The translations under genes and the position numbers were made by a program. The notes under the pieces are model-generated. The model saw nothing but the letters and a program-made list of their open reading frames with translations. It was not told the DNA's origin and did no database searches. From a virus: 64,000 nt of DNA. The stretch lies in the IMG/VR virus record IMGVR_UViG_3300025131_009739, positions 101,873 to 165,872 of that record; one strand, 5' to 3'. Of the stretch, positions 1 through 64,000 are shown in pieces (position 1 is the first letter of the stretch; each line of letters opens with the position of its first letter).

Positions 1-1243
1 CCACATGGCTTCCATCGCTATGTGAACTTATGTGCCTGTGTGCGATAATTCCAAAGGCAGTGCTTGGATTAGCTGGAATCTTACTATAATTAAATGTGTT
101 ACCTTTAAGTGCAATAAATCCAATCTTTATTTTATGCGCGGAAGCCAATTGATTTACAAGTTTCCAAGTAGCTTCCATTTGTTTTGAAGTGGGCAGAATT
201 TGGTTATAACCATGATACCACTTCCCCATGCCAAATACTGGAAAAACTCCTCCGTCAACTTCATTGATCTCAAGCTTTGTTCTCGCTGGATTTAAGACTT
301 CGATAGCTATAGAAACATCGCTCCAGCTGCCGGCGTGATCATATCTCCAACCAACAGGATCTCCATGTTGTTGAACTCCTCCTTGACGGTCAACAGTAAA
401 GTGTACGCCAAAATTTTGCTTTTCCAGCGCGGCATGCGTTAACTTTCTACCGCCATCAGGTATTTTTCCTTTGTCATAAGCCTCGAAACCCGCAGCGGAC
501 TCATGAATAAAAATCACAGTTGGCGGTTTGCGGCGGCGGAATCCGCTTTGTTCACCTATTCTTCCTTTATCTTTGTTTCTTCTTTTAAATATGTCGCCGG
601 CTTCTACACCTGCGTCGAGAGTTGCTGCGGCATATAATGTTTTAGGAACTACGCCCGGGGGTGTGCCATTATTAAATAAGTCTTTTGTGCTTTCACCTTC
701 ACCCGGAGTGTCAGTGCTTTCACCCACTCCAGCCATTTGAGTTTCATTAACTGTGCCCAAATATATTCTTTCTGCCCTATTTTTTGGGTCTCTAAACTCT
801 ACCCAAACTGCTTGGCCGACGACCGGGCGTTTCATATTTAACCATTTCCCAATACACTTTGGATATCTTTCAACTAAATGTCTGTCTCTATCAGTTAAAT
901 CCCTGAAAGCTGCGTCATTTTCAGGAAGATCTTGTGGCACACCAAAGGTATCTATTTCAGGAATTCGCACTCTCAGAACAATCAATTCGCCTTCAGCACC
1001 ATCTTCAAACTGATCCCAATATCCCAAGGGAATAGTTTTGTCATCAACAGGCATCAAATATGGTTCAAAAACTCTTATAACTTCCGCTATGTAAGGGCCC
1101 GTTTCTTCTAAGATACTCGTCTTATTGTGACTAATAGAAAAATCTCTCATATATTTGAAAGGTGTCGTTTGTGGATCAGTAAGTCTAGAAAATAATGGAG
1201 GTTCAGGTCCATTTATTCCATATTGTATGCGCTCTACTGCCAT
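1..1243 (-). CDS. Baseplate hub protein with N-acetylmuramoyl-L-alanine amidase domain (partial, C-terminus outside window)
   Basis: About 414 residues are visible and the frame runs open through base 1. The N-terminal 170 residues look like a gp5-type OB-fold hub segment (GKWLNMKRPVVGQAVWVEF). A Gly/Glu/Ser-rich linker follows, then an Amidase_2-like domain from about residue 265: IFIHES (first zinc His), a GVHFTVDRQGG strand, SIAIEVLN, and AHRHISSHSDGSH with further His/Asp ligand candidates. In T4 the hub protein gp5 carries a lysozyme domain; here an amidase appears to replace it, so the likely role is cutting peptidoglycan during injection. The ATG overlaps the stop of the upstream gene by one base (TAATG), implying translational coupling. 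The hub assignment is inference; the amidase fold is fairly clear. Confidence 0.75.
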   Translation of the reverse strand, partial: MAVERIQYGINGPEPPLFSRLTDPQTTPFKYMRDFSISHNKTSILEETGPYIAEVIRVFEPYLMPVDDKTIPLGYWDQFEDGAEGELIVLRVRIPEIDTFGVPQDLPENDAAFRDLTDRDRHLVERYPKCIGKWLNMKRPVVGQAVWVEFRDPKNRAERIYLGTVNETQMAGVGESTDTPGEGESTKDLFNNGTPPGVVPKTLYAAATLDAGVEAGDIFKRRNKDKGRIGEQSGFRRRKPPTVIFIHESAAGFEAYDKGKIPDGGRKLTHAALEKQNFGVHFTVDRQGGVQQHGDPVGWRYDHAGSWSDVSIAIEVLNPARTKLEINEVDGGVFPVFGMGKWYHGYNQILPTSKQMEATWKLVNQLASAHKIKIGFIALKGNTFNYSKIPANPSTAFGIIAHRHISSHSDGSHV

Positions 1244-1527
1244 TAAGAACTTTCCTTTATTAATTCAAATATTTCATTTTTGTCTTCAGCTGTTAATTCA
1301 TCTGAACTTGCTTGTCTCTTATTAAGAATAGCGACAACCTTGACTAACTGTTCATTAGAGCGCTGTAAAGTTTCAACATATTTTGCCGCAATTTGACCTA
1401 CTTTTTCATGCCTTGTTTCGTCGCCAGAAAGATACATCATTACATCTTTTAAAAGACTATTTGTAATGTCTCGATCCTTTCGAATATTTTCAATCGATTC
1501 TTGTAAATATTTATCAACTTCTTTCAC
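1243..1527 (-). CDS. Conserved small late protein, helical, unknown function
   Basis: This 94-residue protein is charged and predicted almost wholly helical, with no recognised domain. It overlaps the end of the tubulin-like gene by 14 bases and the start of the baseplate hub/amidase gene by one base, so it belongs to the same late transcript. The position just before a hub protein would fit a baseplate chaperone or assembly factor, but nothing in the sequence proves this. Confidence 0.6.
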   Translation of the reverse strand: MKEVDKYLQESIENIRKDRDITNSLLKDVMMYLSGDETRHEKVGQIAAKYVETLQRSNEQLVKVVAILNKRQASSDELTAEDKNEIFELIKESS

Positions 1528-2608
1528 TTTGTTCTATTCCTGTCATTGTCAAAATTGTCACTAACCCTGGAACATTCTTTTTTATATACACGCCTGTAAA
1601 CAAAGTTTCTGTTCTCCCACCTACATAAGACATTGCAGCATCCAAATGTTTACTAACTTCAGGATCTGAAGCAAGTTCTTCAGTTAATATTAATAACATT
1701 GTTCCTGTTTTTGGCTTCCCTTTTGGAGAAGAACACGGAGATCTTTTAATACAATTTTGAAAAATTTGTGCTCCAAGATTTGGGTCTTTAGGATCTCTGA
1801 CAATTGTTGAACCAATAAAAATTCTTCCATCTTGTTTCAAAGTTCTTTCAAGGTCTTTTGAATCAAAAGTTTGGATTGGAGATTTTTCAGAAGACAATTT
1901 CAAAACTTGATTAAATAATTTAGAAAAAGTTTTGTTCGCAACTGGAAACATGTTTAACATTCCAACTTTACCACGAAGTAGTTCCACTTGTCTTTCGTTG
2001 TCTAGAACAATATGAGGATAAGAATCGACATCATTTAACAATGATAGTGCATTTTTTGCAATTGTGGGGTTCAATAATTCCTGTGCTGTCGGCCAAGAAA
2101 CGATATAAACAACTTTTCCTCCAGCTTGGACGGAAGTTAAATATCTCTCAAAAACTTTGTGAAGAGATATACATGCACTTCCTGTACCTCCTCCGCCTCC
2201 AGCAAGAACAAATAACCAATCAACTTTTCCAAGCTTGGTTCTCAGAGCGTCTTCAACGACAGCTCCATTATTTTCAAAAACAGTTTTTCCATAAGAAACA
2301 TCTTTTGCAACACCATCTGCGTCTGGTATAAGAACCAAGTGTTTAGAATCGATTCCTGCCGGCTGGTCTTTTTCAGTTGTGTTTACCAAAATGGTTTTGT
2401 TATAACCTAGATCTAAAAAGGCTTTTGCCATTTTGCCTCCTCCGCCTCCAACTCCAACAAAAGCACAATTTAAGGAAGAAGTTGCAGTGTTCTCTGGCAA
2501 CTGTTCTTCGTGTTTCATTTCAGCTGACTCACTATAATGTTCTACAAAATCAAAGTCATCTGCAAAATCGTCTTCTAATGGGGGCTGATTAGTTTCCTCT
2601 TCAGACAT
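1514..2608 (-). CDS. Tubulin/FtsZ-family GTPase-like protein
   Basis: The protein has 364 residues. After an acidic, probably disordered 45-residue N-terminus comes a glycine-rich nucleotide loop (VGVGGGGGKMAKAF, about 51-64). The tubulin signature GGGGGTGS lies at about 137-144, in the spacing expected for the T1 and T4 loops of the tubulin/FtsZ fold. A second half rich in beta/alpha segments follows (GSTIVRDPKDPNLGAQIF). Family knowledge: tubulin-like GTPases form filaments; PhuZ of jumbo phages positions replicating DNA. Unlike PhuZ, this gene sits between the gp55-like sigma gene and the baseplate hub gene, so a virion-assembly role is possible. An acidic N-terminal tail instead of the usual C-terminal tail is unusual. 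A ribosome-binding GGAG lies 8 bases before the ATG. Confidence 0.75.
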   Translation of the reverse strand: MSEEETNQPPLEDDFADDFDFVEHYSESAEMKHEEQLPENTATSSLNCAFVGVGGGGGKMAKAFLDLGYNKTILVNTTEKDQPAGIDSKHLVLIPDADGVAKDVSYGKTVFENNGAVVEDALRTKLGKVDWLFVLAGGGGGTGSACISLHKVFERYLTSVQAGGKVVYIVSWPTAQELLNPTIAKNALSLLNDVDSYPHIVLDNERQVELLRGKVGMLNMFPVANKTFSKLFNQVLKLSSEKSPIQTFDSKDLERTLKQDGRIFIGSTIVRDPKDPNLGAQIFQNCIKRSPCSSPKGKPKTGTMLLILTEELASDPEVSKHLDAAMSYVGGRTETLFTGVYIKKNVPGLVTILTMTGIEQSERS

Positions 2609-2644
2609 AATTTATCTCCTTTATATGTAATAAATAGAATTATT

Positions 2645-3328
2645 TTATATTTTTCCTTTATTCCAATCTAACTTAAATCTATGATAACGAACCCTCATTT
2701 TATTTAAGTTGTTAACAACTTGTTTTGTATTTAAACCAGTTAACTCTCTCAAATAGAGATAAATTGCCTTTTTATTAAAAATTTCAATTTCGTTAGAGTT
2801 CTCCAAAAGTATTTTTATTGCTTCTAATACTTTTCTTTCATTTACTCTAAGATTTTCTTGATTCCAAAAATCGATTTGTTGTAAAAGATGAAACCAAAAT
2901 TCTTTTTCTTCTCTGTCGCGGATATATTTTTCGTCAGTAGTAACATAAGCATGTTCTAGACTCTTTGATAGATCATCAAATTGAATCTCTCTTTTGTTTT
3001 TTTGTTGGTTCTTTTTAACTTTATGAATAAACCAATTTTTTGTTATAACACTAAAATATGAAAAAGCTTTTGAACCTTTAGTGGAATCGTATTTATCCAA
3101 TATTGTTGTTAGCCATATTTTACATTCTTCGCGAAGTATGTCTATATTTGGGAGAGTAGAAAATTTATACGTATAAACAATTTTATCTACCATTTCATTA
3201 AAGGCCGGCTGTATATACACTATATATAATTCTGTTCTTTCGTTTAAACTGTTAGACAGAGCATAGCGAATTATTGCATCCTCATGCACTTTTGTAAAAT
3301 AATACTTTTTTGTTTTATTCTTCTTCAT
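2645..3328 (-). CDS. 55: Late-transcription sigma factor, T4 gp55-like
   Basis: The protein is basic, about 227 residues. Its core DKYDSTKGSKAFSYFSVITK, followed by a helix with IHKVKK, matches the sigma region 2-like core-binding segment of T4 gp55. Known role: gp55-type factors redirect host RNA polymerase to phage late promoters together with the sliding clamp. The start at 3328 is chosen because GGAGG stands six bases upstream; the longer reading from 3358 lacks such a site. It overlaps the upstream membrane-protein gene by 14 bases. The low-complexity Lys/Asn composition reflects the A+T-rich genome. Confidence 0.8.
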   Translation of the reverse strand: MKKNKTKKYYFTKVHEDAIIRYALSNSLNERTELYIVYIQPAFNEMVDKIVYTYKFSTLPNIDILREECKIWLTTILDKYDSTKGSKAFSYFSVITKNWFIHKVKKNQQKNKREIQFDDLSKSLEHAYVTTDEKYIRDREEKEFWFHLLQQIDFWNQENLRVNERKVLEAIKILLENSNEIEIFNKKAIYLYLRELTGLNTKQVVNNLNKMRVRYHRFKLDWNKGKI

Positions 3329-3620
3329 CTTCTTCCTCCAATAAATCATCTGGCTCATCAGTTAAAGTGTATATTTCGCTATAATCTTTAATTTCATCTA
3401 CGATTTGTCGAGAGTGTTGAACTAAGTGTTCTAAAACTGGTTCGCCATAAAACGTTTCTAGTTCGTAAATTGCATTAAGGTGGTTTGAAAAATTATCAAG
3501 AATATTTAATAAATCATCGCTATTTTCAGAAATAAAAAGTAATTTTGTTAATATACCTTTAATATACCATAACAATAATAAATTAATTATTACAGACAAT
3601 GTTAGAAAAAAATAAATCAT
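3315..3620 (-). CDS. Small membrane-anchored protein next to gp55
   Basis: This 101-residue protein has one N-terminal membrane helix (IYFFLTLSVIINLLLLWYI). A soluble segment with FYGEPVLEHLVQHSRQIVDEI follows, and the tail is strongly acidic (EEEDEEE). Proteins of this build are common near gene 55 in T4-like marine phages; their function is unknown. It overlaps both neighbours, consistent with coupled translation. Confidence 0.65.
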   Translation of the reverse strand: MIYFFLTLSVIINLLLLWYIKGILTKLLFISENSDDLLNILDNFSNHLNAIYELETFYGEPVLEHLVQHSRQIVDEIKDYSEIYTLTDEPDDLLEEEDEEE

Positions 3621-3874
3621 GGCTTATACTCTTTTAGCCTCAACTTTTCTTTTTCTTTTTTAACTTCCTCTTTCGTTTCTTCGATGTGAGTTTTTACAAC
3701 TTCGCCAACTTTTTTTTCCTTTTTCAGCTTCTTCAAGTTTACAGGAAATAGGGGCAGTTTTTTTAAACAATCTTTTTCCCCACATTTTTCACACACATCT
3801 ATAGCCTCTCTCATTAAATGGTGAACCATAAATATCTCTTCACAAGATTCACATTTATAAAGATATTTAGGCAT
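3617..3874 (-). CDS. FmdB-type zinc-ribbon protein
   Basis: This 85-residue protein begins MPKYLYKCESCEEIF, and a second Cys pair (CEKCGEKDC) completes a likely zinc ribbon. The C-terminal half is a Lys/Glu-rich helix. FmdB-family small zinc ribbons were first described as putative regulators and occur widely in phages; the molecular role is not established. A second member is encoded at 34937-35179. It overlaps the neighbouring membrane-protein gene by four bases. Confidence 0.7.
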   Translation of the reverse strand: MPKYLYKCESCEEIFMVHHLMREAIDVCEKCGEKDCLKKLPLFPVNLKKLKKEKKVGEVVKTHIEETKEEVKKEKEKLRLKEYKP

Positions 3875-3876
3875 TA

Positions 3877-4086
3877 TTAAAAGTCTTCTTCTCTGGGCAT
3901 AATTTTTTCATTTTCTTCTTCCTTCTCAGGAAAACGAAGTACTGGTGGGTTTTCTATAACTAGAACTCCGTCGACGTCTATAGATAAGTCGAATTCCCTC
4001 AACATTTCGACTATATCGCTTTGCTCCATAAGTGACTTTTGCAAAGCCATCATTAAAGCTCCCATTGCTTGGTTTGATAATTTCAT
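3877..4086 (-). CDS. Small acidic hypothetical protein
   Basis: 69 residues with no recognised domain: a helical Met-rich N-terminus, a short beta segment (SIDVDGVLVIENP) and a charged tail. It lies one base after the fucose synthase gene boundary and is co-oriented with it. It is kept as a gene because it fills the space between two genes in a fully packed operon. Confidence 0.5.
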   Translation of the reverse strand: MKLSNQAMGALMMALQKSLMEQSDIVEMLREFDLSIDVDGVLVIENPPVLRFPEKEEENEKIMPREEDF

Positions 4087-4087
4087 A

Positions 4088-5020
4088 TTATTTCTCCTTT
4101 TTTCCTCTAATATTTGGATATTTATCCATAAACCAATTACAAGTCCTTTTTAAAGACTCTTCAAATTCTGTATAATTTTCTTTTTTCCATCCCAAAGACA
4201 ACAACTTTGAGTTATCAGACGGTTTTCTATATTGTCCCATAGGCTTTGTTGTATCCCAAATTATCTCATTATTATAGCCAACCATCTCTGCTATTGTCTC
4301 TGCCACATATTTAATAGAATATTCACCTGTGTTTCCAATATTAATCGTTGAAGCATTATTGTAATTCTCAAGCAAAAACAAAATTATCTTTGCAGCATCT
4401 CCAACATAAGTAAACTCTCTTAACGGTTCTCCATTACCCCATAAAACAACATTTTCATTATTTTGTTTTGCTTCATATATTTTTCTAATAATTGCCGGAA
4501 TAACATGAGAATTTTCTAGATCGAAGTTGTCGTGTTCTCCAAACATATTGTTGGGAGTAATTGTAATAAAATTACAGTCATACTGTTGTCGGTACGTTTT
4601 TGTCTGTATATCTAGCATTCTTTTGGCATATGCATATCCATAATTTGAGAAATGCGGAGGGCCAGAATGAATTTGATCTTCAGTCAAAGGATAAGTCGCC
4701 TCGGCTGGATATATGCACGTACTCAAAAGTGATAATACTTTTTTAACATTAAACTTTCTAGCCATCTCCAGAACATTAGTATTTATCATTATGTTGTCGT
4801 GATAAAAAGAACCTAAATTATTCATGTTAACTTTTACCCCGCCGACACGGGCGGCTGCATGAATAACATATTCTGGTTGACATTCTTTAAACAAAGATTC
4901 ACACTCAGCTTGAGATTTTAAATCGCAATCTTTGGAAGAAGTATACGTAGCTTCTGGCAAAATCTTTTTAATTGCTTTGCCAACCATTCCACTCCCACCT
5001 GTAACAAGAACATTATTCAT
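4088..5020 (-). CDS. fcl: GDP-L-fucose synthase-like epimerase/reductase
   Basis: This extended short-chain dehydrogenase has about 310 residues, the usual length for the family. The NAD(P)-binding loop is VTGGSGMVGKAI at the N-terminus. The catalytic features are a Ser in LSLLSTCIYP and YGYAYAKRM (Tyr-x3-Lys). VGGVKVNM and NNMFGEHDNF are characteristic of GDP-4-keto-6-deoxymannose 3,5-epimerase-4-reductase (WcaG/Fcl). With the GDP-mannose 4,6-dehydratase at 16551-17546 it would complete GDP-L-fucose synthesis. The start at 5020 has GAGG upstream and overlaps the preceding aminotransferase by eight bases. Confidence 0.85.
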   Translation of the reverse strand: MNNVLVTGGSGMVGKAIKKILPEATYTSSKDCDLKSQAECESLFKECQPEYVIHAAARVGGVKVNMNNLGSFYHDNIMINTNVLEMARKFNVKKVLSLLSTCIYPAEATYPLTEDQIHSGPPHFSNYGYAYAKRMLDIQTKTYRQQYDCNFITITPNNMFGEHDNFDLENSHVIPAIIRKIYEAKQNNENVVLWGNGEPLREFTYVGDAAKIILFLLENYNNASTINIGNTGEYSIKYVAETIAEMVGYNNEIIWDTTKPMGQYRKPSDNSKLLSLGWKKENYTEFEESLKRTCNWFMDKYPNIRGKKEK

Positions 5021-6146
5021 GTGGCGGCCTCGTGTCATAGTAGTTTCTTATAATTTTGCAAACATAATTAATTTGTTTTACTTTTAGATCCGGGAACGAC
5101 GGTAAACACAAACAAGTTTCATAAGCATTTATACTTTCTTTAAAAAACTTATCATCATTTTTGTTAAAAAATAACCATTTTTTGCCATTATTTTTATAAC
5201 AAGGCTGTTTATGAAGGGGATAAAAAACATTTCTAATTTCAACACCACTTTCTTTAAGATGTTTCATCAGGTCTTCAACATTGTGTTTGCACTTTATTAC
5301 AACTCTAAATGGAATATGATTTGATCTAACATCTGATTCTATTATTTCTACCGATTCCAAATCAGAAAATCTCTTTTTATAGTGATCTAATATATTTATT
5401 TTTTTCTTTATAATTGTTTTTAATTTTCTCAATTGGTTTAAGCCTAAGCTAGATTGTATGTCTGTTAATCTAAAATTATATCCAATTTGCGGATGAACAA
5501 ACGAACCTCTCTTTAATCTGCCTTGGTTTCTTAAGTATAGCATATTTTCATATATTTTATCATCATTTGTTACTACAAATCCGCCTTCGCCCGTTGTAAT
5601 AGTTTTGTCTGCGAAAAATGAAAAACATCCAACATCACCAAAGCTGCCAACATGCTTATCATTCCAGGTTATGCCAATCCCTTGAGCAGCATCCTCTACA
5701 ACTTTTAAATTGTTTTTATTTGCAAATTTCATAACCTCGCCCATATTAGCAGACATCCCAAAAACATGCACAGGCATGATAGCTTTCGTTTTTCTATTTA
5801 AAACTCTATTGCAGTCCTTAACATTAATTTGTAAATCTTTATTTATATCAACAAAAACAGGCTTAGCTCCGCACATTTCAACTGCATTTGCAGATGCTAT
5901 GAAAGTAAAGTTAGGAACAATAACCTCGTCTCCTCTTCCAACTCCAACAGCTCTTAATCCTAAATAAAGAGCGATTGTTCCATTGCTAGCAAAAACACCG
6001 TGTTTGGCGCCTATTAAATTGCACAATTTTTCTGAAAATTCTTTTGATTTTGGACCTTCTGTAATCCATTTAGTGTCGAAGGATTCTTTTAAAGCTAAAA
6101 AGTCAGACTCATCAAGATATGGTTGGAATTGATCAATTTTCATCAT
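5013..6146 (-). CDS. DegT/DnrJ/EryC1/StrS-family sugar aminotransferase
   Basis: This 377-residue PLP enzyme shows EDAAQGIG followed by GSFGDVGCFSFFADKTITTGEGG, where the Lys of ADKTITTGEGG is the expected PLP-binding residue. The N-terminal ITEGPKSKEFSEKL and SNGTIALYLGLRA are typical for nucleotide-sugar aminotransferases acting on 4-keto-6-deoxy sugars (perosamine or similar). The donor and precise substrate cannot be told from sequence. Possible substrates in this cluster are the Gmd or RmlB-like products. Confidence 0.85.
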   Translation of the reverse strand: MMKIDQFQPYLDESDFLALKESFDTKWITEGPKSKEFSEKLCNLIGAKHGVFASNGTIALYLGLRAVGVGRGDEVIVPNFTFIASANAVEMCGAKPVFVDINKDLQINVKDCNRVLNRKTKAIMPVHVFGMSANMGEVMKFANKNNLKVVEDAAQGIGITWNDKHVGSFGDVGCFSFFADKTITTGEGGFVVTNDDKIYENMLYLRNQGRLKRGSFVHPQIGYNFRLTDIQSSLGLNQLRKLKTIIKKKINILDHYKKRFSDLESVEIIESDVRSNHIPFRVVIKCKHNVEDLMKHLKESGVEIRNVFYPLHKQPCYKNNGKKWLFFNKNDDKFFKESINAYETCLCLPSFPDLKVKQINYVCKIIRNYYDTRPPHE

Positions 6147-6552
6147 TTATATATTCCTTATCCACATCAACGCCATAATAAGGACCATTCTTAAATTCAT
6201 ATATTATAGTATCATTATCCACTACCTCAAATCCGTGGCCTCCATTAAACACTACAGCGCAGTCTCCTGACGAAAGCTCAGTTTCTAAGATTTTAGAATC
6301 GTCAATATCATAGAACACAGCTTTAATTCTTCCCTGCACCACAACCCAAGCTTCTTGAGTTTTCGTGGTGGCGCGGTCACATATGTTGTGGTGGTGAGCT
6401 GGAAACTTAGAATCACTATGGACTCTTTTTGCCGCAACTTGTAAACATTCTTTCTCGTCAGAAAGATTATGACGATGACTTGTTACTTCATCTTTTCTTA
6501 TTAATGTAACAATTTGCACATTAGAATCAATATTTGAAAATATTTTTTTCAA
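6133..6552 (-). CDS. Cupin-like sugar-modifying protein (TTG start)
   Basis: About 139 residues. The centre shows FPAHHHN and a following AWVVVQGRIKAVFYDID strand set with GDCAVVFNGGHGFEV, the HxH...G pattern of a cupin barrel. Members of this kind often serve as nucleotide-sugar isomerases or are of unknown role. An upstream extension to 6666 exists but would overlap the methyltransferase by 113 bases. A TTG at 6552 lies directly after that gene's stop with a GAGAG sequence upstream, so it is preferred. The product is part of the sugar operon. Confidence 0.6.
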   Translation of the reverse strand: MKKIFSNIDSNVQIVTLIRKDEVTSHRHNLSDEKECLQVAAKRVHSDSKFPAHHHNICDRATTKTQEAWVVVQGRIKAVFYDIDDSKILETELSSGDCAVVFNGGHGFEVVDNDTIIYEFKNGPYYGVDVDKEYINDEN

Positions 6553-6553
6553 T

Positions 6554-7285
6554 CTATTCTCTCGTATCCTTTTTGCAATAAAATAATAATTTATAATCTG
6601 CAGGCTCTGCAGCCTTAAGCTGTTGTCGACCAAAACCAGAATATATTTTATCCACTCTATACCCACCCAATTTCAAACAATCGCAAAGAGTTTTAGGCGT
6701 CCATATTGTCATTTTTAACGAATCTTGCCACATTAATTTTTCATCTTGAAAATCGTGATAATGATATTTGATTTCAATAGTTTGATTGAACACGTCAAAT
6801 TCTGGCGAAAGAACCAATCTACAATCCTGAATGTTTCTTACTTCTTTTTTTGGCAAATCTCTCATTGCAGCAACGCCGTTCCACGCGTCAAAAATTAAAG
6901 GAGCAGAAAATGTGGTCGCTGAATATATTGATTTAAAAAACGAGATTAACTGTTCAATATTGTGAATATGGTTAGGCACATTAAATAATGAAGTAGCCGC
7001 ATTATAATAATTTAAATTCAAAGTTGAAGCGGCGCCATGCAAAAAAACAGAGTTCTCTATATCTTTTTCTTTTGCGCGAGCTATCATATTTTGATTTATG
7101 TCTATTCCTGTATATTTAATGTGCCTTGAAATAAAAGGAGCGTGACCTCCAGTGCCACACCCAATATCTACAACTTTGTCATTTTCACAAGATAAATCAA
7201 GTAGTTCCAAAATTTGAGATGATTCTAATTTATAATTTTTTGCAGAAAAAATTTTATCATAAACCTCTGAAACCGAACTATACAT
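6554..7285 (-). CDS. Class I SAM-dependent methyltransferase
   Basis: This 243-residue protein has motif I VVDIGCGTGGHAPF and motif II-like YTGIDINQNMI. Weak later strands follow (AATSLFNVPNHI, LIFDAWNGVAA). It probably methylates a sugar or a nucleotide-sugar intermediate, given its position between a cupin and a sulfotransferase-like fragment. Substrate is unknown. Confidence 0.7.
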   Translation of the reverse strand: MYSSVSEVYDKIFSAKNYKLESSQILELLDLSCENDKVVDIGCGTGGHAPFISRHIKYTGIDINQNMIARAKEKDIENSVFLHGAASTLNLNYYNAATSLFNVPNHIHNIEQLISFFKSIYSATTFSAPLIFDAWNGVAAMRDLPKKEVRNIQDCRLVLSPEFDVFNQTIEIKYHYHDFQDEKLMWQDSLKMTIWTPKTLCDCLKLGGYRVDKIYSGFGRQQLKAAEPADYKLLFYCKKDTRE

Positions 7286-7565
7286 GGACCTTCTCGTAGT
7301 GTGATAAATATTTATTGAAAAGTTCTGAATTTTCTTTAATTCTTTTGTCCATTTCTAATAAAAACTCTTTACTCACTATTGACGAATAGAAAGATAAATT
7401 CGCAGTTTTTTTTGTAATAAATTCAAAACAATAACGGAACCAATTACTTCCTGAACGTGGATAAGCTAACAGGTATACTGCATCGGATTTAGGGTGAATA
7501 AGAATGCGGCCATTGATATCGCGGTGATGGCCATCTTGCTGGCCATTGTTAAAGACCACGGTCAT
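7278..7565 (-). CDS. Short sulfotransferase-like protein, probably truncated
   Basis: Only 95 residues. VYLLAYPRSGSNWFRYCFE is the 5'-phosphosulfate-binding loop of sulfotransferases, whose full domain is usually 250 residues or more. The 3'-phosphate-binding motif and the rest of the fold are absent. The gene overlaps both neighbours by a few bases, so its boundaries look stable; it may be a remnant of a larger gene or a reduced relative. Confidence 0.5.
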   Translation of the reverse strand: MTVVFNNGQQDGHHRDINGRILIHPKSDAVYLLAYPRSGSNWFRYCFEFITKKTANLSFYSSIVSKEFLLEMDKRIKENSELFNKYLSHYEKVHV

Positions 7566-7906
7566 GCTATAAACCCATTAAAATAGTTATTAGAATTTAT
7601 ATTCTTGTCATCAATAAAAAGATTGTAATATGGCTTGTCTAATTTAAGATCATGATACTTGACTCCCCATTCTTTTAATTGTTTTTCTGTTAATTCTCGC
7701 CAATCTATTCCTGTCAAACTTCCACGAGCAGTCCAATACACTATTGTATGTCCTTCGTCATATAAAGTATTTATTTTTTCAATTCTTTCCATTGCGGGAA
7801 CAGCCTTATTATAATCCCTGAACGAAGAAGAATCGCTTCCAGGTATGTTACATATTGTTTCGTCTATATCAACATATATAACCATTGTACCAGATTCATT
7901 GCTCAA
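7562..7906 (-). CDS. HAD-superfamily phosphatase, capsule-type
   Basis: The 114-residue protein carries VIYVDIDETIC (Asp-x-Asp nucleophile motif), VYWTARG (motif II Thr) and LFIDDKNIN (acidic motif IV). It resembles short HAD phosphatases found in polysaccharide clusters. The start is a TTG with GGAG seven bases upstream; the next in-frame ATG lies too close to the fold. Substrate unknown, possibly a sugar phosphate. Confidence 0.7.
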   Translation of the reverse strand: MSNESGTMVIYVDIDETICNIPGSDSSSFRDYNKAVPAMERIEKINTLYDEGHTIVYWTARGSLTGIDWRELTEKQLKEWGVKYHDLKLDKPYYNLFIDDKNINSNNYFNGFIA

Positions 7907-7908
7907 TT

Positions 7909-8277
7909 TTAATCTCCTTTTCGAAGCCGGTGGCTATCACTATCAAAATGCTCTGTAGAAAATTCAAACAATTCAGAGTCTTCTAGCGCAATCATTTGAT
8001 GTCTCAAGCCTGTGTATATATAAAAGTTTTCGCCGGCATTGAGGATTAACTCTTTTGCTTTTTCAACATCATCTTGATCTGAATATTTTACAAGAAGTTT
8101 TCCAGATTGCAAATAAAAAACCTCATCTTTTAATTCATGAAAATGCCATGAGCATCTTTTTCCTTTGTTAAAAAATAAAAGTTTACCGCAATACTCAGAC
8201 TTGTTCACAATCCACTTTTCATATCCCCAGCCCTTTTTAACAAACTTCATTTCTGGAGTTTTATTTAACTCTGACAT
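7909..8277 (-). CDS. Cupin-domain protein, mannose-6-phosphate-isomerase-like
   Basis: About 122 residues. GWGYEKWIVNKSEYCGKLL, WHFHELKDEVFYLQSGKLLV and GENFYIYTGLRHQM form a single cupin with the HxH...E metal pattern, resembling the C-terminal part of ManC/ManA-type proteins. The start at 8277 has GGGAG upstream and overlaps the preceding methyltransferase by 13 bases. Exact reaction unknown. Confidence 0.7.
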   Translation of the reverse strand: MSELNKTPEMKFVKKGWGYEKWIVNKSEYCGKLLFFNKGKRCSWHFHELKDEVFYLQSGKLLVKYSDQDDVEKAKELILNAGENFYIYTGLRHQMIALEDSELFEFSTEHFDSDSHRLRKGD

Positions 8278-8960
8278 TTCTTTCTCCCACAAGCTAGCAA
8301 CATTATTTCTTTTGAAAATCGAATTAATTTTCTATCTTTTGTGTTTCTCTCATAGCGAGTTTTCCATTTCAAAAAATCAGGAACTAGCATTGCTATAATC
8401 TTAGGAACAAATTTCAAAAATGGATATTTCCACACAAAAGGTAATTGATAAAAATACTCGCATTCGACGTCTTCAAATCCATTAATTAATAAAGCGTCTT
8501 GAAGTCCTTTTCTAGTAAATGGTTTAACATGAGTATAATCATTATAAAATGTATACATTTGACTCTTCCAGTCAGGAGTCATACAAATAAAAGATCCAGA
8601 AGGCCTTAAAACTCTCCTAACCTCACTTAAAAAGTTATCTGTATTATACACATGTTCTATAACTGACTTAGTGAAAATCGCGTCAAAAAAATCATTACCA
8701 AAAGGTATCTGTTCTTGTTCTATGTTGCACTTCTTAAAAATTATTTCTGAGTTATTCTCGTCACGAAGATCGATTCCATAACACTCCATCCCGTTTCTAG
8801 CAAAAGCTTTTAAAATTGTTCCTTTGCCGCAGCCGATATCCAAAATCCTTGGAGACTTATCTTTGGTTTCAAAAAAGCGATCATATATATAATTACATAA
8901 TTTTTGTGGATATATATTCTTCTCGCCACTAGGGTACATTATTTCAGTGTATTTTGTCAT
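8265..8960 (-). CDS. Class I SAM-dependent methyltransferase
   Basis: 231 residues with ILDIGCGKGTILKAFA (motif I), CYGIDLRDE (motif II), FDAIFTKSVIEHVY (motif IV) and LRPSGSFICMTPDW, the pattern of a Methyltransf_11-type enzyme. The C-terminal half is basic and aromatic. It lies in the sugar cluster two bases from a short-chain dehydrogenase and probably acts on a sugar or lipid-linked glycan. Confidence 0.75.
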   Translation of the reverse strand: MTKYTEIMYPSGEKNIYPQKLCNYIYDRFFETKDKSPRILDIGCGKGTILKAFARNGMECYGIDLRDENNSEIIFKKCNIEQEQIPFGNDFFDAIFTKSVIEHVYNTDNFLSEVRRVLRPSGSFICMTPDWKSQMYTFYNDYTHVKPFTRKGLQDALLINGFEDVECEYFYQLPFVWKYPFLKFVPKIIAMLVPDFLKWKTRYERNTKDRKLIRFSKEIMLLACGRKKCQS

Positions 8961-8961
8961 C

Positions 8962-9684
8962 TTATAACCCTTTTATTAGCCACCCGCCGTCGACGTAGAT
9001 ATCTTGCCCTGTTATATAACTGGAGGCGTCAGAGGCCAAAAATATGGTAACACCAATTAAGTCCGATGGCTCTCCCCACCTCTGCAAGACAGTTTTATTT
9101 TTTCTTTCTTCGTAAGTTTTCGAATCAGACCAACTTTTTTTTGTCATATTCGTTTTCATATATCCCGGGCCAACATTATTAACTCTTATGTTATATTTTC
9201 CCAGATCATATGCTAAAGCCTTTGTCAACTGTTTTAGGCCGCCTTTCATTGCAACATAAGCAGGATTATCAGGAAAAGCAAGTTCAGAGTTTAAACTTGT
9301 TATGTTGATTATAGAACCATTTAAATTTTTTCTCATTTCCTCTCCAACCATTTTACTCAAAACATACGGAGCCTTCAAATCAACATTGTAAGTTTTTTCC
9401 CAAGCTTCATCAGAATATCCACCATAAGTTACTCCAGCGTTATTAACCAATATATCAATTGTACCATATTCATTAATAATATATTCAATTATTTGTTCTA
9501 CATTTTCTTTATTTGTGATATCGCATTCTATAAAATTATTTTTTTCGTCTCCGGGTTTGATATCCAAGTTAAACACGGTGGCGCCGTAATCGTAAAAACC
9601 TCTTAATATAGCAGCGCCGTTGCCGCCGCTAGCTCCAGTTACAATAGCAACTTTGTCCTTTAACGAAAATATATTATCAATCAT
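8962..9684 (-). CDS. Short-chain dehydrogenase/reductase
   Basis: A classical SDR of 240 residues: VAIVTGASGGNGAA cofactor loop, LVNNAGVTYGG, catalytic Ser in NITSLNS and YVAMKGGLKQL (Tyr-x3-Lys), ending in the typical YITGQDIYVDGGW. A second SDR lies at 10112-10810, and both flank a VOC protein. Together they may oxidise or reduce a keto sugar or nonulosonate precursor; substrate not evident. Confidence 0.8.
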   Translation of the reverse strand: MIDNIFSLKDKVAIVTGASGGNGAAILRGFYDYGATVFNLDIKPGDEKNNFIECDITNKENVEQIIEYIINEYGTIDILVNNAGVTYGGYSDEAWEKTYNVDLKAPYVLSKMVGEEMRKNLNGSIINITSLNSELAFPDNPAYVAMKGGLKQLTKALAYDLGKYNIRVNNVGPGYMKTNMTKKSWSDSKTYEERKNKTVLQRWGEPSDLIGVTIFLASDASSYITGQDIYVDGGWLIKGL

Positions 9685-10112
9685 AATTCCTCCACTATCT
9701 CAACTAGAGAACCATCTGGATCTTTACAAAATGTCACTTTCGCAAATCCATCCGGTGAATATTGTGGAGGACTATTAAATTTCACATCGTTTTCTTTTAA
9801 CCGTTCATATGTCTCATCTAAATTATTAACTGTCAAAGCTATATGAGAACAGCCAATTTGTGTTATCCTTCTTGTCATATCAGGCTCTTTCGGATGAGAA
9901 CTATAATATAATAACTCAACCATGTCACCGTTTTCTAAAGACATTTTCACGGTTCTAACAACAACATCTTTTAAGTCTGAAAAATTATTAATGTAATCTC
10001 CAGATTCAACCATATCTTTCTTTACCTCAAATCCTAATAAGTCTCTATAAAATTTTAGAGATCTCTCCATATCACTAACCACAATTCCAGTATGCCTTAT
10101 ATTCAACACCAT
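9681..10112 (-). CDS. VOC-superfamily (glyoxalase/dioxygenase-like) metalloprotein
   Basis: 143 residues with two beta-alpha-beta-beta-beta modules: RHTGIVVSDMERSLKFYRDLLGF and CSHIALTVNNLDETYERLKENDV, closing with CKDPDGSLVEIVEEL. His and Glu ligand candidates are in the expected positions. VOC proteins include lyases, epimerases and dioxygenases. In this setting, between two SDRs, an isomerase or lyase step in sugar synthesis is possible but unproven. Confidence 0.75.
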   Translation of the reverse strand: MVLNIRHTGIVVSDMERSLKFYRDLLGFEVKKDMVESGDYINNFSDLKDVVVRTVKMSLENGDMVELLYYSSHPKEPDMTRRITQIGCSHIALTVNNLDETYERLKENDVKFNSPPQYSPDGFAKVTFCKDPDGSLVEIVEEL

Positions 10113-10810
10113 TATCTTATCACCATTCTATTCATTCGGACTTCTTCTGCAATCATCCCTGAATCAAAAGATATGGTATGAACTATAAAATTAGCAACCT
10201 CTTTCGGATCTAGAAAAGTATTAAAGTCTTGCCTCTTATCGTGCCTGGCCATTTCTGTTTTTGTTGAGCCGGGAGAAAAACAAAACGCGCGCACATTATA
10301 TTCTTTCAATTCCTGGAATAAAGAACGAGTCAAACCCAAAAGTGCATGCTTTGTAGAACAATATATACCAGTTTCTCCGGAGCCATTATAAGCGGACGAA
10401 GAAGCAATATTAATTATGCGACCCCATTTTTGTTTTTTCATATTCTTGGCAAAATAATGAGAAAGAATAAATGGGACTCTGACGTTCAAGGAAAAGCTTT
10501 GATCGAAATCATCAATATCAGATTCCAATATTGATTTTATTTTAAAAACTCCGGCGCAATTCACCAATATATCAATATTTTTCATTTGGTTTGTCGACTG
10601 TTCTTTTACTTCTTCCAAAAATGAATCATAAGTTAAATCTCCTGCTAAAAAATATGAGTTGGTCTCCTTTGCTACGCTTTTTAACTTTTCTTCGTCTCGC
10701 CCAGTCAAAAATAATTTGCAGCCGGCGCTGTGTAGTGATATTGCGATCTCTTTTCCAATACCGCCTGTTGCTCCAGTAACTAAAGCAACTTTGCCATTTA
10801 AGCAGTTCAT
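10112..10810 (-). CDS. Short-chain dehydrogenase/reductase
   Basis: 232 residues with VALVTGATGGIGKEIA, LVNCAGVFK, INIASSSAYNG and YCSTKHALLGL (Tyr-x3-Lys). It shares one base with the VOC gene and one with the neuB-like gene, so the three are strictly coupled. It may reduce a precursor of the nonulosonic acid made by the adjacent NeuB/NeuA pair; this is inference from context. Confidence 0.8.
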   Translation of the reverse strand: MNCLNGKVALVTGATGGIGKEIAISLHSAGCKLFLTGRDEEKLKSVAKETNSYFLAGDLTYDSFLEEVKEQSTNQMKNIDILVNCAGVFKIKSILESDIDDFDQSFSLNVRVPFILSHYFAKNMKKQKWGRIINIASSSAYNGSGETGIYCSTKHALLGLTRSLFQELKEYNVRAFCFSPGSTKTEMARHDKRQDFNTFLDPKEVANFIVHTISFDSGMIAEEVRMNRMVIR

Positions 10811-11649
10811 TATAAAGTGTCCACTTTCCTAAGTTTTTTAGCGATGGCCTTCTCGCTATCATATACAAATTTTTCATTACTTCCCAAAGACTTTTCAATG
10901 TCCCTGATATATTTAACAAGTTTGCTTAAGCCTCCAAGCTCCAAAGAGGCTGACTGATCCGAACCATACATAGCGCGATCCAAAGTAATGTGTCTTTCAA
11001 TTGAAGTAGCTCCGAGAGCAGCTGCTGCGCAGCTGACAATAACCCCCGATTCATGGCCACTATAACCAACATCGCATTGAAAGGTGTCTTTCAAAGTTTT
11101 CATTACTCTTAGATTGGCATTTTCAATTTGCATAGGATATGTGCTGTTGCAGTGCATCAATTCATAAGGACAATCTGCATCTTCAAATATTTGTATTGCC
11201 TTTCCAATTTCTTCCATAGTGCTCATTCCGGTAGATATAAAAGTATACTTACCTTCTTCAGCAATCATTTCTAACAGCTGACGATGTGTTAACATAGCAG
11301 ATGCTACTTTATTATATTTTAAATCATATTGACGCAAAAATAGTTGACTTTCTACGTCCCACGCTGACGCTAGCCATCTAATACCTTTCTTTTTACAGTG
11401 CGCGTCAATTACATCATATTCTTTCTTGGAGAACTCTAATCCTTGTTTTTGTTGTCTGTTAGTAGTCCCCCATGGACTTTCTCGAGGACGATCCAAGTCT
11501 TCTACAGAATATACTAAATCAAGAGTCCGTTTCTGAAACTTGACCGCATCGCAGCCTGCTCGATAGGCGCCGTTAATTAATTTTTTAACTAATTTTAAGT
11601 CTCCATTGTGGTTAATACCAATTTCAGCAATCACAAAAGTTTTATTCAC
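10810..11649 (-). CDS. neuB: N-acetylneuraminate synthase-family enzyme lacking the SAF domain
   Basis: 279 residues with AEIGINHNGDLKL, AVKFQKRT, FISTGMSTMEEI, MHCNSTYP, VGYSGHESG and ERHITLDRAMYGSDQ, all hallmarks of the NeuB TIM barrel that condenses phosphoenolpyruvate with an amino sugar. Full NeuB proteins are about 340 residues and end in an antifreeze-like SAF domain that covers the partner active site. That domain is missing here. Directly followed by the CMP-sugar synthetase gene, it probably makes a nonulosonic acid (sialic, legionaminic or pseudaminic type). Confidence 0.85.
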   Translation of the reverse strand: MNKTFVIAEIGINHNGDLKLVKKLINGAYRAGCDAVKFQKRTLDLVYSVEDLDRPRESPWGTTNRQQKQGLEFSKKEYDVIDAHCKKKGIRWLASAWDVESQLFLRQYDLKYNKVASAMLTHRQLLEMIAEEGKYTFISTGMSTMEEIGKAIQIFEDADCPYELMHCNSTYPMQIENANLRVMKTLKDTFQCDVGYSGHESGVIVSCAAAALGATSIERHITLDRAMYGSDQSASLELGGLSKLVKYIRDIEKSLGSNEKFVYDSEKAIAKKLRKVDTL

Positions 11650-12371
11650 TTGTCTCTCCTTTGGTTTAAGTGTTTTAAAAGAATATTATCTTTATCTATG
11701 GCATATTTTAACATATCAAAGTGTGCTTGTAAATCAATATCAATAATTTCATCACAAATATAAGCATATATTTTATTACCAAAAGTATGGTCTGCTCTTA
11801 CGCGATCTTGTTTAATGATGTCTATATGGCCATTAGCTTCATAAGTTTGCGGAAAAACTTGTCTTGGCAAATTATTGTAGTTTTTAATGCCGTTATAATC
11901 ATCAAAAAAATCTTCGCAATAATTATTTTTGATTTTAAACAATTTATATGGAGTACTGCTTGTTTTATTAACTGTTCTTAAAGATGACAGTTCGTTTTTG
12001 TTTTCAAAATAAATTTTAATGGCATCCTCCATAATGAATAAAGAACGTAAAGGAGTAGTTGGCCTCATCAACGCTACTTCATTTACATCAATGTTGTCAA
12101 AAAAATGATTTAAAAATTCCTTGTCAGGAGATAAATCTCCAGCAAATTCTTTTGGCCTCATAAACGGCACTTCTGCTCCGTATTTCTTAGCAATTTCTGC
12201 TATTTCTTCACTATCCGTACTAACAATTGTTCGACTAACGCCTTTGCACATATTACAGGCTGCTATAGAATAAGCTATAAGAGGGTGACCTCTTACTGTT
12301 TTTATATTTTTTCTAGGGACTGTTTTACTCCCTCCTCGAGCGGGTATTAAGGCTACAATTTTATTAGACAT
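11646..12371 (-). CDS. neuA: CMP-N-acylneuraminate cytidylyltransferase-like
   Basis: About 241 residues starting MSNKIVALIPARGGSKTVPRKN, the nucleotide-binding signature of CMP-sialic acid synthetases. STDSEEIAEIAKKYGAEVPFMRP and ALMRPTTPLR are also typical. It would activate the NeuB product with CTP. The start at 12371 gives the canonical N-terminus; a nine-residue extension is possible. It overlaps the NeuB gene by four bases. Confidence 0.85.
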   Translation of the reverse strand: MSNKIVALIPARGGSKTVPRKNIKTVRGHPLIAYSIAACNMCKGVSRTIVSTDSEEIAEIAKKYGAEVPFMRPKEFAGDLSPDKEFLNHFFDNIDVNEVALMRPTTPLRSLFIMEDAIKIYFENKNELSSLRTVNKTSSTPYKLFKIKNNYCEDFFDDYNGIKNYNNLPRQVFPQTYEANGHIDIIKQDRVRADHTFGNKIYAYICDEIIDIDLQAHFDMLKYAIDKDNILLKHLNQRRDK

Positions 12372-13269
12372 AAAGCTCACCCTTGTCGAAAATTCCATAC
12401 CATGAATCTTGTTTTAAATTAATAATTTGTATACCACGGGCTTGCGCGCTCTCGTTTAAAACTTTTAAGTCATTTTTTAAATTAAAATCTAATTTTTGCC
12501 AATCATTATTATCTGGGATAAACACATTTGGGTTCGCAAATCCCAATCCATAATCTAAATCTAGCCCAGATACATAAATCGGATTAAACCCCATAATTAT
12601 AGCAATTGCCACCATATGAACTGCAACGGTGTCACCTGTGCTGTAGTGTTCCGAATATCCAGATACTTCTTGAAGTTTTTCTTGTAACGTGGGCACACCA
12701 GGAACAATCCATTTGCAACATTTTCCTCCCCCAGTGGGCCCGAAAGGAAGCCCTCCAGAAAAGCCACCTCCTTGTCGGGGCGGCCGCCACATTGAAAAAT
12801 TATTTCCATAATCAGTAAATTTGAAATTATGATTTTCTTTATAATAACGTTGAAAATTCTTTAATATGTCTAAACATTTATGATTTTTAAAATGACGTTG
12901 ATCGTACATCAAATAATCAAGTTCTAAATTTTTAGCTAAAAAATCTCTATCTGAAAAATCCACTGAGCCGGCAAAAAGAACTTTTGAATTTTTATGCTCA
13001 TTTATATTAACAGAATGGTTTCTAATTCTCCACATGCCAGTTTTATTAATACAATCTTGAATGTTCAATTCGCCATTGGCAATAACCCAATATTCCGGGG
13101 CACTATCAAAATAATCAAACCAATTGTTACAATCAATTCTAATAATCTTTTTTTGTTTTTCCAAGTCTGCAATTTGCTCTCTATGATTGTTGAGACTTGG
13201 CCCATGCATAGTTACAACGCAAGGAAAATTTTCATGCTTATCTATTATTTGTTCAAATTCTATTTGCAT
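12364..13269 (-). CDS. DUF115/Maf-like protein of glycan clusters
   Basis: 301 residues. The C-terminal half contains STGDTVAVHMVAIAIIMGFN and IYVSGLDLDYGLGF, a pattern shared with DUF115 domains (Maf flagellin-glycosylation proteins and 6-hydroxymethylpterin pyrophosphokinase relatives). A Gly-rich stretch (GGGFSGGLPFGPTGGGK) is unusual and may be a loop. Maf proteins transfer nonulosonic acids to flagellin, and the gene sits next to neuA/neuB, so transfer of the CMP-sugar is an attractive but unproven role. Confidence 0.55.
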   Translation of the reverse strand: MQIEFEQIIDKHENFPCVVTMHGPSLNNHREQIADLEKQKKIIRIDCNNWFDYFDSAPEYWVIANGELNIQDCINKTGMWRIRNHSVNINEHKNSKVLFAGSVDFSDRDFLAKNLELDYLMYDQRHFKNHKCLDILKNFQRYYKENHNFKFTDYGNNFSMWRPPRQGGGFSGGLPFGPTGGGKCCKWIVPGVPTLQEKLQEVSGYSEHYSTGDTVAVHMVAIAIIMGFNPIYVSGLDLDYGLGFANPNVFIPDNNDWQKLDFNLKNDLKVLNESAQARGIQIINLKQDSWYGIFDKGELYV

Positions 13270-13271
13270 AA

Positions 13272-14219
13272 CTACCAGACAAAATTATCTTTATAATGTT
13301 GTACGATCTCTGGCAATTCTGAATCAAAATTATGCTCTGGTTCCCAACCAATATTTTGTAATTTAGAATCATCCACCGAATACCTTAAATCTTGACCATC
13401 TCTATTACAGCTAAAATCTATATAATCATCATAATTTATTTCTTTTTTATTAAAATGTAAATCTAATATCTTTTTTACAGTATCGATATTTCTCTGTTCA
13501 TAGTTACCTGCTATATTATAAATCTCATTAACCTTTCCTGATTCTATAATTTTTATTACCGCAGTGGCTGTATCCTTGGCGTGCAACCACGTTCGAACTG
13601 GTGTGCCGTCATTATGCAAGGGAATTTTTCTTCCTAATGATAAAAATTTGCAAGTTTTTGGTATTAATTTCTCCACATATTGCCCAATCCCATAATTATT
13701 AGTCGGTCTAACAATAACATATGGAACTTCATAAGTCCTGTTCCAAGCTAATATTAACTGATCTGCTGCTGCCTTTGTAGCCGAATAAGGATTGCTTGGC
13801 TTTAACAGGTCTGCTTCTTTATGTTTTCCATCAACAATATCACCATATACTTCATCTGTGCTAAAGTGAAGAAAAATAGGCATTTTAAAATGTTTCTTTG
13901 TTTTAATTAATTCTAATAAATTATGAACCCCATTGATATTAGAATGAACAAATTCTCCACTTTGAACAATAGAATTGTCAACGTGAGTTTCTGCGGCTGT
14001 ATTGATTACATAATCGCAATCGTATAGCCAATTTAAATCATTAATATCCTTTCGTTCAAAAGCAAAATTCTTATATCTTTTAAACTCTCGCAATAAACTT
14101 TCATTCGACGCATATGTTAATTTGTCAACACCTCTAACATACCACCCTTTTTTTAAACATGCTCTCACAACATAAGAACCCATAAACCCTAAACACCCTG
14201 TTATATAAACAATTTTCAT
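13272..14219 (-). CDS. dTDP-glucose 4,6-dehydratase-like enzyme
   Basis: About 315 residues, an extended SDR: MKIVYITGCLGFMGSYVV cofactor loop, NTAAETHVDNSI, HFSTDEVYGD (catalytic Thr-Asp-Glu of 4,6-dehydratases), YSATKAAADQL and RPTNNYG. It matches RmlB in motif order. It may supply a 4-keto-6-deoxyglucose nucleotide to the adjacent RfbH-like enzyme. The nucleotide (dTDP or CDP) cannot be decided. The start at 14219 has AGGAG six bases upstream. Confidence 0.85.
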   Translation of the reverse strand: MKIVYITGCLGFMGSYVVRACLKKGWYVRGVDKLTYASNESLLREFKRYKNFAFERKDINDLNWLYDCDYVINTAAETHVDNSIVQSGEFVHSNINGVHNLLELIKTKKHFKMPIFLHFSTDEVYGDIVDGKHKEADLLKPSNPYSATKAAADQLILAWNRTYEVPYVIVRPTNNYGIGQYVEKLIPKTCKFLSLGRKIPLHNDGTPVRTWLHAKDTATAVIKIIESGKVNEIYNIAGNYEQRNIDTVKKILDLHFNKKEINYDDYIDFSCNRDGQDLRYSVDDSKLQNIGWEPEHNFDSELPEIVQHYKDNFVW

Positions 14220-14220
14220 T

Positions 14221-15567
14221 TTAGACTCCTTTTTCAATAAAAAAACTATTCACAATTTTTCGAATATATTTTAATTTTTCTTTTGTTAGGCCGGCGTATG
14301 TCCCTAGAAAAAAAGAATTGGTCGCAGCCTTGTGTGCCACAGGAAATATTTCCTTTAAATCACCATATTGTTCTGCAATATCTGAATAAGCAGGATGATA
14401 CAATAAGTTGCCTGAGAAATAATTTCTAGTCTGAATTTTGGCATCTTCTAAGTATTCCACAAAATCTGCTCTACTAAAAGAGGAGCTTTCTTTAATGGTT
14501 AGCAAAAAAGCAAACCATGATGGATTGGATTTTTCCGTTGCTTTTGGAAGATGAAAATATTTTTTATACGGTTTAAAAACATCTAAAAGATAATTGAAGT
14601 TTCTTACACGAGAAGAATGAAAGCTTTCTACTTTTTTAAGCTGCTCTAATCCAATCGCAGCCTGCATTTCTATTGGCTTAAGATTAAATCCTATTTCACT
14701 GTATACATATCGATGATCATAAATTATATCTTTATTTTGAGGAAGCCATTTTCTGAATCTATTCCCGCATGCAGTTCCACCAGTGACATCTCCTGGCTTT
14801 TTTGTGTTACAATAACAAGCCCTTCCCCAATCACGCAAACTTAACAAAACTTTATAATTTCTTACTTTGTTTGTCGCTACAAAGCCACCTTCTCCTAATG
14901 TCATATGATGGGCTGGATAAAAGGAACAAGACGACATATCACCAAAAGATCCTAATTTTTTACCATCATAAGTTGAGCCTAAAGCATCGCATGCGTCCTC
15001 TAATAGAACCAAGTCATACCTTTTAACCAACTCCATTACTTTGTCCATATTTGGGGGGTTTCCGAGCGCGTGAGCGAACATTATAGCCCTGATCTCTTTG
15101 TCTGTATCTTCTTCTAGCACTCTTTCAACTTGTTCCAAATCTAAATTTAAATCAGGCAAAGTTGAATCAACAAAAACCGGGATGAATCCGGATTGGAGTA
15201 TGGGATTAACTGTCGTTGGAAAACATACAATTGGAGTAATAATCTTTGTTCCGACAGGGAAATTGTAAAGATTTTTAGACTTGAGAGCCGAGACCATCAA
15301 TAAGTTAGCTGAGCTTCCGGAATTAGTTAAAATTCCATTGTTCATTCCTAAATGAGGCGCAAACTCCTCCTCAAATTGTCGACTCTTTTTTCCAAACACT
15401 AACCAACCATCGACCAAAGATTTAATAGCAGCAAGATATTCATCTTTTGAAAATACATCCCCTGAGTAGGAAACCCAATCTTCTCCTGGCGTCCACTTCA
15501 TCTCTTGCCTCTTTTTATTTTCTATATATTCGGAAAGAGGCTCTAATATCTGTTCTAACTCACTCAT
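14221..15567 (-). CDS. rfbH: RfbH/AscC-type NDP-4-keto-6-deoxyglucose 3-dehydrase
   Basis: 448 residues, DegT/AHBA fold. The PLP region reads GSFGDMSSCSFYPAHHMTLGEGG: the usual Lys is replaced by His, the hallmark of E1-type 3-dehydrases (RfbH, AscC, ColD) that use PLP or PMP for C3 deoxygenation. The length and the Cys-containing insert before YDHRYVYSEIGFNLK match RfbH rather than the shorter ColD. RfbH normally needs an iron-sulfur reductase partner, not seen here. The product would be a 3,6-dideoxy-4-keto sugar. It overlaps the glycosyltransferase-like gene by eight bases. Confidence 0.85.
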   Translation of the reverse strand: MSELEQILEPLSEYIENKKRQEMKWTPGEDWVSYSGDVFSKDEYLAAIKSLVDGWLVFGKKSRQFEEEFAPHLGMNNGILTNSGSSANLLMVSALKSKNLYNFPVGTKIITPIVCFPTTVNPILQSGFIPVFVDSTLPDLNLDLEQVERVLEEDTDKEIRAIMFAHALGNPPNMDKVMELVKRYDLVLLEDACDALGSTYDGKKLGSFGDMSSCSFYPAHHMTLGEGGFVATNKVRNYKVLLSLRDWGRACYCNTKKPGDVTGGTACGNRFRKWLPQNKDIIYDHRYVYSEIGFNLKPIEMQAAIGLEQLKKVESFHSSRVRNFNYLLDVFKPYKKYFHLPKATEKSNPSWFAFLLTIKESSSFSRADFVEYLEDAKIQTRNYFSGNLLYHPAYSDIAEQYGDLKEIFPVAHKAATNSFFLGTYAGLTKEKLKYIRKIVNSFFIEKGV

Positions 15568-16558
15568 CCTTCAAATAATCCCATTCATATGTTTTCCTAT
15601 AAGAAGACCATGGTATATTTGTTTCTTTGTATTCATTTTGGAGGATTTTAATAACTGAAGATGTATAACCTTCGTGAGGATAAAATCCCCACTTTTCATG
15701 AAATTTGTCATGCGAATGTTTTTCAAATCTTAGATCAAAATCTGTATCTCTTTTATGTCTCTTGTTTGGGTGTGTAATAAAGATATCAGGAATCCAAATA
15801 TTAATCAAGTTGTTTTTTAAAGACTCTAATGCCCAATCTTCGTTAAGTAGCATCGTATATGGCCCAAAATCAGCAGCAGGGCCTATCAATTGTAAAGCTT
15901 TAGAGCTAACCAAATTAAAATCTAGAGGTCCGTGACATTTAACTGTTCTTTTTGGAAGATCTAAAAGGTGCTTATTATCATCAGTTAGTTTTTGCCCTAG
16001 TTCAAAATTATGACATTCAAATCTAAAACGGTCTTCTCTGTCAGTATGAAATCCGGAAGTAGTGGTATCTGATCTGGGGCCATCTGAAATATCCCAGCTA
16101 CGATCATTGGTACAAACAATCCAACCAATTTCATCTTCATATCCTTCGATCTCTTTGACTGCTCTATTATAAAAGTTATCAGTGTTGAGAACAACGTCGT
16201 CATGTGTTACTAAAAAATATTTTGTATCATCTTTATATTTTTCAACAAAATAATTAAAGTCTTTATACCATGGACCTCGAGTGTGCACAACCTCTAATAA
16301 AGAATTCTTTTTGACAACTTTACTTAAGACTTTATTCTCGAAAATTTCTCTTACAAAGCGCTTTGTTATTGGCACCTGTTTATGAACCTTGCCACTTTTA
16401 AACTCATAGGAAACAAGATTATCAAGATCGTCGACAACGATATAAAATTTATAATTGCATTCACCAATATTTTTCGAAATTGTATAAATTGCTTCAAGCA
16501 AATTTTCCTTAGCAACAACAGGTCCAACACTCGCAATAAAAACTAAAACATCAAACAT
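15560..16558 (-). CDS. Putative GT-A-fold glycosyltransferase
   Basis: 332 residues. FDVLVFIASVGPVV, YKFYIVVDDLDN and YFLVTHDDVVLNTDNFY (an acidic DxD-like site) suggest a GT-A nucleotide-sugar-dependent transferase. GPLDFNLVSSKAL and NEDWALES are similar to acceptor-side motifs of such enzymes. Position between gmd and rfbH supports a role in glycan assembly. Family not assigned. Confidence 0.55.
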   Translation of the reverse strand: MFDVLVFIASVGPVVAKENLLEAIYTISKNIGECNYKFYIVVDDLDNLVSYEFKSGKVHKQVPITKRFVREIFENKVLSKVVKKNSLLEVVHTRGPWYKDFNYFVEKYKDDTKYFLVTHDDVVLNTDNFYNRAVKEIEGYEDEIGWIVCTNDRSWDISDGPRSDTTTSGFHTDREDRFRFECHNFELGQKLTDDNKHLLDLPKRTVKCHGPLDFNLVSSKALQLIGPAADFGPYTMLLNEDWALESLKNNLINIWIPDIFITHPNKRHKRDTDFDLRFEKHSHDKFHEKWGFYPHEGYTSSVIKILQNEYKETNIPWSSYRKTYEWDYLKDE

Positions 16559-17546
16559 CTATCTTCTCATCATTGTTTATTTTTAACATCCAATGATCCA
16601 CCATTTCATCCAGCATACTTTCAAAAGTATATTTTGGAACCCACCCAATAACTTTTCTTATTCTTGAAGAATCTCCTCTTAAATATTTTAGCTCTTCCGG
16701 TCTCATATATTTAGGATTCTGAACAACATAATCTTTGTAATCCATTCCCAAACGAGTGAAAACATGCTCACACAGTTCACGAATTGAGTGCGTTTTTCCT
16801 GTTGCAACTATCCACTCTTCTGGAGTTTCATGATTTAAAATCATGTGCATCGCTCGAACATAATCTTTTGAATGTCCCCAATCTCTATAAGATTCTAAAT
16901 TTCCAAGTTCTAGTTTTTCTCTTAGACCTTTTTTAATCTCTACAGCCGTTTTTACAACTTTATTTGTTACAAAATTAGACCCTCTTCTAGGAGACTCATG
17001 ATTAAACAGAATTCCATTGCATGCATGTAAATTATAGGCATTTCTGTAGTGCCTGACCAAATTAAATGCTAATAATTTGGCACAACCATATGGGCTAACC
17101 GGTAGCATAGTGGTTGTCAATTTTTGTAAACCATCTTCTTCTACTGAATTACCAAACATTTCTGATGAACTGGCCTGATAAAATTTTGCCTCTGGTACAA
17201 TTGTTCTATATGCTTCAAGCAAGTTCAAGACAGCTAAAGCGTTTGTTTGTATTGTAAAAGAAGGCATATCAAAACTAATTCTAACATGGCTCATTGCAGC
17301 TAAATTATATATCTCATCTGGTTGGACCTGTGTAATAATTCTTGTTAAAGATGAAACATCTAACATATCACCATAAAAAGTTTCAATAAGCCCATGTAAA
17401 TGTTTTATTCTACTATCTTGATTTTCAGATACTGAACTTCTTCTCACAATGCCATATACTTCATATCCCTGTTCTAACAAATATTCTGCTAAATAACTTC
17501 CATCTTGTCCGGAGATTCCAGTAATAAGCGCTCGTTTTTTAGTCAT
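16551..17546 (-). CDS. gmd: GDP-mannose 4,6-dehydratase
   Basis: 331 residues. ALITGISGQDGSYLAEYLL, YGIVRRSSV, GDMLDVSSL, YGCAKLLAF and NHESPRRGSNFVTNKV are diagnostic for Gmd. It converts GDP-mannose to GDP-4-keto-6-deoxymannose, the precursor of GDP-fucose, perosamine and colitose. The fucose synthase at 4088-5020 can complete the fucose route. The first gene of this stretch, it follows a 60-base gap after the iron-sulfur carrier gene. Confidence 0.9.
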   Translation of the reverse strand: MTKKRALITGISGQDGSYLAEYLLEQGYEVYGIVRRSSVSENQDSRIKHLHGLIETFYGDMLDVSSLTRIITQVQPDEIYNLAAMSHVRISFDMPSFTIQTNALAVLNLLEAYRTIVPEAKFYQASSSEMFGNSVEEDGLQKLTTTMLPVSPYGCAKLLAFNLVRHYRNAYNLHACNGILFNHESPRRGSNFVTNKVVKTAVEIKKGLREKLELGNLESYRDWGHSKDYVRAMHMILNHETPEEWIVATGKTHSIRELCEHVFTRLGMDYKDYVVQNPKYMRPEELKYLRGDSSRIRKVIGWVPKYTFESMLDEMVDHWMLKINNDEKIDV

Positions 17547-17606
17547 TCTTCACCTCATACACAATGATAACATCAGCTTCGCTTTTTGTTAAACAATTAA
17601 CTACTT

Positions 17607-17975
17607 TTAAGATGGGCAGCCAGCTGTAACGCAGCCACCTGGTGGAGGACTCGGACTGTCTTTTTCTGCTTTGAAAGAAGTCCCGCAGGCGCAACTTTTA
17701 ACTGCTTTAGAATTATCAAATTTAAAGCCAGATTGATGCAAAGACTCAACATAATCTACTACTGTTTCTCTTAATTGAAAGCTGCTATAAGGATTTAAAT
17801 AAATTTTAACCTTCCCCAAGTTAACTATAATATCATCAGGCTTAGAGCTTTCATCTACTTCAATGGTATAAGAAAGCCCCGAACAACCACCGCCGACGAC
17901 GCCTACTCTAACGATGTCTTCAGAATCTAAAGCAGATTCTAGCTTTTTGATCGCAGCGGCTGTAAAAGTGATCAC
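17607..17975 (-). CDS. A-type iron-sulfur carrier (IscA/ErpA/HesB family)
   Basis: 122 residues with the three invariant Cys: C31 in GGGCSGLSY and C95/C97 in KSCACGTSF, the A-type Fe-S carrier pattern. A 20-residue Pro/Gly/Cys tail with two more Cys (GGCVTAGCPS) extends beyond the normal C-terminus. It sits three bases from the radical SAM gene, and A-type carriers deliver [4Fe-4S] clusters to target enzymes, so it may mature that enzyme. Confidence 0.9.
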   Translation of the reverse strand: MITFTAAAIKKLESALDSEDIVRVGVVGGGCSGLSYTIEVDESSKPDDIIVNLGKVKIYLNPYSSFQLRETVVDYVESLHQSGFKFDNSKAVKSCACGTSFKAEKDSPSPPPGGCVTAGCPS

Positions 17976-17978
17976 CTT

Positions 17979-19310
17979 CTATGCACTCCTAATTGAATCT
18001 TCGATGACATTGAATTTTTTGAGATCTTTGCCTTTAATTGTAATCAAAGGAGCGCTTTCCCATGTTGGGTTTGATTTTCCGCAACCGCTGCCTGCTTTAA
18101 CGTCTCCCATATTGCTCTTATCAATAAAGTCATCTTCTGTAAGAATACTGTCATATCTTACTGGAACTTCTGAGTCGCCATAAGTTTTTGAAATAACATT
18201 TTGAATAAAACCCTTATCAACGCCACAAATGCATGGCATATTTTTCCTAGGATCAAACCACTTAATGTTCAGTCCTCTATTAATGATACCTTCTAGTGGT
18301 TCTTCAAAAAAGTTTCCAAGAGATACATGTTGATAAGGACATGGCATAACATCGCCATATCTAGAAATTGGAACCATTCTTTTTACAGCAATACACCCGA
18401 TATCTCTTCCGTAAGATGGTGTCATGTGTGTGAAAATATCATACTCTTCTTCAAACTTTTGTAGAATAGCTCCTTCCTTCTCTGTCATCATTTGCTCTGT
18501 TTGATTTTCAAAGGCGCCAACTGGTTTTGCATAAACAACATAAGTACCAACTTTCTTCTCCTTTGCAAACTCTAGAAAATCAACCCATTCGTCTGTATAG
18601 ATTCTATCCTTCCAAATAACAGTTGAAAGAATAACGTGCAAATCGGCTTCTTTACAAGCATCGATTGCTCTCATAGTTCTATCAAATGATCCCGGCTTGC
18701 GCCTAAATGTATCATGAGCTTCGGCAGTAATACCATCCAAACTCAGCTGTACTTTATCAATGCCTATTTTCTTTAAGTGGCTAGCTTTTTTTACATCCAA
18801 ATTCCATCCATTGGAATCAATAACCAAATAAAATTTTTCTGGATTAATTGCTTCGACCAACTGATCAAAGTCTTTCATAATCAAAGGTTCGCCACCGGTG
18901 ATCACGAAGTTAGCCAAACCCATTTCATCCGCTTCTTTTGAGAGTCTTCTCACATCGTCCATCTCAAATTTTCGTCTGCCAGAAGCCTCTTCCCAGTCTC
19001 TAGGAACATAAAATTTATCAATGCAACAATGTTCGCAATCCATATTACACATATAATCATATTGAAATTGAATGATAGCAATGCTCTGCCCATTTGCAAT
19101 CTTTTCAGGATATTTCTTCATTTTTTCATATACATATGGTTTATAATTTTTTAACCAAACTTGACGCAAAGACTCATCTTTAACAGTTGTGTTTTGCATC
19201 ACTTTCCCTTCTGCCATTGCTTGCAGCTCTTCTTTAGAGTAAACTGGTGCCTGGTCATATTTATTTCCCTCTAATGGGGTTTGAAAAATTGTATCGTGTG
19301 AATTAGACAT
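17979..19310 (-). CDS. Radical SAM enzyme with SPASM-like C-terminus
   Basis: 443 residues. C88-x3-C92-x2-C95 (YMCNMDCEHCC) is the radical SAM cluster motif, followed by VITGGEPL and LSLDGITAEAHDTFR. C-terminal Cys groups (MPCPYQHVSLGNF, MPCICGVDKG, GSGCGKSNP) suggest auxiliary Fe-S clusters of the SPASM/twitch type. Such enzymes mature peptides or dehydrogenate sugars. Here the location within a sugar cluster and next to an Fe-S carrier suggests glycan or surface-peptide modification; substrate unknown. Confidence 0.85.
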   Translation of the reverse strand: MSNSHDTIFQTPLEGNKYDQAPVYSKEELQAMAEGKVMQNTTVKDESLRQVWLKNYKPYVYEKMKKYPEKIANGQSIAIIQFQYDYMCNMDCEHCCIDKFYVPRDWEEASGRRKFEMDDVRRLSKEADEMGLANFVITGGEPLIMKDFDQLVEAINPEKFYLVIDSNGWNLDVKKASHLKKIGIDKVQLSLDGITAEAHDTFRRKPGSFDRTMRAIDACKEADLHVILSTVIWKDRIYTDEWVDFLEFAKEKKVGTYVVYAKPVGAFENQTEQMMTEKEGAILQKFEEEYDIFTHMTPSYGRDIGCIAVKRMVPISRYGDVMPCPYQHVSLGNFFEEPLEGIINRGLNIKWFDPRKNMPCICGVDKGFIQNVISKTYGDSEVPVRYDSILTEDDFIDKSNMGDVKAGSGCGKSNPTWESAPLITIKGKDLKKFNVIEDSIRSA

Positions 19311-19313
19311 TTA

Positions 19314-19646
19314 TTATTTCCTTACTCCGCCGCGATATGAGTGGGTTGATAAGTCTGTTTCTTTGGAAGAATTTTCATTTTCTAAGACTTCAATCTTGCT
19401 TACAGGCACAAACCATATTTTTCCGCTTTCGTCTTTTACTCTGTATTGCGGGTTGATTCTTCCTCGAATATCATCTATAAAAACCTCACTTCCTTCAACT
19501 AAAGTTGTCGTTGTTCCATCTTTATTTGCGCTTGCAATGTCTTCAGAAATTACTCCGACGTGATTAATCACTCTCGACCATTTTTTACTATTTTCTTTAT
19601 GCCAAATTTCTCCTGTGACATTAGATATAAATTCTTTTTGTGCCAT
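19314..19646 (-). CDS. Hypothetical protein upstream of the radical SAM gene
   Basis: 110 residues, beta-rich: EISNVTGEIWHKENSK-like N-terminus, then a KIWFVPVSKIEVLE strand pair reminiscent of the small SH3-like barrels seen elsewhere in this genome. No catalytic motif. It is three bases upstream of the radical SAM gene and so could be its partner or substrate carrier, but no Cys or core-peptide signature supports that. Confidence 0.5.
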   Translation of the reverse strand: MAQKEFISNVTGEIWHKENSKKWSRVINHVGVISEDIASANKDGTTTTLVEGSEVFIDDIRGRINPQYRVKDESGKIWFVPVSKIEVLENENSSKETDLSTHSYRGGVRK

Positions 19647-19701
19647 CGGCCCTTCCTCTAGATAATTAGTTTGTCTTTAATATAACATATTTACTTTTTT
19701 T

Positions 19702-20838
19702 TTAAAAGACTTTTTCTAATCCTGTGTCTCTCAATATAGAAACCTTTAAAGATTTGTCAAAGTTTTTACGTATCTTTTTAGCTACTTCATCAGAATAACT
19801 CGCTGCCATAACAACAACTGCTTCGACCGGGTTGGTTTCTAGATTTTCTGCAGAGACGATTGGAACGTGTGTAGCAGGAGTATACTTGCCTTGTTTAAAC
19901 GGGGCGTCATCTACAACATATTTTATTTTATCTTTTAAGTCTGCTAAAGCAATAACTGCTAATGCCTGATGGCCAGCTCCCCACACTGCCACACTTTCAA
20001 AATTATCAACATATTGTTTTATTTCATTTTTAATATATTCTTGATGTTTTTGAAAATCCGATATATCTAACTTCTTTCTTTTTCTAACGACTGCTGAAAT
20101 AATATAATCATACCAAATTTCATTACATTCAACAACCTCAAGCCCATTGTGAATTAATGCTGCTTCCAAAGTATCTTTTGTAAAATAAAATAAATGGTCA
20201 TTTATAAATTCTGAAAAAAGTTTATTTTGTATAATCATGTTGAAATTAGGCACCTCGATAAGACCTATTCCATCATCAGTTAAATTATTTACTATACCTT
20301 TAAGGACAATATTTGGATCTGGCAAATGCTCGAAAAAATTCATTATGAAAAATGCTTCGAAAGGGTGCCCTTGTATAGAATCTTTATCATTTTCAATATA
20401 TTTTTTTGAAACATTCAAACCATTTGAAACGCAATGATCAACTGACTCCTGTGAATATTCTATACCATATGCCTCAACGCCAGATTCATTCATAAGAGAT
20501 AAATATTCTCCCTTGCCGCAACCAACTTCTAAAACCTTTTTACCATAAAGATTATATTTTTCTACAAAGTTCTCAAATTGTTTTAACCTGAACTCTCTCA
20601 TTTCTTCTGAAAACGCTGCAGCTCTTATAACCTCTTTATAATATGACACAGGATCATTCATTAGTTGTACTAATCCGCAGCCAGAACACTGGTATACATC
20701 TAAATCAACCCCATTGTCATATTGTAGGGAATCTCTATCTGGCATGTTTTGTGCCGCCTTTGGCATATTTTTATATTGCAAAAGAGGTTCTTCAAAAAGA
20801 TTATTCTTGCAAACTCTACATTTATTTTTAGTATTCAA
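19702..20838 (-). CDS. Sugar C-methyltransferase-like protein
   Basis: 378 residues. The N-terminus has two Cys pairs (CRVCKNN and CSGCGLVQL) forming the zinc site typical of NDP-hexose C-methyltransferases (TylC3/NovU type). VLEVGCGKGEYLSLM is the SAM motif, and a C-terminal AVWGAGHQALAVIALADL Rossmann-like domain follows. These enzymes methylate C3 of 4-keto-deoxy sugars, which fits the RfbH and Gmd products in this cluster. Confidence 0.75.
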   Translation of the reverse strand: MNTKNKCRVCKNNLFEEPLLQYKNMPKAAQNMPDRDSLQYDNGVDLDVYQCSGCGLVQLMNDPVSYYKEVIRAAAFSEEMREFRLKQFENFVEKYNLYGKKVLEVGCGKGEYLSLMNESGVEAYGIEYSQESVDHCVSNGLNVSKKYIENDKDSIQGHPFEAFFIMNFFEHLPDPNIVLKGIVNNLTDDGIGLIEVPNFNMIIQNKLFSEFINDHLFYFTKDTLEAALIHNGLEVVECNEIWYDYIISAVVRKRKKLDISDFQKHQEYIKNEIKQYVDNFESVAVWGAGHQALAVIALADLKDKIKYVVDDAPFKQGKYTPATHVPIVSAENLETNPVEAVVVMAASYSDEVAKKIRKNFDKSLKVSILRDTGLEKVF

Positions 20839-21721
20839 ATTTTTTTCCTAATAAAATTTCTTCTTTTAAAATGTGCTTGTTTTCTTCGTACCATTTATAC
20901 ATATTTCTAAGTGAAACATCAATTGGAGTAAGTGTCAAATCTTTTATTTCGTTTAAAAGTAAAGAATTGTCTCCACTATATTCTCTTCCAGAACCACCAA
21001 CTGTTATTTCTAAATCTTTTGAAGATATCTTTACAACTTTCTCTGCAACTTCTCTCCAAGCAAATGGCCTTCCGTGGCAAACATTGTATACGTTTTTTTT
21101 AGGTTTATTTTCTATAAACCATTCTATAACCTTAACAAGATCGTCGATATATAAGAAATCATATAAAGAATCTTGTTTAACATGAATTGGCATGCCAAGC
21201 GCGGCCTTACTACTAATATTAGAAATAAAACGATATCTCCAATCATCATATTTTCCAAACACAGCAAAGAGTCTAAGATTGTACACATTGTTGCTCGCTT
21301 GAGCATGTTTTGTCATCATATATTTTGATAGACCATATTGGTCTTTAGGAACGTGTTTATCAAAATAATCTTCATCCATCAACGACTTCCAGTTGTCGCG
21401 ATCAAATTCAGCACCAGAACCAAAAAAAATCATTTTATCAAAATAGTCTCCACATCTTGCAACATTAGAAAACATCCTTAAGTTCATCTCTAAAACTTTA
21501 TTTGGTTCTTTTGTAGTAAAATTAGGAGCAGCATCATAGTTTACAGCATTAATGACCACATCAAAATTATTCTTTTTAATGTAAGAAAAAACACTTTCTG
21601 AATCTAAAACATCTAGTTCTTTTCTACCTGGAGTATAAAAGTCATATTTGTCCTTAAGATTTTCAAATATATTTTTTGCTATAAAACCAGAACCGCCTGT
21701 AACCAAAACTTTTTTAGTCAT
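20828..21721 (-). CDS. NAD-dependent epimerase/dehydratase-family sugar reductase
   Basis: About 297 residues: VLVTGGSGFIAKNIF cofactor loop, VINAVNYDAAPN, FGSGAEFDRD and YGLSKYMMTKH (Tyr-x3-Lys). It directly follows, with an eight-base overlap, the acetolactate-synthase-like gene. Pairs of this kind occur in branched-sugar pathways (YerE/YerF), where the SDR reduces the branched keto sugar. The assignment to that step is inference. Confidence 0.75.
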   Translation of the reverse strand: MTKKVLVTGGSGFIAKNIFENLKDKYDFYTPGRKELDVLDSESVFSYIKKNNFDVVINAVNYDAAPNFTTKEPNKVLEMNLRMFSNVARCGDYFDKMIFFGSGAEFDRDNWKSLMDEDYFDKHVPKDQYGLSKYMMTKHAQASNNVYNLRLFAVFGKYDDWRYRFISNISSKAALGMPIHVKQDSLYDFLYIDDLVKVIEWFIENKPKKNVYNVCHGRPFAWREVAEKVVKISSKDLEITVGGSGREYSGDNSLLLNEIKDLTLTPIDVSLRNMYKWYEENKHILKEEILLGKKFEY

Positions 21722-23498
21722 CGGCAATTTTCATATTTGCATTAAATTCTTCTCGATCCAAAAGAGGCAAAAGATCTTCCATTGGTAATGCGATAAACGT
21801 GCCATCTTCTCTTTTATGTGTTGAATTTCTTGGCAAAGTTTCATGAGTGTGCAACATCATAACTTCACAAACAACGGGGCCATCTTCATCTAGCACTTCT
21901 TGAACTTGTTCATAAATATTATCTTGGTCCGTTATCCTAAAATATTTTATACCATAAGAATTAGAAATCTTTTCAAAACTAGGCAAAGTAACTCCACTGT
22001 TTTCTCCGCTAGCAAATTCATTTTTAAAATGCTTTTCTTGAGAATTCCTTATAGAAACATATCCCCCATTATTTAATACAAAATATTTGATTGGTAAATT
22101 TAGTCTTCTAACTGTTTCTAACTCTTGAATGTTCATTACAAAGCCGCCGTCTCCGTCGATACAAATAGTATGTCGGCGCTCTCCGGCGATACAGCCGCCA
22201 ATGGATGCCGCAATACCAAAACCCATTGCGCCCAGTCCTTCGCTGTTAAATATTCTCATGCCTTTCGTAACTTTAAAAGATTGCATAGTGACTTCACTAC
22301 AACAGCCTGAACTTCCAGGTATTAACAAGTCTGTCGGTTTAGCCAAATCAGATAGAACATCTATTAAAACGTAATTGTTGACATGTTCCTTTTGTTCCCA
22401 ATATTCAGGAACAATAACAGGATATTTAGCTTGCCATTCTTTGCACTGTTGAAGCCACTTTGGAAATTCATTATTTTTTTGTTCTTTTTGATTCAATGCT
22501 TCTTCTATAAAATCTCCAGCATCAAAATCTATAGAACAGTCAACATGAAATTGCATTTTTTCAATTTCGGCAGGGTCAATATCAACAATTACTTTCTTTG
22601 CTTTTCTTGCAAAGTTTTTGTGGTTAAACGCTGTTTGACCATGATCCAATCTTGCACCAATAGATATAAACAAATCGGCAGTTTGTTGAGAAAAATTAGC
22701 TCCTCTTTGTGCCGCTAATCCCGGGCGCCCTACAAAAAGTGGATGTTCTTCTTCCATAAAATCTAACGACTTCCACGTTGTCATGACAGGAATATTTAAG
22801 AAATTAGCTAATTCTAAAAATTTCTCTTCAGCATTTGCAGATCTTATTCCATTGCCGGCAAGAATAACAGGTCTTTTGGAACTGTTTAATAATTCGTAAA
22901 AATAAGAAACTTTTTGTTTTAGTTCTTGCGTTCTATCTTCTTCTGACTCTTGTTCATATGACTTAAGTAAATTTATATCAATCTCTGTTGACTGGATATC
23001 AAGAGGTATCTCAATCCATACGGGGCCTTGACGACCAGTTGTTGCCAAATGCCAAGCTTTTTCTAAAACTGATTTAATATCATAAGGATTTAATACTGTA
23101 GTCGCATATTTTGTGATTGGTTTAACAATACTGACTACATCTATTTCCTGAAATCCTATTTGTCTTACTTTTTTGTCTCCTCTAACATCTTTACTCTGTA
23201 CTTGTCCTGAAAAGACAATCACAGGAATCGAATCAAGCCATGCTGACGCTATCCCGGTAATAGTGTTCGTTGCTCCCGGGCCGGCAGTAACAAGACAAAC
23301 TCCCGGCGAGTTATTGTATTGTGCATATGCCTCTGCTGCGATGGCTGCTGCTTGTTCGTGCAAAGTACAAACATAATTTATATCACTCTTTCCAACAGAG
23401 TCTATTAATGGTAAACAAAAGCCACCAGAAAGAGTAAAAATGTCTTTAATACCTTTTGTTTCCAAAAATGAAACAACGTAATCTGATAGTTTTGTCAT
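21714..23498 (-). CDS. Acetolactate-synthase-like ThDP-dependent enzyme
   Basis: 594 residues with the complete three-domain architecture of the AHAS family: GFCLPLIDSV and LHEQAAAIAAEAYAQ (Glu that activates ThDP), GPGATNTITGIASAW, and the ThDP/Mg motif GDGGFVMNIQELET...LNNGGYVS. Its location in a sugar cluster beside an SDR and an RfbH-like 3-dehydrase suggests a YerE-like role, adding a two-carbon acetyl unit from pyruvate to a 3,6-dideoxy-4-keto sugar, rather than amino-acid synthesis. Plain acetolactate synthase is the alternative. Confidence 0.85.
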   Translation of the reverse strand: MTKLSDYVVSFLETKGIKDIFTLSGGFCLPLIDSVGKSDINYVCTLHEQAAAIAAEAYAQYNNSPGVCLVTAGPGATNTITGIASAWLDSIPVIVFSGQVQSKDVRGDKKVRQIGFQEIDVVSIVKPITKYATTVLNPYDIKSVLEKAWHLATTGRQGPVWIEIPLDIQSTEIDINLLKSYEQESEEDRTQELKQKVSYFYELLNSSKRPVILAGNGIRSANAEEKFLELANFLNIPVMTTWKSLDFMEEEHPLFVGRPGLAAQRGANFSQQTADLFISIGARLDHGQTAFNHKNFARKAKKVIVDIDPAEIEKMQFHVDCSIDFDAGDFIEEALNQKEQKNNEFPKWLQQCKEWQAKYPVIVPEYWEQKEHVNNYVLIDVLSDLAKPTDLLIPGSSGCCSEVTMQSFKVTKGMRIFNSEGLGAMGFGIAASIGGCIAGERRHTICIDGDGGFVMNIQELETVRRLNLPIKYFVLNNGGYVSIRNSQEKHFKNEFASGENSGVTLPSFEKISNSYGIKYFRITDQDNIYEQVQEVLDEDGPVVCEVMMLHTHETLPRNSTHKREDGTFIALPMEDLLPLLDREEFNANMKIADD

Positions 23499-23499
23499 T

Positions 23500-23961
23500 T
23501 TAGCTTTTTATTTCTACTAACTCTAAAGCGCATCTAATGCCAGTACTTGGCGGTACTCTATAACCAAAAAAAGTATGGAAGCTGCTAGCTCCTTCTTCTC
23601 CATATGCTAGTCCGGGAGGTATTATTAATTTTCTTTTTTCGCCAACTTTCATGTCTAAAAATGCCTCATCAAAACCTTTTATTGAATCACCCTTTTTATA
23701 TAAATCGTCTTTTGGCGTTTCTTGTCCAATAACAAAATCAACAGGACCATTAAAAGGCTTATCTTCATATGTATCATCACAAAGCTCATCTACATATTCT
23801 TCGTTTTCATAATCATAATTTGATGTAGTGGTACCTTTAGAAAAGCATATTTCATAATGAGCTGATACTGTCTGTCCAACAACTGGCTTTTCTCCCGCAC
23901 CTTCATGAACCTTCTTCATTTTCAAACCGCTTTGTGTTGCTGGCATATCATCAAAAGTCAT
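23500..23961 (-). CDS. FKBP-type peptidyl-prolyl isomerase
   Basis: 153 residues. VSAHYEICFSKGT, FVIGQ, IKGFDEAFLDMKVGEKRKLI and PPGLAYGEEGA follow the FKBP fold. A 25-residue acidic insert with DYENEEYVDELCDD sits in the loop after the second strand, and a short insert precedes VPPSTGI. No signal peptide is present, so a cytoplasmic folding role is likely. It is an unusual gene for a sugar cluster. Confidence 0.8.
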   Translation of the reverse strand: MTFDDMPATQSGLKMKKVHEGAGEKPVVGQTVSAHYEICFSKGTTTSNYDYENEEYVDELCDDTYEDKPFNGPVDFVIGQETPKDDLYKKGDSIKGFDEAFLDMKVGEKRKLIIPPGLAYGEEGASSFHTFFGYRVPPSTGIRCALELVEIKS

Positions 23962-24157
23962 TGTCTATTTCCTCGTCTAACATATCGTGAACCGTCTTTA
24001 GATAACCAAGACATTTTTCAATTTTATCTTTTAATCTCATGTTTTCTTCTAAAAGCTCACGATATAAATCTCTGTAGTTATCTTTAAACGGAGCAACAGC
24101 ACCTTCGCTGTACCCTGTTTGATCTACTACTTTTTTTGTACCATCAGGTTGGCTCAT
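23951..24157 (-). CDS. Small coiled-coil hypothetical protein
   Basis: 68 residues with a helical stretch (YRELLEENMRLKDKIEKCLG) likely to form a coiled coil. It overlaps the FKBP gene by 11 bases. No domain recognised. Confidence 0.5.
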   Translation of the reverse strand: MSQPDGTKKVVDQTGYSEGAVAPFKDNYRDLYRELLEENMRLKDKIEKCLGYLKTVHDMLDEEIDNDF

Positions 24158-24170
24158 TTTATTCCTCCTA

Positions 24171-25679
24171 TTAAATCCAATGTGTTATAAAAGTCTTTCT
24201 ATTGTTATTGCTTTGTATCTCTAAGTCTGTATAATAAGAATCGTTTGTGTAGTGTGTTGAAGAAACTTCTTCAATAACACACCCATTCCTAGTAGCAAAC
24301 TCATGTCTAACTTCTGGCTCGATAGTAACTACATCTCCCTTCTTGAGAGCATGTAACTTTTCATTTAAATATAAGTCGACATCCCCATATAAAACAACAA
24401 AAGTTTCTTCCTTCTTTTTGTGATATTGTTCAGGATGTTTTTGTCCCGGAAGTGCAATAATCAATTTTTTACAATATTCACGGTTGATAACTGTAATCAT
24501 GGTTATCCCTGTTTCATAAAAATTATCAATTCCATAATGATGGGAAATCTCTAAATTTGCTTGGCCGGGGTGAACAACATTTGATTTGGCCAAAAAATTC
24601 TTTACTTTTTGAACTATGTTCCAAATTTTTTCTCTTGTTTCAACTTTATATGCGCTGCCTAGAATAGGTTCATTTATTTCATATGTTCTGTTAGCAATAT
24701 AATGTGTATATTTTGACATATCATTTGCTAAAATTTGTTCTGGTTGTGCTGGCCACGCATAAAAAACATTTGTTCGATCAATGGATTCGCCTTCTTCGAT
24801 TTTTCTTTTGGCAAACGCGCCTCTCTTGAATTGTCTTAAGTCGCCAAGTTCTTTATCACTATTATTATGACGCTCTCCAGATACTCCACACATTTTTATT
24901 GCCTCTGCTGCTGAGTGTAACCACTTTTTGACTTGTTCTGGAGTAGCAGAATAAGCATTTTTAGAATATTGTTCTGTTTCCAGTGCAACATGTTTTTCAA
25001 AAACTTTTACACCTTTAGCAATTGCTAATTTAATTACATCAAAATTATTTGGATCTTCGTGAGTCGAAAAACCAATAGTCACGTCCTGATATCTGTCATT
25101 GAGAAAATCAATTTGATTTAATTGTAGAGAATTTACTTTGGTGGGGTATTCTCCAACACAATGCATGATTGCAAATTTCTTATTTCTATTTTTAAAGAAA
25201 CTGATAACATTGTCTATATCGTTCAAGGAAGACCCGGCAGTAGACGCAATTGTAGGCAAATTTAATTCTACCACTTTATTTAAAAGTGGCCAATCAGTAA
25301 AAGAACAACTTGCAACTTTAATATAATCGAAATTTAATTTTGCTATTAAATCAACTGACGGCTCGTCAAAAGCAGTACAAATTGTTTTAAAGCCATGATT
25401 TTGAGCTTCTGTTTTAAGAAGATTAAAATCATCTTCACTCAGCCTCGTTTCTGAAAATCTTTTTACATATTTTAAATCAGTTCTGTCCTTATAATCAGGA
25501 TGAATAAAAGAATCAATATCCCTAAACTGAAACTTGACTGCGTATTGAAAAGCTTTTATATTTAATTCGTTTACAATTTCTGAATATTTTCGAATCATAT
25601 CTAAGCCATGTTGAACATCTCCCATATGATTGTTAGCAAATTCAAAAATAAATAAATTTTCAAACTCTACATGTTCCAT
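24171..25679 (-). CDS. NeuB-family synthase fused to SAF and cupin domains
   Basis: About 502 residues in three parts. Residues 1-270 form a NeuB-like barrel (FEFANNHMGDVQHGL, FQFRDIDSFI, IASTAGSSLNDI, MHCVGEYPT, IGFSTHE, FEKHVAL). An SAF-like segment follows (KRGAFAKRKIEEGESI). From about 400 comes a cupin (PEQYHKKKEETFVVLYGDVDLYL, KKGDVVTIEPEVRHEF). Such fusions are known in nonulosonic-acid clusters and may act on an unusual acid sugar. The start at 25679 has GGAG six bases upstream. It is distinct from the short NeuB at 10810-11649. Confidence 0.75.
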   Translation of the reverse strand: MEHVEFENLFIFEFANNHMGDVQHGLDMIRKYSEIVNELNIKAFQYAVKFQFRDIDSFIHPDYKDRTDLKYVKRFSETRLSEDDFNLLKTEAQNHGFKTICTAFDEPSVDLIAKLNFDYIKVASCSFTDWPLLNKVVELNLPTIASTAGSSLNDIDNVISFFKNRNKKFAIMHCVGEYPTKVNSLQLNQIDFLNDRYQDVTIGFSTHEDPNNFDVIKLAIAKGVKVFEKHVALETEQYSKNAYSATPEQVKKWLHSAAEAIKMCGVSGERHNNSDKELGDLRQFKRGAFAKRKIEEGESIDRTNVFYAWPAQPEQILANDMSKYTHYIANRTYEINEPILGSAYKVETREKIWNIVQKVKNFLAKSNVVHPGQANLEISHHYGIDNFYETGITMITVINREYCKKLIIALPGQKHPEQYHKKKEETFVVLYGDVDLYLNEKLHALKKGDVVTIEPEVRHEFATRNGCVIEEVSSTHYTNDSYYTDLEIQSNNNRKTFITHWI

Positions 25680-26413
25680 TTCTTTCTCCAATAATTTCGT
25701 ACAATTTCATCATATTTTATTTCATCTTGATGCACATCCCAAGTACATTGTTCGGAATGCCACCTGTAATAATAACCTAAAAAAACATTAACAGGATATA
25801 TAAAAACGTTATTTTCGGCAAATCCACAAAATATGTCATAATCACCTGCTCCTGCTTCTTGTATGCCACTATTTTTATGGGCTTCTCCGCCATATGGAGT
25901 CCAATTCATCAAGGGATATAAGCTTTTGTGATACACTACAGAAGGGGTATTAACTGGACTTCTTATCATACACTGTTTTTTGAAATCTGTTAAACTTTTA
26001 TAAAAATATGTTTGTTGGTCGGCAGTGTTTCCATTCCTAACTCCAATTATGGGACTTTGTATACATTTAATTTTTTCTAGATCGTGAGTAAGTATCTTCA
26101 TACAATTTGATATATAATCGTTTGAGATATAATCGTCTGTTGACAAGAAAGTTATATAATCTGTTTCTAAAGTTTCAAAAGAATCATCTACCGCTTCTCT
26201 ATATGAATTCTTATATATATTTGGCACTTGATGCACAGTTATTTTTTCATGTTTTTTTTCCAGCTCCAGTAAATATTCATACGTTCCATCTGTGCTCTCA
26301 TTATCATATGCATGTATATCATAATTCTCATAAGTCTGCTGTAAGGCAGAATTAACACATTGATCGATATATTTCATTGAATTATAACATGGAATAACAA
26401 TTGATATTTTCAT
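25667..26413 (-). CDS. Family 2 glycosyltransferase
   Basis: About 248 residues: MKISIVIPCYNSMKYIDQCV, HAYDNESTDGTYEYL and ITFLSTDDYIS (DxD-like) are standard GT2 motifs, followed by GAGDYDIFCGFAE. The start at 26413 has GGGTGA upstream. It transfers an unknown sugar in the surface-glycan pathway. Confidence 0.85.
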   Translation of the reverse strand: MKISIVIPCYNSMKYIDQCVNSALQQTYENYDIHAYDNESTDGTYEYLLELEKKHEKITVHQVPNIYKNSYREAVDDSFETLETDYITFLSTDDYISNDYISNCMKILTHDLEKIKCIQSPIIGVRNGNTADQQTYFYKSLTDFKKQCMIRSPVNTPSVVYHKSLYPLMNWTPYGGEAHKNSGIQEAGAGDYDIFCGFAENNVFIYPVNVFLGYYYRWHSEQCTWDVHQDEIKYDEIVRNYWRKKWNM

Positions 26414-26417
26414 TTTT

Positions 26418-27350
26418 TCACCCAATATCAATCATTTTTCTAACACGATTAATATACGTGTGATTTTCTCTCACTTCTTCTCTATTTTTTTCTTTTATTA
26501 GTTGCAGCTCTTTCTCTGGCATCTTAACATATCTTTCAACAGCGTCAAACATTTCCTCCGGAGTGTCACACAAGGGAACTTCTGGAAATAATTTTTTCAT
26601 TTGTATTTTTCCTCCGCCATCACTGACTAGTGCCCCAGTTAATCCCAATCCTTTATAAGTTCTTTCATTAGTGTGATCCTGTGTGTGATAATGATGAGCA
26701 TCATGTATATTAATTGAAACCTTGCTATTATACAGTAACAAATTTTCTTGCTCATATGTCAAGTTTTTTTCCACAAAAATTCCACATTTTAAATCAGACT
26801 TCATGAAAGGTTGAAAATATTTTAACATAATTTGACGTTTTTCATCAAATCCATTATTTGCCCAACCTCCAACGAAACATACATCAAATTTGTACCTTTC
26901 GTCCAAAATGGGAACATAATTAATTGAATCAAATGCTAACTGGACTATGTTAATCTCTTCCCACTTCCACTTTGAATAACATTCTTTTTTTTGTTCTTCA
27001 CTAATTTCTGACCAAAGCCACAAATATATATTATTAGATTCATTAATTTGTTCAGTGTGTTCGCGCGACACAGCGCTTGCAAAATTTGGATGTCTTCCCC
27101 ATGGCAGCGGAAAATTATTTGGTTGAGGGAAAAAATAAGCTCGATTAGAATTTTTTAAAACATCGACGGCTTCCTGAGTTTTTATAAGCCAATCAACCGC
27201 CATTATATCATAAGATCCTTTAGACTCATTAATTTCTTCTACAGTTGTATATTCCACAACATTAAACCCTTCATGTGCCCAAGCGGATTTATACCCATTA
27301 TTAATTGTTTCCCAAGCACGGTGAGGAGGCTTTTGTATATAAATTTTCAT
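26418..27350 (-). CDS. CgeB-like glycosyltransferase
   Basis: 310 residues. The C-terminal part YNSKVSINIHDAH, NERTYKGLGLTGALVSDGG and FPEVPLCDTPEEM matches the Glyco_trans_1_2 (CgeB-type) domain. The N-terminus carries a Rossmann-like half with WGRHPNF. Likely a GT-B transferase using a nucleotide sugar. Confidence 0.7.
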   Translation of the reverse strand: MKIYIQKPPHRAWETINNGYKSAWAHEGFNVVEYTTVEEINESKGSYDIMAVDWLIKTQEAVDVLKNSNRAYFFPQPNNFPLPWGRHPNFASAVSREHTEQINESNNIYLWLWSEISEEQKKECYSKWKWEEINIVQLAFDSINYVPILDERYKFDVCFVGGWANNGFDEKRQIMLKYFQPFMKSDLKCGIFVEKNLTYEQENLLLYNSKVSINIHDAHHYHTQDHTNERTYKGLGLTGALVSDGGGKIQMKKLFPEVPLCDTPEEMFDAVERYVKMPEKELQLIKEKNREEVRENHTYINRVRKMIDIG

Positions 27351-28192
27351 TTTAAAATCTTTTTGACATTGTTTACAATCTTATCACGCTTTGATAACAT
27401 TATATCAATTAATTCCTCACCTTTTAACTCAAACCATGGTTCAAATGATGCTCCAACCAAATTATTTGTTATTACTGAAACGTTCATCATTCTAGCCTCC
27501 ACAACGATTCTAGAAAGAGTTTCCGGAGTCTTTGGAAGAAATACTAAATATTTATTTTGTCCTAATTTTTCTAAAAAGCTGTAATAAACATTACTTTGAA
27601 TTAATTCATAAGGATATTGCTTATATTTACAAAATCTTATTGCGTCTGATGTATTTTTGTGAAGTATGTTTGATTCCATTACAGAATAAACATCCTTTTT
27701 TTCTTTTTTCGAAAATTCCTTTATTTTCTCCAGACTGTCTAAAGACCAAAGATTGCCACTCAAATTATATATGTTGTCTAGGCCAAGATTCTTCTTTATA
27801 ATATCACAATGAAATTTTGATTGACCAAACACAGCTTTGGCATGTTTATAAAATTCATAATTTATAATCTTATCTTTTGGAGCTTTAAAATTTTCAAAAT
27901 ATGAAGGGTCTCTTGTGACTAAATATTTATGATCATGTTCGTAAATTACATAATCTGCTTCTTTTATCAACAAGTCTATGCAATCTTTTTGTAGTCTTAA
28001 AAAATTAGCAATTACAAACTTGGATTTAATATTTTCATTAATAAACGTCGTGTTGACAACGCTAGAATTTATTTTTTCAACTTCTGTGCCTTGTGAAATT
28101 AATATTTTAACAAACTCATCATTGTTTAGCTCACCACCTCCCAGAAGCCCATCTTTAACAAAAAAATCTGCTATTAGGATTATTTTCATCAA
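27347..28192 (-). CDS. GT-B-like glycosyltransferase
   Basis: 281 residues with an N-terminal segment (KIILIADFFVKDGLLGGGEL), YVIYEHDHKYLVTRDP and a C-terminal YLVFLPKTPETLSRIVVEARMM that resembles the nucleotide-binding half of GT4 enzymes. The usual DGxxLExxG motif is degenerate. It overlaps both neighbours by four bases, in an operon of four consecutive transferases. Confidence 0.6.
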   Translation of the reverse strand: MMKIILIADFFVKDGLLGGGELNNDEFVKILISQGTEVEKINSSVVNTTFINENIKSKFVIANFLRLQKDCIDLLIKEADYVIYEHDHKYLVTRDPSYFENFKAPKDKIINYEFYKHAKAVFGQSKFHCDIIKKNLGLDNIYNLSGNLWSLDSLEKIKEFSKKEKKDVYSVMESNILHKNTSDAIRFCKYKQYPYELIQSNVYYSFLEKLGQNKYLVFLPKTPETLSRIVVEARMMNVSVITNNLVGASFEPWFELKGEELIDIMLSKRDKIVNNVKKILK

Positions 28193-29460
28193 GCAATTTC
28201 TTTGATATCTAAACCACTTAACCAGTCTTCAATTTCAAATTCTTCTTCCGGGCAAATAAAATCAGCAAACTTTTTGTATTGCTTTTCTTCGGTGAAGTTT
28301 TTAATTATGTATTTTTTAAGATCTGCGGCCTGCTTTTTATATTGCCCATAATTTGTATATACATCGCGGAGGTTCTTTTTATAATTTCCCTCGTGCGCAA
28401 AACACCAAAAAGAGTCTTGTTGTATAACTCCGGGCCAAACTGCTTCCTGTTGAACTTGTTTTAACACATAATCAACTTTAGCAAAAAACGGTCTCATCTT
28501 TTTTTTGCCCTTTTTGTCCTTTTTGGGAGCGTAAAGAAAATCATTCTGACCACTCCAATTTGGCGCAAGCACAGGAAGCCCATTATAGGCAGCTTCGAAC
28601 ATTGGCAACCCAAATCCCTCACCATGAGAAAGGTTGATTAAAGATTTAATTTTAGAATGTTGATATAAAGAAACTAATTCTCCGTCGCTCATATCTCCAT
28701 GCAATAAATAAATTTTGCATTTTCTCTCTTTCCCTAAAGAAGATTCAACAACCAAATCGTGCACTTTCTTAACAGTCTGATATCTATCAATAATTGAATT
28801 ATTTCTTATATTAACCTTAACGACTAACCCGACTTCATCATCTATGAATTCATGTATAAACCATTTAATTGTGTTTTCTAAATTTTTTCTTGGGCTCCAC
28901 TGGGCCACCGTCACAAAATTAAAATCATAATCCAATTCTAGATCAACGTTTTCGGGTTCAATGGCGCGAGTGGGATAATTCACCACCTCAATCGGAGTCG
29001 TACACTTAACATCTTTGAGTTCTTGTCCAGTTTGTTGGTCAACGCCATCATATGATGTATCCAAGTAAACATTTTTTGCATGATTCGAAACTACAATAAT
29101 TTTGTCCACAAGCATTGATTTTTGAATCCATTCTGGCGAAACTTTAGTTGTTTCGATGCCAGCTGTGTATCCAATATTTACTGGCGCCATTCTTTCCCAT
29201 TCATTAGGAATCGTTACCTGCAAAGACATATCATAATGACCTCCATTATTTTGATGATGAACAGTTTTTTGAATGATAGAATCCATCCAACGACGCTCTT
29301 CATCATCATCTGAAAGCCACCCTGTTTGGCCCCAGCCAACAGGAAAAAGATAAATATCAAACCTATCTTGATATTCTCTTAATGATCTCAATGCAAATCT
29401 TGTCTGCTCCCCATACCCCGATCTTGAAAGAGCTGGGCCTCTGACTATTATTTTTTTCAT
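28189..29460 (-). CDS. Family 4 glycosyltransferase
   Basis: About 423 residues. IIVRGPALSRSGYGEQTRFAL starts the acceptor domain; NFVTVAQWSPRKNLENTI and LSHGEGFGLPMFEAAYNGLPVLAP are the nucleotide-sugar site of GT4 (E-x7-E region). The start at 29460 gives an ATGA overlap with the upstream transferase and has AGAGG upstream. Confidence 0.85.
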   Translation of the reverse strand: MKKIIVRGPALSRSGYGEQTRFALRSLREYQDRFDIYLFPVGWGQTGWLSDDDEERRWMDSIIQKTVHHQNNGGHYDMSLQVTIPNEWERMAPVNIGYTAGIETTKVSPEWIQKSMLVDKIIVVSNHAKNVYLDTSYDGVDQQTGQELKDVKCTTPIEVVNYPTRAIEPENVDLELDYDFNFVTVAQWSPRKNLENTIKWFIHEFIDDEVGLVVKVNIRNNSIIDRYQTVKKVHDLVVESSLGKERKCKIYLLHGDMSDGELVSLYQHSKIKSLINLSHGEGFGLPMFEAAYNGLPVLAPNWSGQNDFLYAPKKDKKGKKKMRPFFAKVDYVLKQVQQEAVWPGVIQQDSFWCFAHEGNYKKNLRDVYTNYGQYKKQAADLKKYIIKNFTEEKQYKKFADFICPEEEFEIEDWLSGLDIKEIA

Positions 29461-30722
29461 GCTACCTCTATTAGTTTCCAAGCTTGGTGATTTTTTCTAT
29501 TTTCCCAAGATCCTTTTTCATTATACACTTTTGTAAAAATCTTGTCCCACTCATTAATATATCGCTCATGTCCATAATTTTTTAAAACATGTTCTCTCCC
29601 CTTTCTTCCTAATTCCTCTCTTTCCTCCTTTGTCAAATTATACATTTTTAACAAAGCGTCAACAACATCTTTTTCGCAAACTCTGTCTTCATAAATAAAT
29701 GGAACTATTTGAGAACCAATAATAGCTTTTGATGCAGGTTCAATTCCAAAACCAAACCATTCTTCGCCGTCCGTAACTTGTTCCTGCAAACCGCCTGTCA
29801 TAGTTACAATTATTGGGGTTTCACAAGATAATGATTCAAAGGTAGACAGCCCAAAGCCTTCAGCATCTGATACGCTGATAGTGCAGTCTGCCATATTATA
29901 CATCATAGCCATTACCTCTGAAGGATATTTTTCCCTAGATATCAACACCTGACCATCTGTAAGCCCCAGCTCTTTAATAATTATTTCTAAATCTTGACCA
30001 TTTGGGTCTTGAGGATCTGTGTGCATAACGAGAGATGCGTTTTCATGTCCAATTTCATCAAGAAAAGTTTTAAACCAGTATATTAAACTACCACTTTGTT
30101 TCCTTCTTGCATTTCTACTGTTCCACATTACTATAAACTTATCAATATTTTTATCTTTTGGAAAGCTTTGATATTTAAATTCCTTAACTTGGTTCTCTGG
30201 ATATTTTTTAAACACATCTGTTTGCGTCGTATGGGGAAGATATACACTTTCCACTTTTGGAGCAACATTTTTAACAATATCATCTGTTACCTTTGATATT
30301 GTTGCAACCAAATCATTTGATTCATAAAATGGTCTATTAAAATTCGGATAAGGATAATTATCCCAAACATGATAATAGACCATCGGGACCAACGACCGAA
30401 TTTCGTTCTCCATCATCCACAACCAGTCCCAAAATCTAGGATCCGTCATAAACCATAAAACATCCGGGCGTTCCCTATGAAGCATAGAGCGAATCATGTC
30501 TTGATTGCCATATCCATCGACAGGAAGTATAATCCAATCGCCATTATACTCACCTACGTTTATCGGAGTATAATCAGAATGTTGAATTGCACCGCCCAAA
30601 CTAATAAATTTATATTTACCAGTTTCAAGCATTCCTTCGATCATCATTTTTGTTTGTAAGCCAACTCCGGATGGAGACAAGGGATGATCACTTATCGTTA
30701 AGATCTTAATTTTTTCTGCCAA
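29457..30722 (-). CDS. Family 4 glycosyltransferase
   Basis: 421 residues with KILTISDHPLSPSGVGLQTKM at the N-terminus, FIVMWNSRNARRKQSG, and VSDAEGFGLSTFESLSCETPIIV, the GT4 donor-site motif. It is the first gene of the sugar cluster in transcription order, nine bases after the nuclease gene boundary. Confidence 0.85.
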   Translation of the reverse strand: MAEKIKILTISDHPLSPSGVGLQTKMMIEGMLETGKYKFISLGGAIQHSDYTPINVGEYNGDWIILPVDGYGNQDMIRSMLHRERPDVLWFMTDPRFWDWLWMMENEIRSLVPMVYYHVWDNYPYPNFNRPFYESNDLVATISKVTDDIVKNVAPKVESVYLPHTTQTDVFKKYPENQVKEFKYQSFPKDKNIDKFIVMWNSRNARRKQSGSLIYWFKTFLDEIGHENASLVMHTDPQDPNGQDLEIIIKELGLTDGQVLISREKYPSEVMAMMYNMADCTISVSDAEGFGLSTFESLSCETPIIVTMTGGLQEQVTDGEEWFGFGIEPASKAIIGSQIVPFIYEDRVCEKDVVDALLKMYNLTKEEREELGRKGREHVLKNYGHERYINEWDKIFTKVYNEKGSWENRKNHQAWKLIEVA

Positions 30723-30731
30723 TTTAACCTC

Positions 30732-31502
30732 TTATGGACAATGTTTTGTTTTATAAAATTCGCAATATCTACAAGACAACCTATTTTTCACAAAGTTTCT
30801 ATTATTGATATTGTACAATGCTTTGTCCAAAAGTTTAAGGGCATTTTTAATTTTTTTATTACCGCTTAAGACTTTAAATAATTCAACTTTGTTTTTTTTA
30901 GCTGTTCTTTTGAGAAGTGCGAAGTGCGTTTCAATATTATCTAGTTCAACGTTGTGTTTTTTGGAAAAATAATATTTGTAATAAGTTAGCTGATAGGTTG
31001 TCATCTTGTCACTCTTTCTTCTCGCGTCCCATCCCCAAGAACAGGTTTTCCAGTCGATAACATGATATTTACCATCTTTTGTCTTTAGCACCAAATCAAC
31101 ATAGCCTTTAAATTTAAAGTCGTGTGTTTCGATGTCTTCAAAAAGAGCCTCTTCTGTACAAACAATCTCATATTTACCAAAATACTTCTTAAGAGCTGGC
31201 TTGATATAATCTAATAATTCTAAGCCTTGATCTTTCATCTCCAAAGCTAGCTTTTTATTAAAATCGTAATTATCGTCTGCTAATTTCTGCAGAGCTTCCT
31301 TGTATTTTAATACAAAATATTTATCTGATTCTGTATTTTCATTCAACAACATGTTTTCACATGTATCATGAACAGCATTTCCAAAGGCAGTATATTCATT
31401 GCCTTGAAAAATTTTAATTTTTTGTATATTAACTAAATTATGATAATATGGGCATTTATCCCAATTTTTTAATTCAGAAAAAGAAACGTGTTTTTGACTC
31501 AC
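30732..31502 (-). CDS. Cas4-like PD-(D/E)XK exonuclease with Fe-S cysteines
   Basis: 256 residues. FSELKNWDKCPYYH at the N-terminus, FKGYVDLVL and YHVIDWKTCSWGW (Asp and Asp-x-Lys of the nuclease core) and a C-terminal SCRYCEFYKTKHC form the RecB/Cas4-type nuclease with four Cys for an iron-sulfur cluster. Such phage proteins process DNA ends during recombination or replication. Confidence 0.8.
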   Translation of the reverse strand: MSQKHVSFSELKNWDKCPYYHNLVNIQKIKIFQGNEYTAFGNAVHDTCENMLLNENTESDKYFVLKYKEALQKLADDNYDFNKKLALEMKDQGLELLDYIKPALKKYFGKYEIVCTEEALFEDIETHDFKFKGYVDLVLKTKDGKYHVIDWKTCSWGWDARRKSDKMTTYQLTYYKYYFSKKHNVELDNIETHFALLKRTAKKNKVELFKVLSGNKKIKNALKLLDKALYNINNRNFVKNRLSCRYCEFYKTKHCP

Positions 31503-32201
31503 TTAATACCTCGCTGACTCTAATAATTCTTCTATTTTAAAATAAAGCTTAGGACTTATTTTTTTTAAATATTCTCTATCTTTAAGATGATACTCTTCAA
31601 ATCCAATAGCAAAATATTCTCTCAAAGATGTGACAGCGTATGGTGAAACAAACAACCCCATACTTAAGCTAGCCAGAAGAGGATATCCGACTTCTTTATA
31701 AAGAAAGTCATCAAAGCCTACTGAATAATCAATATTTAAAAAATCTTCCATTCTAACATCAAAGTTTTCATTTTTAACAATGCTATACAGCCTTTTTCTT
31801 TTTCCTAAAAACTCATTTTTGATTTGATTATCATCATACAACTCTTGTTTTGCCATTTCTTCAACAGCGTGTGCAATTTCATGTATAACATCGTCAACCA
31901 TATCATCTTCATCTGTCTGATCGTTTGTTATATACAGAGTTCCTTCTCTGTACATAGCATTTACTTCTCTGTCTATTAATTCATCAAATTGTCCGACAAT
32001 AATTGAATCTATATTATACACAAAATGTGAAGGAATCAAATTTTCAACTTTTTTGAGAACATGAAGTATATCAAAATATTCTGGTAGAGAATCTTTTATA
32101 TAGACTTGCACATTATTAAAAAATTCATAATGAGTCCTATCTTTAAGTGTTTTGAGAGATGAACTTTTTATATATTCAACTATATTATTCCTCGTCGTCA
32201 T
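31503..32201 (-). CDS. Putative zinc metallopeptidase-like phage protein
   Basis: About 232 residues. MVDDVIHEIAHAVEEMAK carries a HExxH motif, preceded by a beta-hairpin (REGTLYITNDQTDEDD) typical of small metallopeptidase folds. No signal peptide. It lies between the nuclease and PhoH genes. Function unknown; an M78-like or virion-associated protease are options. Confidence 0.55.
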   Translation of the reverse strand: MTTRNNIVEYIKSSSLKTLKDRTHYEFFNNVQVYIKDSLPEYFDILHVLKKVENLIPSHFVYNIDSIIVGQFDELIDREVNAMYREGTLYITNDQTDEDDMVDDVIHEIAHAVEEMAKQELYDDNQIKNEFLGKRKRLYSIVKNENFDVRMEDFLNIDYSVGFDDFLYKEVGYPLLASLSMGLFVSPYAVTSLREYFAIGFEEYHLKDREYLKKISPKLYFKIEELLESARY

Positions 32202-32475
32202 CTTCACTGTCTGACAATTCTTTGCCTACATCCACATCTGCTAATGCTTGCTGATAGCCTCTAACCCAATTTTCTTCAGCAACAACTAAAAGAAACTCAG
32301 GAAATTCTTTTGCTACTGTTTCAACAATCATTTCAACAGAAACATTTCCATCCTCTGGTTCACATTTAGTCCCAACGTAATCAACGAGCCAACTTTTTAA
32401 CTCAGTGTCCTTTCCGACAACCTCATCGAGAGCTGTATTGCTTTCTTCCTCTGTATCTTTCCATTCAATATTCAT
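32185..32475 (-). CDS. Acidic hypothetical protein
   Basis: 96 residues, strongly acidic, ending DSEDDDEE. The core FPEFLLVVAEENWVRGYQQALAD is helical. It overlaps the metallopeptidase-like gene by about 17 bases and follows PhoH. No domain recognised. Confidence 0.55.
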   Translation of the reverse strand: MNIEWKDTEEESNTALDEVVGKDTELKSWLVDYVGTKCEPEDGNVSVEMIVETVAKEFPEFLLVVAEENWVRGYQQALADVDVGKELSDSEDDDEE

Positions 32476-32485
32476 TTTTATCTCC

Positions 32486-33808
32486 TTATAAAATTTTTGC
32501 TGCTAATGTAGCAACTTTCGAACGCTCTCCTCTGGTCAACGTAATATGACCAGCAACATCATGATCTTTAAATTTCTCAACAACATATGTTAGACCATTT
32601 GATGTTTCATCGACATACACATTATCAATTTGTTCAATGTCGCCAGTCATAACAAGTTTAGTGTTTTCTCCAACTCTAGTTAAAATAGTTTTTATCTCAT
32701 GTTGTGACAATTGTTGACACTCATCAATAACAATGTATGCATTAGAAATAGAACGACCTCTGATATAAGTTAATGCTTCTATCTCTATTGTACCATCATT
32801 TACGTATAAGTCAAGCATTTTTTTATCGGAGCCCATCAAATATTCTAAATTGTCCTTAATTGGACTCAGCCATGGTATCATTTTTTCTTCCATTGAGCCC
32901 GGCAAATAGCCTATATCGCGTCCTAACGGTTGAATGGGCCTAGTTACTATCAAACGGCGATACGTCGACTCCTGGCCATCCTCGACGGTCTGATGGAGCC
33001 CTGCAGCTATAGCACAGAGTGTTTTCCCACTTCCTGCTTTGCCAACCAACGTCACAACTGGAATACTGGGGTCCATTAACAAGTCTAAAGCGAATTTCTG
33101 TTCTTTATTTCTAGATCTAACACCCCAAATATCTCCATTATCAATAATTTTTTTAAGTGAAGAATTGTAACTAACAAATCTAGCCAATCCTGTTTTCTTT
33201 TCGTTTGAATTAGAAACAAGCATGATCATCTGATTAGGATAAAGTTTTACTTCTTCTTTTTCTAAAAATATATCCTCTCCATCATAAAATTGGTCGATTA
33301 TCTCGTCATCAACTAAGTGTTTTGTAAAACCAGTATATAATAGTGAACTATTTTGTACAACTTGGCCAACTGTATAGTCTTGTACCGGCATTTCTAGAGA
33401 ATCGCATTTAATTCTCATATTAATGTCTCTAGAAACTACAATTATTTTTTTATTGGGAAAATTTTGTTTTTCCGCAAGAACTGTGCCAATTATCATATTA
33501 TCAGGATCTGCGGAAGATAGTTCTTCCGGTAATAAAGAAACATCACAATTCTTGATAAAAACTATGCCTTTGCCTTTCCCTATTCTAACACCTTTTTTAA
33601 GATTTCCTTTTTCTCTTAAAGAGTCAAGAATTCTAATTATATTTCTAGCGTTTAAGCCGACACTATCTTGTCTTTTTTTATGTTTATCTATTTCTTCAAG
33701 TACTTTTAGTGGTACCAATATATCACTTTTTCCGAATGCAAAAACAGAATTCGCATCAGTCAAATAGACGTTTGTATCTAAAACATATGTTTTTTTTCTT
33801 ACAGTCAC
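32486..33808 (-). CDS. phoH: PhoH-family ATPase with N-terminal PIN domain
   Basis: 440 residues. The N-terminal 150 residues form a PIN-type nuclease domain (YVLDTNVYLTD, VPLKVLEEIDKHKK, VVSRDINMRIK). The C-terminal PhoH ATPase has VTLVGKAGSGKTLCA (Walker A), AYIVIDECQQLSQHEIK (Walker B) and VMTGDIEQID. PIN-PhoH proteins are widespread in marine T4-like phages and bacteria and may be RNA helicase/nucleases; the phage role is not settled. Confidence 0.9.
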   Translation of the reverse strand: MTVRKKTYVLDTNVYLTDANSVFAFGKSDILVPLKVLEEIDKHKKRQDSVGLNARNIIRILDSLREKGNLKKGVRIGKGKGIVFIKNCDVSLLPEELSSADPDNMIIGTVLAEKQNFPNKKIIVVSRDINMRIKCDSLEMPVQDYTVGQVVQNSSLLYTGFTKHLVDDEIIDQFYDGEDIFLEKEEVKLYPNQMIMLVSNSNEKKTGLARFVSYNSSLKKIIDNGDIWGVRSRNKEQKFALDLLMDPSIPVVTLVGKAGSGKTLCAIAAGLHQTVEDGQESTYRRLIVTRPIQPLGRDIGYLPGSMEEKMIPWLSPIKDNLEYLMGSDKKMLDLYVNDGTIEIEALTYIRGRSISNAYIVIDECQQLSQHEIKTILTRVGENTKLVMTGDIEQIDNVYVDETSNGLTYVVEKFKDHDVAGHITLTRGERSKVATLAAKIL

Positions 33809-33820
33809 ATTAAATAACTA

Positions 33821-34057
33821 TCAGTCAATACTTTCTGGTGGTTTAGCGGTTATCACTTCCGGTTCTGAAATAACGACAACGTAAATTGCATGTACTCTTT
33901 CTTGATCCATTTCATACGCCAATTCTAGCATTCCATCATAGTTTTGTTCAACTATTTCAGCCGCTGGGAGAGATGTTTCACTTTTCATCGCTGCAGAGCT
34001 GGCTACACAACCGAATAATACTAAACTAAAAAATAGAAAATTAAATATTCTTTTCAT
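33821..34057 (-). CDS. Small lipoprotein
   Basis: About 78 residues: MKRIFNFLFFSLVLFGCVASS is a lipoprotein signal peptide with a lipobox Cys at about residue 17. A short acidic mature part follows (AEIVEQNYDGMLELAYEMDQ). It diverges from the plus-strand protease gene across a 90-base gap. Likely membrane-anchored in the host envelope; function unknown. Confidence 0.65.
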   Translation of the reverse strand: MKRIFNFLFFSLVLFGCVASSAAMKSETSLPAAEIVEQNYDGMLELAYEMDQERVHAIYVVVISEPEVITAKPPESID

Positions 34058-34148
34058 GTTTTTTGGATTTCTCCTTTTACTATAATACAAGTATATAGCA
34101 AGAAATTAAAATTTGTTCTCTAGTTATAATTAGAAGGAAATTCGATAT

Positions 34149-34943
34149 ATGAAAAAAATAGTTAAGTACGCAGCAATCTCTATTATACTTATAGTAATAA
34201 TTTTATTAGTTTTTTCTTGTGGTTTAAGTTCATCTTATTTAATCAGTTCTGGGCTTGATGAAGGAAATAAAAACTTTAGAGAATCATTTTTAAAAGTAGA
34301 GAATAAATTTTCTGCTAGAGAATGCATAGAAAACGAAAAAAAACAACAAACCGAATGTACAATAGAAAGAATAATATCGTCTGCTTCTGCTTTTGTTGTT
34401 AGTTCCGGGAAAGCAGGCTCTTATGCAATTACTGCGGCTCATTTCTGTGAAGATGACATTGAATTACTTTTAAAGTCGGTTGTTAGGGGCATTCCAATAA
34501 AAAAAATTCAATTTTATGCTTATGATATAGATATGAAAAGATACGACGTCAATGTCATAAATTATGATAGAAAATTAGATCTATGTTTAATTTATGTCAA
34601 GAAGCTTCGAAGAAAACCAGCACTAATTTCACAATACGCTCCGAACCCAGGCGATAAAACATATAATTTAGCTGCGCCCATGGGTATGTTCAGCAAAGAT
34701 ATGATTCCCAAACTAGATGGGTACTTTGCTGGCTATTATTACAGAGATCCTTACAACAAGAGCCAACAATTTGCAATTTATTCAGTGCCAGCGATTGGGG
34801 GGAGTTCTGGATCTCCTCTTTTTGATAAAAACGGTTATATAGTCGGAATGATTCATTCAGTTAATATAAGATTCCCATTTTTGTCATATTCCCCAACTCA
34901 TGAACAATTAAGAAAATATATTCATGAAAATGTTCCTTATTGA
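34149..34943 (+). CDS. Trypsin-like (HtrA-type) serine protease, membrane-anchored; the only clear plus-strand gene
   Basis: 264 residues. An N-terminal membrane helix or lipoprotein-like signal (AISIILIVIILLVFSCG) precedes an S1 protease domain: YAITAAHFCED (catalytic His), LDLCLIYVK (Asp) and VPAIGGSSGSPLFDKNGY (Ser in GSSGSPL). No PDZ domain follows. A purine-rich AGAAGGAAA site precedes the ATG. Opposite orientation to all its neighbours, with the 3' end overlapping the convergent FmdB-like gene by seven bases, suggests an independently acquired and independently expressed (moron-like) gene. Confidence 0.8.
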   Translation: MKKIVKYAAISIILIVIILLVFSCGLSSSYLISSGLDEGNKNFRESFLKVENKFSARECIENEKKQQTECTIERIISSASAFVVSSGKAGSYAITAAHFCEDDIELLLKSVVRGIPIKKIQFYAYDIDMKRYDVNVINYDRKLDLCLIYVKKLRRKPALISQYAPNPGDKTYNLAAPMGMFSKDMIPKLDGYFAGYYYRDPYNKSQQFAIYSVPAIGGSSGSPLFDKNGYIVGMIHSVNIRFPFLSYSPTHEQLRKYIHENVPY

Positions 34944-35179
34944 GGGTTCTGTTGCTTTTTCTCACTTTTGGTTGACTTAGTATAACCATCTTTATACCAA
35001 CCTCCTCCTTTTAATGAGAATGAGCCTTTGGACACAAGTTTTTTGCACTTTCCGCCGCAACGTTTCTCTAATGAGCCACTAATCACTACATTGTCGCACT
35101 TAGGCGCCGTTTCATCGACTTTTTGCATAATTTCGAAGGAAAAATCGCATAATTGGCACTTATATTCGTAAATTGGCAT
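34937..35179 (-). CDS. FmdB-type zinc-ribbon protein
   Basis: 80 residues starting MPIYEYKCQLCDFSFEI with a second Cys group (CGGKCKKL) and the typical SFSLKGGGWYKDGY tail of FmdB-family proteins. It is a better match to the family than the copy at 3617-3874. Role unknown; possibly nucleic-acid or RNA-polymerase interaction. Confidence 0.8.
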   Translation of the reverse strand: MPIYEYKCQLCDFSFEIMQKVDETAPKCDNVVISGSLEKRCGGKCKKLVSKGSFSLKGGGWYKDGYTKSTKSEKKQQNPQ

Positions 35180-35185
35180 AATTCA

Positions 35186-35800
35186 CTAAATTATTTCGTC
35201 TACAAGTCCATACTCGAGGCATGTCTCAGCATCGAACCATAGGTCGTGTTTTAGTATCTCATTAAGCTTTTTTTTGGGAACTTTCGTGTGTTCGTTGTAA
35301 ATATCCTTAATAATTCGCATAAAGAGGTCACAATTGTCTAAACTATCCTTTAATTCTTCGTATTTGCCCCACATCCCGGATGATATTTGATGAATTAGCA
35401 TAAAAGCGTTGCTTCTTATCTGTCTATGGGTGCCAACGACACTAAAAAGAGTCGCAGCAGAGGCTGCGCAGCCTTCTACCACTGTGATAACCGGTACTTC
35501 GCACGATTGTATGTAATCTACAGCCGATAAACCAGCAAAAACACTGCCTCCGAAGCTGTTTATGTGCAAATATATGTTAGCGGGCTCATTTAAACCCAAT
35601 AATTGTGCTTGATTAAGCAAATTATCATTCAAATTTCTTAAATTCTTATTCAAAACAAGGATTTTCTGCCTAGAAACCTCTGAATAGTAGTAAATTCTGT
35701 TATTTGTTGTCTCAACAACGTTGTTTTTGTCACTAGTGGCAACAACTGGGGTGCCTTCTTTGTCTTTTTTGTCTTTTCCGGCCCAAAATATGTCTTTCAT
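35186..35800 (-). CDS. clpP: ClpP-like serine protease
   Basis: 204 residues, the usual ClpP length. All three catalytic residues are visible: S114 in GCAASAATLF, H137 in MLIHQISSG and D186 in LKHDLWFDAE; INSFGGSVFAGLSAVDYI is the oligomerisation/oxyanion strand. In tailed phages ClpP homologues can be capsid-maturation proteases, but those sit beside portal/capsid genes. Here the gene lies 0.4 kb from a tmRNA, whose tags are degraded by ClpXP in bacteria, so a modified Clp system is an alternative role. Confidence 0.85.
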   Translation of the reverse strand: MKDIFWAGKDKKDKEGTPVVATSDKNNVVETTNNRIYYYSEVSRQKILVLNKNLRNLNDNLLNQAQLLGLNEPANIYLHINSFGGSVFAGLSAVDYIQSCEVPVITVVEGCAASAATLFSVVGTHRQIRSNAFMLIHQISSGMWGKYEELKDSLDNCDLFMRIIKDIYNEHTKVPKKKLNEILKHDLWFDAETCLEYGLVDEII

Positions 35801-36132
35801 GCTCGAACCTTCTTATTTTTGCCCTTTTTTCTCTGTTTTTTGCCTTTTTTGTCGACTTTTTCTTCAAAAAGTGGGTTTTTTCTTAGTTTTACGACATATT
35901 TTAAGCCTGCAGGGCCGCATCGTTTAACTTTTACCTGAATTTTATCGTTTTCAGACAAAAGTTTAACTCTTTTCTTATCTGCATCTTGATATTCGTTAAA
36001 ATATGCTATATTTTTCCAAGATTTACTAGTATTTTGATCAGTTTGATCAGTTTGATCAGTTTTCTTACGTTTTATTGCCATTTTAACCTCTTGTTGTGTT
36101 ATACTTTCAGTTTTTTTACGTTTCGAAACCAT
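35797..36132 (-). CDS. Lys-rich hypothetical protein with alternative start sites
   Basis: Up to 111 residues, strongly basic and ending KGKNKKVRA. Two in-frame ATGs, at 36132 and 36081, are each preceded by the same GAGGT-A/T-AAAATGG context and followed by similar (K)RKKT-encoding sequence, so the leader looks internally duplicated. A TDQ tripeptide is repeated three times through a 9-base tandem repeat. It overlaps clpP by four bases. The basic composition suggests nucleic-acid binding. Confidence 0.55.
   Translation of the reverse strand: MVSKRKKTESITQQEVKMAIKRKKTDQTDQTDQNTSKSWKNIAYFNEYQDADKKRVKLLSENDKIQVKVKRCGPAGLKYVVKLRKNPLFEEKVDKKGKKQRKKGKNKKVRA
36031..36061. repeat. Short tandem repeat, 9-base unit
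   Basis: About three copies of tttgatcag in tandem, encoding the repeated Thr-Asp-Gln tripeptide of the Lys-rich protein on the minus strand. Each unit contains tgatca, a palindrome. Unit number could vary between isolates. Confidence 0.8.
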
Positions 36133-36201
36133 TTTTACCTCTTTAAAGTGTTGATTAGCCCAGCCCTCAAATCAACGGATCCACCCTTGGGGTCATTCAT
36201 G

Positions 36202-36519
36202 TGGTGGAGGCGGTGGGAATCGAACCCACGTCCAAAAATCATCAAATATACTGTCATTCACAAGATTATCTGGTTTTTGAACCAGCAAACTGCTCAGTAG
36301 CTCAATTAAACGTGCGCACCACTTATTTTTATAAAGAAATAAGAAACTTTTTGCTAGTTTTGGAGAATAAGGCCACTAGCAGCCTCAGATTACGCAGCTA
36401 AGGCGTAATCAACTTCAACATTATCGTTGGCAGTTAAAAAGTTGAATGTTTATGCTGTGACACTCACACAGTCTTGCCAGAAATACTATCATAATCTCTG
36501 TCGAAACCATGACACCCCC
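36202..36519 (-). ncRNA. ssrA: Transfer-messenger RNA (tmRNA), one-piece
   Basis: On the minus strand the RNA begins GGGGGTG and ends CGCCTCC-A-CCA. All seven acceptor pairs form (two wobble) and the CCA end is encoded. The T-arm GTGGG-TTCGATT-CCCAC and the 5' TTTCGAC element are typical. A resume codon GCC opens the tag frame, giving ANDNVEVDYALAA then TAA. The product rescues stalled ribosomes and tags the peptide; the ALAA end matches bacterial protease recognition tails. Length about 318 nt is normal for a short one-piece tmRNA. Confidence 0.95.
36390..36431 (-). other. tmRNA tag-peptide reading frame
   Basis: Fourteen codons from resume codon GCC to TAA encode ANDNVEVDYALAA. It is preceded by the TTTTTAACT segment that positions resumption. 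The start AND and end ALAA are conserved in proteobacterial-type tags; the NVEV middle is variable and could be compared with host tags to find the source lineage. Confidence 0.9.
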
Positions 36520-36541
36520 AAATTATAAAAGAACTGAAATA

Positions 36542-36570
36542 AGTATACATTATTTTTTAATTATTGTCAA
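36542..36570 (-). promoter_or_regulatory. Sigma70-type promoter of the tmRNA
   Basis: Minus strand TTGACA (36565-36570), 17-bp spacer, TATACT (36542-36547). The -35 box lies inside the last codons of the HTH gene. A second TTTATAAT lies closer to the mature 5' end. This is the only such strong promoter recognised outside the early region. Confidence 0.7.
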
Positions 36571-36922
36571 GATCTTCAAAATAATTCTCTGTATTGTACT
36601 TTTTTATTAATTTTTTGAAGTGATCTAACTTAATACCTAAAAATCTGGCTGCTTCTTTCTTAGATCTAGTAGCTGAAAGAGAATATTTTAATATAGCATC
36701 TCTAACTAAATAAGGAATTGCTGAGAATATAGGTATACCATATAGATAACCTCCTACAGATTTAGCTGCTAACTCTAATTTTAAAGCAATTATCTCTTCT
36801 AAAGTTAAATTATTTAACATAACTTCAAATTCATCATGAGATTTATTTTCTTTTCTTAATTTATTACAAATAGAATAATATCTATTTTTTCCTTGAATTT
36901 TCTTCTTTTTGTTCCAATTCAT
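36557..36922 (-). CDS. Small basic protein with a Fis-like helix-turn-helix
   Basis: 121 residues. The C-terminus SATRSKKEAARFLGIKLDHFKKLIKKYN resembles a Fis/NtrC-type helix-turn-helix (KKEAARFLGI then recognition helix). The N-terminal part is helical and basic. Likely DNA-binding; target unknown. Base composition is very A+T-rich. Confidence 0.55.
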   Translation of the reverse strand: MNWNKKKKIQGKNRYYSICNKLRKENKSHDEFEVMLNNLTLEEIIALKLELAAKSVGGYLYGIPIFSAIPYLVRDAILKYSLSATRSKKEAARFLGIKLDHFKKLIKKYNTENYFEDLDNN

Positions 36923-36979
36923 ATGATTATTTACTTCAGAAAGATCTAAAAAATATTATAGCACATATTTTAGCAATTG

Positions 36980-38584
36980 TTAACTATCATCTTTCGTTAT
37001 TTTATCTGACCCTTTTGTGCCAGCTCCGGCAGGAGTTAGTTTATAGACTATTCCTTTATTGCGCAGCGATAATGCTCCTTTAATTCCTGCTGAGAACGGA
37101 GGCGGAGTTGAGTCAGCTCCGCAAGCAGCAGCGGAGCCAGCTGGTAATATATCGATATCTGCTAAATATCGATCATCTGCTTGATAAGAATATCCAGCAT
37201 TTAATGTAAAATCAGAACTTATGATAGGTTTTGTGGTTTCTTGACATTTTTTCCATGCTATAAATTCATATGCTCCAACATCTATATTCTTTAATGTTAT
37301 TACGACCGGGGCGCCTTTGGCGTCCACCGTGTGGCGTCCGTCTTCTGGGCCCAGAAACTCACGTTTATATCCACGTTTATCGCCGGTCCTTAACAATGTG
37401 TTCACTGATGTATCTCCGGCGTCGACTGCGTTTGAAAACTCGGATGCAATCTTAAAGTCTGGAGTAACATCCAGACACCAATCATTTTTTTGGTTTAATT
37501 CAATATTGCCGGCAGTCCCAGTAACACGTAATCCAGGATTAACTCTTTGTTCAGTAGAATGAAAAGCTTCTATATGCGCGGCGCCGTATACGTCGACTAA
37601 ATCATAAAGATTCGTGGAGGCATAATGATTATTGCCTGTTCCCAAACGAACATTTCCAGTTAATATATTGTATGTGTGCGCCACATTTACATCAGAATCA
37701 ATTACTAAGCCAGCGCCATTGCTTGGATCTGAACCACATCTTGCAACAATATTGTTTGTTATTGTATCAGGGCCAACGGCGTAGATCCCGTATAAACTAC
37801 AACTCAAAACAGTATTATTTATAATAGTAGCTCTTGTAGATGAACCAACGGCTATTCCTTGTGCAAATCCATAAATTACATTGTTTGAAATAATATAACC
37901 ATTGGCTTCAGTTCCATCCGCAGAGGCGATGGCAGTACCGTTGAAGGCGTTGGGGTCCGGACCGGCTCCAGAATCTCCCCACATGCCACCTCGAAATGTG
38001 CAACAATCAATTCTAGATGGCCAATCTGCCTCATTTTTGAAGTTGGCGCCCAAAACGTTTGATAGGCCGCCGAAGCTTTGACTAAATTCACAATTTAAAA
38101 ATCTTGTTTGTGTGTTTGTGCCGGTTTTATACACATATCCACCAGTTTTAATCCATCCTCCAAAATGAAAATTTTCAACTATTAATCCATATTCACCGTT
38201 ACCGCCTATCGCTGCACCTGGAACGCTGTGGCTATTATTTTGTAAATTAGAGCTTCCGCCGCCTTCGATACATGGCCGGCCCGAGCCGTCGGCACGCAGA
38301 GGCCAGCCCCGGATTGTCAAGTTTTTTTGATTTTCACAATCTATTACTTCTTCATATGTCCCAGAAGCGACAATAATAAGTGCTCGAGCGCCTTCCGGAT
38401 CTGCTGCAGCGTCAGTTGTACCTGCGGCGTCTATTACATCAATTGCTTTGTTTATTGTGAGATAAGGATTGCCTTCCGAACCGTCACCTGAACTATCATT
38501 ACCAGTTTTTGCAACATATGTAGTCGTGGTAGCAGCTGCAACATCGTCATAAAAAGTTTCGCTATTCCCTAAAGTAGTTGGCAT
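36980..38584 (-). CDS. Right-handed beta-helix protein, putative tail fibre/spike
   Basis: 534 residues, Asn/Gly/Thr-rich with no signal peptide. TYVAKTGNDSSGDGSEGNPY and SGTYEEVIDCENQKNLTIRG are typical of the DUF1565 opening of parallel beta-helix proteins. Later turns include YGIYAVGPDTITNNIVAR and NGYIISNNVIYGFAQGI. Phage tail spikes and capsid decorations often use this fold, sometimes with glycan-hydrolase activity; no catalytic cluster could be assigned. Confidence 0.65.
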   Translation of the reverse strand: MPTTLGNSETFYDDVAAATTTTYVAKTGNDSSGDGSEGNPYLTINKAIDVIDAAGTTDAAADPEGARALIIVASGTYEEVIDCENQKNLTIRGWPLRADGSGRPCIEGGGSSNLQNNSHSVPGAAIGGNGEYGLIVENFHFGGWIKTGGYVYKTGTNTQTRFLNCEFSQSFGGLSNVLGANFKNEADWPSRIDCCTFRGGMWGDSGAGPDPNAFNGTAIASADGTEANGYIISNNVIYGFAQGIAVGSSTRATIINNTVLSCSLYGIYAVGPDTITNNIVARCGSDPSNGAGLVIDSDVNVAHTYNILTGNVRLGTGNNHYASTNLYDLVDVYGAAHIEAFHSTEQRVNPGLRVTGTAGNIELNQKNDWCLDVTPDFKIASEFSNAVDAGDTSVNTLLRTGDKRGYKREFLGPEDGRHTVDAKGAPVVITLKNIDVGAYEFIAWKKCQETTKPIISSDFTLNAGYSYQADDRYLADIDILPAGSAAACGADSTPPPFSAGIKGALSLRNKGIVYKLTPAGAGTKGSDKITKDDS

Positions 38585-38614
38585 AATAACTTAATTAGTT
38601 TCTATTTTATAAAT

Positions 38615-39445
38615 TTATTCCATGGGTTCCAATTCTAGTTCTTCGCCCGGTACTTCCGGTTCAAGCTCTAGAGCTTCTGGTTCTTCTAATGGGGCCTCTT
38701 CTGGCGCTAATTCTACAGTTTCTTCTTCCCTAGTAGCTGAAATCTCTGCTTGGACTTCTTCTTCCCATGTATCAAAATATAAATTTAATTGTTCTTTCAT
38801 GTTATCATAAAAAACTTCTTCATCTGTAGTATTCCCCATTCTATTCCAATAACGCAATAAAGAAGCTTTCACTTCGGTTAAATTAAAAGTGTCAAAAGCT
38901 TGTTTTATACCTGTAACATCCCCATATTCTACTCCGGGAATTTTAAATGATTCTAATTCCTTGTCTTCTTTTTCCTCGGGTGTTTCTTTTTCAGGCTCTG
39001 TCCCCATTAAACGATCATCTTTATCAACTGAAATGGTAATTTCTTCTTCTTGTTCAGCAAGATCAACTTTGGAAACCTCTTTGGTATTGTCTCCTGGTGC
39101 CTGCATCGCGCTTTGAGTTTCAAGAGTTCTTAAAACATGATAAACAATGTGTTCTCTGAACGTTTCTCTTTGCTCTTCCGTTGATTTTAATTCTTTATAT
39201 CCCAATTTAAGTCTTTTTAAAAATCCTGTGTCCAAAAATAAAGAATCTAAGAAGTTTTTGCCAGTTTCAGGATATAGCGGCTCTCTTTCTTTCTCTTGAA
39301 GAACTGCTTTGCGGATTAAATTTCTTAATTTTTTTTCTTCGTCAAATTGTTTGTTTGTTCTTCTTTCTTTTACAATTTGGATAGCTTTACGAATATACTT
39401 TCTAAGCTTAAGTTCATTTATAAAATCTTCTCTACTGATTTGCAT
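38615..39445 (-). CDS. Glu-rich hypothetical protein, possibly virion-associated
   Basis: 276 residues. The N-terminal 60 residues form two basic amphipathic helices (LRKYIRKAIQIVKERR; LRNLIRKAVLQEKERE). The middle is KDDRLMG plus a helical FDTFNLTEVKASLLRYWNRM segment, and the C-terminus is almost only Glu/Pro/Leu. Similar LIRKxL N-termini occur in nearby proteins, which may mark packaging into the capsid; no known domain. Confidence 0.55.
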   Translation of the reverse strand: MQISREDFINELKLRKYIRKAIQIVKERRTNKQFDEEKKLRNLIRKAVLQEKEREPLYPETGKNFLDSLFLDTGFLKRLKLGYKELKSTEEQRETFREHIVYHVLRTLETQSAMQAPGDNTKEVSKVDLAEQEEEITISVDKDDRLMGTEPEKETPEEKEDKELESFKIPGVEYGDVTGIKQAFDTFNLTEVKASLLRYWNRMGNTTDEEVFYDNMKEQLNLYFDTWEEEVQAEISATREEETVELAPEEAPLEEPEALELEPEVPGEELELEPME

Positions 39446-39458
39446 ATGGAAAATACTC

Positions 39459-42200
39459 CTATTTGTTTAATAAATAGTTTAACACATCGTTAATAAGCTG
39501 TTCATTTTCTTCAAGCTTCTTTTTCTTTTTTGGTTTTGTTTTTCTTGGCTTAACGATAGCTGCTGATATACCAACAGAACCCATTCCCATTCCGGACATT
39601 TCTTCTAGATCTTCTGGCGGATCCGAAGATATAGAAATTGTAATTTTGCTCTTTTTGTTTTGAAGCTCTCTGCAGTTTGGATCTTCATAACAAGCCTCTT
39701 TGTCTCCTGCTGCTCCAGCAACGAAAGCTTGATAGCTTGGATCGCTTTCTTCTGTTTTGACCTTCGCGAGGCTTATATTTCTGGTTTCCGCAGAAGCTCG
39801 CTCTCGTGCGAATCTTTCTTCTTCCTCTCTTTCTATTTCGGCATCAAGCATCGCAAACACTTTTGCACGATTGATCTTTCTTTCGTCATCCGTGCGGATT
39901 GGAAGCTTGGTCGTGGTTGAATACCCCGTGGGGATACTATATTTATTAAGCCAAATAAATGCATTTCGACCTTGTATTATATTCTCAATCTCCGGTTTAG
40001 AAAGTTTATAACTTTTTAATTCTTTTTCAAACTTTTCATCATCGAAGATACGCATAAGATTTTGATGTTCGTCTGACATAACATTTTGTTCCGCCTCTTT
40101 CCAAATTCTCTTAGCTTCTTTGCTCCATTGATCAAGTTCTTCAGGAGATAACCGGTGCTCGCCGGCGAAAATATCTATTTCTGTTTCTTCTCCTAGAGGA
40201 GGTGCGCTCTTAGTTCTTTTTGTAGACGGTCTTGTGTGTCCTTTCCCACCACCAGTATGTTTGTTTCCGCCTTTTGTGATGAGCCGAGTTTTCATGCGAG
40301 AATGTTTAGCTTTCACTTTCTTTTGAAAAGGTTCAGTCTGTTCGTCCAGAGCTTCTTCAATTAGCCTGTATAAAATGGAAGAAAGTAGTCCTTTTTTTTT
40401 ATTTTCGGAAAGTTCTTCCGATTCTGGCTCCAAAGATGGCTCTAATTCTATTTCTGGTTCTGGCGGTATACCTAAAATAGACAATGCCAGACTTTCATCA
40501 ACATTATCTGGAAGAAAACTTCTAATTTCTTCGTAATTTTTAGTTTCTATAGCTTTTCGAAAATCAGAGGCACTCATATCGACAGTGTAAGTGTAAACAA
40601 GTTTGGGGTCGAGCGGTTCTAAAATAGTAACCATTTCACCTGTTATGTCATGTTTAAATCTAAGTTCGTCTTCGATACCGCCTCTATCAAATCTTCCCGC
40701 TGCGTCGGGAACTCCTTTTGCATCAGGTTTTGTGCTGGCGCCAAGAAGTATACAATCTTTTAATTTATAATTTTGTGCTATCCATTCCATGGAAGTTCGA
40801 ACCGGGGAATTGCTTTCGGATTTTTGAATAATAACATTTCTTAACTTATATGTTTTTTTATACAATTTCCACATGGCAATTGCTGAATCGATACCAACTG
40901 CTGCTTGATCTTTCTTTTTTTCTCCTCTTGAAAGTGGAGACACAAAAACAAAAACTTTATTTGCAATTTTAGAATAATGTTGCACCATTGACAAATGTTC
41001 TTTATGCGGAGGCTTAAACGCGCCAGGAATTAAAGCAACTGTTCTTTTACATTTCAAAGGATCTGCATCCTCGTCTTCGTCTTTTCTAAATGTTGATGCC
41101 ATTCCGCCAAGAATAAAATCTCCAGTAATTTTTACCATGTCAACGCCAAAACGTTTTTTATCGACCAAGACGACGCCTTCATGATTTTCGGCGTCCCCCA
41201 TATCACTTGTCAATGCATTAAGAACTTCCCTACCAAGAACTCTTGTAGCATGATAAAAAATAGCACCATTGATTGCGTTCTGTGCATTAGTCGAAGAATC
41301 TACACCTTCTGGAACTGCCAAAAAATGTGATAAAGATTCTTTATTTAAGACGGCAATATAAATTTCCTTGCTTAAAGCTCCTGATTTTTCACCATTTGCA
41401 AGAGTTACGGTTTCATGTCGTGGGTTTTTTGCTATCTTTAACCAATCTCGTAATAGTGCGGTTTGGGAATCATTAAACTCCTCATCATAAACAACAGTAA
41501 ATTTTTCATCCAGCACGCGGTTTAAATCAATACTTGCTATTTCTTTAAAAGCTGCCGGCACAGTTCCATAAATTTTAAAATTATGTCTCTTGGCAACTTT
41601 TCTAACTTTATTTAATAAAGATTTTAAAGCTTTTTCTTGTTTGCCATCTAATGTAAAAACTGTTGAGAAAACGTTTCCCGGGATATCAGGGGGCCTTGGA
41701 ATTCCAGGTCTATATGCTTTTTTAGATTTTTTTTCGTATATTTGTCCTACATTATGAATAGCAAGAAAATCATGATCATATTCCATAACATTGGTTTGCC
41801 CTTCGACATATTCTGTATTGAAAAATAATGTTGGATTATCCCACATACCTAATGTTTTTAACTCTGACGTTATATCTGGTAGAGCTTCGTTAAAAATATT
41901 TAACAGATTTGTATATACCCTAATCATGCCATGGCCTTCTTCAAATCTTCTATGTAAATTATTTGATGTTAACCCTTGCACATCTAAAGGATTTAAAGAA
42001 GCTCTGTCGCCAACAAATTCTTTTCTTCCATCAGATCTTTCCACCACTTTAAAACTTGCATTGACGCCATCTATTTTTAAAGTAGCTTTATTTTCTTTCA
42101 AAGATTTAATAGCATCTTTAAAGAATTTTATTAGATCGTCGCCATCTTTAACTTTTGACAAGTCAAAGGGGTGAGGCATATGACCTCCCGCCGCGCCCAT
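39459..42200 (-). CDS. Ligase-like plus cytidylyl/adenylyltransferase fusion protein
   Basis: 913 residues. The N-terminal 380 residues hold nucleotidyltransferase-fold motifs in order: KIDGVNASF (motif I, Lys about 42), LFFNTEYVEG (III-like), NHEGVVLVDK (IV) and VDMVKITGDF (V), as in RNA/DNA ligase-like phage proteins. From about 395 comes VALIPGAFKPPHKEHLSMV (HxGH-family nucleotidyltransferase, NMNAT/cytidylyltransferase type) with a distal SASDFRKAI. The remainder is a basic, low-complexity, helical tail with RPSTKRTKSAPP. An RNA-repair or NAD-related function is possible; reaction not established. Confidence 0.6.
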   Translation of the reverse strand: MGAAGGHMPHPFDLSKVKDGDDLIKFFKDAIKSLKENKATLKIDGVNASFKVVERSDGRKEFVGDRASLNPLDVQGLTSNNLHRRFEEGHGMIRVYTNLLNIFNEALPDITSELKTLGMWDNPTLFFNTEYVEGQTNVMEYDHDFLAIHNVGQIYEKKSKKAYRPGIPRPPDIPGNVFSTVFTLDGKQEKALKSLLNKVRKVAKRHNFKIYGTVPAAFKEIASIDLNRVLDEKFTVVYDEEFNDSQTALLRDWLKIAKNPRHETVTLANGEKSGALSKEIYIAVLNKESLSHFLAVPEGVDSSTNAQNAINGAIFYHATRVLGREVLNALTSDMGDAENHEGVVLVDKKRFGVDMVKITGDFILGGMASTFRKDEDEDADPLKCKRTVALIPGAFKPPHKEHLSMVQHYSKIANKVFVFVSPLSRGEKKKDQAAVGIDSAIAMWKLYKKTYKLRNVIIQKSESNSPVRTSMEWIAQNYKLKDCILLGASTKPDAKGVPDAAGRFDRGGIEDELRFKHDITGEMVTILEPLDPKLVYTYTVDMSASDFRKAIETKNYEEIRSFLPDNVDESLALSILGIPPEPEIELEPSLEPESEELSENKKKGLLSSILYRLIEEALDEQTEPFQKKVKAKHSRMKTRLITKGGNKHTGGGKGHTRPSTKRTKSAPPLGEETEIDIFAGEHRLSPEELDQWSKEAKRIWKEAEQNVMSDEHQNLMRIFDDEKFEKELKSYKLSKPEIENIIQGRNAFIWLNKYSIPTGYSTTTKLPIRTDDERKINRAKVFAMLDAEIEREEEERFARERASAETRNISLAKVKTEESDPSYQAFVAGAAGDKEACYEDPNCRELQNKKSKITISISSDPPEDLEEMSGMGMGSVGISAAIVKPRKTKPKKKKKLEENEQLINDVLNYLLNK

Positions 42201-42451
42201 TATTTTTTATCCTCTTCCAGTACCTTTAGTTTGTCTTCGAGCATTAAAACTTTTTCTTCAAGTTTTCTTGTATGCCGCTTTATCTCACGTACATGCTCGA
42301 GAGCAATTTCAACTCTTCTTTTTTCTGTTTGAGACTTTGGATTAAGGTTTCTAAGGATTTCACTCAAAGACTGAACATAACTGCGCACGCTTGGAGGGCT
42401 GTGACCTTCTCCAATCAAAAATTTGCGAGTCATTGAATCCCAATCTATCAT
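42200..42451 (-). CDS. Coiled-coil hypothetical protein
   Basis: 83 residues, with a C-terminal LEEKVLMLEDKLKVLEED heptad pattern forming a clear coiled coil and a basic middle. Adjacent, without gap, to two larger virion-candidate genes. No domain recognised. Confidence 0.55.
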   Translation of the reverse strand: MIDWDSMTRKFLIGEGHSPPSVRSYVQSLSEILRNLNPKSQTEKRRVEIALEHVREIKRHTRKLEEKVLMLEDKLKVLEEDKK

Positions 42452-43324
42452 TTACTTTTTTGTATATTCTTTTACGAGTTTATTATAAAGTGAATCTTCC
42501 CACCATTGTTTAGTAGGTTTTTTTCCTTCATTAACCTTGACGCGCTTCCCACGCCCGGGATCGGCAACGTGCTTGTCTTTATTTTCGGGCCGATCTGCAG
42601 CGCCACCTTCGTCCAAATCCTCTTCCTCTTCTCCCGGGAGTTCTTCCTCTTCTTCAAGATGAACTCTCTTTCCACGACCAGAATCGGCTACATGTTTATC
42701 CTTGTTTTCAGGACGATCAGCCGCTCCGCCTTCCTTAAGGTCCTCCTCCTCTTCGGATACGTCTTCCGTCGATTCTAGAGGCGTTTCTGTGTCTTCTAGT
42801 ATGTTTTTTTTGCTTAGTGCCGTTTGTAAAGCTTTTTGCACTAATTCTCGAATAGTTTTCTCATTCATGAGATTGTCTCCTTTTATACCTTTATAATTAG
42901 TTTCTTCTAATCCATTTGTCTGCATTAAATCACACCAATCTCTAAAAACCATATTGCCTCTTAAAAAAGCATCCTTTTCCATCTCTCTTAGATGAGGATC
43001 TTTTTGTGCATAGCCTTCTTCTGTTGCTCCGGAATTTTCAAATTTACCGTTACAGTTCTGATGATGATGCACTAACTCATGAGATAAAGATCTCATAATG
43101 TCTTTTGGGTGACGCCCATCTGTATATAAAACAATTGTAGAACTTTCCGGTTCGTAATGAGCTGTTTTACCAAAGGGGCTTTGTGCGTTTTGCTGATCCG
43201 ATTGTAATTGAACGCTTACAGGTTTGTTAAACCCTACTTTTTTTTGTGCAAAAGGAAAAAACTTTTCAATCAATTGAGTTAGAGCAGAAAAGTTTTTACC
43301 GGTATTGTTTTTTAGTGTGTACAT
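42452..43324 (-). CDS. Metalloprotease-like protein with a duplicated 23-residue peptide
   Basis: 290 residues. The N-terminal half shows IMRSLSHELVHHHQNC, a HExxH zinc site, followed by Glu-rich helices that could give the third ligand (EMEKDAF). NEKTIRELVQKALQTAL is an amphipathic helix. Two copies of GGAADRPENKDKHVAD-x-GRGKRV then occur between acidic stretches, with a basic C-terminus. It may be a virion-associated or prohead protease-like protein; catalysis not proven. Confidence 0.55.
   Translation of the reverse strand: MYTLKNNTGKNFSALTQLIEKFFPFAQKKVGFNKPVSVQLQSDQQNAQSPFGKTAHYEPESSTIVLYTDGRHPKDIMRSLSHELVHHHQNCNGKFENSGATEEGYAQKDPHLREMEKDAFLRGNMVFRDWCDLMQTNGLEETNYKGIKGDNLMNEKTIRELVQKALQTALSKKNILEDTETPLESTEDVSEEEEDLKEGGAADRPENKDKHVADSGRGKRVHLEEEEELPGEEEEDLDEGGAADRPENKDKHVADPGRGKRVKVNEGKKPTKQWWEDSLYNKLVKEYTKK
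42540..42733 (-). repeat. Duplicated coding segment with diverged synonymous codons
   Basis: Two copies of a peptide (GGAADRPENKDKHVAD-x-GRGKRV) about 120 bases apart. Reading codon by codon, about 16-17 of the 23 differ, nearly all by synonymous change, with one Ser/Pro exception. The peptide, not the DNA, is under selection, so an old duplication rather than a recent one is indicated. Confidence 0.8.
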
Positions 43325-43364
43325 TCTTGTGTTAATAATTAGTTATGTAATTTCTTTGTTGCCA

Positions 43365-45476
43365 TTATTCGCAAACTGTGTCATCTATTATTTGCATTAA
43401 ATTGTTAAATATTTCTTCTGAATCACTCGTCAGTTCGAACCATTGACCATTGCCAACTTGACAAAGATTTTCCCAACCTACAGAAGTGCCGGCCCAGGTC
43501 ATAGCGTTTGCTGTAGAACTGGGACTAAAAACAAACACGTTCAAATCTTTTACGCCACCTTCAAGTTTCAATATGATATCGTTTGTTATCAATGGATCCA
43601 TATAGCTTTGCCCATTTTCATCTGTAAGAACAACAACAACTCTATTTGCCGATTTTGGATATCCTCTCCAACTTAACACAAAGCTAGGTATCGGAGGATC
43701 TGAATATATGAACATGTTCGAATACATTGTCATCCAAGCTAGCTCGAGATGGTCATATTCAATGAAATTAGAATTTGCGAGAGGATAAAGGGAAAGATAT
43801 ATGGCATCATACAACATTTCACGAGAGCCATCAATTGCAGTAAAGTCAGTTGTAGTTAGTGCTGTCAAGAATGAACTGAAACCAGAAAAGTCATGTTTTA
43901 TTTTTAAAGACTCCGTAGCTATATTCGACCCGCTATCCTGTTTGATAACTTCATGTATCGGCCCAAATATCAATCCCCATTTAATGACGCTTTCATCACT
44001 ATAATAAAGAGCAAACTTACTAAGGGCAGATATGATTGCCTCGACTTCATCGCTCATAGAACCAGATGTATCTAATATAAATAATACATCTGTGTCTTCC
44101 ATATCGTCTTCTATCTCGCCATCGCAATTGTCATCTAATCCATTACAAAGTTCTTCCGGTAAAGGTAGCACTTCCCCTAAACACATGTCGTCAATAAAGA
44201 TTTCCTCAAGAAAGTTTCCCCACTTTCCAGTATTACATATAAGATTTCCTGGTTTGCATATTCCAATATTTAATGTTTCCGGCGGCCCGGTATAGCACTG
44301 TTTGAAAAGATCTTCATCTATTTGCCCATCACAATCATCATCATGATTGTTGCAAATTTCCGATATTATAATACCTTTATATTCATCACAAACAACATCT
44401 GGCGGAGGAGGGAAATAAAAACAAGATGCTTTGCACTGTGTCATTCCAAATTCAATACATAGCTGTCCTTCGGGCGGATCCACTGCGCATTCACAAGTCT
44501 TATATCCTTGTCCACAGATTAGAGGGTTTTCCATACAAGGTATTAATATGCCAACGTCTCCGACGCCGCAAACGCAATCTAGATCTTCATCGATGTTTCC
44601 ATCACAATCGTCATCTTCAGCATTACAGTACTCTTCAACTGGTTGTTGTGCGGTACAGCTGACCCACATACCGCCAAAACATATCTCATACCCTTTTTCA
44701 CAGACAGTTTCGCATTCTTGAAGCAAATTTTCATCTATAAACCCATTGCAATCATTATCAATTCCATCACAAACTTCTTCCGGTAGCGGGCCACATTTGT
44801 CACATGCATTTCTTTGATGTTCATCGATTTCATTATCACAATCATCATCGAGATAGTTACAGATCTCTTCTTCTGGTTCTTCAGCGGTACAAATTATTTC
44901 GCCTTCGATGCAATATGCCGGCGCAGTTTCACACACTGTTGTACATTCGTAAGTTCCTTCGTCGATTTCGCCATCACAATCATTATCCTCTAAATCGCAT
45001 ACTTCATCATCATCGCACTTCCAACAGTCTGTTAAATCAACTTTTCCCTTGTCGCAAACCACATATTGCTGCCCGGGGAACCCTTCGTCAGTTTGGCATG
45101 TCTGAACAGCGATTATCGGATCTGTGGGATCGCATTCGTGTTTCATTCTGCAATTGTCGATCATAACAATTTTAAAATCATCACAAGTGTCGACAATTGC
45201 TTCTGCGATCCAATATTCTTCATATGGAGGACACCTTAACCAAACAGCTTCCCAGCAATCTTCTTTATATTGTGCAGCTACATCAGGTTCTTGTTTTTGG
45301 ATATCCTGTATTTGAAAGGTATCTGGCGGCGGGGCTATTTCTGATTTGGTATCTGTTTCTTGTTCTATAATTGTCCAGACGTCGTTCTTTGGGATACCAT
45401 CAACTATTTTAGGGTCGACCTTACCGCATGCAACAAACAAGAACAACAATAATGTTATTTTAATATATTTCGACAT
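43365..45476 (-). CDS. Lipoprotein with MopE-type metal-binding repeats and a vWA domain
   Basis: 703 residues. A lipoprotein signal (ITLLLFLFVACGKVDP) opens it. Six or more Cys-rich repeats of the CDGIDNDCNGFIDENL kind follow, each with the Asp-rich loop of Cu-binding MopE (Pfam 11617) repeats. The repeat CYTGPPETLNIGICKPGNL is typical for Myxococcota-type surface proteins. From about 475, DVLFILDTSGSMSDEV is the MIDAS of a von Willebrand A domain. A host-type outer-membrane protein carried by a phage is striking; a role in receptor exclusion, adsorption or host acquisition is speculative. Confidence 0.75.
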   Translation of the reverse strand: MSKYIKITLLLFLFVACGKVDPKIVDGIPKNDVWTIIEQETDTKSEIAPPPDTFQIQDIQKQEPDVAAQYKEDCWEAVWLRCPPYEEYWIAEAIVDTCDDFKIVMIDNCRMKHECDPTDPIIAVQTCQTDEGFPGQQYVVCDKGKVDLTDCWKCDDDEVCDLEDNDCDGEIDEGTYECTTVCETAPAYCIEGEIICTAEEPEEEICNYLDDDCDNEIDEHQRNACDKCGPLPEEVCDGIDNDCNGFIDENLLQECETVCEKGYEICFGGMWVSCTAQQPVEEYCNAEDDDCDGNIDEDLDCVCGVGDVGILIPCMENPLICGQGYKTCECAVDPPEGQLCIEFGMTQCKASCFYFPPPPDVVCDEYKGIIISEICNNHDDDCDGQIDEDLFKQCYTGPPETLNIGICKPGNLICNTGKWGNFLEEIFIDDMCLGEVLPLPEELCNGLDDNCDGEIEDDMEDTDVLFILDTSGSMSDEVEAIISALSKFALYYSDESVIKWGLIFGPIHEVIKQDSGSNIATESLKIKHDFSGFSSFLTALTTTDFTAIDGSREMLYDAIYLSLYPLANSNFIEYDHLELAWMTMYSNMFIYSDPPIPSFVLSWRGYPKSANRVVVVLTDENGQSYMDPLITNDIILKLEGGVKDLNVFVFSPSSTANAMTWAGTSVGWENLCQVGNGQWFELTSDSEEIFNNLMQIIDDTVCE

Positions 45477-45486
45477 ATATTAGTAA

Positions 45487-45783
45487 CTATGTCATTAAAA
45501 CAAGATTAAACCAAAAATACAGCATTAATGCCAAGTATACCGCAAAAGCGAACAAAATTGAATAGCGCGCAATTTTTTTGTCCTTGTTTTTTCCTAAAAT
45601 ATAACAACCGCCAATCACAAGAGCTAGCTTAGCGCAAACAAAAAAGCCTGCACCATATTCTAAGGCTTCGAACATTAAAGGGTTAGCTTCGATTGCGATC
45701 TTGTTATTTATAAACCAAAGTGTTGCGTAAATGTCAATTAAATTGAAAGTAATAATATAAGCTATTAAAATATTATAAAACAT
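45487..45783 (-). CDS. Small three-helix membrane protein
   Basis: 98 residues with three hydrophobic segments: LIAYIITFNLIDIYATLWFI, FFVCAKLALVIGGCYILG and SILFAFAVYLALMLYFWF. The polar ANPLMFEALEYGAG between the first two is typical of DUF5658-like proteins. It overlaps the nucleotidyltransferase-like gene by 11 bases. Function unknown; a holin-like role is possible. Confidence 0.55.
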   Translation of the reverse strand: MFYNILIAYIITFNLIDIYATLWFINNKIAIEANPLMFEALEYGAGFFVCAKLALVIGGCYILGKNKDKKIARYSILFAFAVYLALMLYFWFNLVLMT

Positions 45784-46546
45784 TGTTATTCAAGGACATC
45801 ATCCTATCGTAAGCTTTGGTTCTCGCATCAAGTAGTTTTTTTATATACTCATTATTTCTTAAAGTTTTAAAAACTAAATTTTCAGTTGAATATATGCCTT
45901 TATCCATGATTCCGCATCTTCTTAATTTCTTAATCTTATCTCTTAATATTCCTGAAATATTATAAGCGGCTTCATCATTGTTGTCTTTCATGAGATCTCC
46001 GATTCTATCAATCTGCCCCATCAGATCTTTTACTTTTATTTTTACATTATTGTAATCTATTTTTGGTGTCATTTTATTTGGCTTAACATGCCACTGATCT
46101 TCTAATAAAGAATACACTCCTGTAGAAATATGTGGCTCATTTATATCCTGAACATATATTTCTACTTCATGATTTTTAATCATAATCTGATGTGTCTTGT
46201 TCCAATCTCCTTTTTTTGCATTAAAAAGATCTCGAACTAATGTGGTATTATCATCCATGTTTCTAAAATCAACAACAACATGAAGATCAATATCAGAGTA
46301 TTCTGTCCAATTGTAATTTGCCAGAGAGCCAGTAAATATTATGTCAATTATTTCATCGTTAGTAACGTTTAACTCATCCATGAAATCTAAAGCAATTTGA
46401 ATTAAGCGACTTGAAATCTCTGGCTTGACTCTATCTTCTGACTGCCAAACATTCATGTTTAACGAATCTTTAATTTCTAGAGAAGGCAGATCTATTTCAT
46501 TATTTTCTGCTGCTTCTAATAAAAATTTGATCCATTTGTTATTCAT
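45773..46546 (-). CDS. Minimal nucleotidyltransferase-like protein
   Basis: 257 residues. IIFTGSLANYNWTEYSDIDLHVVV is the GSx10DxD core of the polymerase-beta-type nucleotidyltransferase superfamily. A helical domain follows, ending in a basic helix. N-terminal MNNKWIKFLLEAAENN is a short amphipathic helix. Substrate not determined; a tRNA or protein modification role is one option. Confidence 0.65.
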   Translation of the reverse strand: MNNKWIKFLLEAAENNEIDLPSLEIKDSLNMNVWQSEDRVKPEISSRLIQIALDFMDELNVTNDEIIDIIFTGSLANYNWTEYSDIDLHVVVDFRNMDDNTTLVRDLFNAKKGDWNKTHQIMIKNHEVEIYVQDINEPHISTGVYSLLEDQWHVKPNKMTPKIDYNNVKIKVKDLMGQIDRIGDLMKDNNDEAAYNISGILRDKIKKLRRCGIMDKGIYSTENLVFKTLRNNEYIKKLLDARTKAYDRMMSLNNNVL

Positions 46547-47075
46547 TTTCTTTTAAATATTTGATAACTTCTTCTTTAATAACTTCTTCGAGATATTCTT
46601 TCCAATGTGGACTCTTCGGCGCGCCCCCTGGCTCTTGCGGCCCAAGATATTCACCAGCTTTAGTTTCTTTTTTAGCGTCTTCTGCTTTTCTAATTGCAAG
46701 AAGAAAGTCACTGTATATAATTTTTTTTATTGTAGGGTTTGTAAACGAGTCGGTCATCATGTTTAATGATTCGTCATATGGTGTGTTTGGATAAGTTGTC
46801 TTTAATAATAATTTTTTTTCTTCCTCTGTATAAGACTCCCACTTTTGCAAGGACCACCTGGTCTCCTTCAGCTCAAGTGCTAATTCCATATACAAATCCA
46901 AGGCAGAGGGCGCCCTTAATTTCAGCTCTTGTGATATAGCGTTAATAACCTCTAAAAATGTTTCAGTTGACATTTTCCCCACATTCTGTAATTTTTTAGC
47001 AATACTAATTTCGTCGAGATACTTTAAAGTTTCCTTTCTTATCAACTGCTTAATTTGTTCTTCTGTTAGTTTCAT
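46539..47075 (-). CDS. Hypothetical helical protein
   Basis: 178 residues, mostly helical. It starts MKLTEEQIKQLIRKETLKYL and ends EEVIKYLKENE. It contains a Pro-rich LGPQEPGGAPKSPHW bridge. No domain recognised. It shares an N-terminal LIRK helix with nearby virion-candidate proteins. Confidence 0.5.
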   Translation of the reverse strand: MKLTEEQIKQLIRKETLKYLDEISIAKKLQNVGKMSTETFLEVINAISQELKLRAPSALDLYMELALELKETRWSLQKWESYTEEEKKLLLKTTYPNTPYDESLNMMTDSFTNPTIKKIIYSDFLLAIRKAEDAKKETKAGEYLGPQEPGGAPKSPHWKEYLEEVIKEEVIKYLKENE

Positions 47076-47089
47076 TGAGAAGTGTTCCT

Positions 47090-47317
47090 TTATTTTCTAG
47101 TTAGCAACGTGGCCAATACCAAAATAGCTACTAGGCCGACTACGCCATGGCTTCCCAATGCAGCTGTAAGGGCAACAACGTTGCCTACAACATCAACAGG
47201 GAAAAATGCTACGTTGGCTCCAAAAAGCACTTGCAACACTACCGCCAGTGCCAATAGCGCAACCGAGGCCTCTGTTGCCGCTTTCAAACCTTCTGTAAAT
47301 TTTTGTAAGTATTCCAT
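47090..47317 (-). CDS. Holin-like small membrane protein
   Basis: About 75 residues with an N-terminal amphipathic helix (MEYLQKFTEGLKAATEAS) and two hydrophobic segments (VALLALAVVLQVLFG; VGLVAILVLATLL), ending in a basic LLTRK. Size, topology and the position right after an endolysin-like gene suggest a holin. The start at 47317 has GGAG eight bases upstream. Confidence 0.5.
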   Translation of the reverse strand: MEYLQKFTEGLKAATEASVALLALAVVLQVLFGANVAFFPVDVVGNVVALTAALGSHGVVGLVAILVLATLLTRK

Positions 47318-47330
47318 TTTAATATCTCCT

Positions 47331-47954
47331 TTATTTGATATCATCCTCTGTTACGAGGGTGTAGGTAAACTTGTTATCATATTTTTTTGCAGATAACTTA
47401 ATTAGTGCCATAAACGCGTTAAAATCTCTTGCGGACTTAAAAACTTGACACCCAGCAGAATATCCATTGACGCGTTCTGTTTCGCCAACTACAGCAGCTC
47501 TATGAATGTTAATTCCAAAGTAGCCTTCCTGGATTGTTGAATCGTCCATGTCAAGAATTTTATCTCTATCGTCATCGCGCCAAACTTTTACTTTGCCATT
47601 CTTTTGACAAAGAGCATCGTACTTCCCACGGTGCTTAGAAACTCTGTAAACGCCCCTATATTGGCCGGGAACAAGAATCGCGGCTCCATCTTCATTAATG
47701 GGTGTTTTGAGGTAACGAATGCCTATATCTGTGGTTACCTGATAACTGTCCACAATCCAATTTTTATTATCGTCGCGATATACTAGAAAGAGGCAATCAT
47801 CAAATTCATTTGCTTTTGTTTGATTGCTTCGACATCCAATTATGTTAACATTGTGTGATTTATTATTATCGAAAAATGCATAATTATTCTTCTCAAGAAC
47901 GCTCTGCAAATGTTCAACAATAAGTTTTGCATGCAAGCCTTTTATTTTAGCCAT
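47331..47954 (-). CDS. L,D-transpeptidase-like peptidoglycan enzyme, candidate endolysin
   Basis: 207 residues. IQEGYFGINIHRAAVVGE and VNGYSAGCQVFKSARDF give the His and the Ser-x-Gly-Cys pattern of the YkuD-type active site. No signal peptide. Such phage proteins act on peptidoglycan stems. With the adjacent holin-like gene (13 bases away) a lysis cassette is plausible. Confidence 0.6.
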   Translation of the reverse strand: MAKIKGLHAKLIVEHLQSVLEKNNYAFFDNNKSHNVNIIGCRSNQTKANEFDDCLFLVYRDDNKNWIVDSYQVTTDIGIRYLKTPINEDGAAILVPGQYRGVYRVSKHRGKYDALCQKNGKVKVWRDDDRDKILDMDDSTIQEGYFGINIHRAAVVGETERVNGYSAGCQVFKSARDFNAFMALIKLSAKKYDNKFTYTLVTEDDIK

Positions 47955-48589
47955 TTTTTAAGCTCCTTTATTGTATTTTCAGCTGAAGTGTGTTTTATTG
48001 CAATTCCACCGTTGGCGCTCCATGGAAATAAATATTTGTCCATATCATCAATTAATATATTTTTACTCCCATCTTCATTACGAGCATATCTATGCTTGCT
48101 TGTGTTTTCTTCAAATCCTTCATCTGTTCCGGCGATGATAATTTTTTTTGGGCTTGGGTTTAATTTTTCCAGCCATTGTCTTTTTCCTTCATTGCAAGCT
48201 TGATCAATAGTATCATTAATTTTCCACGGGGCAGATAGAATAATTGGTTTGTATTCTGAAATAAATTTCCAAAGCTTCATTGCATCTGCTTTTGGCGGCA
48301 AATCTGCCCAAAATTTCTTTCTTTCTTCGCGCTCGCCGGCTGATAAAATATCAAATATAGCTTGAGCACCTTTACTAAAATTAGGATCTTGCTGCAGAGT
48401 TTGCCACAACATGCCAGAGTTAATAACTTGAATAGCTTGTTCTTTCGCATCATCTTCCATATCTGCGAACACTAATTCTTCTTCCACTCCGGCTTCAAGA
48501 TTAACTAAAACACCATCCATATCACAATATATTTGGTGTGATTCACCCTTTTCTAGAAAATCTTTCCATTTTTCTGTTATTTTATCCAT
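47942..48589 (-). CDS. HAD-superfamily 5'-nucleotidase-like phosphatase
   Basis: 215 residues: HQIYCDMDGVLVNLEAG (motif I Asp-x-Asp), PIILSAPWKI and IIAGTDEGFEE, and ILIDDMDKYL (motif IV). It resembles 5'(3')-deoxyribonucleotidases of phages, which adjust nucleotide pools. N-terminal WKDFLEKGES is an amphipathic helix. Confidence 0.65.
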   Translation of the reverse strand: MDKITEKWKDFLEKGESHQIYCDMDGVLVNLEAGVEEELVFADMEDDAKEQAIQVINSGMLWQTLQQDPNFSKGAQAIFDILSAGEREERKKFWADLPPKADAMKLWKFISEYKPIILSAPWKINDTIDQACNEGKRQWLEKLNPSPKKIIIAGTDEGFEENTSKHRYARNEDGSKNILIDDMDKYLFPWSANGGIAIKHTSAENTIKELKKWLK

Positions 48590-49038
48590 ACGTTAAATAG
48601 TTTATACTTTTTGTTATATTTGAAATATAATATCATATTCTCGCCTTTCGACGTCATATGAAGTTTAAAGTCGTTCTTCCCGAACCACTGTAGTTTATGA
48701 ACTTTAAAGCCCATGGGGTATGTCTTCCTAGTGAAGTGTGTCATTGTAGTCAATTTTTCTCTTAATCTTTGGGGACTAGCATGCACATTATAAGAAACAA
48801 TGGTCTTCTTTTTTTTATTTGTGGTGACATTGCCTGAAACCATATTTTCTGGCCCGACAACAGAAGAAATAAATTTTGTGTTAAATTCTACTTGTCTATA
48901 GAAAAAACTCCTAGAAATTTCGTTCGGAACAATTTTAACGCCCAAGAATTGCCGAAGATATAAATCTGCTAGCGGATCACCTGTTGGAGAAATGGCAAAA
49001 GTTGTTAAAAAAGTTGTTAAAAAAAGTAAAGTCTTCAT
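48577..49038 (-). CDS. Exported hypothetical protein
   Basis: 153 residues with a signal-peptide-like N-terminus (MKTLLFLTTFLTTFAISPTG). The remainder is beta-rich with KYKLFNVWIK at the end. No domain recognised. Co-oriented with the HAD gene and overlapping it by 13 bases. Confidence 0.5.
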   Translation of the reverse strand: MKTLLFLTTFLTTFAISPTGDPLADLYLRQFLGVKIVPNEISRSFFYRQVEFNTKFISSVVGPENMVSGNVTTNKKKKTIVSYNVHASPQRLREKLTTMTHFTRKTYPMGFKVHKLQWFGKNDFKLHMTSKGENMILYFKYNKKYKLFNVWIK

Positions 49039-49159
49039 ATTTTATACCTAAAGAAGTTATTAAATAGACCAAGAGGCCTATAAATGAAAAAAATGTAATT
49101 ACATCAAAAGTATCAAAATTTTTAAAGAAACGAAGTAATATGTTAATTATTGAACGCAT
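48977..49159 (-). CDS. Possible small membrane protein (doubtful)
   Basis: 60 residues with one hydrophobic helix (VITFFSFIGLLVYLITSLG). It overlaps the exported protein gene by 62 bases and no good ribosome site precedes its ATG. Kept only as a low-confidence candidate. Confidence 0.25.
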   Translation of the reverse strand: MRSIINILLRFFKNFDTFDVITFFSFIGLLVYLITSLGIKYEDFTFFNNFFNNFCHFSNR

Positions 49160-49254
49160 GATACTATTGAATAGATAAATAGCATCGTAAAACTCATAAC
49201 ACCCCAGTCAAATATGTCTAATTCGAACAAATGGGCGATTTTTTTCATTCGTGG

Positions 49255-49452
49255 TTATCCTCCTTTTAAATGTTTTAATTTTCCCTCTTTAATATCAACG
49301 CCGATAGACGTTTCTACCCAAGGAAATAAATCCTCAAATCCATTATTCCAATATACCCTCCAAGCGCCGACACCTAAAGACGATACACGCTCCAATAATA
49401 TAGCGTAATTACCATCTTTTTCTATTAACATGTCTCCTGGGGATAGATTCAT
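49255..49452 (-). CDS. GDLV-type small beta protein, distant member
   Basis: 65 residues: MNLSPGDMLIEKDGNYAILLE, VGAWRVYWNNGFEDLFPW, and an LxxLKGG end. The opening PGDML and strand spacing resemble the early-region family described at 54812-63966, but it has no tandem partner here. Four-base overlap with the upstream hypothetical gene. Confidence 0.5.
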   Translation of the reverse strand: MNLSPGDMLIEKDGNYAILLERVSSLGVGAWRVYWNNGFEDLFPWVETSIGVDIKEGKLKHLKGG

Positions 49453-49703
49453 TTTTTACTCTTATTTTTGTTAACAACCTTAGTAATAGGGATCACATTC
49501 AGCATTGCATTAAAATGTTTTTGAATTTCTTCTTTAGTGTGTTTTTTGTTTGGCCTTTTGCCATACATTGTTTCAACTTGTAACCATCCACGGCTAACAA
49601 TAGATCTAAGAGCAGAATGAAGTTCATTGTGGGTCAAATTATCTAAATTAATTTTAACTTCTTCTAGTTCTTTAAGAGCCTCTTCATAATAATCGAGCAT
49701 CAT
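49449..49703 (-). CDS. Hypothetical protein
   Basis: 84 residues, helical N-terminus (YEEALKELEEVKINLDNLTH) and a basic end. It overlaps the next gene by four bases. No domain recognised. Confidence 0.5.
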   Translation of the reverse strand: MMLDYYEEALKELEEVKINLDNLTHNELHSALRSIVSRGWLQVETMYGKRPNKKHTKEEIQKHFNAMLNVIPITKVVNKNKSKK

Positions 49704-49718
49704 TGTGTTTTTCTCCCT

Positions 49719-49901
49719 TTAGTTTTTTTTATAATCCGGGTCTTCCGCGCATTTGTCGTGTTGCACACGAAATCGATGGGCGCAAAGAAGAATATCAATT
49801 TTTTTGATATTCCGCGGAAGTATTTTTTTAAGTTGATTATAAATTATTGTTTCTCGCATTGTGACTAAGCGATTTTTTGGATTTATATTTTCTATATTCA
49901 T
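49719..49901 (-). CDS. Small basic hypothetical protein
   Basis: 60 residues, with LLCAHRFRVQHDKCAEDPDYKKN at the C-terminus. No recognised domain. One-base overlap with the zinc protein upstream. Confidence 0.45.
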   Translation of the reverse strand: MNIENINPKNRLVTMRETIIYNQLKKILPRNIKKIDILLCAHRFRVQHDKCAEDPDYKKN

Positions 49902-50101
49902 TATGCAAATTCTTCATTAACATGTTCACACTCGTGACATCGAAACACTTGAACAGGCAAGAACATGACTTCGCCAGTAGGTGAAACCAAAGATGATACT
50001 TTCTTTAGTGTAAAAACGGGTGAAAAATATTTACAATCACAATTTTCACAACAAACATTTTGGCAATCTTCCAAGCTTATATTTAATTTTTTTGATGACA
50101 T
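49901..50101 (-). CDS. Small zinc-ribbon-like phage protein
   Basis: 66 residues with CENCDCKYFSP and CHECEHVNEEF (two Cys pairs) around VSSLVSPTGEVMFLPVQVF. This build is conserved in T4-like marine phages; probable zinc binding, function unknown. It starts with MSSKKLN and is followed by the tRNA gene on the same strand. Confidence 0.6.
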   Translation of the reverse strand: MSSKKLNISLEDCQNVCCENCDCKYFSPVFTLKKVSSLVSPTGEVMFLPVQVFRCHECEHVNEEFA

Positions 50102-50193
50102 TTTTTTCTCCTTAAAGTAAATATATCATTATAAATATTATATCATATTTTTATTAATAAGACAACAATTAAAATCGAAAATATTTTATACTA

Positions 50194-50270
50194 TGGCACC
50201 CTCTGTAGGATTCGAACCTACGACCTACAGATTAGAAGTCTGTTGCTCTATCCAACTGAGCTAAGAGGGC
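50194..50270 (-). tRNA. tRNA-Arg (anticodon TCT)
   Basis: Minus strand: acceptor GCCCTCT pairs with AGAGGGT, followed by discriminator G and an encoded CCA. The D arm is AGCTCAGTTGGATAGAGC, the anticodon loop CTTCTAA gives TCT, and the T arm is GTAGG-TTCGAAT-CCTAC. It reads AGA/AGG codons, which are frequent in this A+T-rich genome. It sits five bases downstream of the MlaC-like gene. Confidence 0.95.
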
Positions 50271-50275
50271 TAGTT

Positions 50276-50905
50276 TTAACTGGCTCTTCTAAGCTTATTA
50301 ATTCTATCTTTTAGCTTGGACATTATGCCAACGTATCCATCTTTTTTATAGATTCTACGCATTGCAGCTCGATAGCTTCGCGATTTTGATACGCCATCAA
50401 TATATATGTCGCACATCATCCAATGTTTATCTTTGAAAATGAAGATAAAATCAGCTTCAAATTCAGACTCATTGGATATACTAGACACAATTGTTTTGAC
50501 CTTCGCGAATTTTTCTCCTCGAAGCATCTTATAGTCGGTTTGGTTAGGAAACTTGACCGAAAATTTTTTATCCGGAGAGAAGTACTTTGCATAACGTTTA
50601 AGCATCATCTTCTTAAGAGCGTTGGTATATTCTTTTCGTTGTTTGACACCTAATTCATCCCATTGCGAATGAAGAGTGGCTTTAGCGAAAACATCCCAAG
50701 CGATATTCTTTTTTAAAAATTGTTTAACGGATCGCGGAAGCTTTTTGTCGTCTCTAATAATGCGATCTCTCATCTTGTTAATACCGTTGGGATTAAGTTG
50801 CTGCGCTATAACATATGCTTTATACTGGTGTGAAAGAACAATTTGTGGATCTTGCGCAGTAAAAATATATGCAGTAACTAAACTAGCTAATAGTATGCTT
50901 TTCAT
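50276..50905 (-). CDS. MlaC/Ttg2D-like phospholipid-binding protein
   Basis: 209 residues with an N-terminal hydrophobic export segment (MKSILLASLVTAYIFTA). LKKNIAWDVFAKATLHSQWDEL, then MCDIYIDGVSKSRSYRAAMRR and YVGIMSKLKDRI match the order of MlaC-family motifs (TonB-like gene neighbours absent). MlaC is the periplasmic shuttle of outer-membrane lipid trafficking. In a phage it might alter envelope asymmetry or block superinfection. Strong similarity by eye, role inferred. Confidence 0.65.
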   Translation of the reverse strand: MKSILLASLVTAYIFTAQDPQIVLSHQYKAYVIAQQLNPNGINKMRDRIIRDDKKLPRSVKQFLKKNIAWDVFAKATLHSQWDELGVKQRKEYTNALKKMMLKRYAKYFSPDKKFSVKFPNQTDYKMLRGEKFAKVKTIVSSISNESEFEADFIFIFKDKHWMMCDIYIDGVSKSRSYRAAMRRIYKKDGYVGIMSKLKDRINKLRRAS

Positions 50906-50921
50906 GATAGTTGCCTCTTCT

Positions 50922-51392
50922 TTAGGTGTTTATGTTTTCCAGAATTCGTTTGAATTCGTCCATTTCGGATCTAGTTGATTTGTTTGCAAACAAAGTGTTA
51001 ATAAGCCCACTGCTGCTTTGAATCTTTTTGCCACCGAGATTCCAAATCATTTTAATGCCAAGCTCATGACATACAGCCGCTTCAGGTGTGTTAACAGCTG
51101 TTCTATCGCCGCCGTTACCGAACATATCTGGTTTAAGGCGCTTTAAAGCCTCACAAACAGTACCATCGTCGTCATCTACGGCAGATACTTCATAAACACC
51201 TTTAAGCTGTTCTAAGAGGTATTTGCGCTCCTTATAGGGCATAAATACGTAGCCTTTCTTGCGTTTAAGCCATGCGTCGCTGTTTAAAACAACAGTAACA
51301 TCGCCCAGTTGCGCAGCAGCCTGAATCATTTTAACGTGACCAACGTGAATTGGATCCAATCCACCGCTGATAACTATAGTTTTATTCCTCAT
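50922..51392 (-). CDS. Cytidylyltransferase, HldE/TagD-like
   Basis: About 156 residues: IVISGGLDPIHVGHVKMIQAA (HxGH), VVLNSDAWLKRKKGY, MPYKERKYLL and NGGDRTAV are the motifs of the nucleotidyltransferase that activates heptose-1-phosphate or glycerol-phosphate. GAGG precedes the ATG at 51392 (a start at 51416 is less well supported). Links to LPS heptose synthesis fit an outer-membrane host. Confidence 0.8.
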   Translation of the reverse strand: MRNKTIVISGGLDPIHVGHVKMIQAAAQLGDVTVVLNSDAWLKRKKGYVFMPYKERKYLLEQLKGVYEVSAVDDDDGTVCEALKRLKPDMFGNGGDRTAVNTPEAAVCHELGIKMIWNLGGKKIQSSSGLINTLFANKSTRSEMDEFKRILENINT

Positions 51393-51485
51393 TGTGGCCT
51401 CTATTTTTGTGGGCATCTTTCCATAGCATATAGCAATTATAATATACGTATATAAAAACGCCTGATAACATTATTAATTCAAATA

Positions 51486-51590
51486 TCATTTCTTAGGCTT
51501 TGTGTAGCTCCATATTAAGCCGCCCATAACAAACAAATACACTCCAACCAATATTATAATATTTATTTGTTCTGTTGTATAGGCTTCCAT
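51486..51590 (-). CDS. Small one-helix membrane protein (34 residues)
   Basis: MEAYTTEQINIIILVGVYLF plus MGGLIWSYTKPKK: one hydrophobic helix between a polar start and a basic end. GGAG lies eight bases upstream of the ATG, and the start overlaps the lipoprotein gene end. Too short for most gene callers. Confidence 0.5.
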   Translation of the reverse strand: MEAYTTEQINIIILVGVYLFVMGGLIWSYTKPKK

Positions 51591-51847
51591 TGTTCTTTCT
51601 CCTTCTTTTTATTTTTGAGCTTAATAAAGTCTTCTAATCGTCTATTTGCCCATGGATCATATGAATCCTGGTGAACACATTCGCCCAATACACTATCTTG
51701 GCTAATGTTAAACACACATATATGATCGGCTCGACAATCTGACTCTGATTGACATGTATCTCTGGTCTCGCCTGAAACTCTCATCATCGCCGCATTATAG
51801 CAACCTGCAATTGCGACTGTTGTTAGTACTAGTAATAAAGATTTCAT
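51563..51847 (-). CDS. Small lipoprotein with Cys-rich motif
   Basis: About 94 residues. MKSLLLVLTTVAIAGCYNAAM is a lipoprotein signal with lipobox Cys. CQSESDCRADHICVFN is a Cys-rich loop resembling eukaryotic-like disulfide modules. The mature end is basic (KKKEKEQWKP). The start at 51847 has GGAG upstream. Envelope location, function unknown. Confidence 0.6.
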   Translation of the reverse strand: MKSLLLVLTTVAIAGCYNAAMMRVSGETRDTCQSESDCRADHICVFNISQDSVLGECVHQDSYDPWANRRLEDFIKLKNKKKEKEQWKPIQQNK

Positions 51848-51931
51848 TTCTATCTCTCCTTCAATACTAAATATTTGCAAAATTTTTTTTTAGCTAAAAT
51901 TTTAAGCTAGCATATACAAATTGTTCCCATA

Positions 51932-52243
51932 TCACTCTTCTACAGATTCTAAAACTATTCTTGATTCAAAGGAACCTCTTTCATCGGACTTCTCGTTCAC
52001 ACGCTGAGCCAGTTCCTCTTGGGAATAACCCATGGCATCGACCAGAGCGCTGAAAACTTCCAAAATATCTGCTAACTCTTCTAGACATGGATCTTCTAGA
52101 AACTCATTGACTTCCTCAATTAATTTCTCTTTAAGTTTAACCTTGTATTCCTCTGGTTCAGCCACGTGGGTTCTAAAATTTTTCCCTTGAGCGCTCATTA
52201 TAGATGGAATATTATCTCTTATTAATTTGTTGTAAATTTTCAT
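51932..52243 (-). CDS. MazG-like nucleotide pyrophosphohydrolase
   Basis: 103 residues. IYNKLIRDNIPSIMSAQGK and EKLIEEVNEFLED with EELADILEVFSAL give the ExxE...ExxD core of the MazG/phosphoribosyl-ATP hydrolase superfamily. Phage MazG proteins are proposed to change nucleotide or alarmone pools. Active-site residues appear intact. Confidence 0.75.
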   Translation of the reverse strand: MKIYNKLIRDNIPSIMSAQGKNFRTHVAEPEEYKVKLKEKLIEEVNEFLEDPCLEELADILEVFSALVDAMGYSQEELAQRVNEKSDERGSFESRIVLESVEE

Positions 52244-52270
52244 ATTTTTAAATTTGGGTTTTTTTATTTG

Positions 52271-52720
52271 TTAATCCATTATAGCATATAAGAACTTTTC
52301 TCTCTCTGTTAAAGCAATTGAGTATCCTCGCCATAATTCTCTCTCATCCTCCCAACAACACCATGTATCGAATCCTTCTGTTTTGTTGACTAACTTACAA
52401 GTTTTAGCAATTTGAGTCCACGATCTAAATTCAAAACCGACTAACACTTCCCACTCTTCTTCAAACACATCATATATAGGCAAACCACTATCTTCATATA
52501 ATGGCCTAACTGCAACTCTCCCGGGACTCCAATACGCCGGCAACCAACCATTACAATTATGTTCTCCCTTAGCTAAAAGTTCGCCAATATAACTGTTACT
52601 GGGATATACCCATTCTGTTGCCAACTTGTATGCTTTTACAAATTCTGTATGGCAACTTGCTATATCATAATTTGAAGGATTAGTTGTTATAAGTGTTAGT
52701 AGTAATATTAAAGTATGCAT
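52271..52720 (-). CDS. Exported hypothetical protein
   Basis: 149 residues with a short signal-like start (MHTLILLLTLITTNPS). Two Cys-rich regions (SCHTEFV, WCCWEDEREL) and many aromatic residues. Probably periplasmic; no domain recognised. It is the last gene before the composition change at about 52.8 kb. Confidence 0.55.
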   Translation of the reverse strand: MHTLILLLTLITTNPSNYDIASCHTEFVKAYKLATEWVYPSNSYIGELLAKGEHNCNGWLPAYWSPGRVAVRPLYEDSGLPIYDVFEEEWEVLVGFEFRSWTQIAKTCKLVNKTEGFDTWCCWEDERELWRGYSIALTEREKFLYAIMD

Positions 52721-52843
52721 TTTTAAATTTGGGAATTTTTTTTAGCTGGTTAACGCGTGTACTTAGATCCCACTGACAGGCCGGCCCCACTACGACCCTT
52801 ATTCCGGGTGTGGGGGGGGAGGGGGGTACCTGATCCCCCGCGC

Positions 52844-52996
52844 TTATTCTTTTTCGTCGATGTCGGCTTTGTCGATTTCGTTGCTGTCAATACCAACGCT
52901 GTCAAAGTCAAGGTTTCCAACGTCTCCGAATACACCGAAGTCCATTACATCATCAAGGCTGTCAACAAAGGCGTTTATGTCAAGGTAATCATTCAT
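52844..52996 (-). CDS. Very acidic 50-residue protein
   Basis: MNDYLDINAFVDSLDDVMDF opens a protein dominated by Asp, Glu and Ile/Val, ending DIDEKE. A GAGAGAGA purine block stands about eight bases before the ATG. Not visible in the longer frames of the region, which are shadows. Acidic small proteins in phages can mimic DNA or bind polymerase; no evidence for either here. Confidence 0.5.
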   Translation of the reverse strand: MNDYLDINAFVDSLDDVMDFGVFGDVGNLDFDSVGIDSNEIDKADIDEKE

Positions 52997-53064
52997 AAGT
53001 TATATCTCTCTCTTCTATAGGGAATACTGAATACTTTTTATATTCTTTTTATTATTGTTCTCGG

Positions 53065-53241
53065 CTATACGCCGCAGGCTTTCAAGAATAAGGCCGGTTT
53101 GAAGTTGGGGTTGTCCTTCTGAAGCTGCGCCGCAAGGTTACAAGCTAACACTCTGAGGGTCGCGTTGGACTTGCCCAATACTTTGACCTCTGAAGTTCTC
53201 TTGATAGTGTCTGCAATAAGTTGATAATCTTTGCGGGTCAT
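53065..53241 (-). CDS. Small phage protein (MTRKDYQLIAD type)
   Basis: 58 residues: MTRKDYQLIADTIKRTSEVK and LACNLAAQLQKDNPNFKPAL. Proteins beginning MTRKDYQLIAD are frequent in T4-like and other phages; function unknown. The start ATG overlaps the stop of a 29-residue upstream frame (TAATG). Confidence 0.6.
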   Translation of the reverse strand: MTRKDYQLIADTIKRTSEVKVLGKSNATLRVLACNLAAQLQKDNPNFKPALFLKACGV

Positions 53242-53330
53242 TACGCGATCACCTGAAGGATACAAAGGGCGGAAGGGACAAAGCACGCGGCAAACTGTGC
53301 GACAACTGCCAGGGTTCTAAAGTATTTCAA
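53241..53330 (-). CDS. Possible 29-residue hydrophobic leader peptide (TTG start)
   Basis: TTG start preceded by GAGAGAGA; encodes MKYFRTLAVVAQFAACF-like hydrophobic peptide whose TAA overlaps the next ATG. Plausible as a coupled small membrane peptide, but short. Confidence 0.35.
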   Translation of the reverse strand: MKYFRTLAVVAQFAACFVPSALCILQVIA

Positions 53331-53361
53331 ATCTCTCTCTCATCTCTAAAGGGTATAACTT

Positions 53362-53390
53362 ATTATCTCATATAGGCGAGGGCATGTCAA
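53362..53390 (-). promoter_or_regulatory. Early promoter 1
   Basis: TTGACA (53385-53390), 17-bp spacer, GATAAT (53362-53367). Drives the genes from 53330 downward. The -35 box borders an 11-bp inverted repeat. Confidence 0.75.
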
Positions 53391-53433
53391 GTAAAAAAGA
53401 TCTTTTATTGAAACTTTTTTTTATGCCCTCGCC
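53375..53433. repeat. 11-bp perfect inverted repeat around the early promoter
   Basis: Arms 53375-53385 (ggcgagggcat) and 53423-53433 (atgccctcgcc), separated by 37 bases of A/T-rich sequence. The promoter -35 touches one arm. Could be an operator or a terminator stem for the upstream gene. Confidence 0.7.
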
Positions 53434-53442
53434 CATGTCCGG

Positions 53443-53727
53443 TTAGGACTTGTAGGAAAAGGAGCCTTTGTTCTCCTCGATGAAGGTTTCGATCTCTTCT
53501 TTGATGGAAAGCAACCGGGCCATTTGTCCCGGGTAAAGGGTAACGGGGAAACGTCCCAAACCATACACGCTCAGCGCGCCTTTCTGGGAGACTTTGAGAG
53601 ACAGCTGTTTAGGCGTGTTCTTCTTTTTCTCTTTCAGTTCCGCTTTGAGGGTCGCGATCTGCTCTTGAAGGTTTGCGAGGTCATTCTGATCTTTGGTCGC
53701 TTTCGCTTTGAGGTCGGCTGATGCCAT
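53443..53727 (-). CDS. Small protein with coiled coil and beta domain
   Basis: 94 residues: a coiled-coil half (DLANLQEQIATLKAELKEKK) then LSLKVSQKGALSVYGLGRFP and VTLYPGQMARLL. The second half resembles a short domain seen in T4-like phages and cyanophages. Function unknown. Promoter 2 lies about 35 bases upstream. Confidence 0.6.
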   Translation of the reverse strand: MASADLKAKATKDQNDLANLQEQIATLKAELKEKKKNTPKQLSLKVSQKGALSVYGLGRFPVTLYPGQMARLLSIKEEIETFIEENKGSFSYKS

Positions 53728-53760
53728 GTTTTTTTTCTCTCTCTTGAAGGGTATAGACTG

Positions 53761-53789
53761 ATTATAGCAAAGTTGGGGGTAGTTGTCAA
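53761..53789 (-). promoter_or_regulatory. Early promoter 2
   Basis: TTGACA (53784-53789), 17-bp spacer, TATAAT (53761-53766). Consensus on both boxes, with extended TG before the -10. Precedes the 53443-53727 gene. Confidence 0.8.
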
Positions 53790-54055
53790 GGTTTATTTTC
53801 CAGCGACTCGGTGTTCGCCCGGCTTCCTGTGCGTATCCGGTGGGCGAGGTCCGGTTCTGAGGCTTGCCCGTTCTTTACTTGCTATGCCTGCTCGATGGCT
53901 CGGCGTGTTATGGGGGCGCAAGTATTGAAGCGGGCTAGCACGCCCTGAAGTCAATCTGTCATTGTGTTTTTTCCTGTTGGGGTTCTGAAGGGGGAAATGT
54001 GGACCGGCAAAGCCGCGTAGGGTTGGCGGGCGTTTTGCCCTTTTTCGATTGTTAT
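53790..54055 (-). ncRNA. Candidate structured, untranslated transcript (unassigned)
   Basis: G+C-rich, gene-free stretch between early promoters 2 and 3, lying in the expected transcript of promoter 3. It contains hairpins such as GGGC-AAAA-CGCCC and CGGC-TTT-GCCG, and a CGCCC...GGGCG pair. The only ATG begins a three-codon frame. It could be a leader, a small RNA or a remnant of a lost gene. Confidence 0.4.
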
Positions 54056-54061
54056 ATATAT

Positions 54062-54090
54062 ATTATAGCACAGGGAAAGCGAGTTGTCAA
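54062..54090 (-). promoter_or_regulatory. Early promoter 3
   Basis: TTGACA (54085-54090), 17-bp spacer, TATAAT (54062-54067), with TG extension. Reads into the gene-free 53.8-54.05 kb stretch. Confidence 0.8.
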
Positions 54091-54160
54091 GAACTTTTTT
54101 CATCAATGATCTCGAGCAGTTATCTGCTGCCGCGTTGTAAGTGTTGGGAATCATTGGGAA
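54091..54160. repeat. Upstream module of early promoter, copy A
   Basis: ATGATCTCG ... TGTAAGTGTTG ... with terminal inverted CAATGAT/ATCATTG. Aligns end to end with copies at 54734-54803, 55726-55798 and 61027-61093. The region 54091-54375 otherwise holds no supported gene. Confidence 0.7.
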
Positions 54161-54375
54161 ATAAAAATGATCTTTTTTTGCACTTTTTTTAGTGGGCGCG
54201 TTGGCACGGATCGTGCTATATTGCAGGAAGTGTGCCATATTGGGGGGTTGTACTAGATCCAAACCACTATGAACCACTTCTTTGATTTTCCTAAATAAAA
54301 ACAACAAGTTAGCCAACATCATATAAACCATCTACTTACACCCTATCCTTTCCCTAATGATTACCAATAGTTAGC

Positions 54376-54675
54376 TTAGTCGCCATCACATACGGCAGGT
54401 TGCGACCAGTTGTCATACTGCCAGTCGGAGATCATGCCGTCTTTACAGAGGGCGTCTGTATAGTTGTTCCAAGATTCACGGCGCAGGGGAAGATCGGGGT
54501 GGCAGTTGTACCGCGTTTCCTGATCACGCACACCGGGCATGATCCATTCCTCAAAGAAATCAACGGCTTCCGCCCATAATGTAACTGTATCTAAATCTCT
54601 CATTTTCTCTCTTTCTATTCTCTCGACTGTTTCTAATGCTAGTATAATGAATATTGCGTATAACGCCAGATACAT
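54376..54675 (-). CDS. Small membrane-anchored hypothetical protein
   Basis: 99 residues. N-terminal hydrophobic segment (MYLALYAIFIILALETV), then an acidic soluble part with two Cys (YNCHPDLP, ALCKDGMISDW). Promoter 4 lies about 40 bases upstream. Function unknown. Confidence 0.55.
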   Translation of the reverse strand: MYLALYAIFIILALETVERIEREKMRDLDTVTLWAEAVDFFEEWIMPGVRDQETRYNCHPDLPLRRESWNNYTDALCKDGMISDWQYDNWSQPAVCDGD

Positions 54676-54704
54676 TTTTTTTCTTTCTCGATTATTACTT
54701 CTTT

Positions 54705-54733
54705 AGTATAGCACGCTGAAATCATATTGTCAA
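54705..54733 (-). promoter_or_regulatory. Early promoter 4
   Basis: TTGACA (54728-54733), 17-bp spacer, TATACT (54705-54710). Directly upstream of the 54376-54675 gene. Confidence 0.75.
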
Positions 54734-54803
54734 GCATTTTCTTTCTTTATGATCTCGGGGACTTATCGCTTCTGGTGCTGTAAGTAGTTGTTATCATTAC
54801 TGA
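54734..54803. repeat. Upstream module of early promoter, copy B
   Basis: ATGATCTCGGGGACTTATCG then CTGTAAGTAGTTGTTATCATT. Nested inverted ACTTA/TAAGT and outer ATGAT/ATCAT pairs. About 70 bases, aligned with the other three copies. Confidence 0.75.
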
Positions 54804-54811
54804 ATCTTTTT

Positions 54812-55066
54812 TTATTTTTCTTGTTCTCGGGGATATCGCAACCATTCCTTATGAACGCTGACCAGACCATAACCAGGCAGGGCGATTTGATAACAGGACT
54901 TCGCCCGGTTCCCCAGGTACTCGCCAGCATCGGAGAAGTCGGTTTTGCGGGATTTCCTAATGATTACGCCTACTTGCCCGTGTCCCTTGAGAACGTCATG
55001 ACGATCTTTGCCTGCTAACACGTAGTCCCAGAGTTGGATGGTATCGCCTTTCTTGAATGATTTCAT
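54812..55066 (-). CDS. GDLV-family small protein a
   Basis: 84 residues, MKSFKKGDTIQLWDYVLAG start, GQVGVIIR strand and SVHKEWLRYPRE end. A divergent member of the family that fills this region (K-x-GD-x-I/L at the start, a GV/IVI strand in the middle). It overlaps the upstream member by ATGA. Likely a single small beta-barrel. Confidence 0.6.
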   Translation of the reverse strand: MKSFKKGDTIQLWDYVLAGKDRHDVLKGHGQVGVIIRKSRKTDFSDAGEYLGNRAKSCYQIALPGYGLVSVHKEWLRYPREQEK

Positions 55067-55266
55067 TTACTTACGACCTTCCAGCTTGAGGAATAATACG
55101 TATAAGGAGCACCGACACCTGCGGCGACAATCAATACTTCATCCCCCCTGCGGAATCGATCACCGAGCAGCCTTGTGATTACCCCGAGCGTTCCACGGGG
55201 GACAAGATGATCACCGCACCCTGATCCGTTGGGGTGCGTTACCTGAACCAAATCACCGACTTTCAT
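55063..55266 (-). CDS. GDLV-family small protein b
   Basis: 67 residues: MKVGDLVQVTHPNGSGCGDH, GTLGVITRLLGD and SSSWKVVSK. It overlaps member a by ATGA and member c by four bases. The V-x-V-x-start and G-V-I strand define the family; no catalytic residues. Confidence 0.65.
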   Translation of the reverse strand: MKVGDLVQVTHPNGSGCGDHLVPRGTLGVITRLLGDRFRRGDEVLIVAAGVGAPYTYYSSSWKVVSK

Positions 55267-55487
55267 GCTATCACCTCAAAATGTCCCTGAGTGTAGTTAC
55301 CACACCAAACTTTTTCACCCTCGCAGGAGAGCATAACGTCAACGTAGTTACTCAGAGGGGGGTTGTTCATTGTATCGGGGCGCACATCAACGACGATACC
55401 CACACAACCGGCTGGAAATGGCCCGCCTGGTACATGGGGATTATCCCAGACTGCGCGGGTGTTTGTTACTAAGTCACCGACTCTCAT
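55263..55487 (-). CDS. GDLV-family small protein c
   Basis: 74 residues: MRVGDLVTNTRAVWDNPHVP, CVGIVVDVRPD and GHFEVIA. ATGA overlaps on both sides. Confidence 0.65.
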   Translation of the reverse strand: MRVGDLVTNTRAVWDNPHVPGGPFPAGCVGIVVDVRPDTMNNPPLSNYVDVMLSCEGEKVWCGNYTQGHFEVIA

Positions 55488-55666
55488 GATATCACCTTGA
55501 TTATTTGAGATTGGAAAATCATAATGGGCTTACCTGTCTCTACACGATGAACCCACCACATGCCGCCCTCTACTTCACTTGTGAAGGCTGGACCCAAGAC
55601 AAGAGCAACATTCTCTTTCCTGCTGCCTATCTGTATCATATCGCCTGTTTTGAATCGCTTGTTCAT
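55484..55666 (-). CDS. GDLV-family small protein d
   Basis: About 60 residues: MNKRFKTGDMIQIGSRKENV, ALVLGPAF, WWVHRVETGK and QIIKVIS. The start at 55666 is favoured because upstream codons lie in promoter sequence. Confidence 0.55.
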   Translation of the reverse strand: MNKRFKTGDMIQIGSRKENVALVLGPAFTSEVEGGMWWVHRVETGKPIMIFQSQIIKVIS

Positions 55667-55696
55667 TTTTTTCTTCATCTCGATTATTATGTACCC

Positions 55697-55725
55697 ATTA
55701 TAACACGGTGTTAGTGCTTTGTCAA
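55697..55725 (-). promoter_or_regulatory. Early promoter 5
   Basis: TTGACA (55720-55725), 17-bp spacer, TATAAT (55697-55702). Drives the a-d gene set. Confidence 0.8.
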
Positions 55726-55798
55726 GCATTTTCTTTTTGAATGATCTCGGGAAGTTAGCGGGTTTGGGGTTGTAAGTTGTTGTTATTGTTGGGTTATT
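55726..55798. repeat. Upstream module of early promoter, copy C
   Basis: ATGATCTCGGGAAGTTAGCG then TTGTAAGTTGTTGTTATTGTT. It is the same promoter-associated sequence as copies A, B and D. The neighbouring ncRNA ends just before it. Confidence 0.7.
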
Positions 55799-55849
55799 TA
55801 TTTTGAACTTTTTTTCTTCAATGATCTCGGGCATTTACCCTAGTAATAT

Positions 55850-56424
55850 GGTCGCGGAAGGGCGGCATAACACCCACTCATCAGTCAAAGCTCTCGCTCG
55901 TGATCCTGCATGACTACCGATATTTGGCACGACCATACCCTTGGGGTATTTGGGAAGGGGGAAGGGTGCGCCTGGCTTTGTTGCCTAGGCCCGGTGATAA
56001 GATGCCTCCTATCGGTGGACTAGCGCACCCTTCGCCCCGTAGAGAGAAGGCGGGTTCGATCACATGGTTTCGGGTGGCAGCAACCACCTTCTTTACCCAG
56101 GGAAAGAGGACCGCAACTGTGCTTTTTCACCTTCTCTCTCTGCCAGAGGGAGCTAAGATTAGGGGGTCAATCCCAACCTTGCCTTATTCCCCCGCGTTGA
56201 CTAAACGCGAGCAACCATTATCAGGCGTCTCCGCGACTACCCCTTCAGGCAGGAGGGATTCAAACCCCCCTCCTAATAATGCCTCTGGCTTTCGTAGCGT
56301 GCTACAGACTCACTTTGTTGTAGTCTGACTAACAGCGTGCTCGACCTTTGAGGTGGTCAGGTTCTCACCTGGCTACTGTCAGGGCTCCACCCACACGCTA
56401 CTTTTTTCTATATTTTCAAAGAAC
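55850..56424 (-). ncRNA. Candidate large structured non-coding RNA (about 575 nt)
   Basis: No convincing gene lies between 55835 and 56464, and a fully consensus promoter (56431-56459) points into it. Strong helices, read on the plus strand: 55961-55971/56023-56033 (11 bp perfect) extended by GGGG/CCCC 55957-55960/56035-56038; 56295-56301/56394-56400 (tagcgtg/cacgcta); 56303-56328 (cagact/agtctg); 56250-56273 (aggaggg/ccctcct); 56193-56209 (cgcgtt/aacgcg); 55935-55949 (ataccc/gggtat); 56074-56088 (ggtgg/ccacc). Size and phage setting resemble GOLLD/ROOL-type ornate RNAs, but class is not determined. Confidence 0.6.
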
Positions 56425-56430
56425 AATCCC

Positions 56431-56459
56431 ATTATACCACAATGGGGAGTGGTTGTCAA
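56431..56459 (-). promoter_or_regulatory. Early promoter 6 (ncRNA promoter)
   Basis: TTGACA (56454-56459), 17-bp spacer, TATAAT (56431-56436): exact consensus at all positions. Expected start near 56424, just before the structured RNA. Confidence 0.85.
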
Positions 56460-56464
56460 GTTTT

Positions 56465-56653
56465 TTATTCCCCTGACAGGAACATATTCAGCGCCTCGAC
56501 GCCCAGGGAGTAACAGACAGAACCATCGCTCAAGTCCACGACATTACTGACTTTTTCGCCGTCTTGGATTGAATCAAGTTCTTCCTCTGTAACACGGACA
56601 ATGGTTGCCTCTGTATCCCAGGTTTCGCCATCTGGCATTACTACAATAAACAT
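56465..56653 (-). CDS. Small hypothetical protein
   Basis: 62 residues: MFIVVMPDGETWDTEATIVRV, DSIQDGEKVSNVVDLSDGSV and ALNMFLSGE. No domain recognised. Promoter 7 is upstream, with the conserved ATCGAGGAGAG ribosome site. Confidence 0.6.
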   Translation of the reverse strand: MFIVVMPDGETWDTEATIVRVTEEELDSIQDGEKVSNVVDLSDGSVCYSLGVEALNMFLSGE

Positions 56654-56685
56654 GATTTTTTTCTCTCCTCGATTGTTATGATACC

Positions 56686-56714
56686 ATTATAGCAAAAATT
56701 TTCTCGGTTGTCAA
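56686..56714 (-). promoter_or_regulatory. Early promoter 7
   Basis: TTGACA (56709-56714), 17-bp spacer, TATAAT (56686-56691). Precedes the 56465-56653 gene. Confidence 0.85.
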
Positions 56715-56823
56715 GAACTTTTTTCGCTTTTTTTCATTTTTCTTGTTTTGCCAATGTTCTCGGGCACTTAGCCGAAATGCAAGATTGTTTCGTAGGGTAG
56801 ACCGTTGGGGGTTGCAGGCTTCT

Positions 56824-57003
56824 TTACTGCCTGACGTACTGTAGTATTTGTTTCCATACCTGTTGTTCCTTTCCTTCTTTGAACCAATAAACACTAACTA
56901 TGTCGCCATAGCCTTTTTTTGGGTTTATGTCTATTATTATTCCTATTCCTTTGTCTCTTCTCGTTCCGTACCTTCTGTGACACACTAAGTCACCGAGTTT
57001 CAT
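56824..57003 (-). CDS. GDLV-family small protein e
   Basis: 59 residues: MKLGDLVCHRRYGTRRDKG, IGIIIDINPKKGYGDIV and VSVYWFKEGK. The start is 57003 or 57006 (ATGATG) and overlaps the stop of the small basic gene. A typical family member. Confidence 0.65.
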   Translation of the reverse strand: MKLGDLVCHRRYGTRRDKGIGIIIDINPKKGYGDIVSVYWFKEGKEQQVWKQILQYVRQ

Positions 57004-57140
57004 CATCCTTTCCACTTGAAGTCGCGACAGGCTTTCTTAGCCTTTTGTTTTCGCTTATCCCCGTGGTTGCCTGAACCAGTCCTAAAGTGGGCGTGAATCG
57101 CCAGCCAGTTCCGCAGCTTTGGTTTCTTCTTCCTTCTCAT
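57003..57140 (-). CDS. Small basic 45-residue protein, out-of-frame overlapping gene
   Basis: MRRKKKPKLRNWLAIHAHFR then TGSGNHGDKRKQKAKKACRD: an HxxHxR and RTGxGxHxDK pattern seen in short basic proteins of many phages. The start codon lies inside the upstream gene's C-terminal coding region, 59 bases before its stop, in another frame. The stop overlaps the next ATG. Confidence 0.55.
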   Translation of the reverse strand: MRRKKKPKLRNWLAIHAHFRTGSGNHGDKRKQKAKKACRDFKWKG

Positions 57141-57339
57141 TTTTCAACTCTTCTTCTCTGTTCATGGCGGCGACAAAGCCGATCTTCCGTGTTTTGGGCT
57201 CCTCTCTAACCTCGAACCCCTGTGCTGCCAAGAACCCCTCAAGGTCATTCTCTGACATTCCGTTTCCGCTAGGCACGCCAACAGGGTAAGGCGCGATTGT
57301 TCCATTTGCTCTAACAGGGATAATCAGGGGACCGCTCAT
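57082..57339 (-). CDS. Hypothetical protein with Glu-rich end
   Basis: 85 residues beginning MSGPLIIPVRANGTIAPYPV; then a short helical middle (DLEGFLAAQGFEVREE) and a Glu/Lys-rich C-terminus. The start at 57339 has GAGAGAGAAA upstream; longer readings run into promoter sequence. Function unknown. Confidence 0.6.
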   Translation of the reverse strand: MSGPLIIPVRANGTIAPYPVGVPSGNGMSENDLEGFLAAQGFEVREEPKTRKIGFVAAMNREEELKNEKEEETKAAELAGDSRPL

Positions 57340-57381
57340 TTTCTCTCTCTCGTTGAGGGATTTTCGATTGTTTCTGATACC

Positions 57382-57410
57382 AGTATAACACAGTAAAAAT
57401 GGTTTGTCAA
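57382..57410 (-). promoter_or_regulatory. Early promoter 8
   Basis: TTGACA (57405-57410), 17-bp spacer, TATACT (57382-57387). Precedes the 57082-57339 gene. Confidence 0.8.
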
Positions 57411-57434
57411 GCATTTTTTTCACTTTTTTATTCA

Positions 57435-57650
57435 TCAATGATCTCGGGTACTTACGATCTCATAGTAGGGGTTGTCGTCGATGCGTAGACAGGCACCAGT
57501 CTCAAATGTGAGAGCATCGATCAAGTCTGCATACCTAGCCACACCAGAGGTTACTACTTCTCCTGTGGTGGACTTCCAGTCTTCCTCTGTTATGGCACTG
57601 ACGATATATAAGCTGCCATCAATACACTTTATCAAATCACCGACTTGCAT
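57435..57650 (-). CDS. GDLV-family small protein f
   Basis: 71 residues: MQVGDLIKCIDGSLYIVSAI and YYEIVSTRDH end. The last codons TCGAGATCAT-like are the same sequence as the promoter upstream module. Its start overlaps the previous member by 14 bases. Confidence 0.65.
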   Translation of the reverse strand: MQVGDLIKCIDGSLYIVSAITEEDWKSTTGEVVTSGVARYADLIDALTFETGACLRIDDNPYYEIVSTRDH

Positions 57651-57825
57651 TGATTACCTTCAACTGAATAATGGGTGTCCAAAATGTTCCATAATCTCCC
57701 CAAGCTACTTTACAGGTTGGACCGACTCCTCCGCCTGTATCCCAACCCATTTCCACTATGATACCAGTTAGGTTTTTGTGATACGTTGTATCTGTTTTCT
57801 TTCTTACCAAATCACCGACTTGCAT
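57637..57825 (-). CDS. GDLV-family small protein g
   Basis: 62 residues: MQVGDLVRKKTDTTYHKN, LTGIIVEMGWD, and LKVINASR at the end. 14-base overlap with f; TAATG junction with h. The start at 57825 is fixed by that junction. Confidence 0.65.
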   Translation of the reverse strand: MQVGDLVRKKTDTTYHKNLTGIIVEMGWDTGGGVGPTCKVAWGDYGTFWTPIIQLKVINASR

Positions 57826-57989
57826 TAGTTCAACACCTTCAAGTGCGAGGGGCGTACGCATAAGTAAGTCTCTCCCGTGTTTAGACACAGGATCTCACAG
57901 CGTAATCCGCCAAACTCATTACGAAACATCTTCAGAATATGATAATATCCCGCGTGCATATATAACTTTACTAAACTACCGACTTTCAT
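57825..57989 (-). CDS. GDLV-family small protein h
   Basis: 54 residues: MKVGSLVKLYMHAGYYHILK, FGGLRCEIL and PSHLKVLN. An abbreviated member lacking the D of GDLV (GSLV). Shares one base with g. Confidence 0.55.
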   Translation of the reverse strand: MKVGSLVKLYMHAGYYHILKMFRNEFGGLRCEILCLNTGETYLCVRPSHLKVLN

Positions 57990-57996
57990 AATAATC

Positions 57997-58344
57997 TCAG
58001 TAATCTATCGCACGATTGACATGAATATCAAAACCGTAGCCGCGTTGCTCGATGTCCTCATAGTCCTCACCTACACGGACAAACCTAAACATTTCACAGT
58101 TTTCCATATCCTCATCCATCTCACAAGTGAACTTTTCGATCACGTCCACGTCTGGGTAGCCATCATACCACTTGATACTTGACCATCTGACAAGAAGATG
58201 CCCTTCTCCCTGATAGTCTTGATCCAGTTCACAATGATCTGCGAATACCAGACCCTTTGCTCCGTCATTGGTTGCGAGGTGTGCCAAAAACTCAGGCATA
58301 ATCTCTTTGTTTACTGCCAGAACTACTTCTGATCTGTAACCCAT
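57997..58344 (-). CDS. Hypothetical protein, MGYRSEVVLA type
   Basis: 115 residues: MGYRSEVVLAVNKEIMPEF opening, GEGHLLVRWSSIKWYDG and FRFVRVGEDYEDI, ending with DIHVNRAIDY. Proteins with this start occur widely in phages; role unknown. Preceded by promoter 9 and a GAGAGAGAAAG site. Confidence 0.65.
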   Translation of the reverse strand: MGYRSEVVLAVNKEIMPEFLAHLATNDGAKGLVFADHCELDQDYQGEGHLLVRWSSIKWYDGYPDVDVIEKFTCEMDEDMENCEMFRFVRVGEDYEDIEQRGYGFDIHVNRAIDY

Positions 58345-58379
58345 TTTCTTTCTCTCTCTTTCTCGATTGTTATATTAGT

Positions 58380-58408
58380 ATTATAGCACAGTAAAACTGA
58401 CTTGTCAA
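58380..58408 (-). promoter_or_regulatory. Early promoter 9
   Basis: TTGACA (58403-58408), 17-bp spacer, TATAAT (58380-58385). Upstream of the 57997 gene. Confidence 0.85.
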
Positions 58409-58438
58409 GAACTTTTTTTATTCAATGATTCTGCATAT

Positions 58439-59713
58439 TTATGCAACTTTGGGTTCGATGGCTACAATGCGCTCGTTGGTCTTGAAGTACGGGCGTGCGG
58501 CGTGCTCCTTAGTGGTCATCCACATACGTTGACATTTGCTCGCCTTGGGTTTGGGTGCTTCAAGGTCAGTCAATAAAATATGACCATCGAAGTTGCGAGA
58601 GTTTACATACTCTGTCGGCGCATTGAAACAGGTTCCTCCACAACGTACACGCTCCCATTTGCGCTTCTCTCCCTTCTTCCAAACATAGACCTTATCCTCT
58701 GCAACACCAGTATCAAAGGGAATAACCGTGAAAGAAGCAAGATCTGACAGACTATTCAACTCTGCGAAGAAGCAGGCAAGCATAGCATCACTGACTGAAC
58801 CAGACTGGTCAATACTAATAGCGATACTAGCCTGACGGCGAACCTTTTTGCCTGGATGAATGTACGGATACCTTTTATTGATTCGCTTGACTGTGCTTGT
58901 CTTGTTTGCTCTCTGTGAAGTTTTCACAAAGTATCGCAGGACTTTACGCCAGTCAATAGTGCCAGAGATGCGATCAAGGATCTCTTTGCGTACAGCAGAA
59001 GGGACAGTTCCCCAGCTATTAGACTTACTAGCTTCCTCAGATGCTTTCTTGAGTGCGTCTTTCAGACGCTCCTTAGCAATCTCTTTTGTGGTCTGATCAA
59101 CTTCTTCCCACTGTTCATGGGAGTCGAACTGTCCGTTACCGGGCATGCCTCCACCTTCGCCTTCGCCAGGTTCGCCACCGTCACCCTTGCAGTCGCCCTT
59201 TTCGCCTTTGCCCTTGCCTTTCTCTTTGTCAAAGTTCTCGTCTTTCTTGAGTTTTTTGAGGTATTGCTCGGCAGACAGATGAGGCTCATACTCTGCGAAC
59301 ATATCCTTTCCAGGCATAAGACAGCCTTCAGGCAACTGTCCCTGCAAGTGACTGTTGATAGCCAAGTCTGTAGCATAGTTCCACAGCATCATATTCTCGC
59401 CGTCAGGTCTGCGACCTGTCACATGCTCAAAGATAAGATGATAAAACTCATGTTTCAATACCGCAGTACGCTCTATATCTGTGAGTCGAGTAAAGAACTC
59501 TGGGTTATACCACATATGAAACTGAGCAGACTTAGGATCAACAAAGACTGCTGCTGTGGGTATACCTCTGTTCTCGGACTTGTCAATACGACGGGACAAG
59601 GCTGCAAAGAACGGTTCATTCATAAGCAGGCGCGCAACGTGCATATTCAAGTCAAAGGGTGTGGTTTCTTTTGTTTCTGCTTCCACTTGTTCTTTCTCTT
59701 TTTCGATTGTCAT
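58439..59713 (-). CDS. vWA-like/metalloprotease-like protein (DUF2201-type)
   Basis: About 424 residues. AVLKHEFYHLIFEHVTGR carries a HExxH site. A Gly/Glu/Lys-rich linker (GEPGEGEGGGMPG) follows, then SIAISIDQSGSVSDAMLACF, the MIDAS motif of a von Willebrand A-like domain. Such proteins pair with MoxR ATPases, as here. The true start may be a GTG at 59686: aligned with the other promoters the ribosome site falls just before it, while the ATG at 59713 would make the mRNA nearly leaderless. Confidence 0.7.
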   Translation of the reverse strand: MTIEKEKEQVEAETKETTPFDLNMHVARLLMNEPFFAALSRRIDKSENRGIPTAAVFVDPKSAQFHMWYNPEFFTRLTDIERTAVLKHEFYHLIFEHVTGRRPDGENMMLWNYATDLAINSHLQGQLPEGCLMPGKDMFAEYEPHLSAEQYLKKLKKDENFDKEKGKGKGEKGDCKGDGGEPGEGEGGGMPGNGQFDSHEQWEEVDQTTKEIAKERLKDALKKASEEASKSNSWGTVPSAVRKEILDRISGTIDWRKVLRYFVKTSQRANKTSTVKRINKRYPYIHPGKKVRRQASIAISIDQSGSVSDAMLACFFAELNSLSDLASFTVIPFDTGVAEDKVYVWKKGEKRKWERVRCGGTCFNAPTEYVNSRNFDGHILLTDLEAPKPKASKCQRMWMTTKEHAARPYFKTNERIVAIEPKVA

Positions 59714-59720
59714 TGTACTA

Positions 59721-59749
59721 ATGATACCACAGTTGATGTAAGTTGTCAA
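59721..59749 (-). promoter_or_regulatory. Early promoter 10
   Basis: TTGACA (59744-59749), 17-bp spacer, TATCAT (59721-59726). Upstream of the vWA-like gene. Confidence 0.75.
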
Positions 59750-59782
59750 GCATTTTTTTTCTTCAATGATAACAAGGAGTTA

Positions 59783-59800
59783 GGGGGGCTTTCGCCCCCC
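59783..59800 (-). terminator. GC hairpin after the MoxR gene
   Basis: GGGGGGC-GAAA-GCCCCCC on the minus strand: seven base pairs with a GNRA loop, 15 bases after the MoxR stop. No U-tract follows, so it is an atypical terminator or an RNA-stabilising 3' stem. Confidence 0.6.
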
Positions 59801-59815
59801 ATCGAGAAAGATTGT

Positions 59816-60964
59816 TTATTTCTCTTCTTCCTTCTTATCATCAGGGTTGTCTCCCGTCAGGAGTTCTACCAAGTGAGAGCTAACAGCCCTGCCATCTACC
59901 TGACACTTATGGAGTTTGATGGTATTAGCCATCTCTCCTTCCCCGAGTACAGTCCACAGTTTCATGGCTACCTCACTCGGGAGTGCGACGAAGTATGTGG
60001 CAAGGTTGCTGACCTGTTCTTCTGACAGTTCATCTTTGAAGCACTCATTTGCCTGCATCTTTTCTACCAGAGCAGAGTGATCATTGATACCAAAGTCTTT
60101 GACCAGTTTGATGTTGCCTTTGTCAATGATGTCCTCGGGAGTGACAACTTTAGCGTAGTTCTCAACATAATCGTTGAAGGCTACAGCCGCTTCAAAGCCC
60201 ACAAAGCCAGAGGACAGGTTGAACAGTGTAGCACTAGCGCCCTCTTCGAGCAGCTTAGTGCGGTCCAGTACGGTACTAAGCCGGTCCCAGGAACGACGGG
60301 AAGGATATACCTTATTGGGTTCAAAATCAGACAAGTGTTCGAGATGATTGCGATTGTTGTTCACAAAATCCCATACTGTAACAGCAACACGGTCCTTTGC
60401 CCAATCAAGCCAATCTTCTACGGTGGGCTCTACATCATAGACAGTCCAGCGATCAATCTCGGCAGGGTCCATCTCTCCAACCTGATACTGTTCGCCATGC
60501 TCGCCGCCATTGATGGCAGCGCACACAACTGTACCAGGGTGCAGTCGATTTCCGTTGAGGGTGCGACTGTCGGTAAGCTGGAAGATGCCCTGACGGACCT
60601 CTGGCGTAGCACGGTCTACTTCATCAAGGAACAGGATGCAAGGATTATCACATGCAAACTGAAACCAATCAGGAGGACAGAAGGAAGTAACATCGCCGTC
60701 TGTCTTAGGTAGACCGATCAGGTCGCCCTCTGTCATTTGACTAGCGCGGCGCTCGATTACCCGGTATGCAGGCAGATCTGTCTTGTCGTCGCGCACTACG
60801 ATACGTTTGTCATCCCAAGCCAACTTCTCAGCAGTCTGATACACTACCTGTGACTTGCCAATGCCGTGCCTTCCGCGCAGCATAATGGGATAGATTTTAC
60901 TGTCTTGTTCCCCCGTGATAACGAAGGGTGCAACCAGTGAAAATGTTTTGAAATCAATCGCCAT
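59816..60964 (-). CDS. MoxR-type AAA+ ATPase
   Basis: 382 residues. IMLRGRHGIGKSQVV (Walker A, about 28-42), ILFLDEVDRATPEVRQG (Walker B, about 110-126) and an arginine-containing C-terminal lid are typical MoxR/AAA_5. AAA+ MoxR proteins with vWA partners remodel protein complexes or insert metals. The two genes lie next to each other on separate promoters. Role in phage infection not known. Confidence 0.85.
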   Translation of the reverse strand: MAIDFKTFSLVAPFVITGEQDSKIYPIMLRGRHGIGKSQVVYQTAEKLAWDDKRIVVRDDKTDLPAYRVIERRASQMTEGDLIGLPKTDGDVTSFCPPDWFQFACDNPCILFLDEVDRATPEVRQGIFQLTDSRTLNGNRLHPGTVVCAAINGGEHGEQYQVGEMDPAEIDRWTVYDVEPTVEDWLDWAKDRVAVTVWDFVNNNRNHLEHLSDFEPNKVYPSRRSWDRLSTVLDRTKLLEEGASATLFNLSSGFVGFEAAVAFNDYVENYAKVVTPEDIIDKGNIKLVKDFGINDHSALVEKMQANECFKDELSEEQVSNLATYFVALPSEVAMKLWTVLGEGEMANTIKLHKCQVDGRAVSSHLVELLTGDNPDDKKEEEK

Positions 60965-60997
60965 TTATTTTTCCTCTTTCTCGATTGTTATGATACT

Positions 60998-61026
60998 ATT
61001 GTAGCAAATGTTTGCGCTGTTGTCAA
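60998..61026 (-). promoter_or_regulatory. Early promoter 11
   Basis: TTGACA (61021-61026), 17-bp spacer, TACAAT (60998-61003). Upstream of the MoxR gene. Confidence 0.8.
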
Positions 61027-61093
61027 GTATTTTCTTTCTCAATGATTTCAATGACTTGCGTTTCCTTGTACTATAAGTAGTTGATTTCATTGG
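61027..61093. repeat. Upstream module of early promoter, copy D
   Basis: CAATGATTTCAATGACTTGC then TATAAGTAGTTGATTTCATTG: same layout as copies A-C, with CAATGA/TCATTG ends. Confidence 0.7.
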
Positions 61094-61124
61094 ATAAAAA
61101 ATATTTTCGATTGCTGAAATATTG

Positions 61125-61880
61125 TTAGGCTACTGCCTGTTCTTCTGTTATTTCTTCGCGGGCTTGGGCTTCTTCCTCATGACGACGAACCACGTAGTAA
61201 TGACCTTCGTCTCTCAGCCTTTGGCGAAAACGCTTTATCGTGTCTTTGTCTGGTTCGTCAAACCAACCATCAGGAGGCTCAACTTTCTCTGAAGGCACAG
61301 CAATATCGTACTCATGTCTTTGCCTTTCGTTATAGCACAAATCAGGGTGATAGGGCATGCCGACTTCCAAGTTAGTGTACCCATAGCGATCTTTGACTTG
61401 CATCTTTGCAACGAAACAGTTAGTGCCGTAATAGTTCTTTTTGTTCTGGTGATCAATCCTGTCCCACACAATATGAGTTATGAACCCCACCGCTGGAACA
61501 ACATTGTAGTTTTCATCGTAGTATTCCTCAAGATGAATGAGAGCACCGATTCCAAGTCCAGTCGCCTTGATATGCTCATACGCGGCTGCGCGATATACAA
61601 TAGCAAGGTCAGTCTCTACTTCGAGATGCGCTTTTATCTCTTCACAGGTTGTGACGTTGTGACCTTCTCTTCTACAATAGCTACAAGAGCGCGTTTTCTT
61701 GTTCTTCTGTTCTCTATCGTATTGGGCAACATAATAGCTATCATCGCCGTTCTCTTTACGATCTTTTTCTATACTCTTTGCTCTGTCGGGACAACTAGAC
61801 CTATTGTGTCCTCTTTCCCAACAATGGCTGCAAGTTACAGTGCGAATGTAGTTGCCCTGTTCATCTCTAAAATATGTCAT
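61125..61880 (-). CDS. Double CCHC zinc-knuckle protein
   Basis: 251 residues. Two zinc knuckles of form C-x2-C-x4-H-x4-C are clear: CSHCWERGHNRSSC and CSYCRREGHNVTTC, about 55 residues apart. A central beta region (VPAVGFITHIVWDRIDHQ) and a Glu-rich helical end follow. Zinc knuckles bind single-stranded RNA or DNA. Nucleic-acid binding is the likely role; the knuckle is rare in phages. Confidence 0.75.
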   Translation of the reverse strand: MTYFRDEQGNYIRTVTCSHCWERGHNRSSCPDRAKSIEKDRKENGDDSYYVAQYDREQKNKKTRSCSYCRREGHNVTTCEEIKAHLEVETDLAIVYRAAAYEHIKATGLGIGALIHLEEYYDENYNVVPAVGFITHIVWDRIDHQNKKNYYGTNCFVAKMQVKDRYGYTNLEVGMPYHPDLCYNERQRHEYDIAVPSEKVEPPDGWFDEPDKDTIKRFRQRLRDEGHYYVVRRHEEEAQAREEITEEQAVA

Positions 61881-61913
61881 CCAGATCCTCTCTCATTTTT
61901 TGAACGTGCTCCC

Positions 61914-61942
61914 ATTATAGCACGGTCGATTACGATTGTCAA
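61914..61942 (-). promoter_or_regulatory. Early promoter 12
   Basis: TTGACA (61937-61942), 17-bp spacer, TATAAT (61914-61919). Upstream of the zinc-knuckle gene. Confidence 0.85.
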
Positions 61943-61955
61943 GAAAAAAATTTCC

Positions 61956-62186
61956 TCAATGATTTCCGGCACTTACCACTGTTACGTTCGGTGGAATGTC
62001 CGGGTTGCAGGGAAATGTTTTATGTTCTCCGTCTGTTGTTATTATAGTAATATATTTTGCCTTGTCATATTGTCGCGTGAACCTAGCTATAACAACACCA
62101 CAAAACTCCTGCTTGTACAGATCAAGGAACTCAACACTGAGCTTATATCCCTTATAATCTACTCTCACCAGATCACCCACCTTCAC
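61956..62186 (-). CDS. GDLV-family small protein i (GTG start)
   Basis: 76 residues: VKVGDLVRVDYKGYKLSVEF, FCGVVIARFTRQ and VVSAGNH end. GTG at 62186 is used through the 14-base overlap with j. Its final VVSAGNH stop is close to the promoter module sequence. Confidence 0.65.
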   Translation of the reverse strand: MKVGDLVRVDYKGYKLSVEFLDLYKQEFCGVVIARFTRQYDKAKYITIITTDGEHKTFPCNPDIPPNVTVVSAGNH

Positions 62187-62391
62187 TGATAACCTCCGGT
62201 TCATTTTCTTCTGTTACCCAGGCATATTGACCATCATCCCACACAGCCCAATATCTAACTTCTTCTTCTCTCTTGCAAGGATCATGGGGATTTTCCACGA
62301 TCACATGCTCGATCTTGCAGATAAGCCCGGTGCTGACTGGACCTCCGCACTCCATATTATCTACACACTGTATCAAATCACCGACTTGCAT
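62173..62391 (-). CDS. GDLV-family small protein j
   Basis: 72 residues: MQVGDLIQCVDNMECGGP, VRYWAVWDDGQYAWV and EVISEGG end. Overlaps 14 bases with both i and k. Confidence 0.65.
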   Translation of the reverse strand: MQVGDLIQCVDNMECGGPVSTGLICKIEHVIVENPHDPCKREEEVRYWAVWDDGQYAWVTEENEPEVISEGG

Positions 62392-62599
62392 TTATGATCT
62401 CCAAGTCCATTTCAAGATACCTACGCGGGTGTTTGAATCCGTTGAGCTTGATTCCCCACGTACAAGATTCCTGACCACAGAGATCCTTGAGGTGAGGGAT
62501 ATTATTTCCGTAAGTTGTACATTCAATAACCAAGCCTATTGAACCTCTTGGCACGCCAATGGAAGCTCTCGTTATTCTTACTAAATCACCGATCCTCAT
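62378..62599 (-). CDS. GDLV-family small protein k
   Basis: 73 residues: MRIGDLVRITRASIGVPRG, SIGLVIECTTYG, and LEIINASR end. Starts within an ATGA overlap with l; ends in a 14-base overlap with j. Confidence 0.65.
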   Translation of the reverse strand: MRIGDLVRITRASIGVPRGSIGLVIECTTYGNNIPHLKDLCGQESCTWGIKLNGFKHPRRYLEMDLEIINASR

Positions 62600-62796
62600 A
62601 AAACCTTCAGACTCCACGCGCCCCACCAACTAACACCATCAAGCTCAGAGTACCCCGTGTTGAACCATTTGACCTCACATTCATATCTCAACTCTGGATT
62701 ACAGTGCAGGCCAGGGCGGGTAGATTCTTTTACCTGTAATACGATGCCGCGCCAGTTTGTGTGACTGCCTGCCTGAACTAAATCACCGACTTGCAC
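62596..62796 (-). CDS. GDLV-family small protein l (GTG start)
   Basis: 66 residues: MQVGDLVQAGSHTNWRGIVL, ECEVKWFNTGY and WSLKVL end. The GTG at 62796 lies in a 14-base overlap with m. Confidence 0.65.
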   Translation of the reverse strand: MQVGDLVQAGSHTNWRGIVLQVKESTRPGLHCNPELRYECEVKWFNTGYSELDGVSWWGAWSLKVL

Positions 62797-62968
62797 TTAC
62801 AATCTCCAAACATGCGCCTGTCAAACGATGATACTCCACAGGATTCTCATACCTTACGACTATATCACCGAGAACTGGTTCTATTTTCCATACCATAGCT
62901 AGTTTCCCTTGTCGGGCTGCGCCAATGTAGGTGTTGATCACCAGATCTCCAACTCTGAAGTTTGGCAT
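62783..62968 (-). CDS. GDLV-family small protein m
   Basis: 61 residues: MPNFRVGDLVINTYIGAAR, KLAMVWKIEPV, and LEIVSASR end. One base after the zinc protein gene; 14-base overlap with l. Confidence 0.65.
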   Translation of the reverse strand: MPNFRVGDLVINTYIGAARQGKLAMVWKIEPVLGDIVVRYENPVEYHRLTGACLEIVSASR

Positions 62969-62969
62969 T

Positions 62970-63164
62970 TTACTCTTCCTCGATTACCACTGAAGCAGAA
63001 CACTCTTGGCAACGAGCAGTAGCCAAGTCGGATTCAATCGGACAGCCAGAAGCCTCCATGATATCTAAACAGTCTCCATTTTCATCCAAGAACCAAGTCT
63101 CGGGGACCATAGCAGTCATGACAAACTCTTTATGATCAGGATTGTTAGGGCATCGCAGTTTCAT
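62970..63164 (-). CDS. Small zinc-ribbon-like protein
   Basis: 64 residues with MKLRCPNNPDHKEFVMTAMV and RCQECSASVVIEEE. Cys are paired across the protein (CPNN ... CQEC), consistent with a zinc ribbon. It lies between promoter 13 and family member m. Confidence 0.6.
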   Translation of the reverse strand: MKLRCPNNPDHKEFVMTAMVPETWFLDENGDCLDIMEASGCPIESDLATARCQECSASVVIEEE

Positions 63165-63198
63165 ATTTTTCTCTCTCTTTCTCGATTATTATGTTACC

Positions 63199-63227
63199 AT
63201 TATATCAAATGGTCGCCCATTTGTCAA
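63199..63227 (-). promoter_or_regulatory. Early promoter 13
   Basis: TTGACA (63222-63227), 17-bp spacer, TATAAT-like (63199-63204). Embedded in the 3' end of family member n; its -10 reaches the stop of that gene. Confidence 0.8.
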
Positions 63228-63474
63228 GTTTTTTTTCGCGCTCGATAAGTTCCCGTATTTGTTGAACATTTTCGATTGTCGCTGGAACTAAATGATCTTT
63301 TGATATCGCAAACATCGAACCAACCACATTTGACCAGTTGACAAAATAGTAATAGGGGTTCTCGTCCAACACTATGCCCAAGCCATAATCTTCAGAACTT
63401 ATATCTTGCCATCTGCCTCCAGTCATCCTACCTACAGCAATAGGATCATAAACAACTAAATCACCGACTTTCAC
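63205..63474 (-). CDS. GDLV-family small protein n (GTG start)
   Basis: 89 residues: MKVGDLVVYDPIAVGRMTG, GLGIVLDENP, YFVNWSNVV and a longer helical tail (NVQQIRELIEREKKLDK). The tail is unique in the family. The GTG lies in a 14-base overlap with o. Confidence 0.65.
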   Translation of the reverse strand: MKVGDLVVYDPIAVGRMTGGRWQDISSEDYGLGIVLDENPYYYFVNWSNVVGSMFAISKDHLVPATIENVQQIRELIEREKKLDKWATI

Positions 63475-63634
63475 TTAGAACCCTCAAACCATCTTTGGCG
63501 TAAATACAAGTGATGCCAGGAAAACGAATCTCCCAACAGTCCCCTTCCCATGTCTCTCTGATAAGTACACCAATCTCCCCAACAGAACCTTTGGGTCCAA
63601 AACACGTTGTCTCTATTAGATCACCGACTTTCAC
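63461..63634 (-). CDS. GDLV-family small protein o (GTG start)
   Basis: 57 residues: MKVGDLIETTCFGPKGSVGE, IGVLIRETWEG and LRVLSESR end. 14-base overlaps with n and p. Too short for most gene callers but defended by both junctions. Confidence 0.65.
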   Translation of the reverse strand: MKVGDLIETTCFGPKGSVGEIGVLIRETWEGDCWEIRFPGITCIYAKDGLRVLSESR

Positions 63635-63794
63635 TTACAACCTCCAAGTTCACAACATGAGTCCAAGTAGGATCGCTGCCGTCGAAGGGCACCCACCAAA
63701 CACATCTGTCGCCTACGCGAGTTACAATGCCAAGCTGTCGTTCATCCTTACGACCAGCCCGATAGTTGTATAACACTAAATCACCGGCTTTCAC
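63621..63794 (-). CDS. GDLV-family small protein p (GTG start)
   Basis: 57 residues: MKAGDLVLYNYRAGRKDERQ, LGIVTRVGDRC, and LEVVSESR end. 14-base overlaps with o and q. Confidence 0.65.
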   Translation of the reverse strand: MKAGDLVLYNYRAGRKDERQLGIVTRVGDRCVWWVPFDGSDPTWTHVVNLEVVSESR

Positions 63795-63966
63795 TTAGCA
63801 ACTCCAACTGGCTATAGGGCAGGGAAGTAGGTTGACCATCCCAAAAAACTTCGGCGCGCCTGAGAGACTCATGAATACTGTTGTCCGTGATTCTCAGGAA
63901 TATCCCAACGTCGTCGCGTTGTTCAATGCCGTACCACTTTACTTTTACGAGATCTCCGCGCTTCAT
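63781..63966 (-). CDS. GDLV-family small protein q
   Basis: 61 residues: MKRGDLVKVKWYGIEQRD, VGIFLRITDNS, AEVFWDGQ and LELLSESR end. ATG start; 14-base overlap with p. Confidence 0.65.
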   Translation of the reverse strand: MKRGDLVKVKWYGIEQRDDVGIFLRITDNSIHESLRRAEVFWDGQPTSLPYSQLELLSESR

Positions 63967-63967
63967 A

Positions 63968-64000
63968 CTAATCTACTCTCAAGAATGGATCGCTTTGAAT
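63968..64000 (-). CDS. C-terminal fragment of a further gene at the window edge
   Basis: Ten residues ending FLRVD and TAG are visible. The position directly before q suggests another family member, but too little is present to be sure. Confidence 0.25.
   Translation of the reverse strand: MQSDPFLRVD

Follow-up and report, generated by a model that had tools for sequence, protein, structure and literature searches.

To our knowledge, few large structured RNAs of phages have been described, and none has a settled function. Kissing loops and A-minor contacts hold cage-forming RNAs together, and GOLLD RNAs are usually over 800 nt long and found near tRNA islands (PMC12286853). In the lytic Vibrio phage ICP1, the most abundant transcript region corresponds to positions 10098-11108 of record L130 (PMC7567579). 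This ~800-nt transcript, located between ORF139 and ORF140, is another unclassified large phage RNA, and by reading of its sequence the 3′ end carries a terminator-like GC hairpin and T run.

BoxA is the NusB/S10 antitermination signal of bacterial rRNA operons, in which it lies tens of bases past the start site. By recruiting NusB-S10 it is both required and enough for the rRNA antitermination complex to form, while boxC of rRNA operons is found further downstream, where the 5′ strand of the helix joining leader and trailer lies (PMC10250234). The gamma-proteobacterial boxA consensus is GYTCTTTAANA (PMC5725501).

The locus described here lies in the window, meaning the whole 64,000-nt stretch of DNA that was analysed, with which a virus record of 165,872 bases ends. 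The large terminase is T4-like, with 44% identity to that of Flavobacterium phage immuto and 62-72% identity to those of several related IMG/VR contigs. From ~52 kb to the window end, GC content rises from ~34% to ~45%, genes are small, and almost every minus-strand unit has a perfect or near-perfect sigma70 promoter. This part, in which all genes share one direction, is interpreted as the early region. Genes on either side of the GC step around 52000 have homologues in related phages, making a natural mosaic likelier than a chimeric contig.

Between 53000 and 64000 the early region is modular, with units behind TTGACA-17-TATAAT promoters. A recurrent tail, CCCGAGATCATT, is present there in six copies (at most one mismatch) against 0.46 expected, and behind several early genes it reads as the last codons of small VGDLV-type genes. 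The tail resembles a seam at which cassettes can be exchanged, and the RNA would be one such cassette. Tandem families of 55-90 aa proteins that start MxVGDLV and often end ISESR occupy 54812-55487 of the window, 12974-15008 of L022 and 6187-8315 of L062; for those window copies that were tested, neither Pfam nor PHROG gave a matching model. The window also encodes a one-piece tmRNA (minus strand, 36202-36519; tag ANDNVEVDYALAA) with no blastn match in the phage collection, a tRNA-Arg(tct) (minus strand, 50194-50270), and a DUF2201 metallopeptidase/VWA-like protein by Pfam (58439-59749). The PHROGs label of the last, 'HNH endonuclease', has also been copied into some phage records and is a probable misannotation. 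Two further short intervals fold unusually well, 53300-53449 on the minus strand (z -4.4) and 61000-61149 on the plus strand (z -5.6).

Within the early region, the first-pass annotation had reported a 575-nt gene-free transcript unit. Because the interval encodes no protein, an open plus-strand frame was used as a six-pattern DNA probe in a degenerate-pattern search, which returned two viral contigs, L061 (IMGVR_UViG_3300009620_001468) and L062 (IMGVR_UViG_3300048881_000698, 185 kb). Both are marine phage contigs. DNA identity of the RNA to the window is 83.2% over 495 columns in L061 and 79.9% over 512 columns in L062; flanking genes show 65-79% compared with these 80-83%, so that the RNA is conserved at least as well as its neighbours and better than most of the protein genes around it. 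The small gene upstream (56465-56653) has a homologue upstream of the RNA in both contigs, and the MNKRFKTG gene downstream has one downstream in L062, the nearest of the records compared (terminase 72%, PhoH 70%). Conservation begins at the promoter and boxA and stops at CUUCCCAAAUA (~55945), which shortens the unit to a conserved core of ~480 nt; the span first reported runs ~100 nt too far at its 3′ end.

55945 to 56424, minus strand: conserved non-coding RNA core, ~480 nt, four helical domains, supported by homologues, covariation and fold z
55846 to 55944, minus strand: variable 3′ segment leading up to the shared GGGTAAATGCCCGAGATCATT tail, outside the core, with no counterpart in either homologue

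In L061 the common tail directly follows the core, while the window and L062 each carry an unrelated stretch of 65-100 nt and then the same tail, GGGTAAATGCCCGAGATCATTGAAG. No intrinsic terminator was recognised at the RNA 3′ end. Just after the RNA, a C-rich and almost G-free stretch on the minus strand (55763-55812, AAATAACCCAACAATAACAACAACTTACAACCCCAAACCC) resembles a Rho-utilisation site; the corresponding position in L062 shows no such stretch.

A single sub-lineage seems to carry the RNA, unless it has diverged beyond detection elsewhere. BLAST, profile and domain-4 covariance model searches found none in more distant relatives (54-67% in terminase/PhoH), 37 of which were gathered via the neighbouring metallopeptidase gene, the BLAST search covering 14 records. 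No additional homologue came from pattern scans that used a T-arm-like 19-mer and three conserved 16-mers, and no relative from genome-contig scans that used the protein neighbour or the plus-strand frame. In phage, plasmid and E. coli collections, no copy of the sequences searched was present. L002, the contig most closely related (84-92% DNA identity in blocks), stops short of the RNA and is uninformative on its presence.

Coding potential in homologues was one of two observations that the first-pass annotation had named as speaking against a non-coding RNA. None was found: every frame on both strands contains 3-10 stops in L061 and L062, most indels among the homologues would shift the frame, their lengths not being divisible by three, and the three codon positions carry substitutions in even measure. 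The unit is gene-free, as originally described. A 142-codon plus-strand ORF was rejected as a gene, having anti-coding codon usage (-29 bits), no family and a broken frame in both homologues. Judged from its sequence, the conserved unit is a structured non-coding RNA. A structured DNA element, e.g. a replication origin, would likewise be gene-free, GC-rich and furnished with inverted repeats. However, the RNA strand of the core folds better than its opposite in all three single-sequence comparisons (z -4.7 against -4.5 in the window, -5.3 against -3.2 in L061 and -6.4 against -5.0 in L062), the pairs include 38 G-U cells against one A-C cell (a bias partly due to construction), no direct repeats were found, and the element has a dedicated promoter and boxA. 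A purely DNA-level role is accordingly regarded as extremely improbable.

The helices described by the first-pass annotation are present. A 588-nt minus-strand segment folds at -234 kcal/mol (z -4.7, with 0 of 100 shuffles as good), compared with z -3.1 for the plus strand. When 150-nt windows were slid over the 10 kb around the unit, very few fell below z -3, and domain 4 (55900-56049, z -5.0) ranks with the strongest of those on the minus strand. The proposed structure is composed of the following elements.

56294 to 56401, minus strand: Domain 1, with helices P1, P2 (GGGUGG/CCACCU), GNRA-capped P3 (CAGGU-GAGA-ACCUG) and P4, and the predicted pseudoknot CUGACAG/CUGUUAG
56376 to 56382, minus strand: 5′ strand of the predicted pseudoknot, CUGACAG, forming 7 pairs with 56335-56329
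56329 to 56335, minus strand: 3′ strand of the predicted pseudoknot, CUGUUAG, pairing with 56376-56382
56142 to 56289, minus strand: Domain 2, closed by GCCAGAGG/CCUCUGGC, with a fast-evolving arm and two adjacent hairpins
56252 to 56270, minus strand: hairpin P7, its stem rewritten by 3 both-side changes and its 7-nt, T-loop-like loop keeping UUNNA
56198 to 56204, minus strand: P9 hairpin loop UUAGUCA, in which GUCA can pair with UGAC at 56169-56166
56041 to 56139, minus strand: Domain 3, closed by AGAGAGAAGG/CCUUCUCUCU; its interior combines invariant stretches with the covarying hairpin P12
55959 to 56038, minus strand: Domain 4, a 16-pair stem (4 + 12) with two inner hairpins

Across the three sequences, 99.1% of cells in this structure pair. 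Covariation, the check proposed at the outset, is evident as both-side changes in 18 of 115 pairs against 6.7 +/- 2.0 for shuffled columns (0 of 500 shuffles as high), in a sample of three sequences from closely related phages that also served to draw the structure. When pairing partners are slid, pairing drops to 42-48% and both-side changes to 1-5. The changes are located in P1, P2, P4, P6, P7, P8, P12, domain 4 and the domain-4 inner hairpin.

Domain 1 has a mean column identity of 95%, and P1, P2 and P4 show a single both-side change apiece. Its long-range closing stem, P1 (GUAGCGUG / CACGCUAC, 56401-56294), had been recognised in the first-pass annotation and is kept in the homologues with a compensatory change. 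RNAalifold suggested a GACC/GGUC pairing in this domain; it was replaced by P2 plus the pseudoknot, as P2 covaries and GACC/GGUC does not. The pseudoknot is a prediction, both strands being invariant in all three sequences and so offering no covariation test. Domain 2 holds 10 both-side changes in three variable helices, and the P7 loop reads UUUGAAU, UUGCAAG and UUCAACU across the three sequences. The GUCA and UGAC tetramers in this domain are invariant in all three and could form kissing loops. P12, in domain 3, has 3 both-side changes. The stem of domain 4 (GGGG-c-GAAGGGUGCGC / GCGCACCCUUC-CCCC), noted earlier as an 11-bp stem extended by four G-C pairs (56038-55959), keeps 16 of 16 pairs in all three sequences and shows a compensatory U-A to A-U change in L062. 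A tRNA mimic, built from the P7 T-loop and an anti-T-arm stretch in domain 3 (GAUCGAACCCGC), was considered and dropped, since the arms come in the wrong order and the match is no better than chance would give.

That no known class fits the RNA, first judged by eye, agrees with covariance-model searches. With cmscan at E up to 5-10, none of the three sequences credibly matched OLE or any other family in Rfam 15, and the chance-level matches that did appear differ between them. The ROOL model (RF03087) has no match to any of the three at E up to 10 and finds the ROOL of plasmid pMP118 at E 1e-29 as a positive control. The GOLLD model (RF02032), including the conserved 3′ region and run without a positive control, likewise gave no match. 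A homo-oligomeric RNA-only particle, convergent in kind with GOLLD and ROOL and not homologous to them, would be consistent with the similar size, the phage origin, the predicted pseudoknot, the possible kissing loops, and the presence of a GNRA loop and a T-loop-like hairpin. However, the RNA has no sequence or covariance-model similarity to either family, no long variable linker is seen, the nearest tRNA is a single gene 6 kb away with no tRNA island beside the RNA, and the pMP118 ROOL lacks a nearby boxA. Such a particle is considered unlikely.

The leader of the RNA unit contains three features.

56431 to 56459, minus strand: sigma70 promoter TTGACA-17-TATAAT, 12 of 12 consensus positions, with TG before the -10 (extended -10)
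56413 to 56424, minus strand: boxA-type antitermination signal GTTCTTTGAAAA, 6 nt after the -10 and at or near the first transcribed base
56390 to 56399, minus strand: boxC-like stretch AGCGUGUGGG, 14 nt after boxA and sharing bases with the 5′ strand of P1

The perfect promoter with 17-bp spacing is exactly as first reported, and its counterparts are TTGACA-17-TATTAT in L061 and TTGACA-17-TACTAT in L062, with TGn kept in both. The weight originally placed on it does not hold. Eight perfect TTGACA-17-TATAAT promoters occur in the window against 0.08 expected, since almost all early transcription units possess such a promoter; a promoter common to the neighbouring units argues for strong expression and not for specialness. 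The shared gene direction, with an RNA that could read through into the next cassette, raises the idea of a cis-acting leader or attenuator of the next gene. However, that gene has its own perfect promoter (55725-55697), and different genes follow the RNA in the window and L062, which together make a cis-leader role very improbable.

The boxA was absent from the first-pass description. The motif GTTCTTTRAAAA lies 6-7 nt past the -10 in all three sequences, inside an otherwise diverging leader; it has a single match within the window, and among 100 loci only the RNA-bearing ones contain it. A boxA consensus thus follows shortly after the promoter and is conserved in place, with an exact match in L061 and L062 and one deviation (A to G) in the window copy, relative to the gamma-proteobacterial consensus. 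Promoter and boxA together occur once in each of the 3 RNA-bearing records and in 0 of 38 other related records (41 scanned), and a reversed control pattern gave zero matches in the 41. A bare or looser boxA pattern by itself is not rare in AT-rich phage DNA. BoxA was found neither within 1.5 kb of the pMP118 ROOL nor in the ICP1 non-coding transcript, so large phage RNAs do not generally have one.

Downstream of boxA, a boxC-like GUGUGG lies 14-18 nt away in the three sequences, in the P1 5′ strand running into P2; the same measure gives 13 nt in E. coli rrnB. Compared with UCUGUGUGGG, the stretch has 3, 4 and 2 mismatches in the window, L061 and L062 (shuffle fractions 0.13, 0.52 and 0.012), a weak match that is only suggestive of boxC.

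An abundant boxA RNA could also act as a decoy that titrates NusB-S10 or other rRNA-synthesis factors and lowers host rRNA synthesis. In each of the three sequences boxA sits at the very 5′ end, which fits this idea, as does the early-region setting, adjoining small takeover-type genes. One boxA per ~480-nt RNA would make a poor sponge, however, and the conserved folded body, with hundreds of conserved positions outside boxA, would be superfluous. A decoy function is therefore quite improbable.

The explanation towards which we lean, with slightly better than even confidence, is a stable structured RNA that acts in trans and is transcribed early by the host, in the way a small rRNA would be. 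It is supported by RNA identity above that of the neighbours, compensatory changes in two independent homologues, broken frames, and the promoter and boxA in all three sequences. Host RNA polymerase with sigma70 would start at the extended -10 consensus promoter early in infection. BoxA would be the first bases transcribed, and NusB-S10 binding there would convert the polymerase into an rRNA-type antitermination complex. The modified polymerase would resist Rho on the long untranslated transcript and may help RNA folding. The RNA would then fold into its four helical domains, with the predicted pseudoknot and possible kissing loops, and the folded, presumably stable product would act in trans during host takeover, alone or with host proteins. 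Against this proposal count the placement of boxA at or next to the start site, unlike in rrn operons, the frequency of the bare boxA pattern, the lack of a recognised intrinsic terminator, and the restriction to three sequences from closely related phages.

A more specific version holds that an rRNA-style module of boxA, spacer and boxC-like strand has been placed on an unrelated large RNA, with the Nus complex shielding it from Rho and chaperoning its folding. This is a tentative idea that falls somewhat short of an even chance. If true, rRNA-type antitermination could serve as a general production route for big structured RNAs. The phage RNA also provides a compact system in which to study whether non-ribosomal RNAs fold with the aid of the rRNA antitermination complex.

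In the literature searched, which was mostly open-access, no prior report of such an RNA was found, although a bulk survey of viral contigs could list it. By kind, the RNA is long, non-coding, covariation-supported and multi-domain, which places it, as far as sequence can tell, among the large structured non-coding RNAs of phages. Within that group it is a new family, distinct from GOLLD, ROOL and OLE, and it adds a covariation-supported RNA family absent from Rfam 15. Like ROOL, it is phage-encoded (ROOL being phage- or plasmid-encoded), is of similar size (ROOL measuring ~520-580 nt), and has multiple helices and predicted pseudoknotting; unlike ROOL, it has no match to the Rfam model, and the pMP118 ROOL has no boxA within 1.5 kb. 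It shares with GOLLD the status of a large phage RNA that also comes from marine samples (PMC12286853), and differs in its core of ~480 nt and the absence of a model match. The abundant ICP1 transcript is likewise orf-less and without an Rfam family; it shows no similarity to the domain-4 covariance model and is without boxA. The E. coli rrnB leader resembles the phage leader in its promoter, its boxA, a spacer that is 14-18 nt here, and a GUGUGG-bearing 5′ strand of a long-range helix; the phage unit differs in that boxA lies at the start site, no boxB is recognised, the boxC match is weak and no rRNA follows. The RNA offers a concrete and testable link to host NusB-S10 antitermination, and with it an entry to expression and folding that the pMP118 ROOL and the ICP1 transcript lack.
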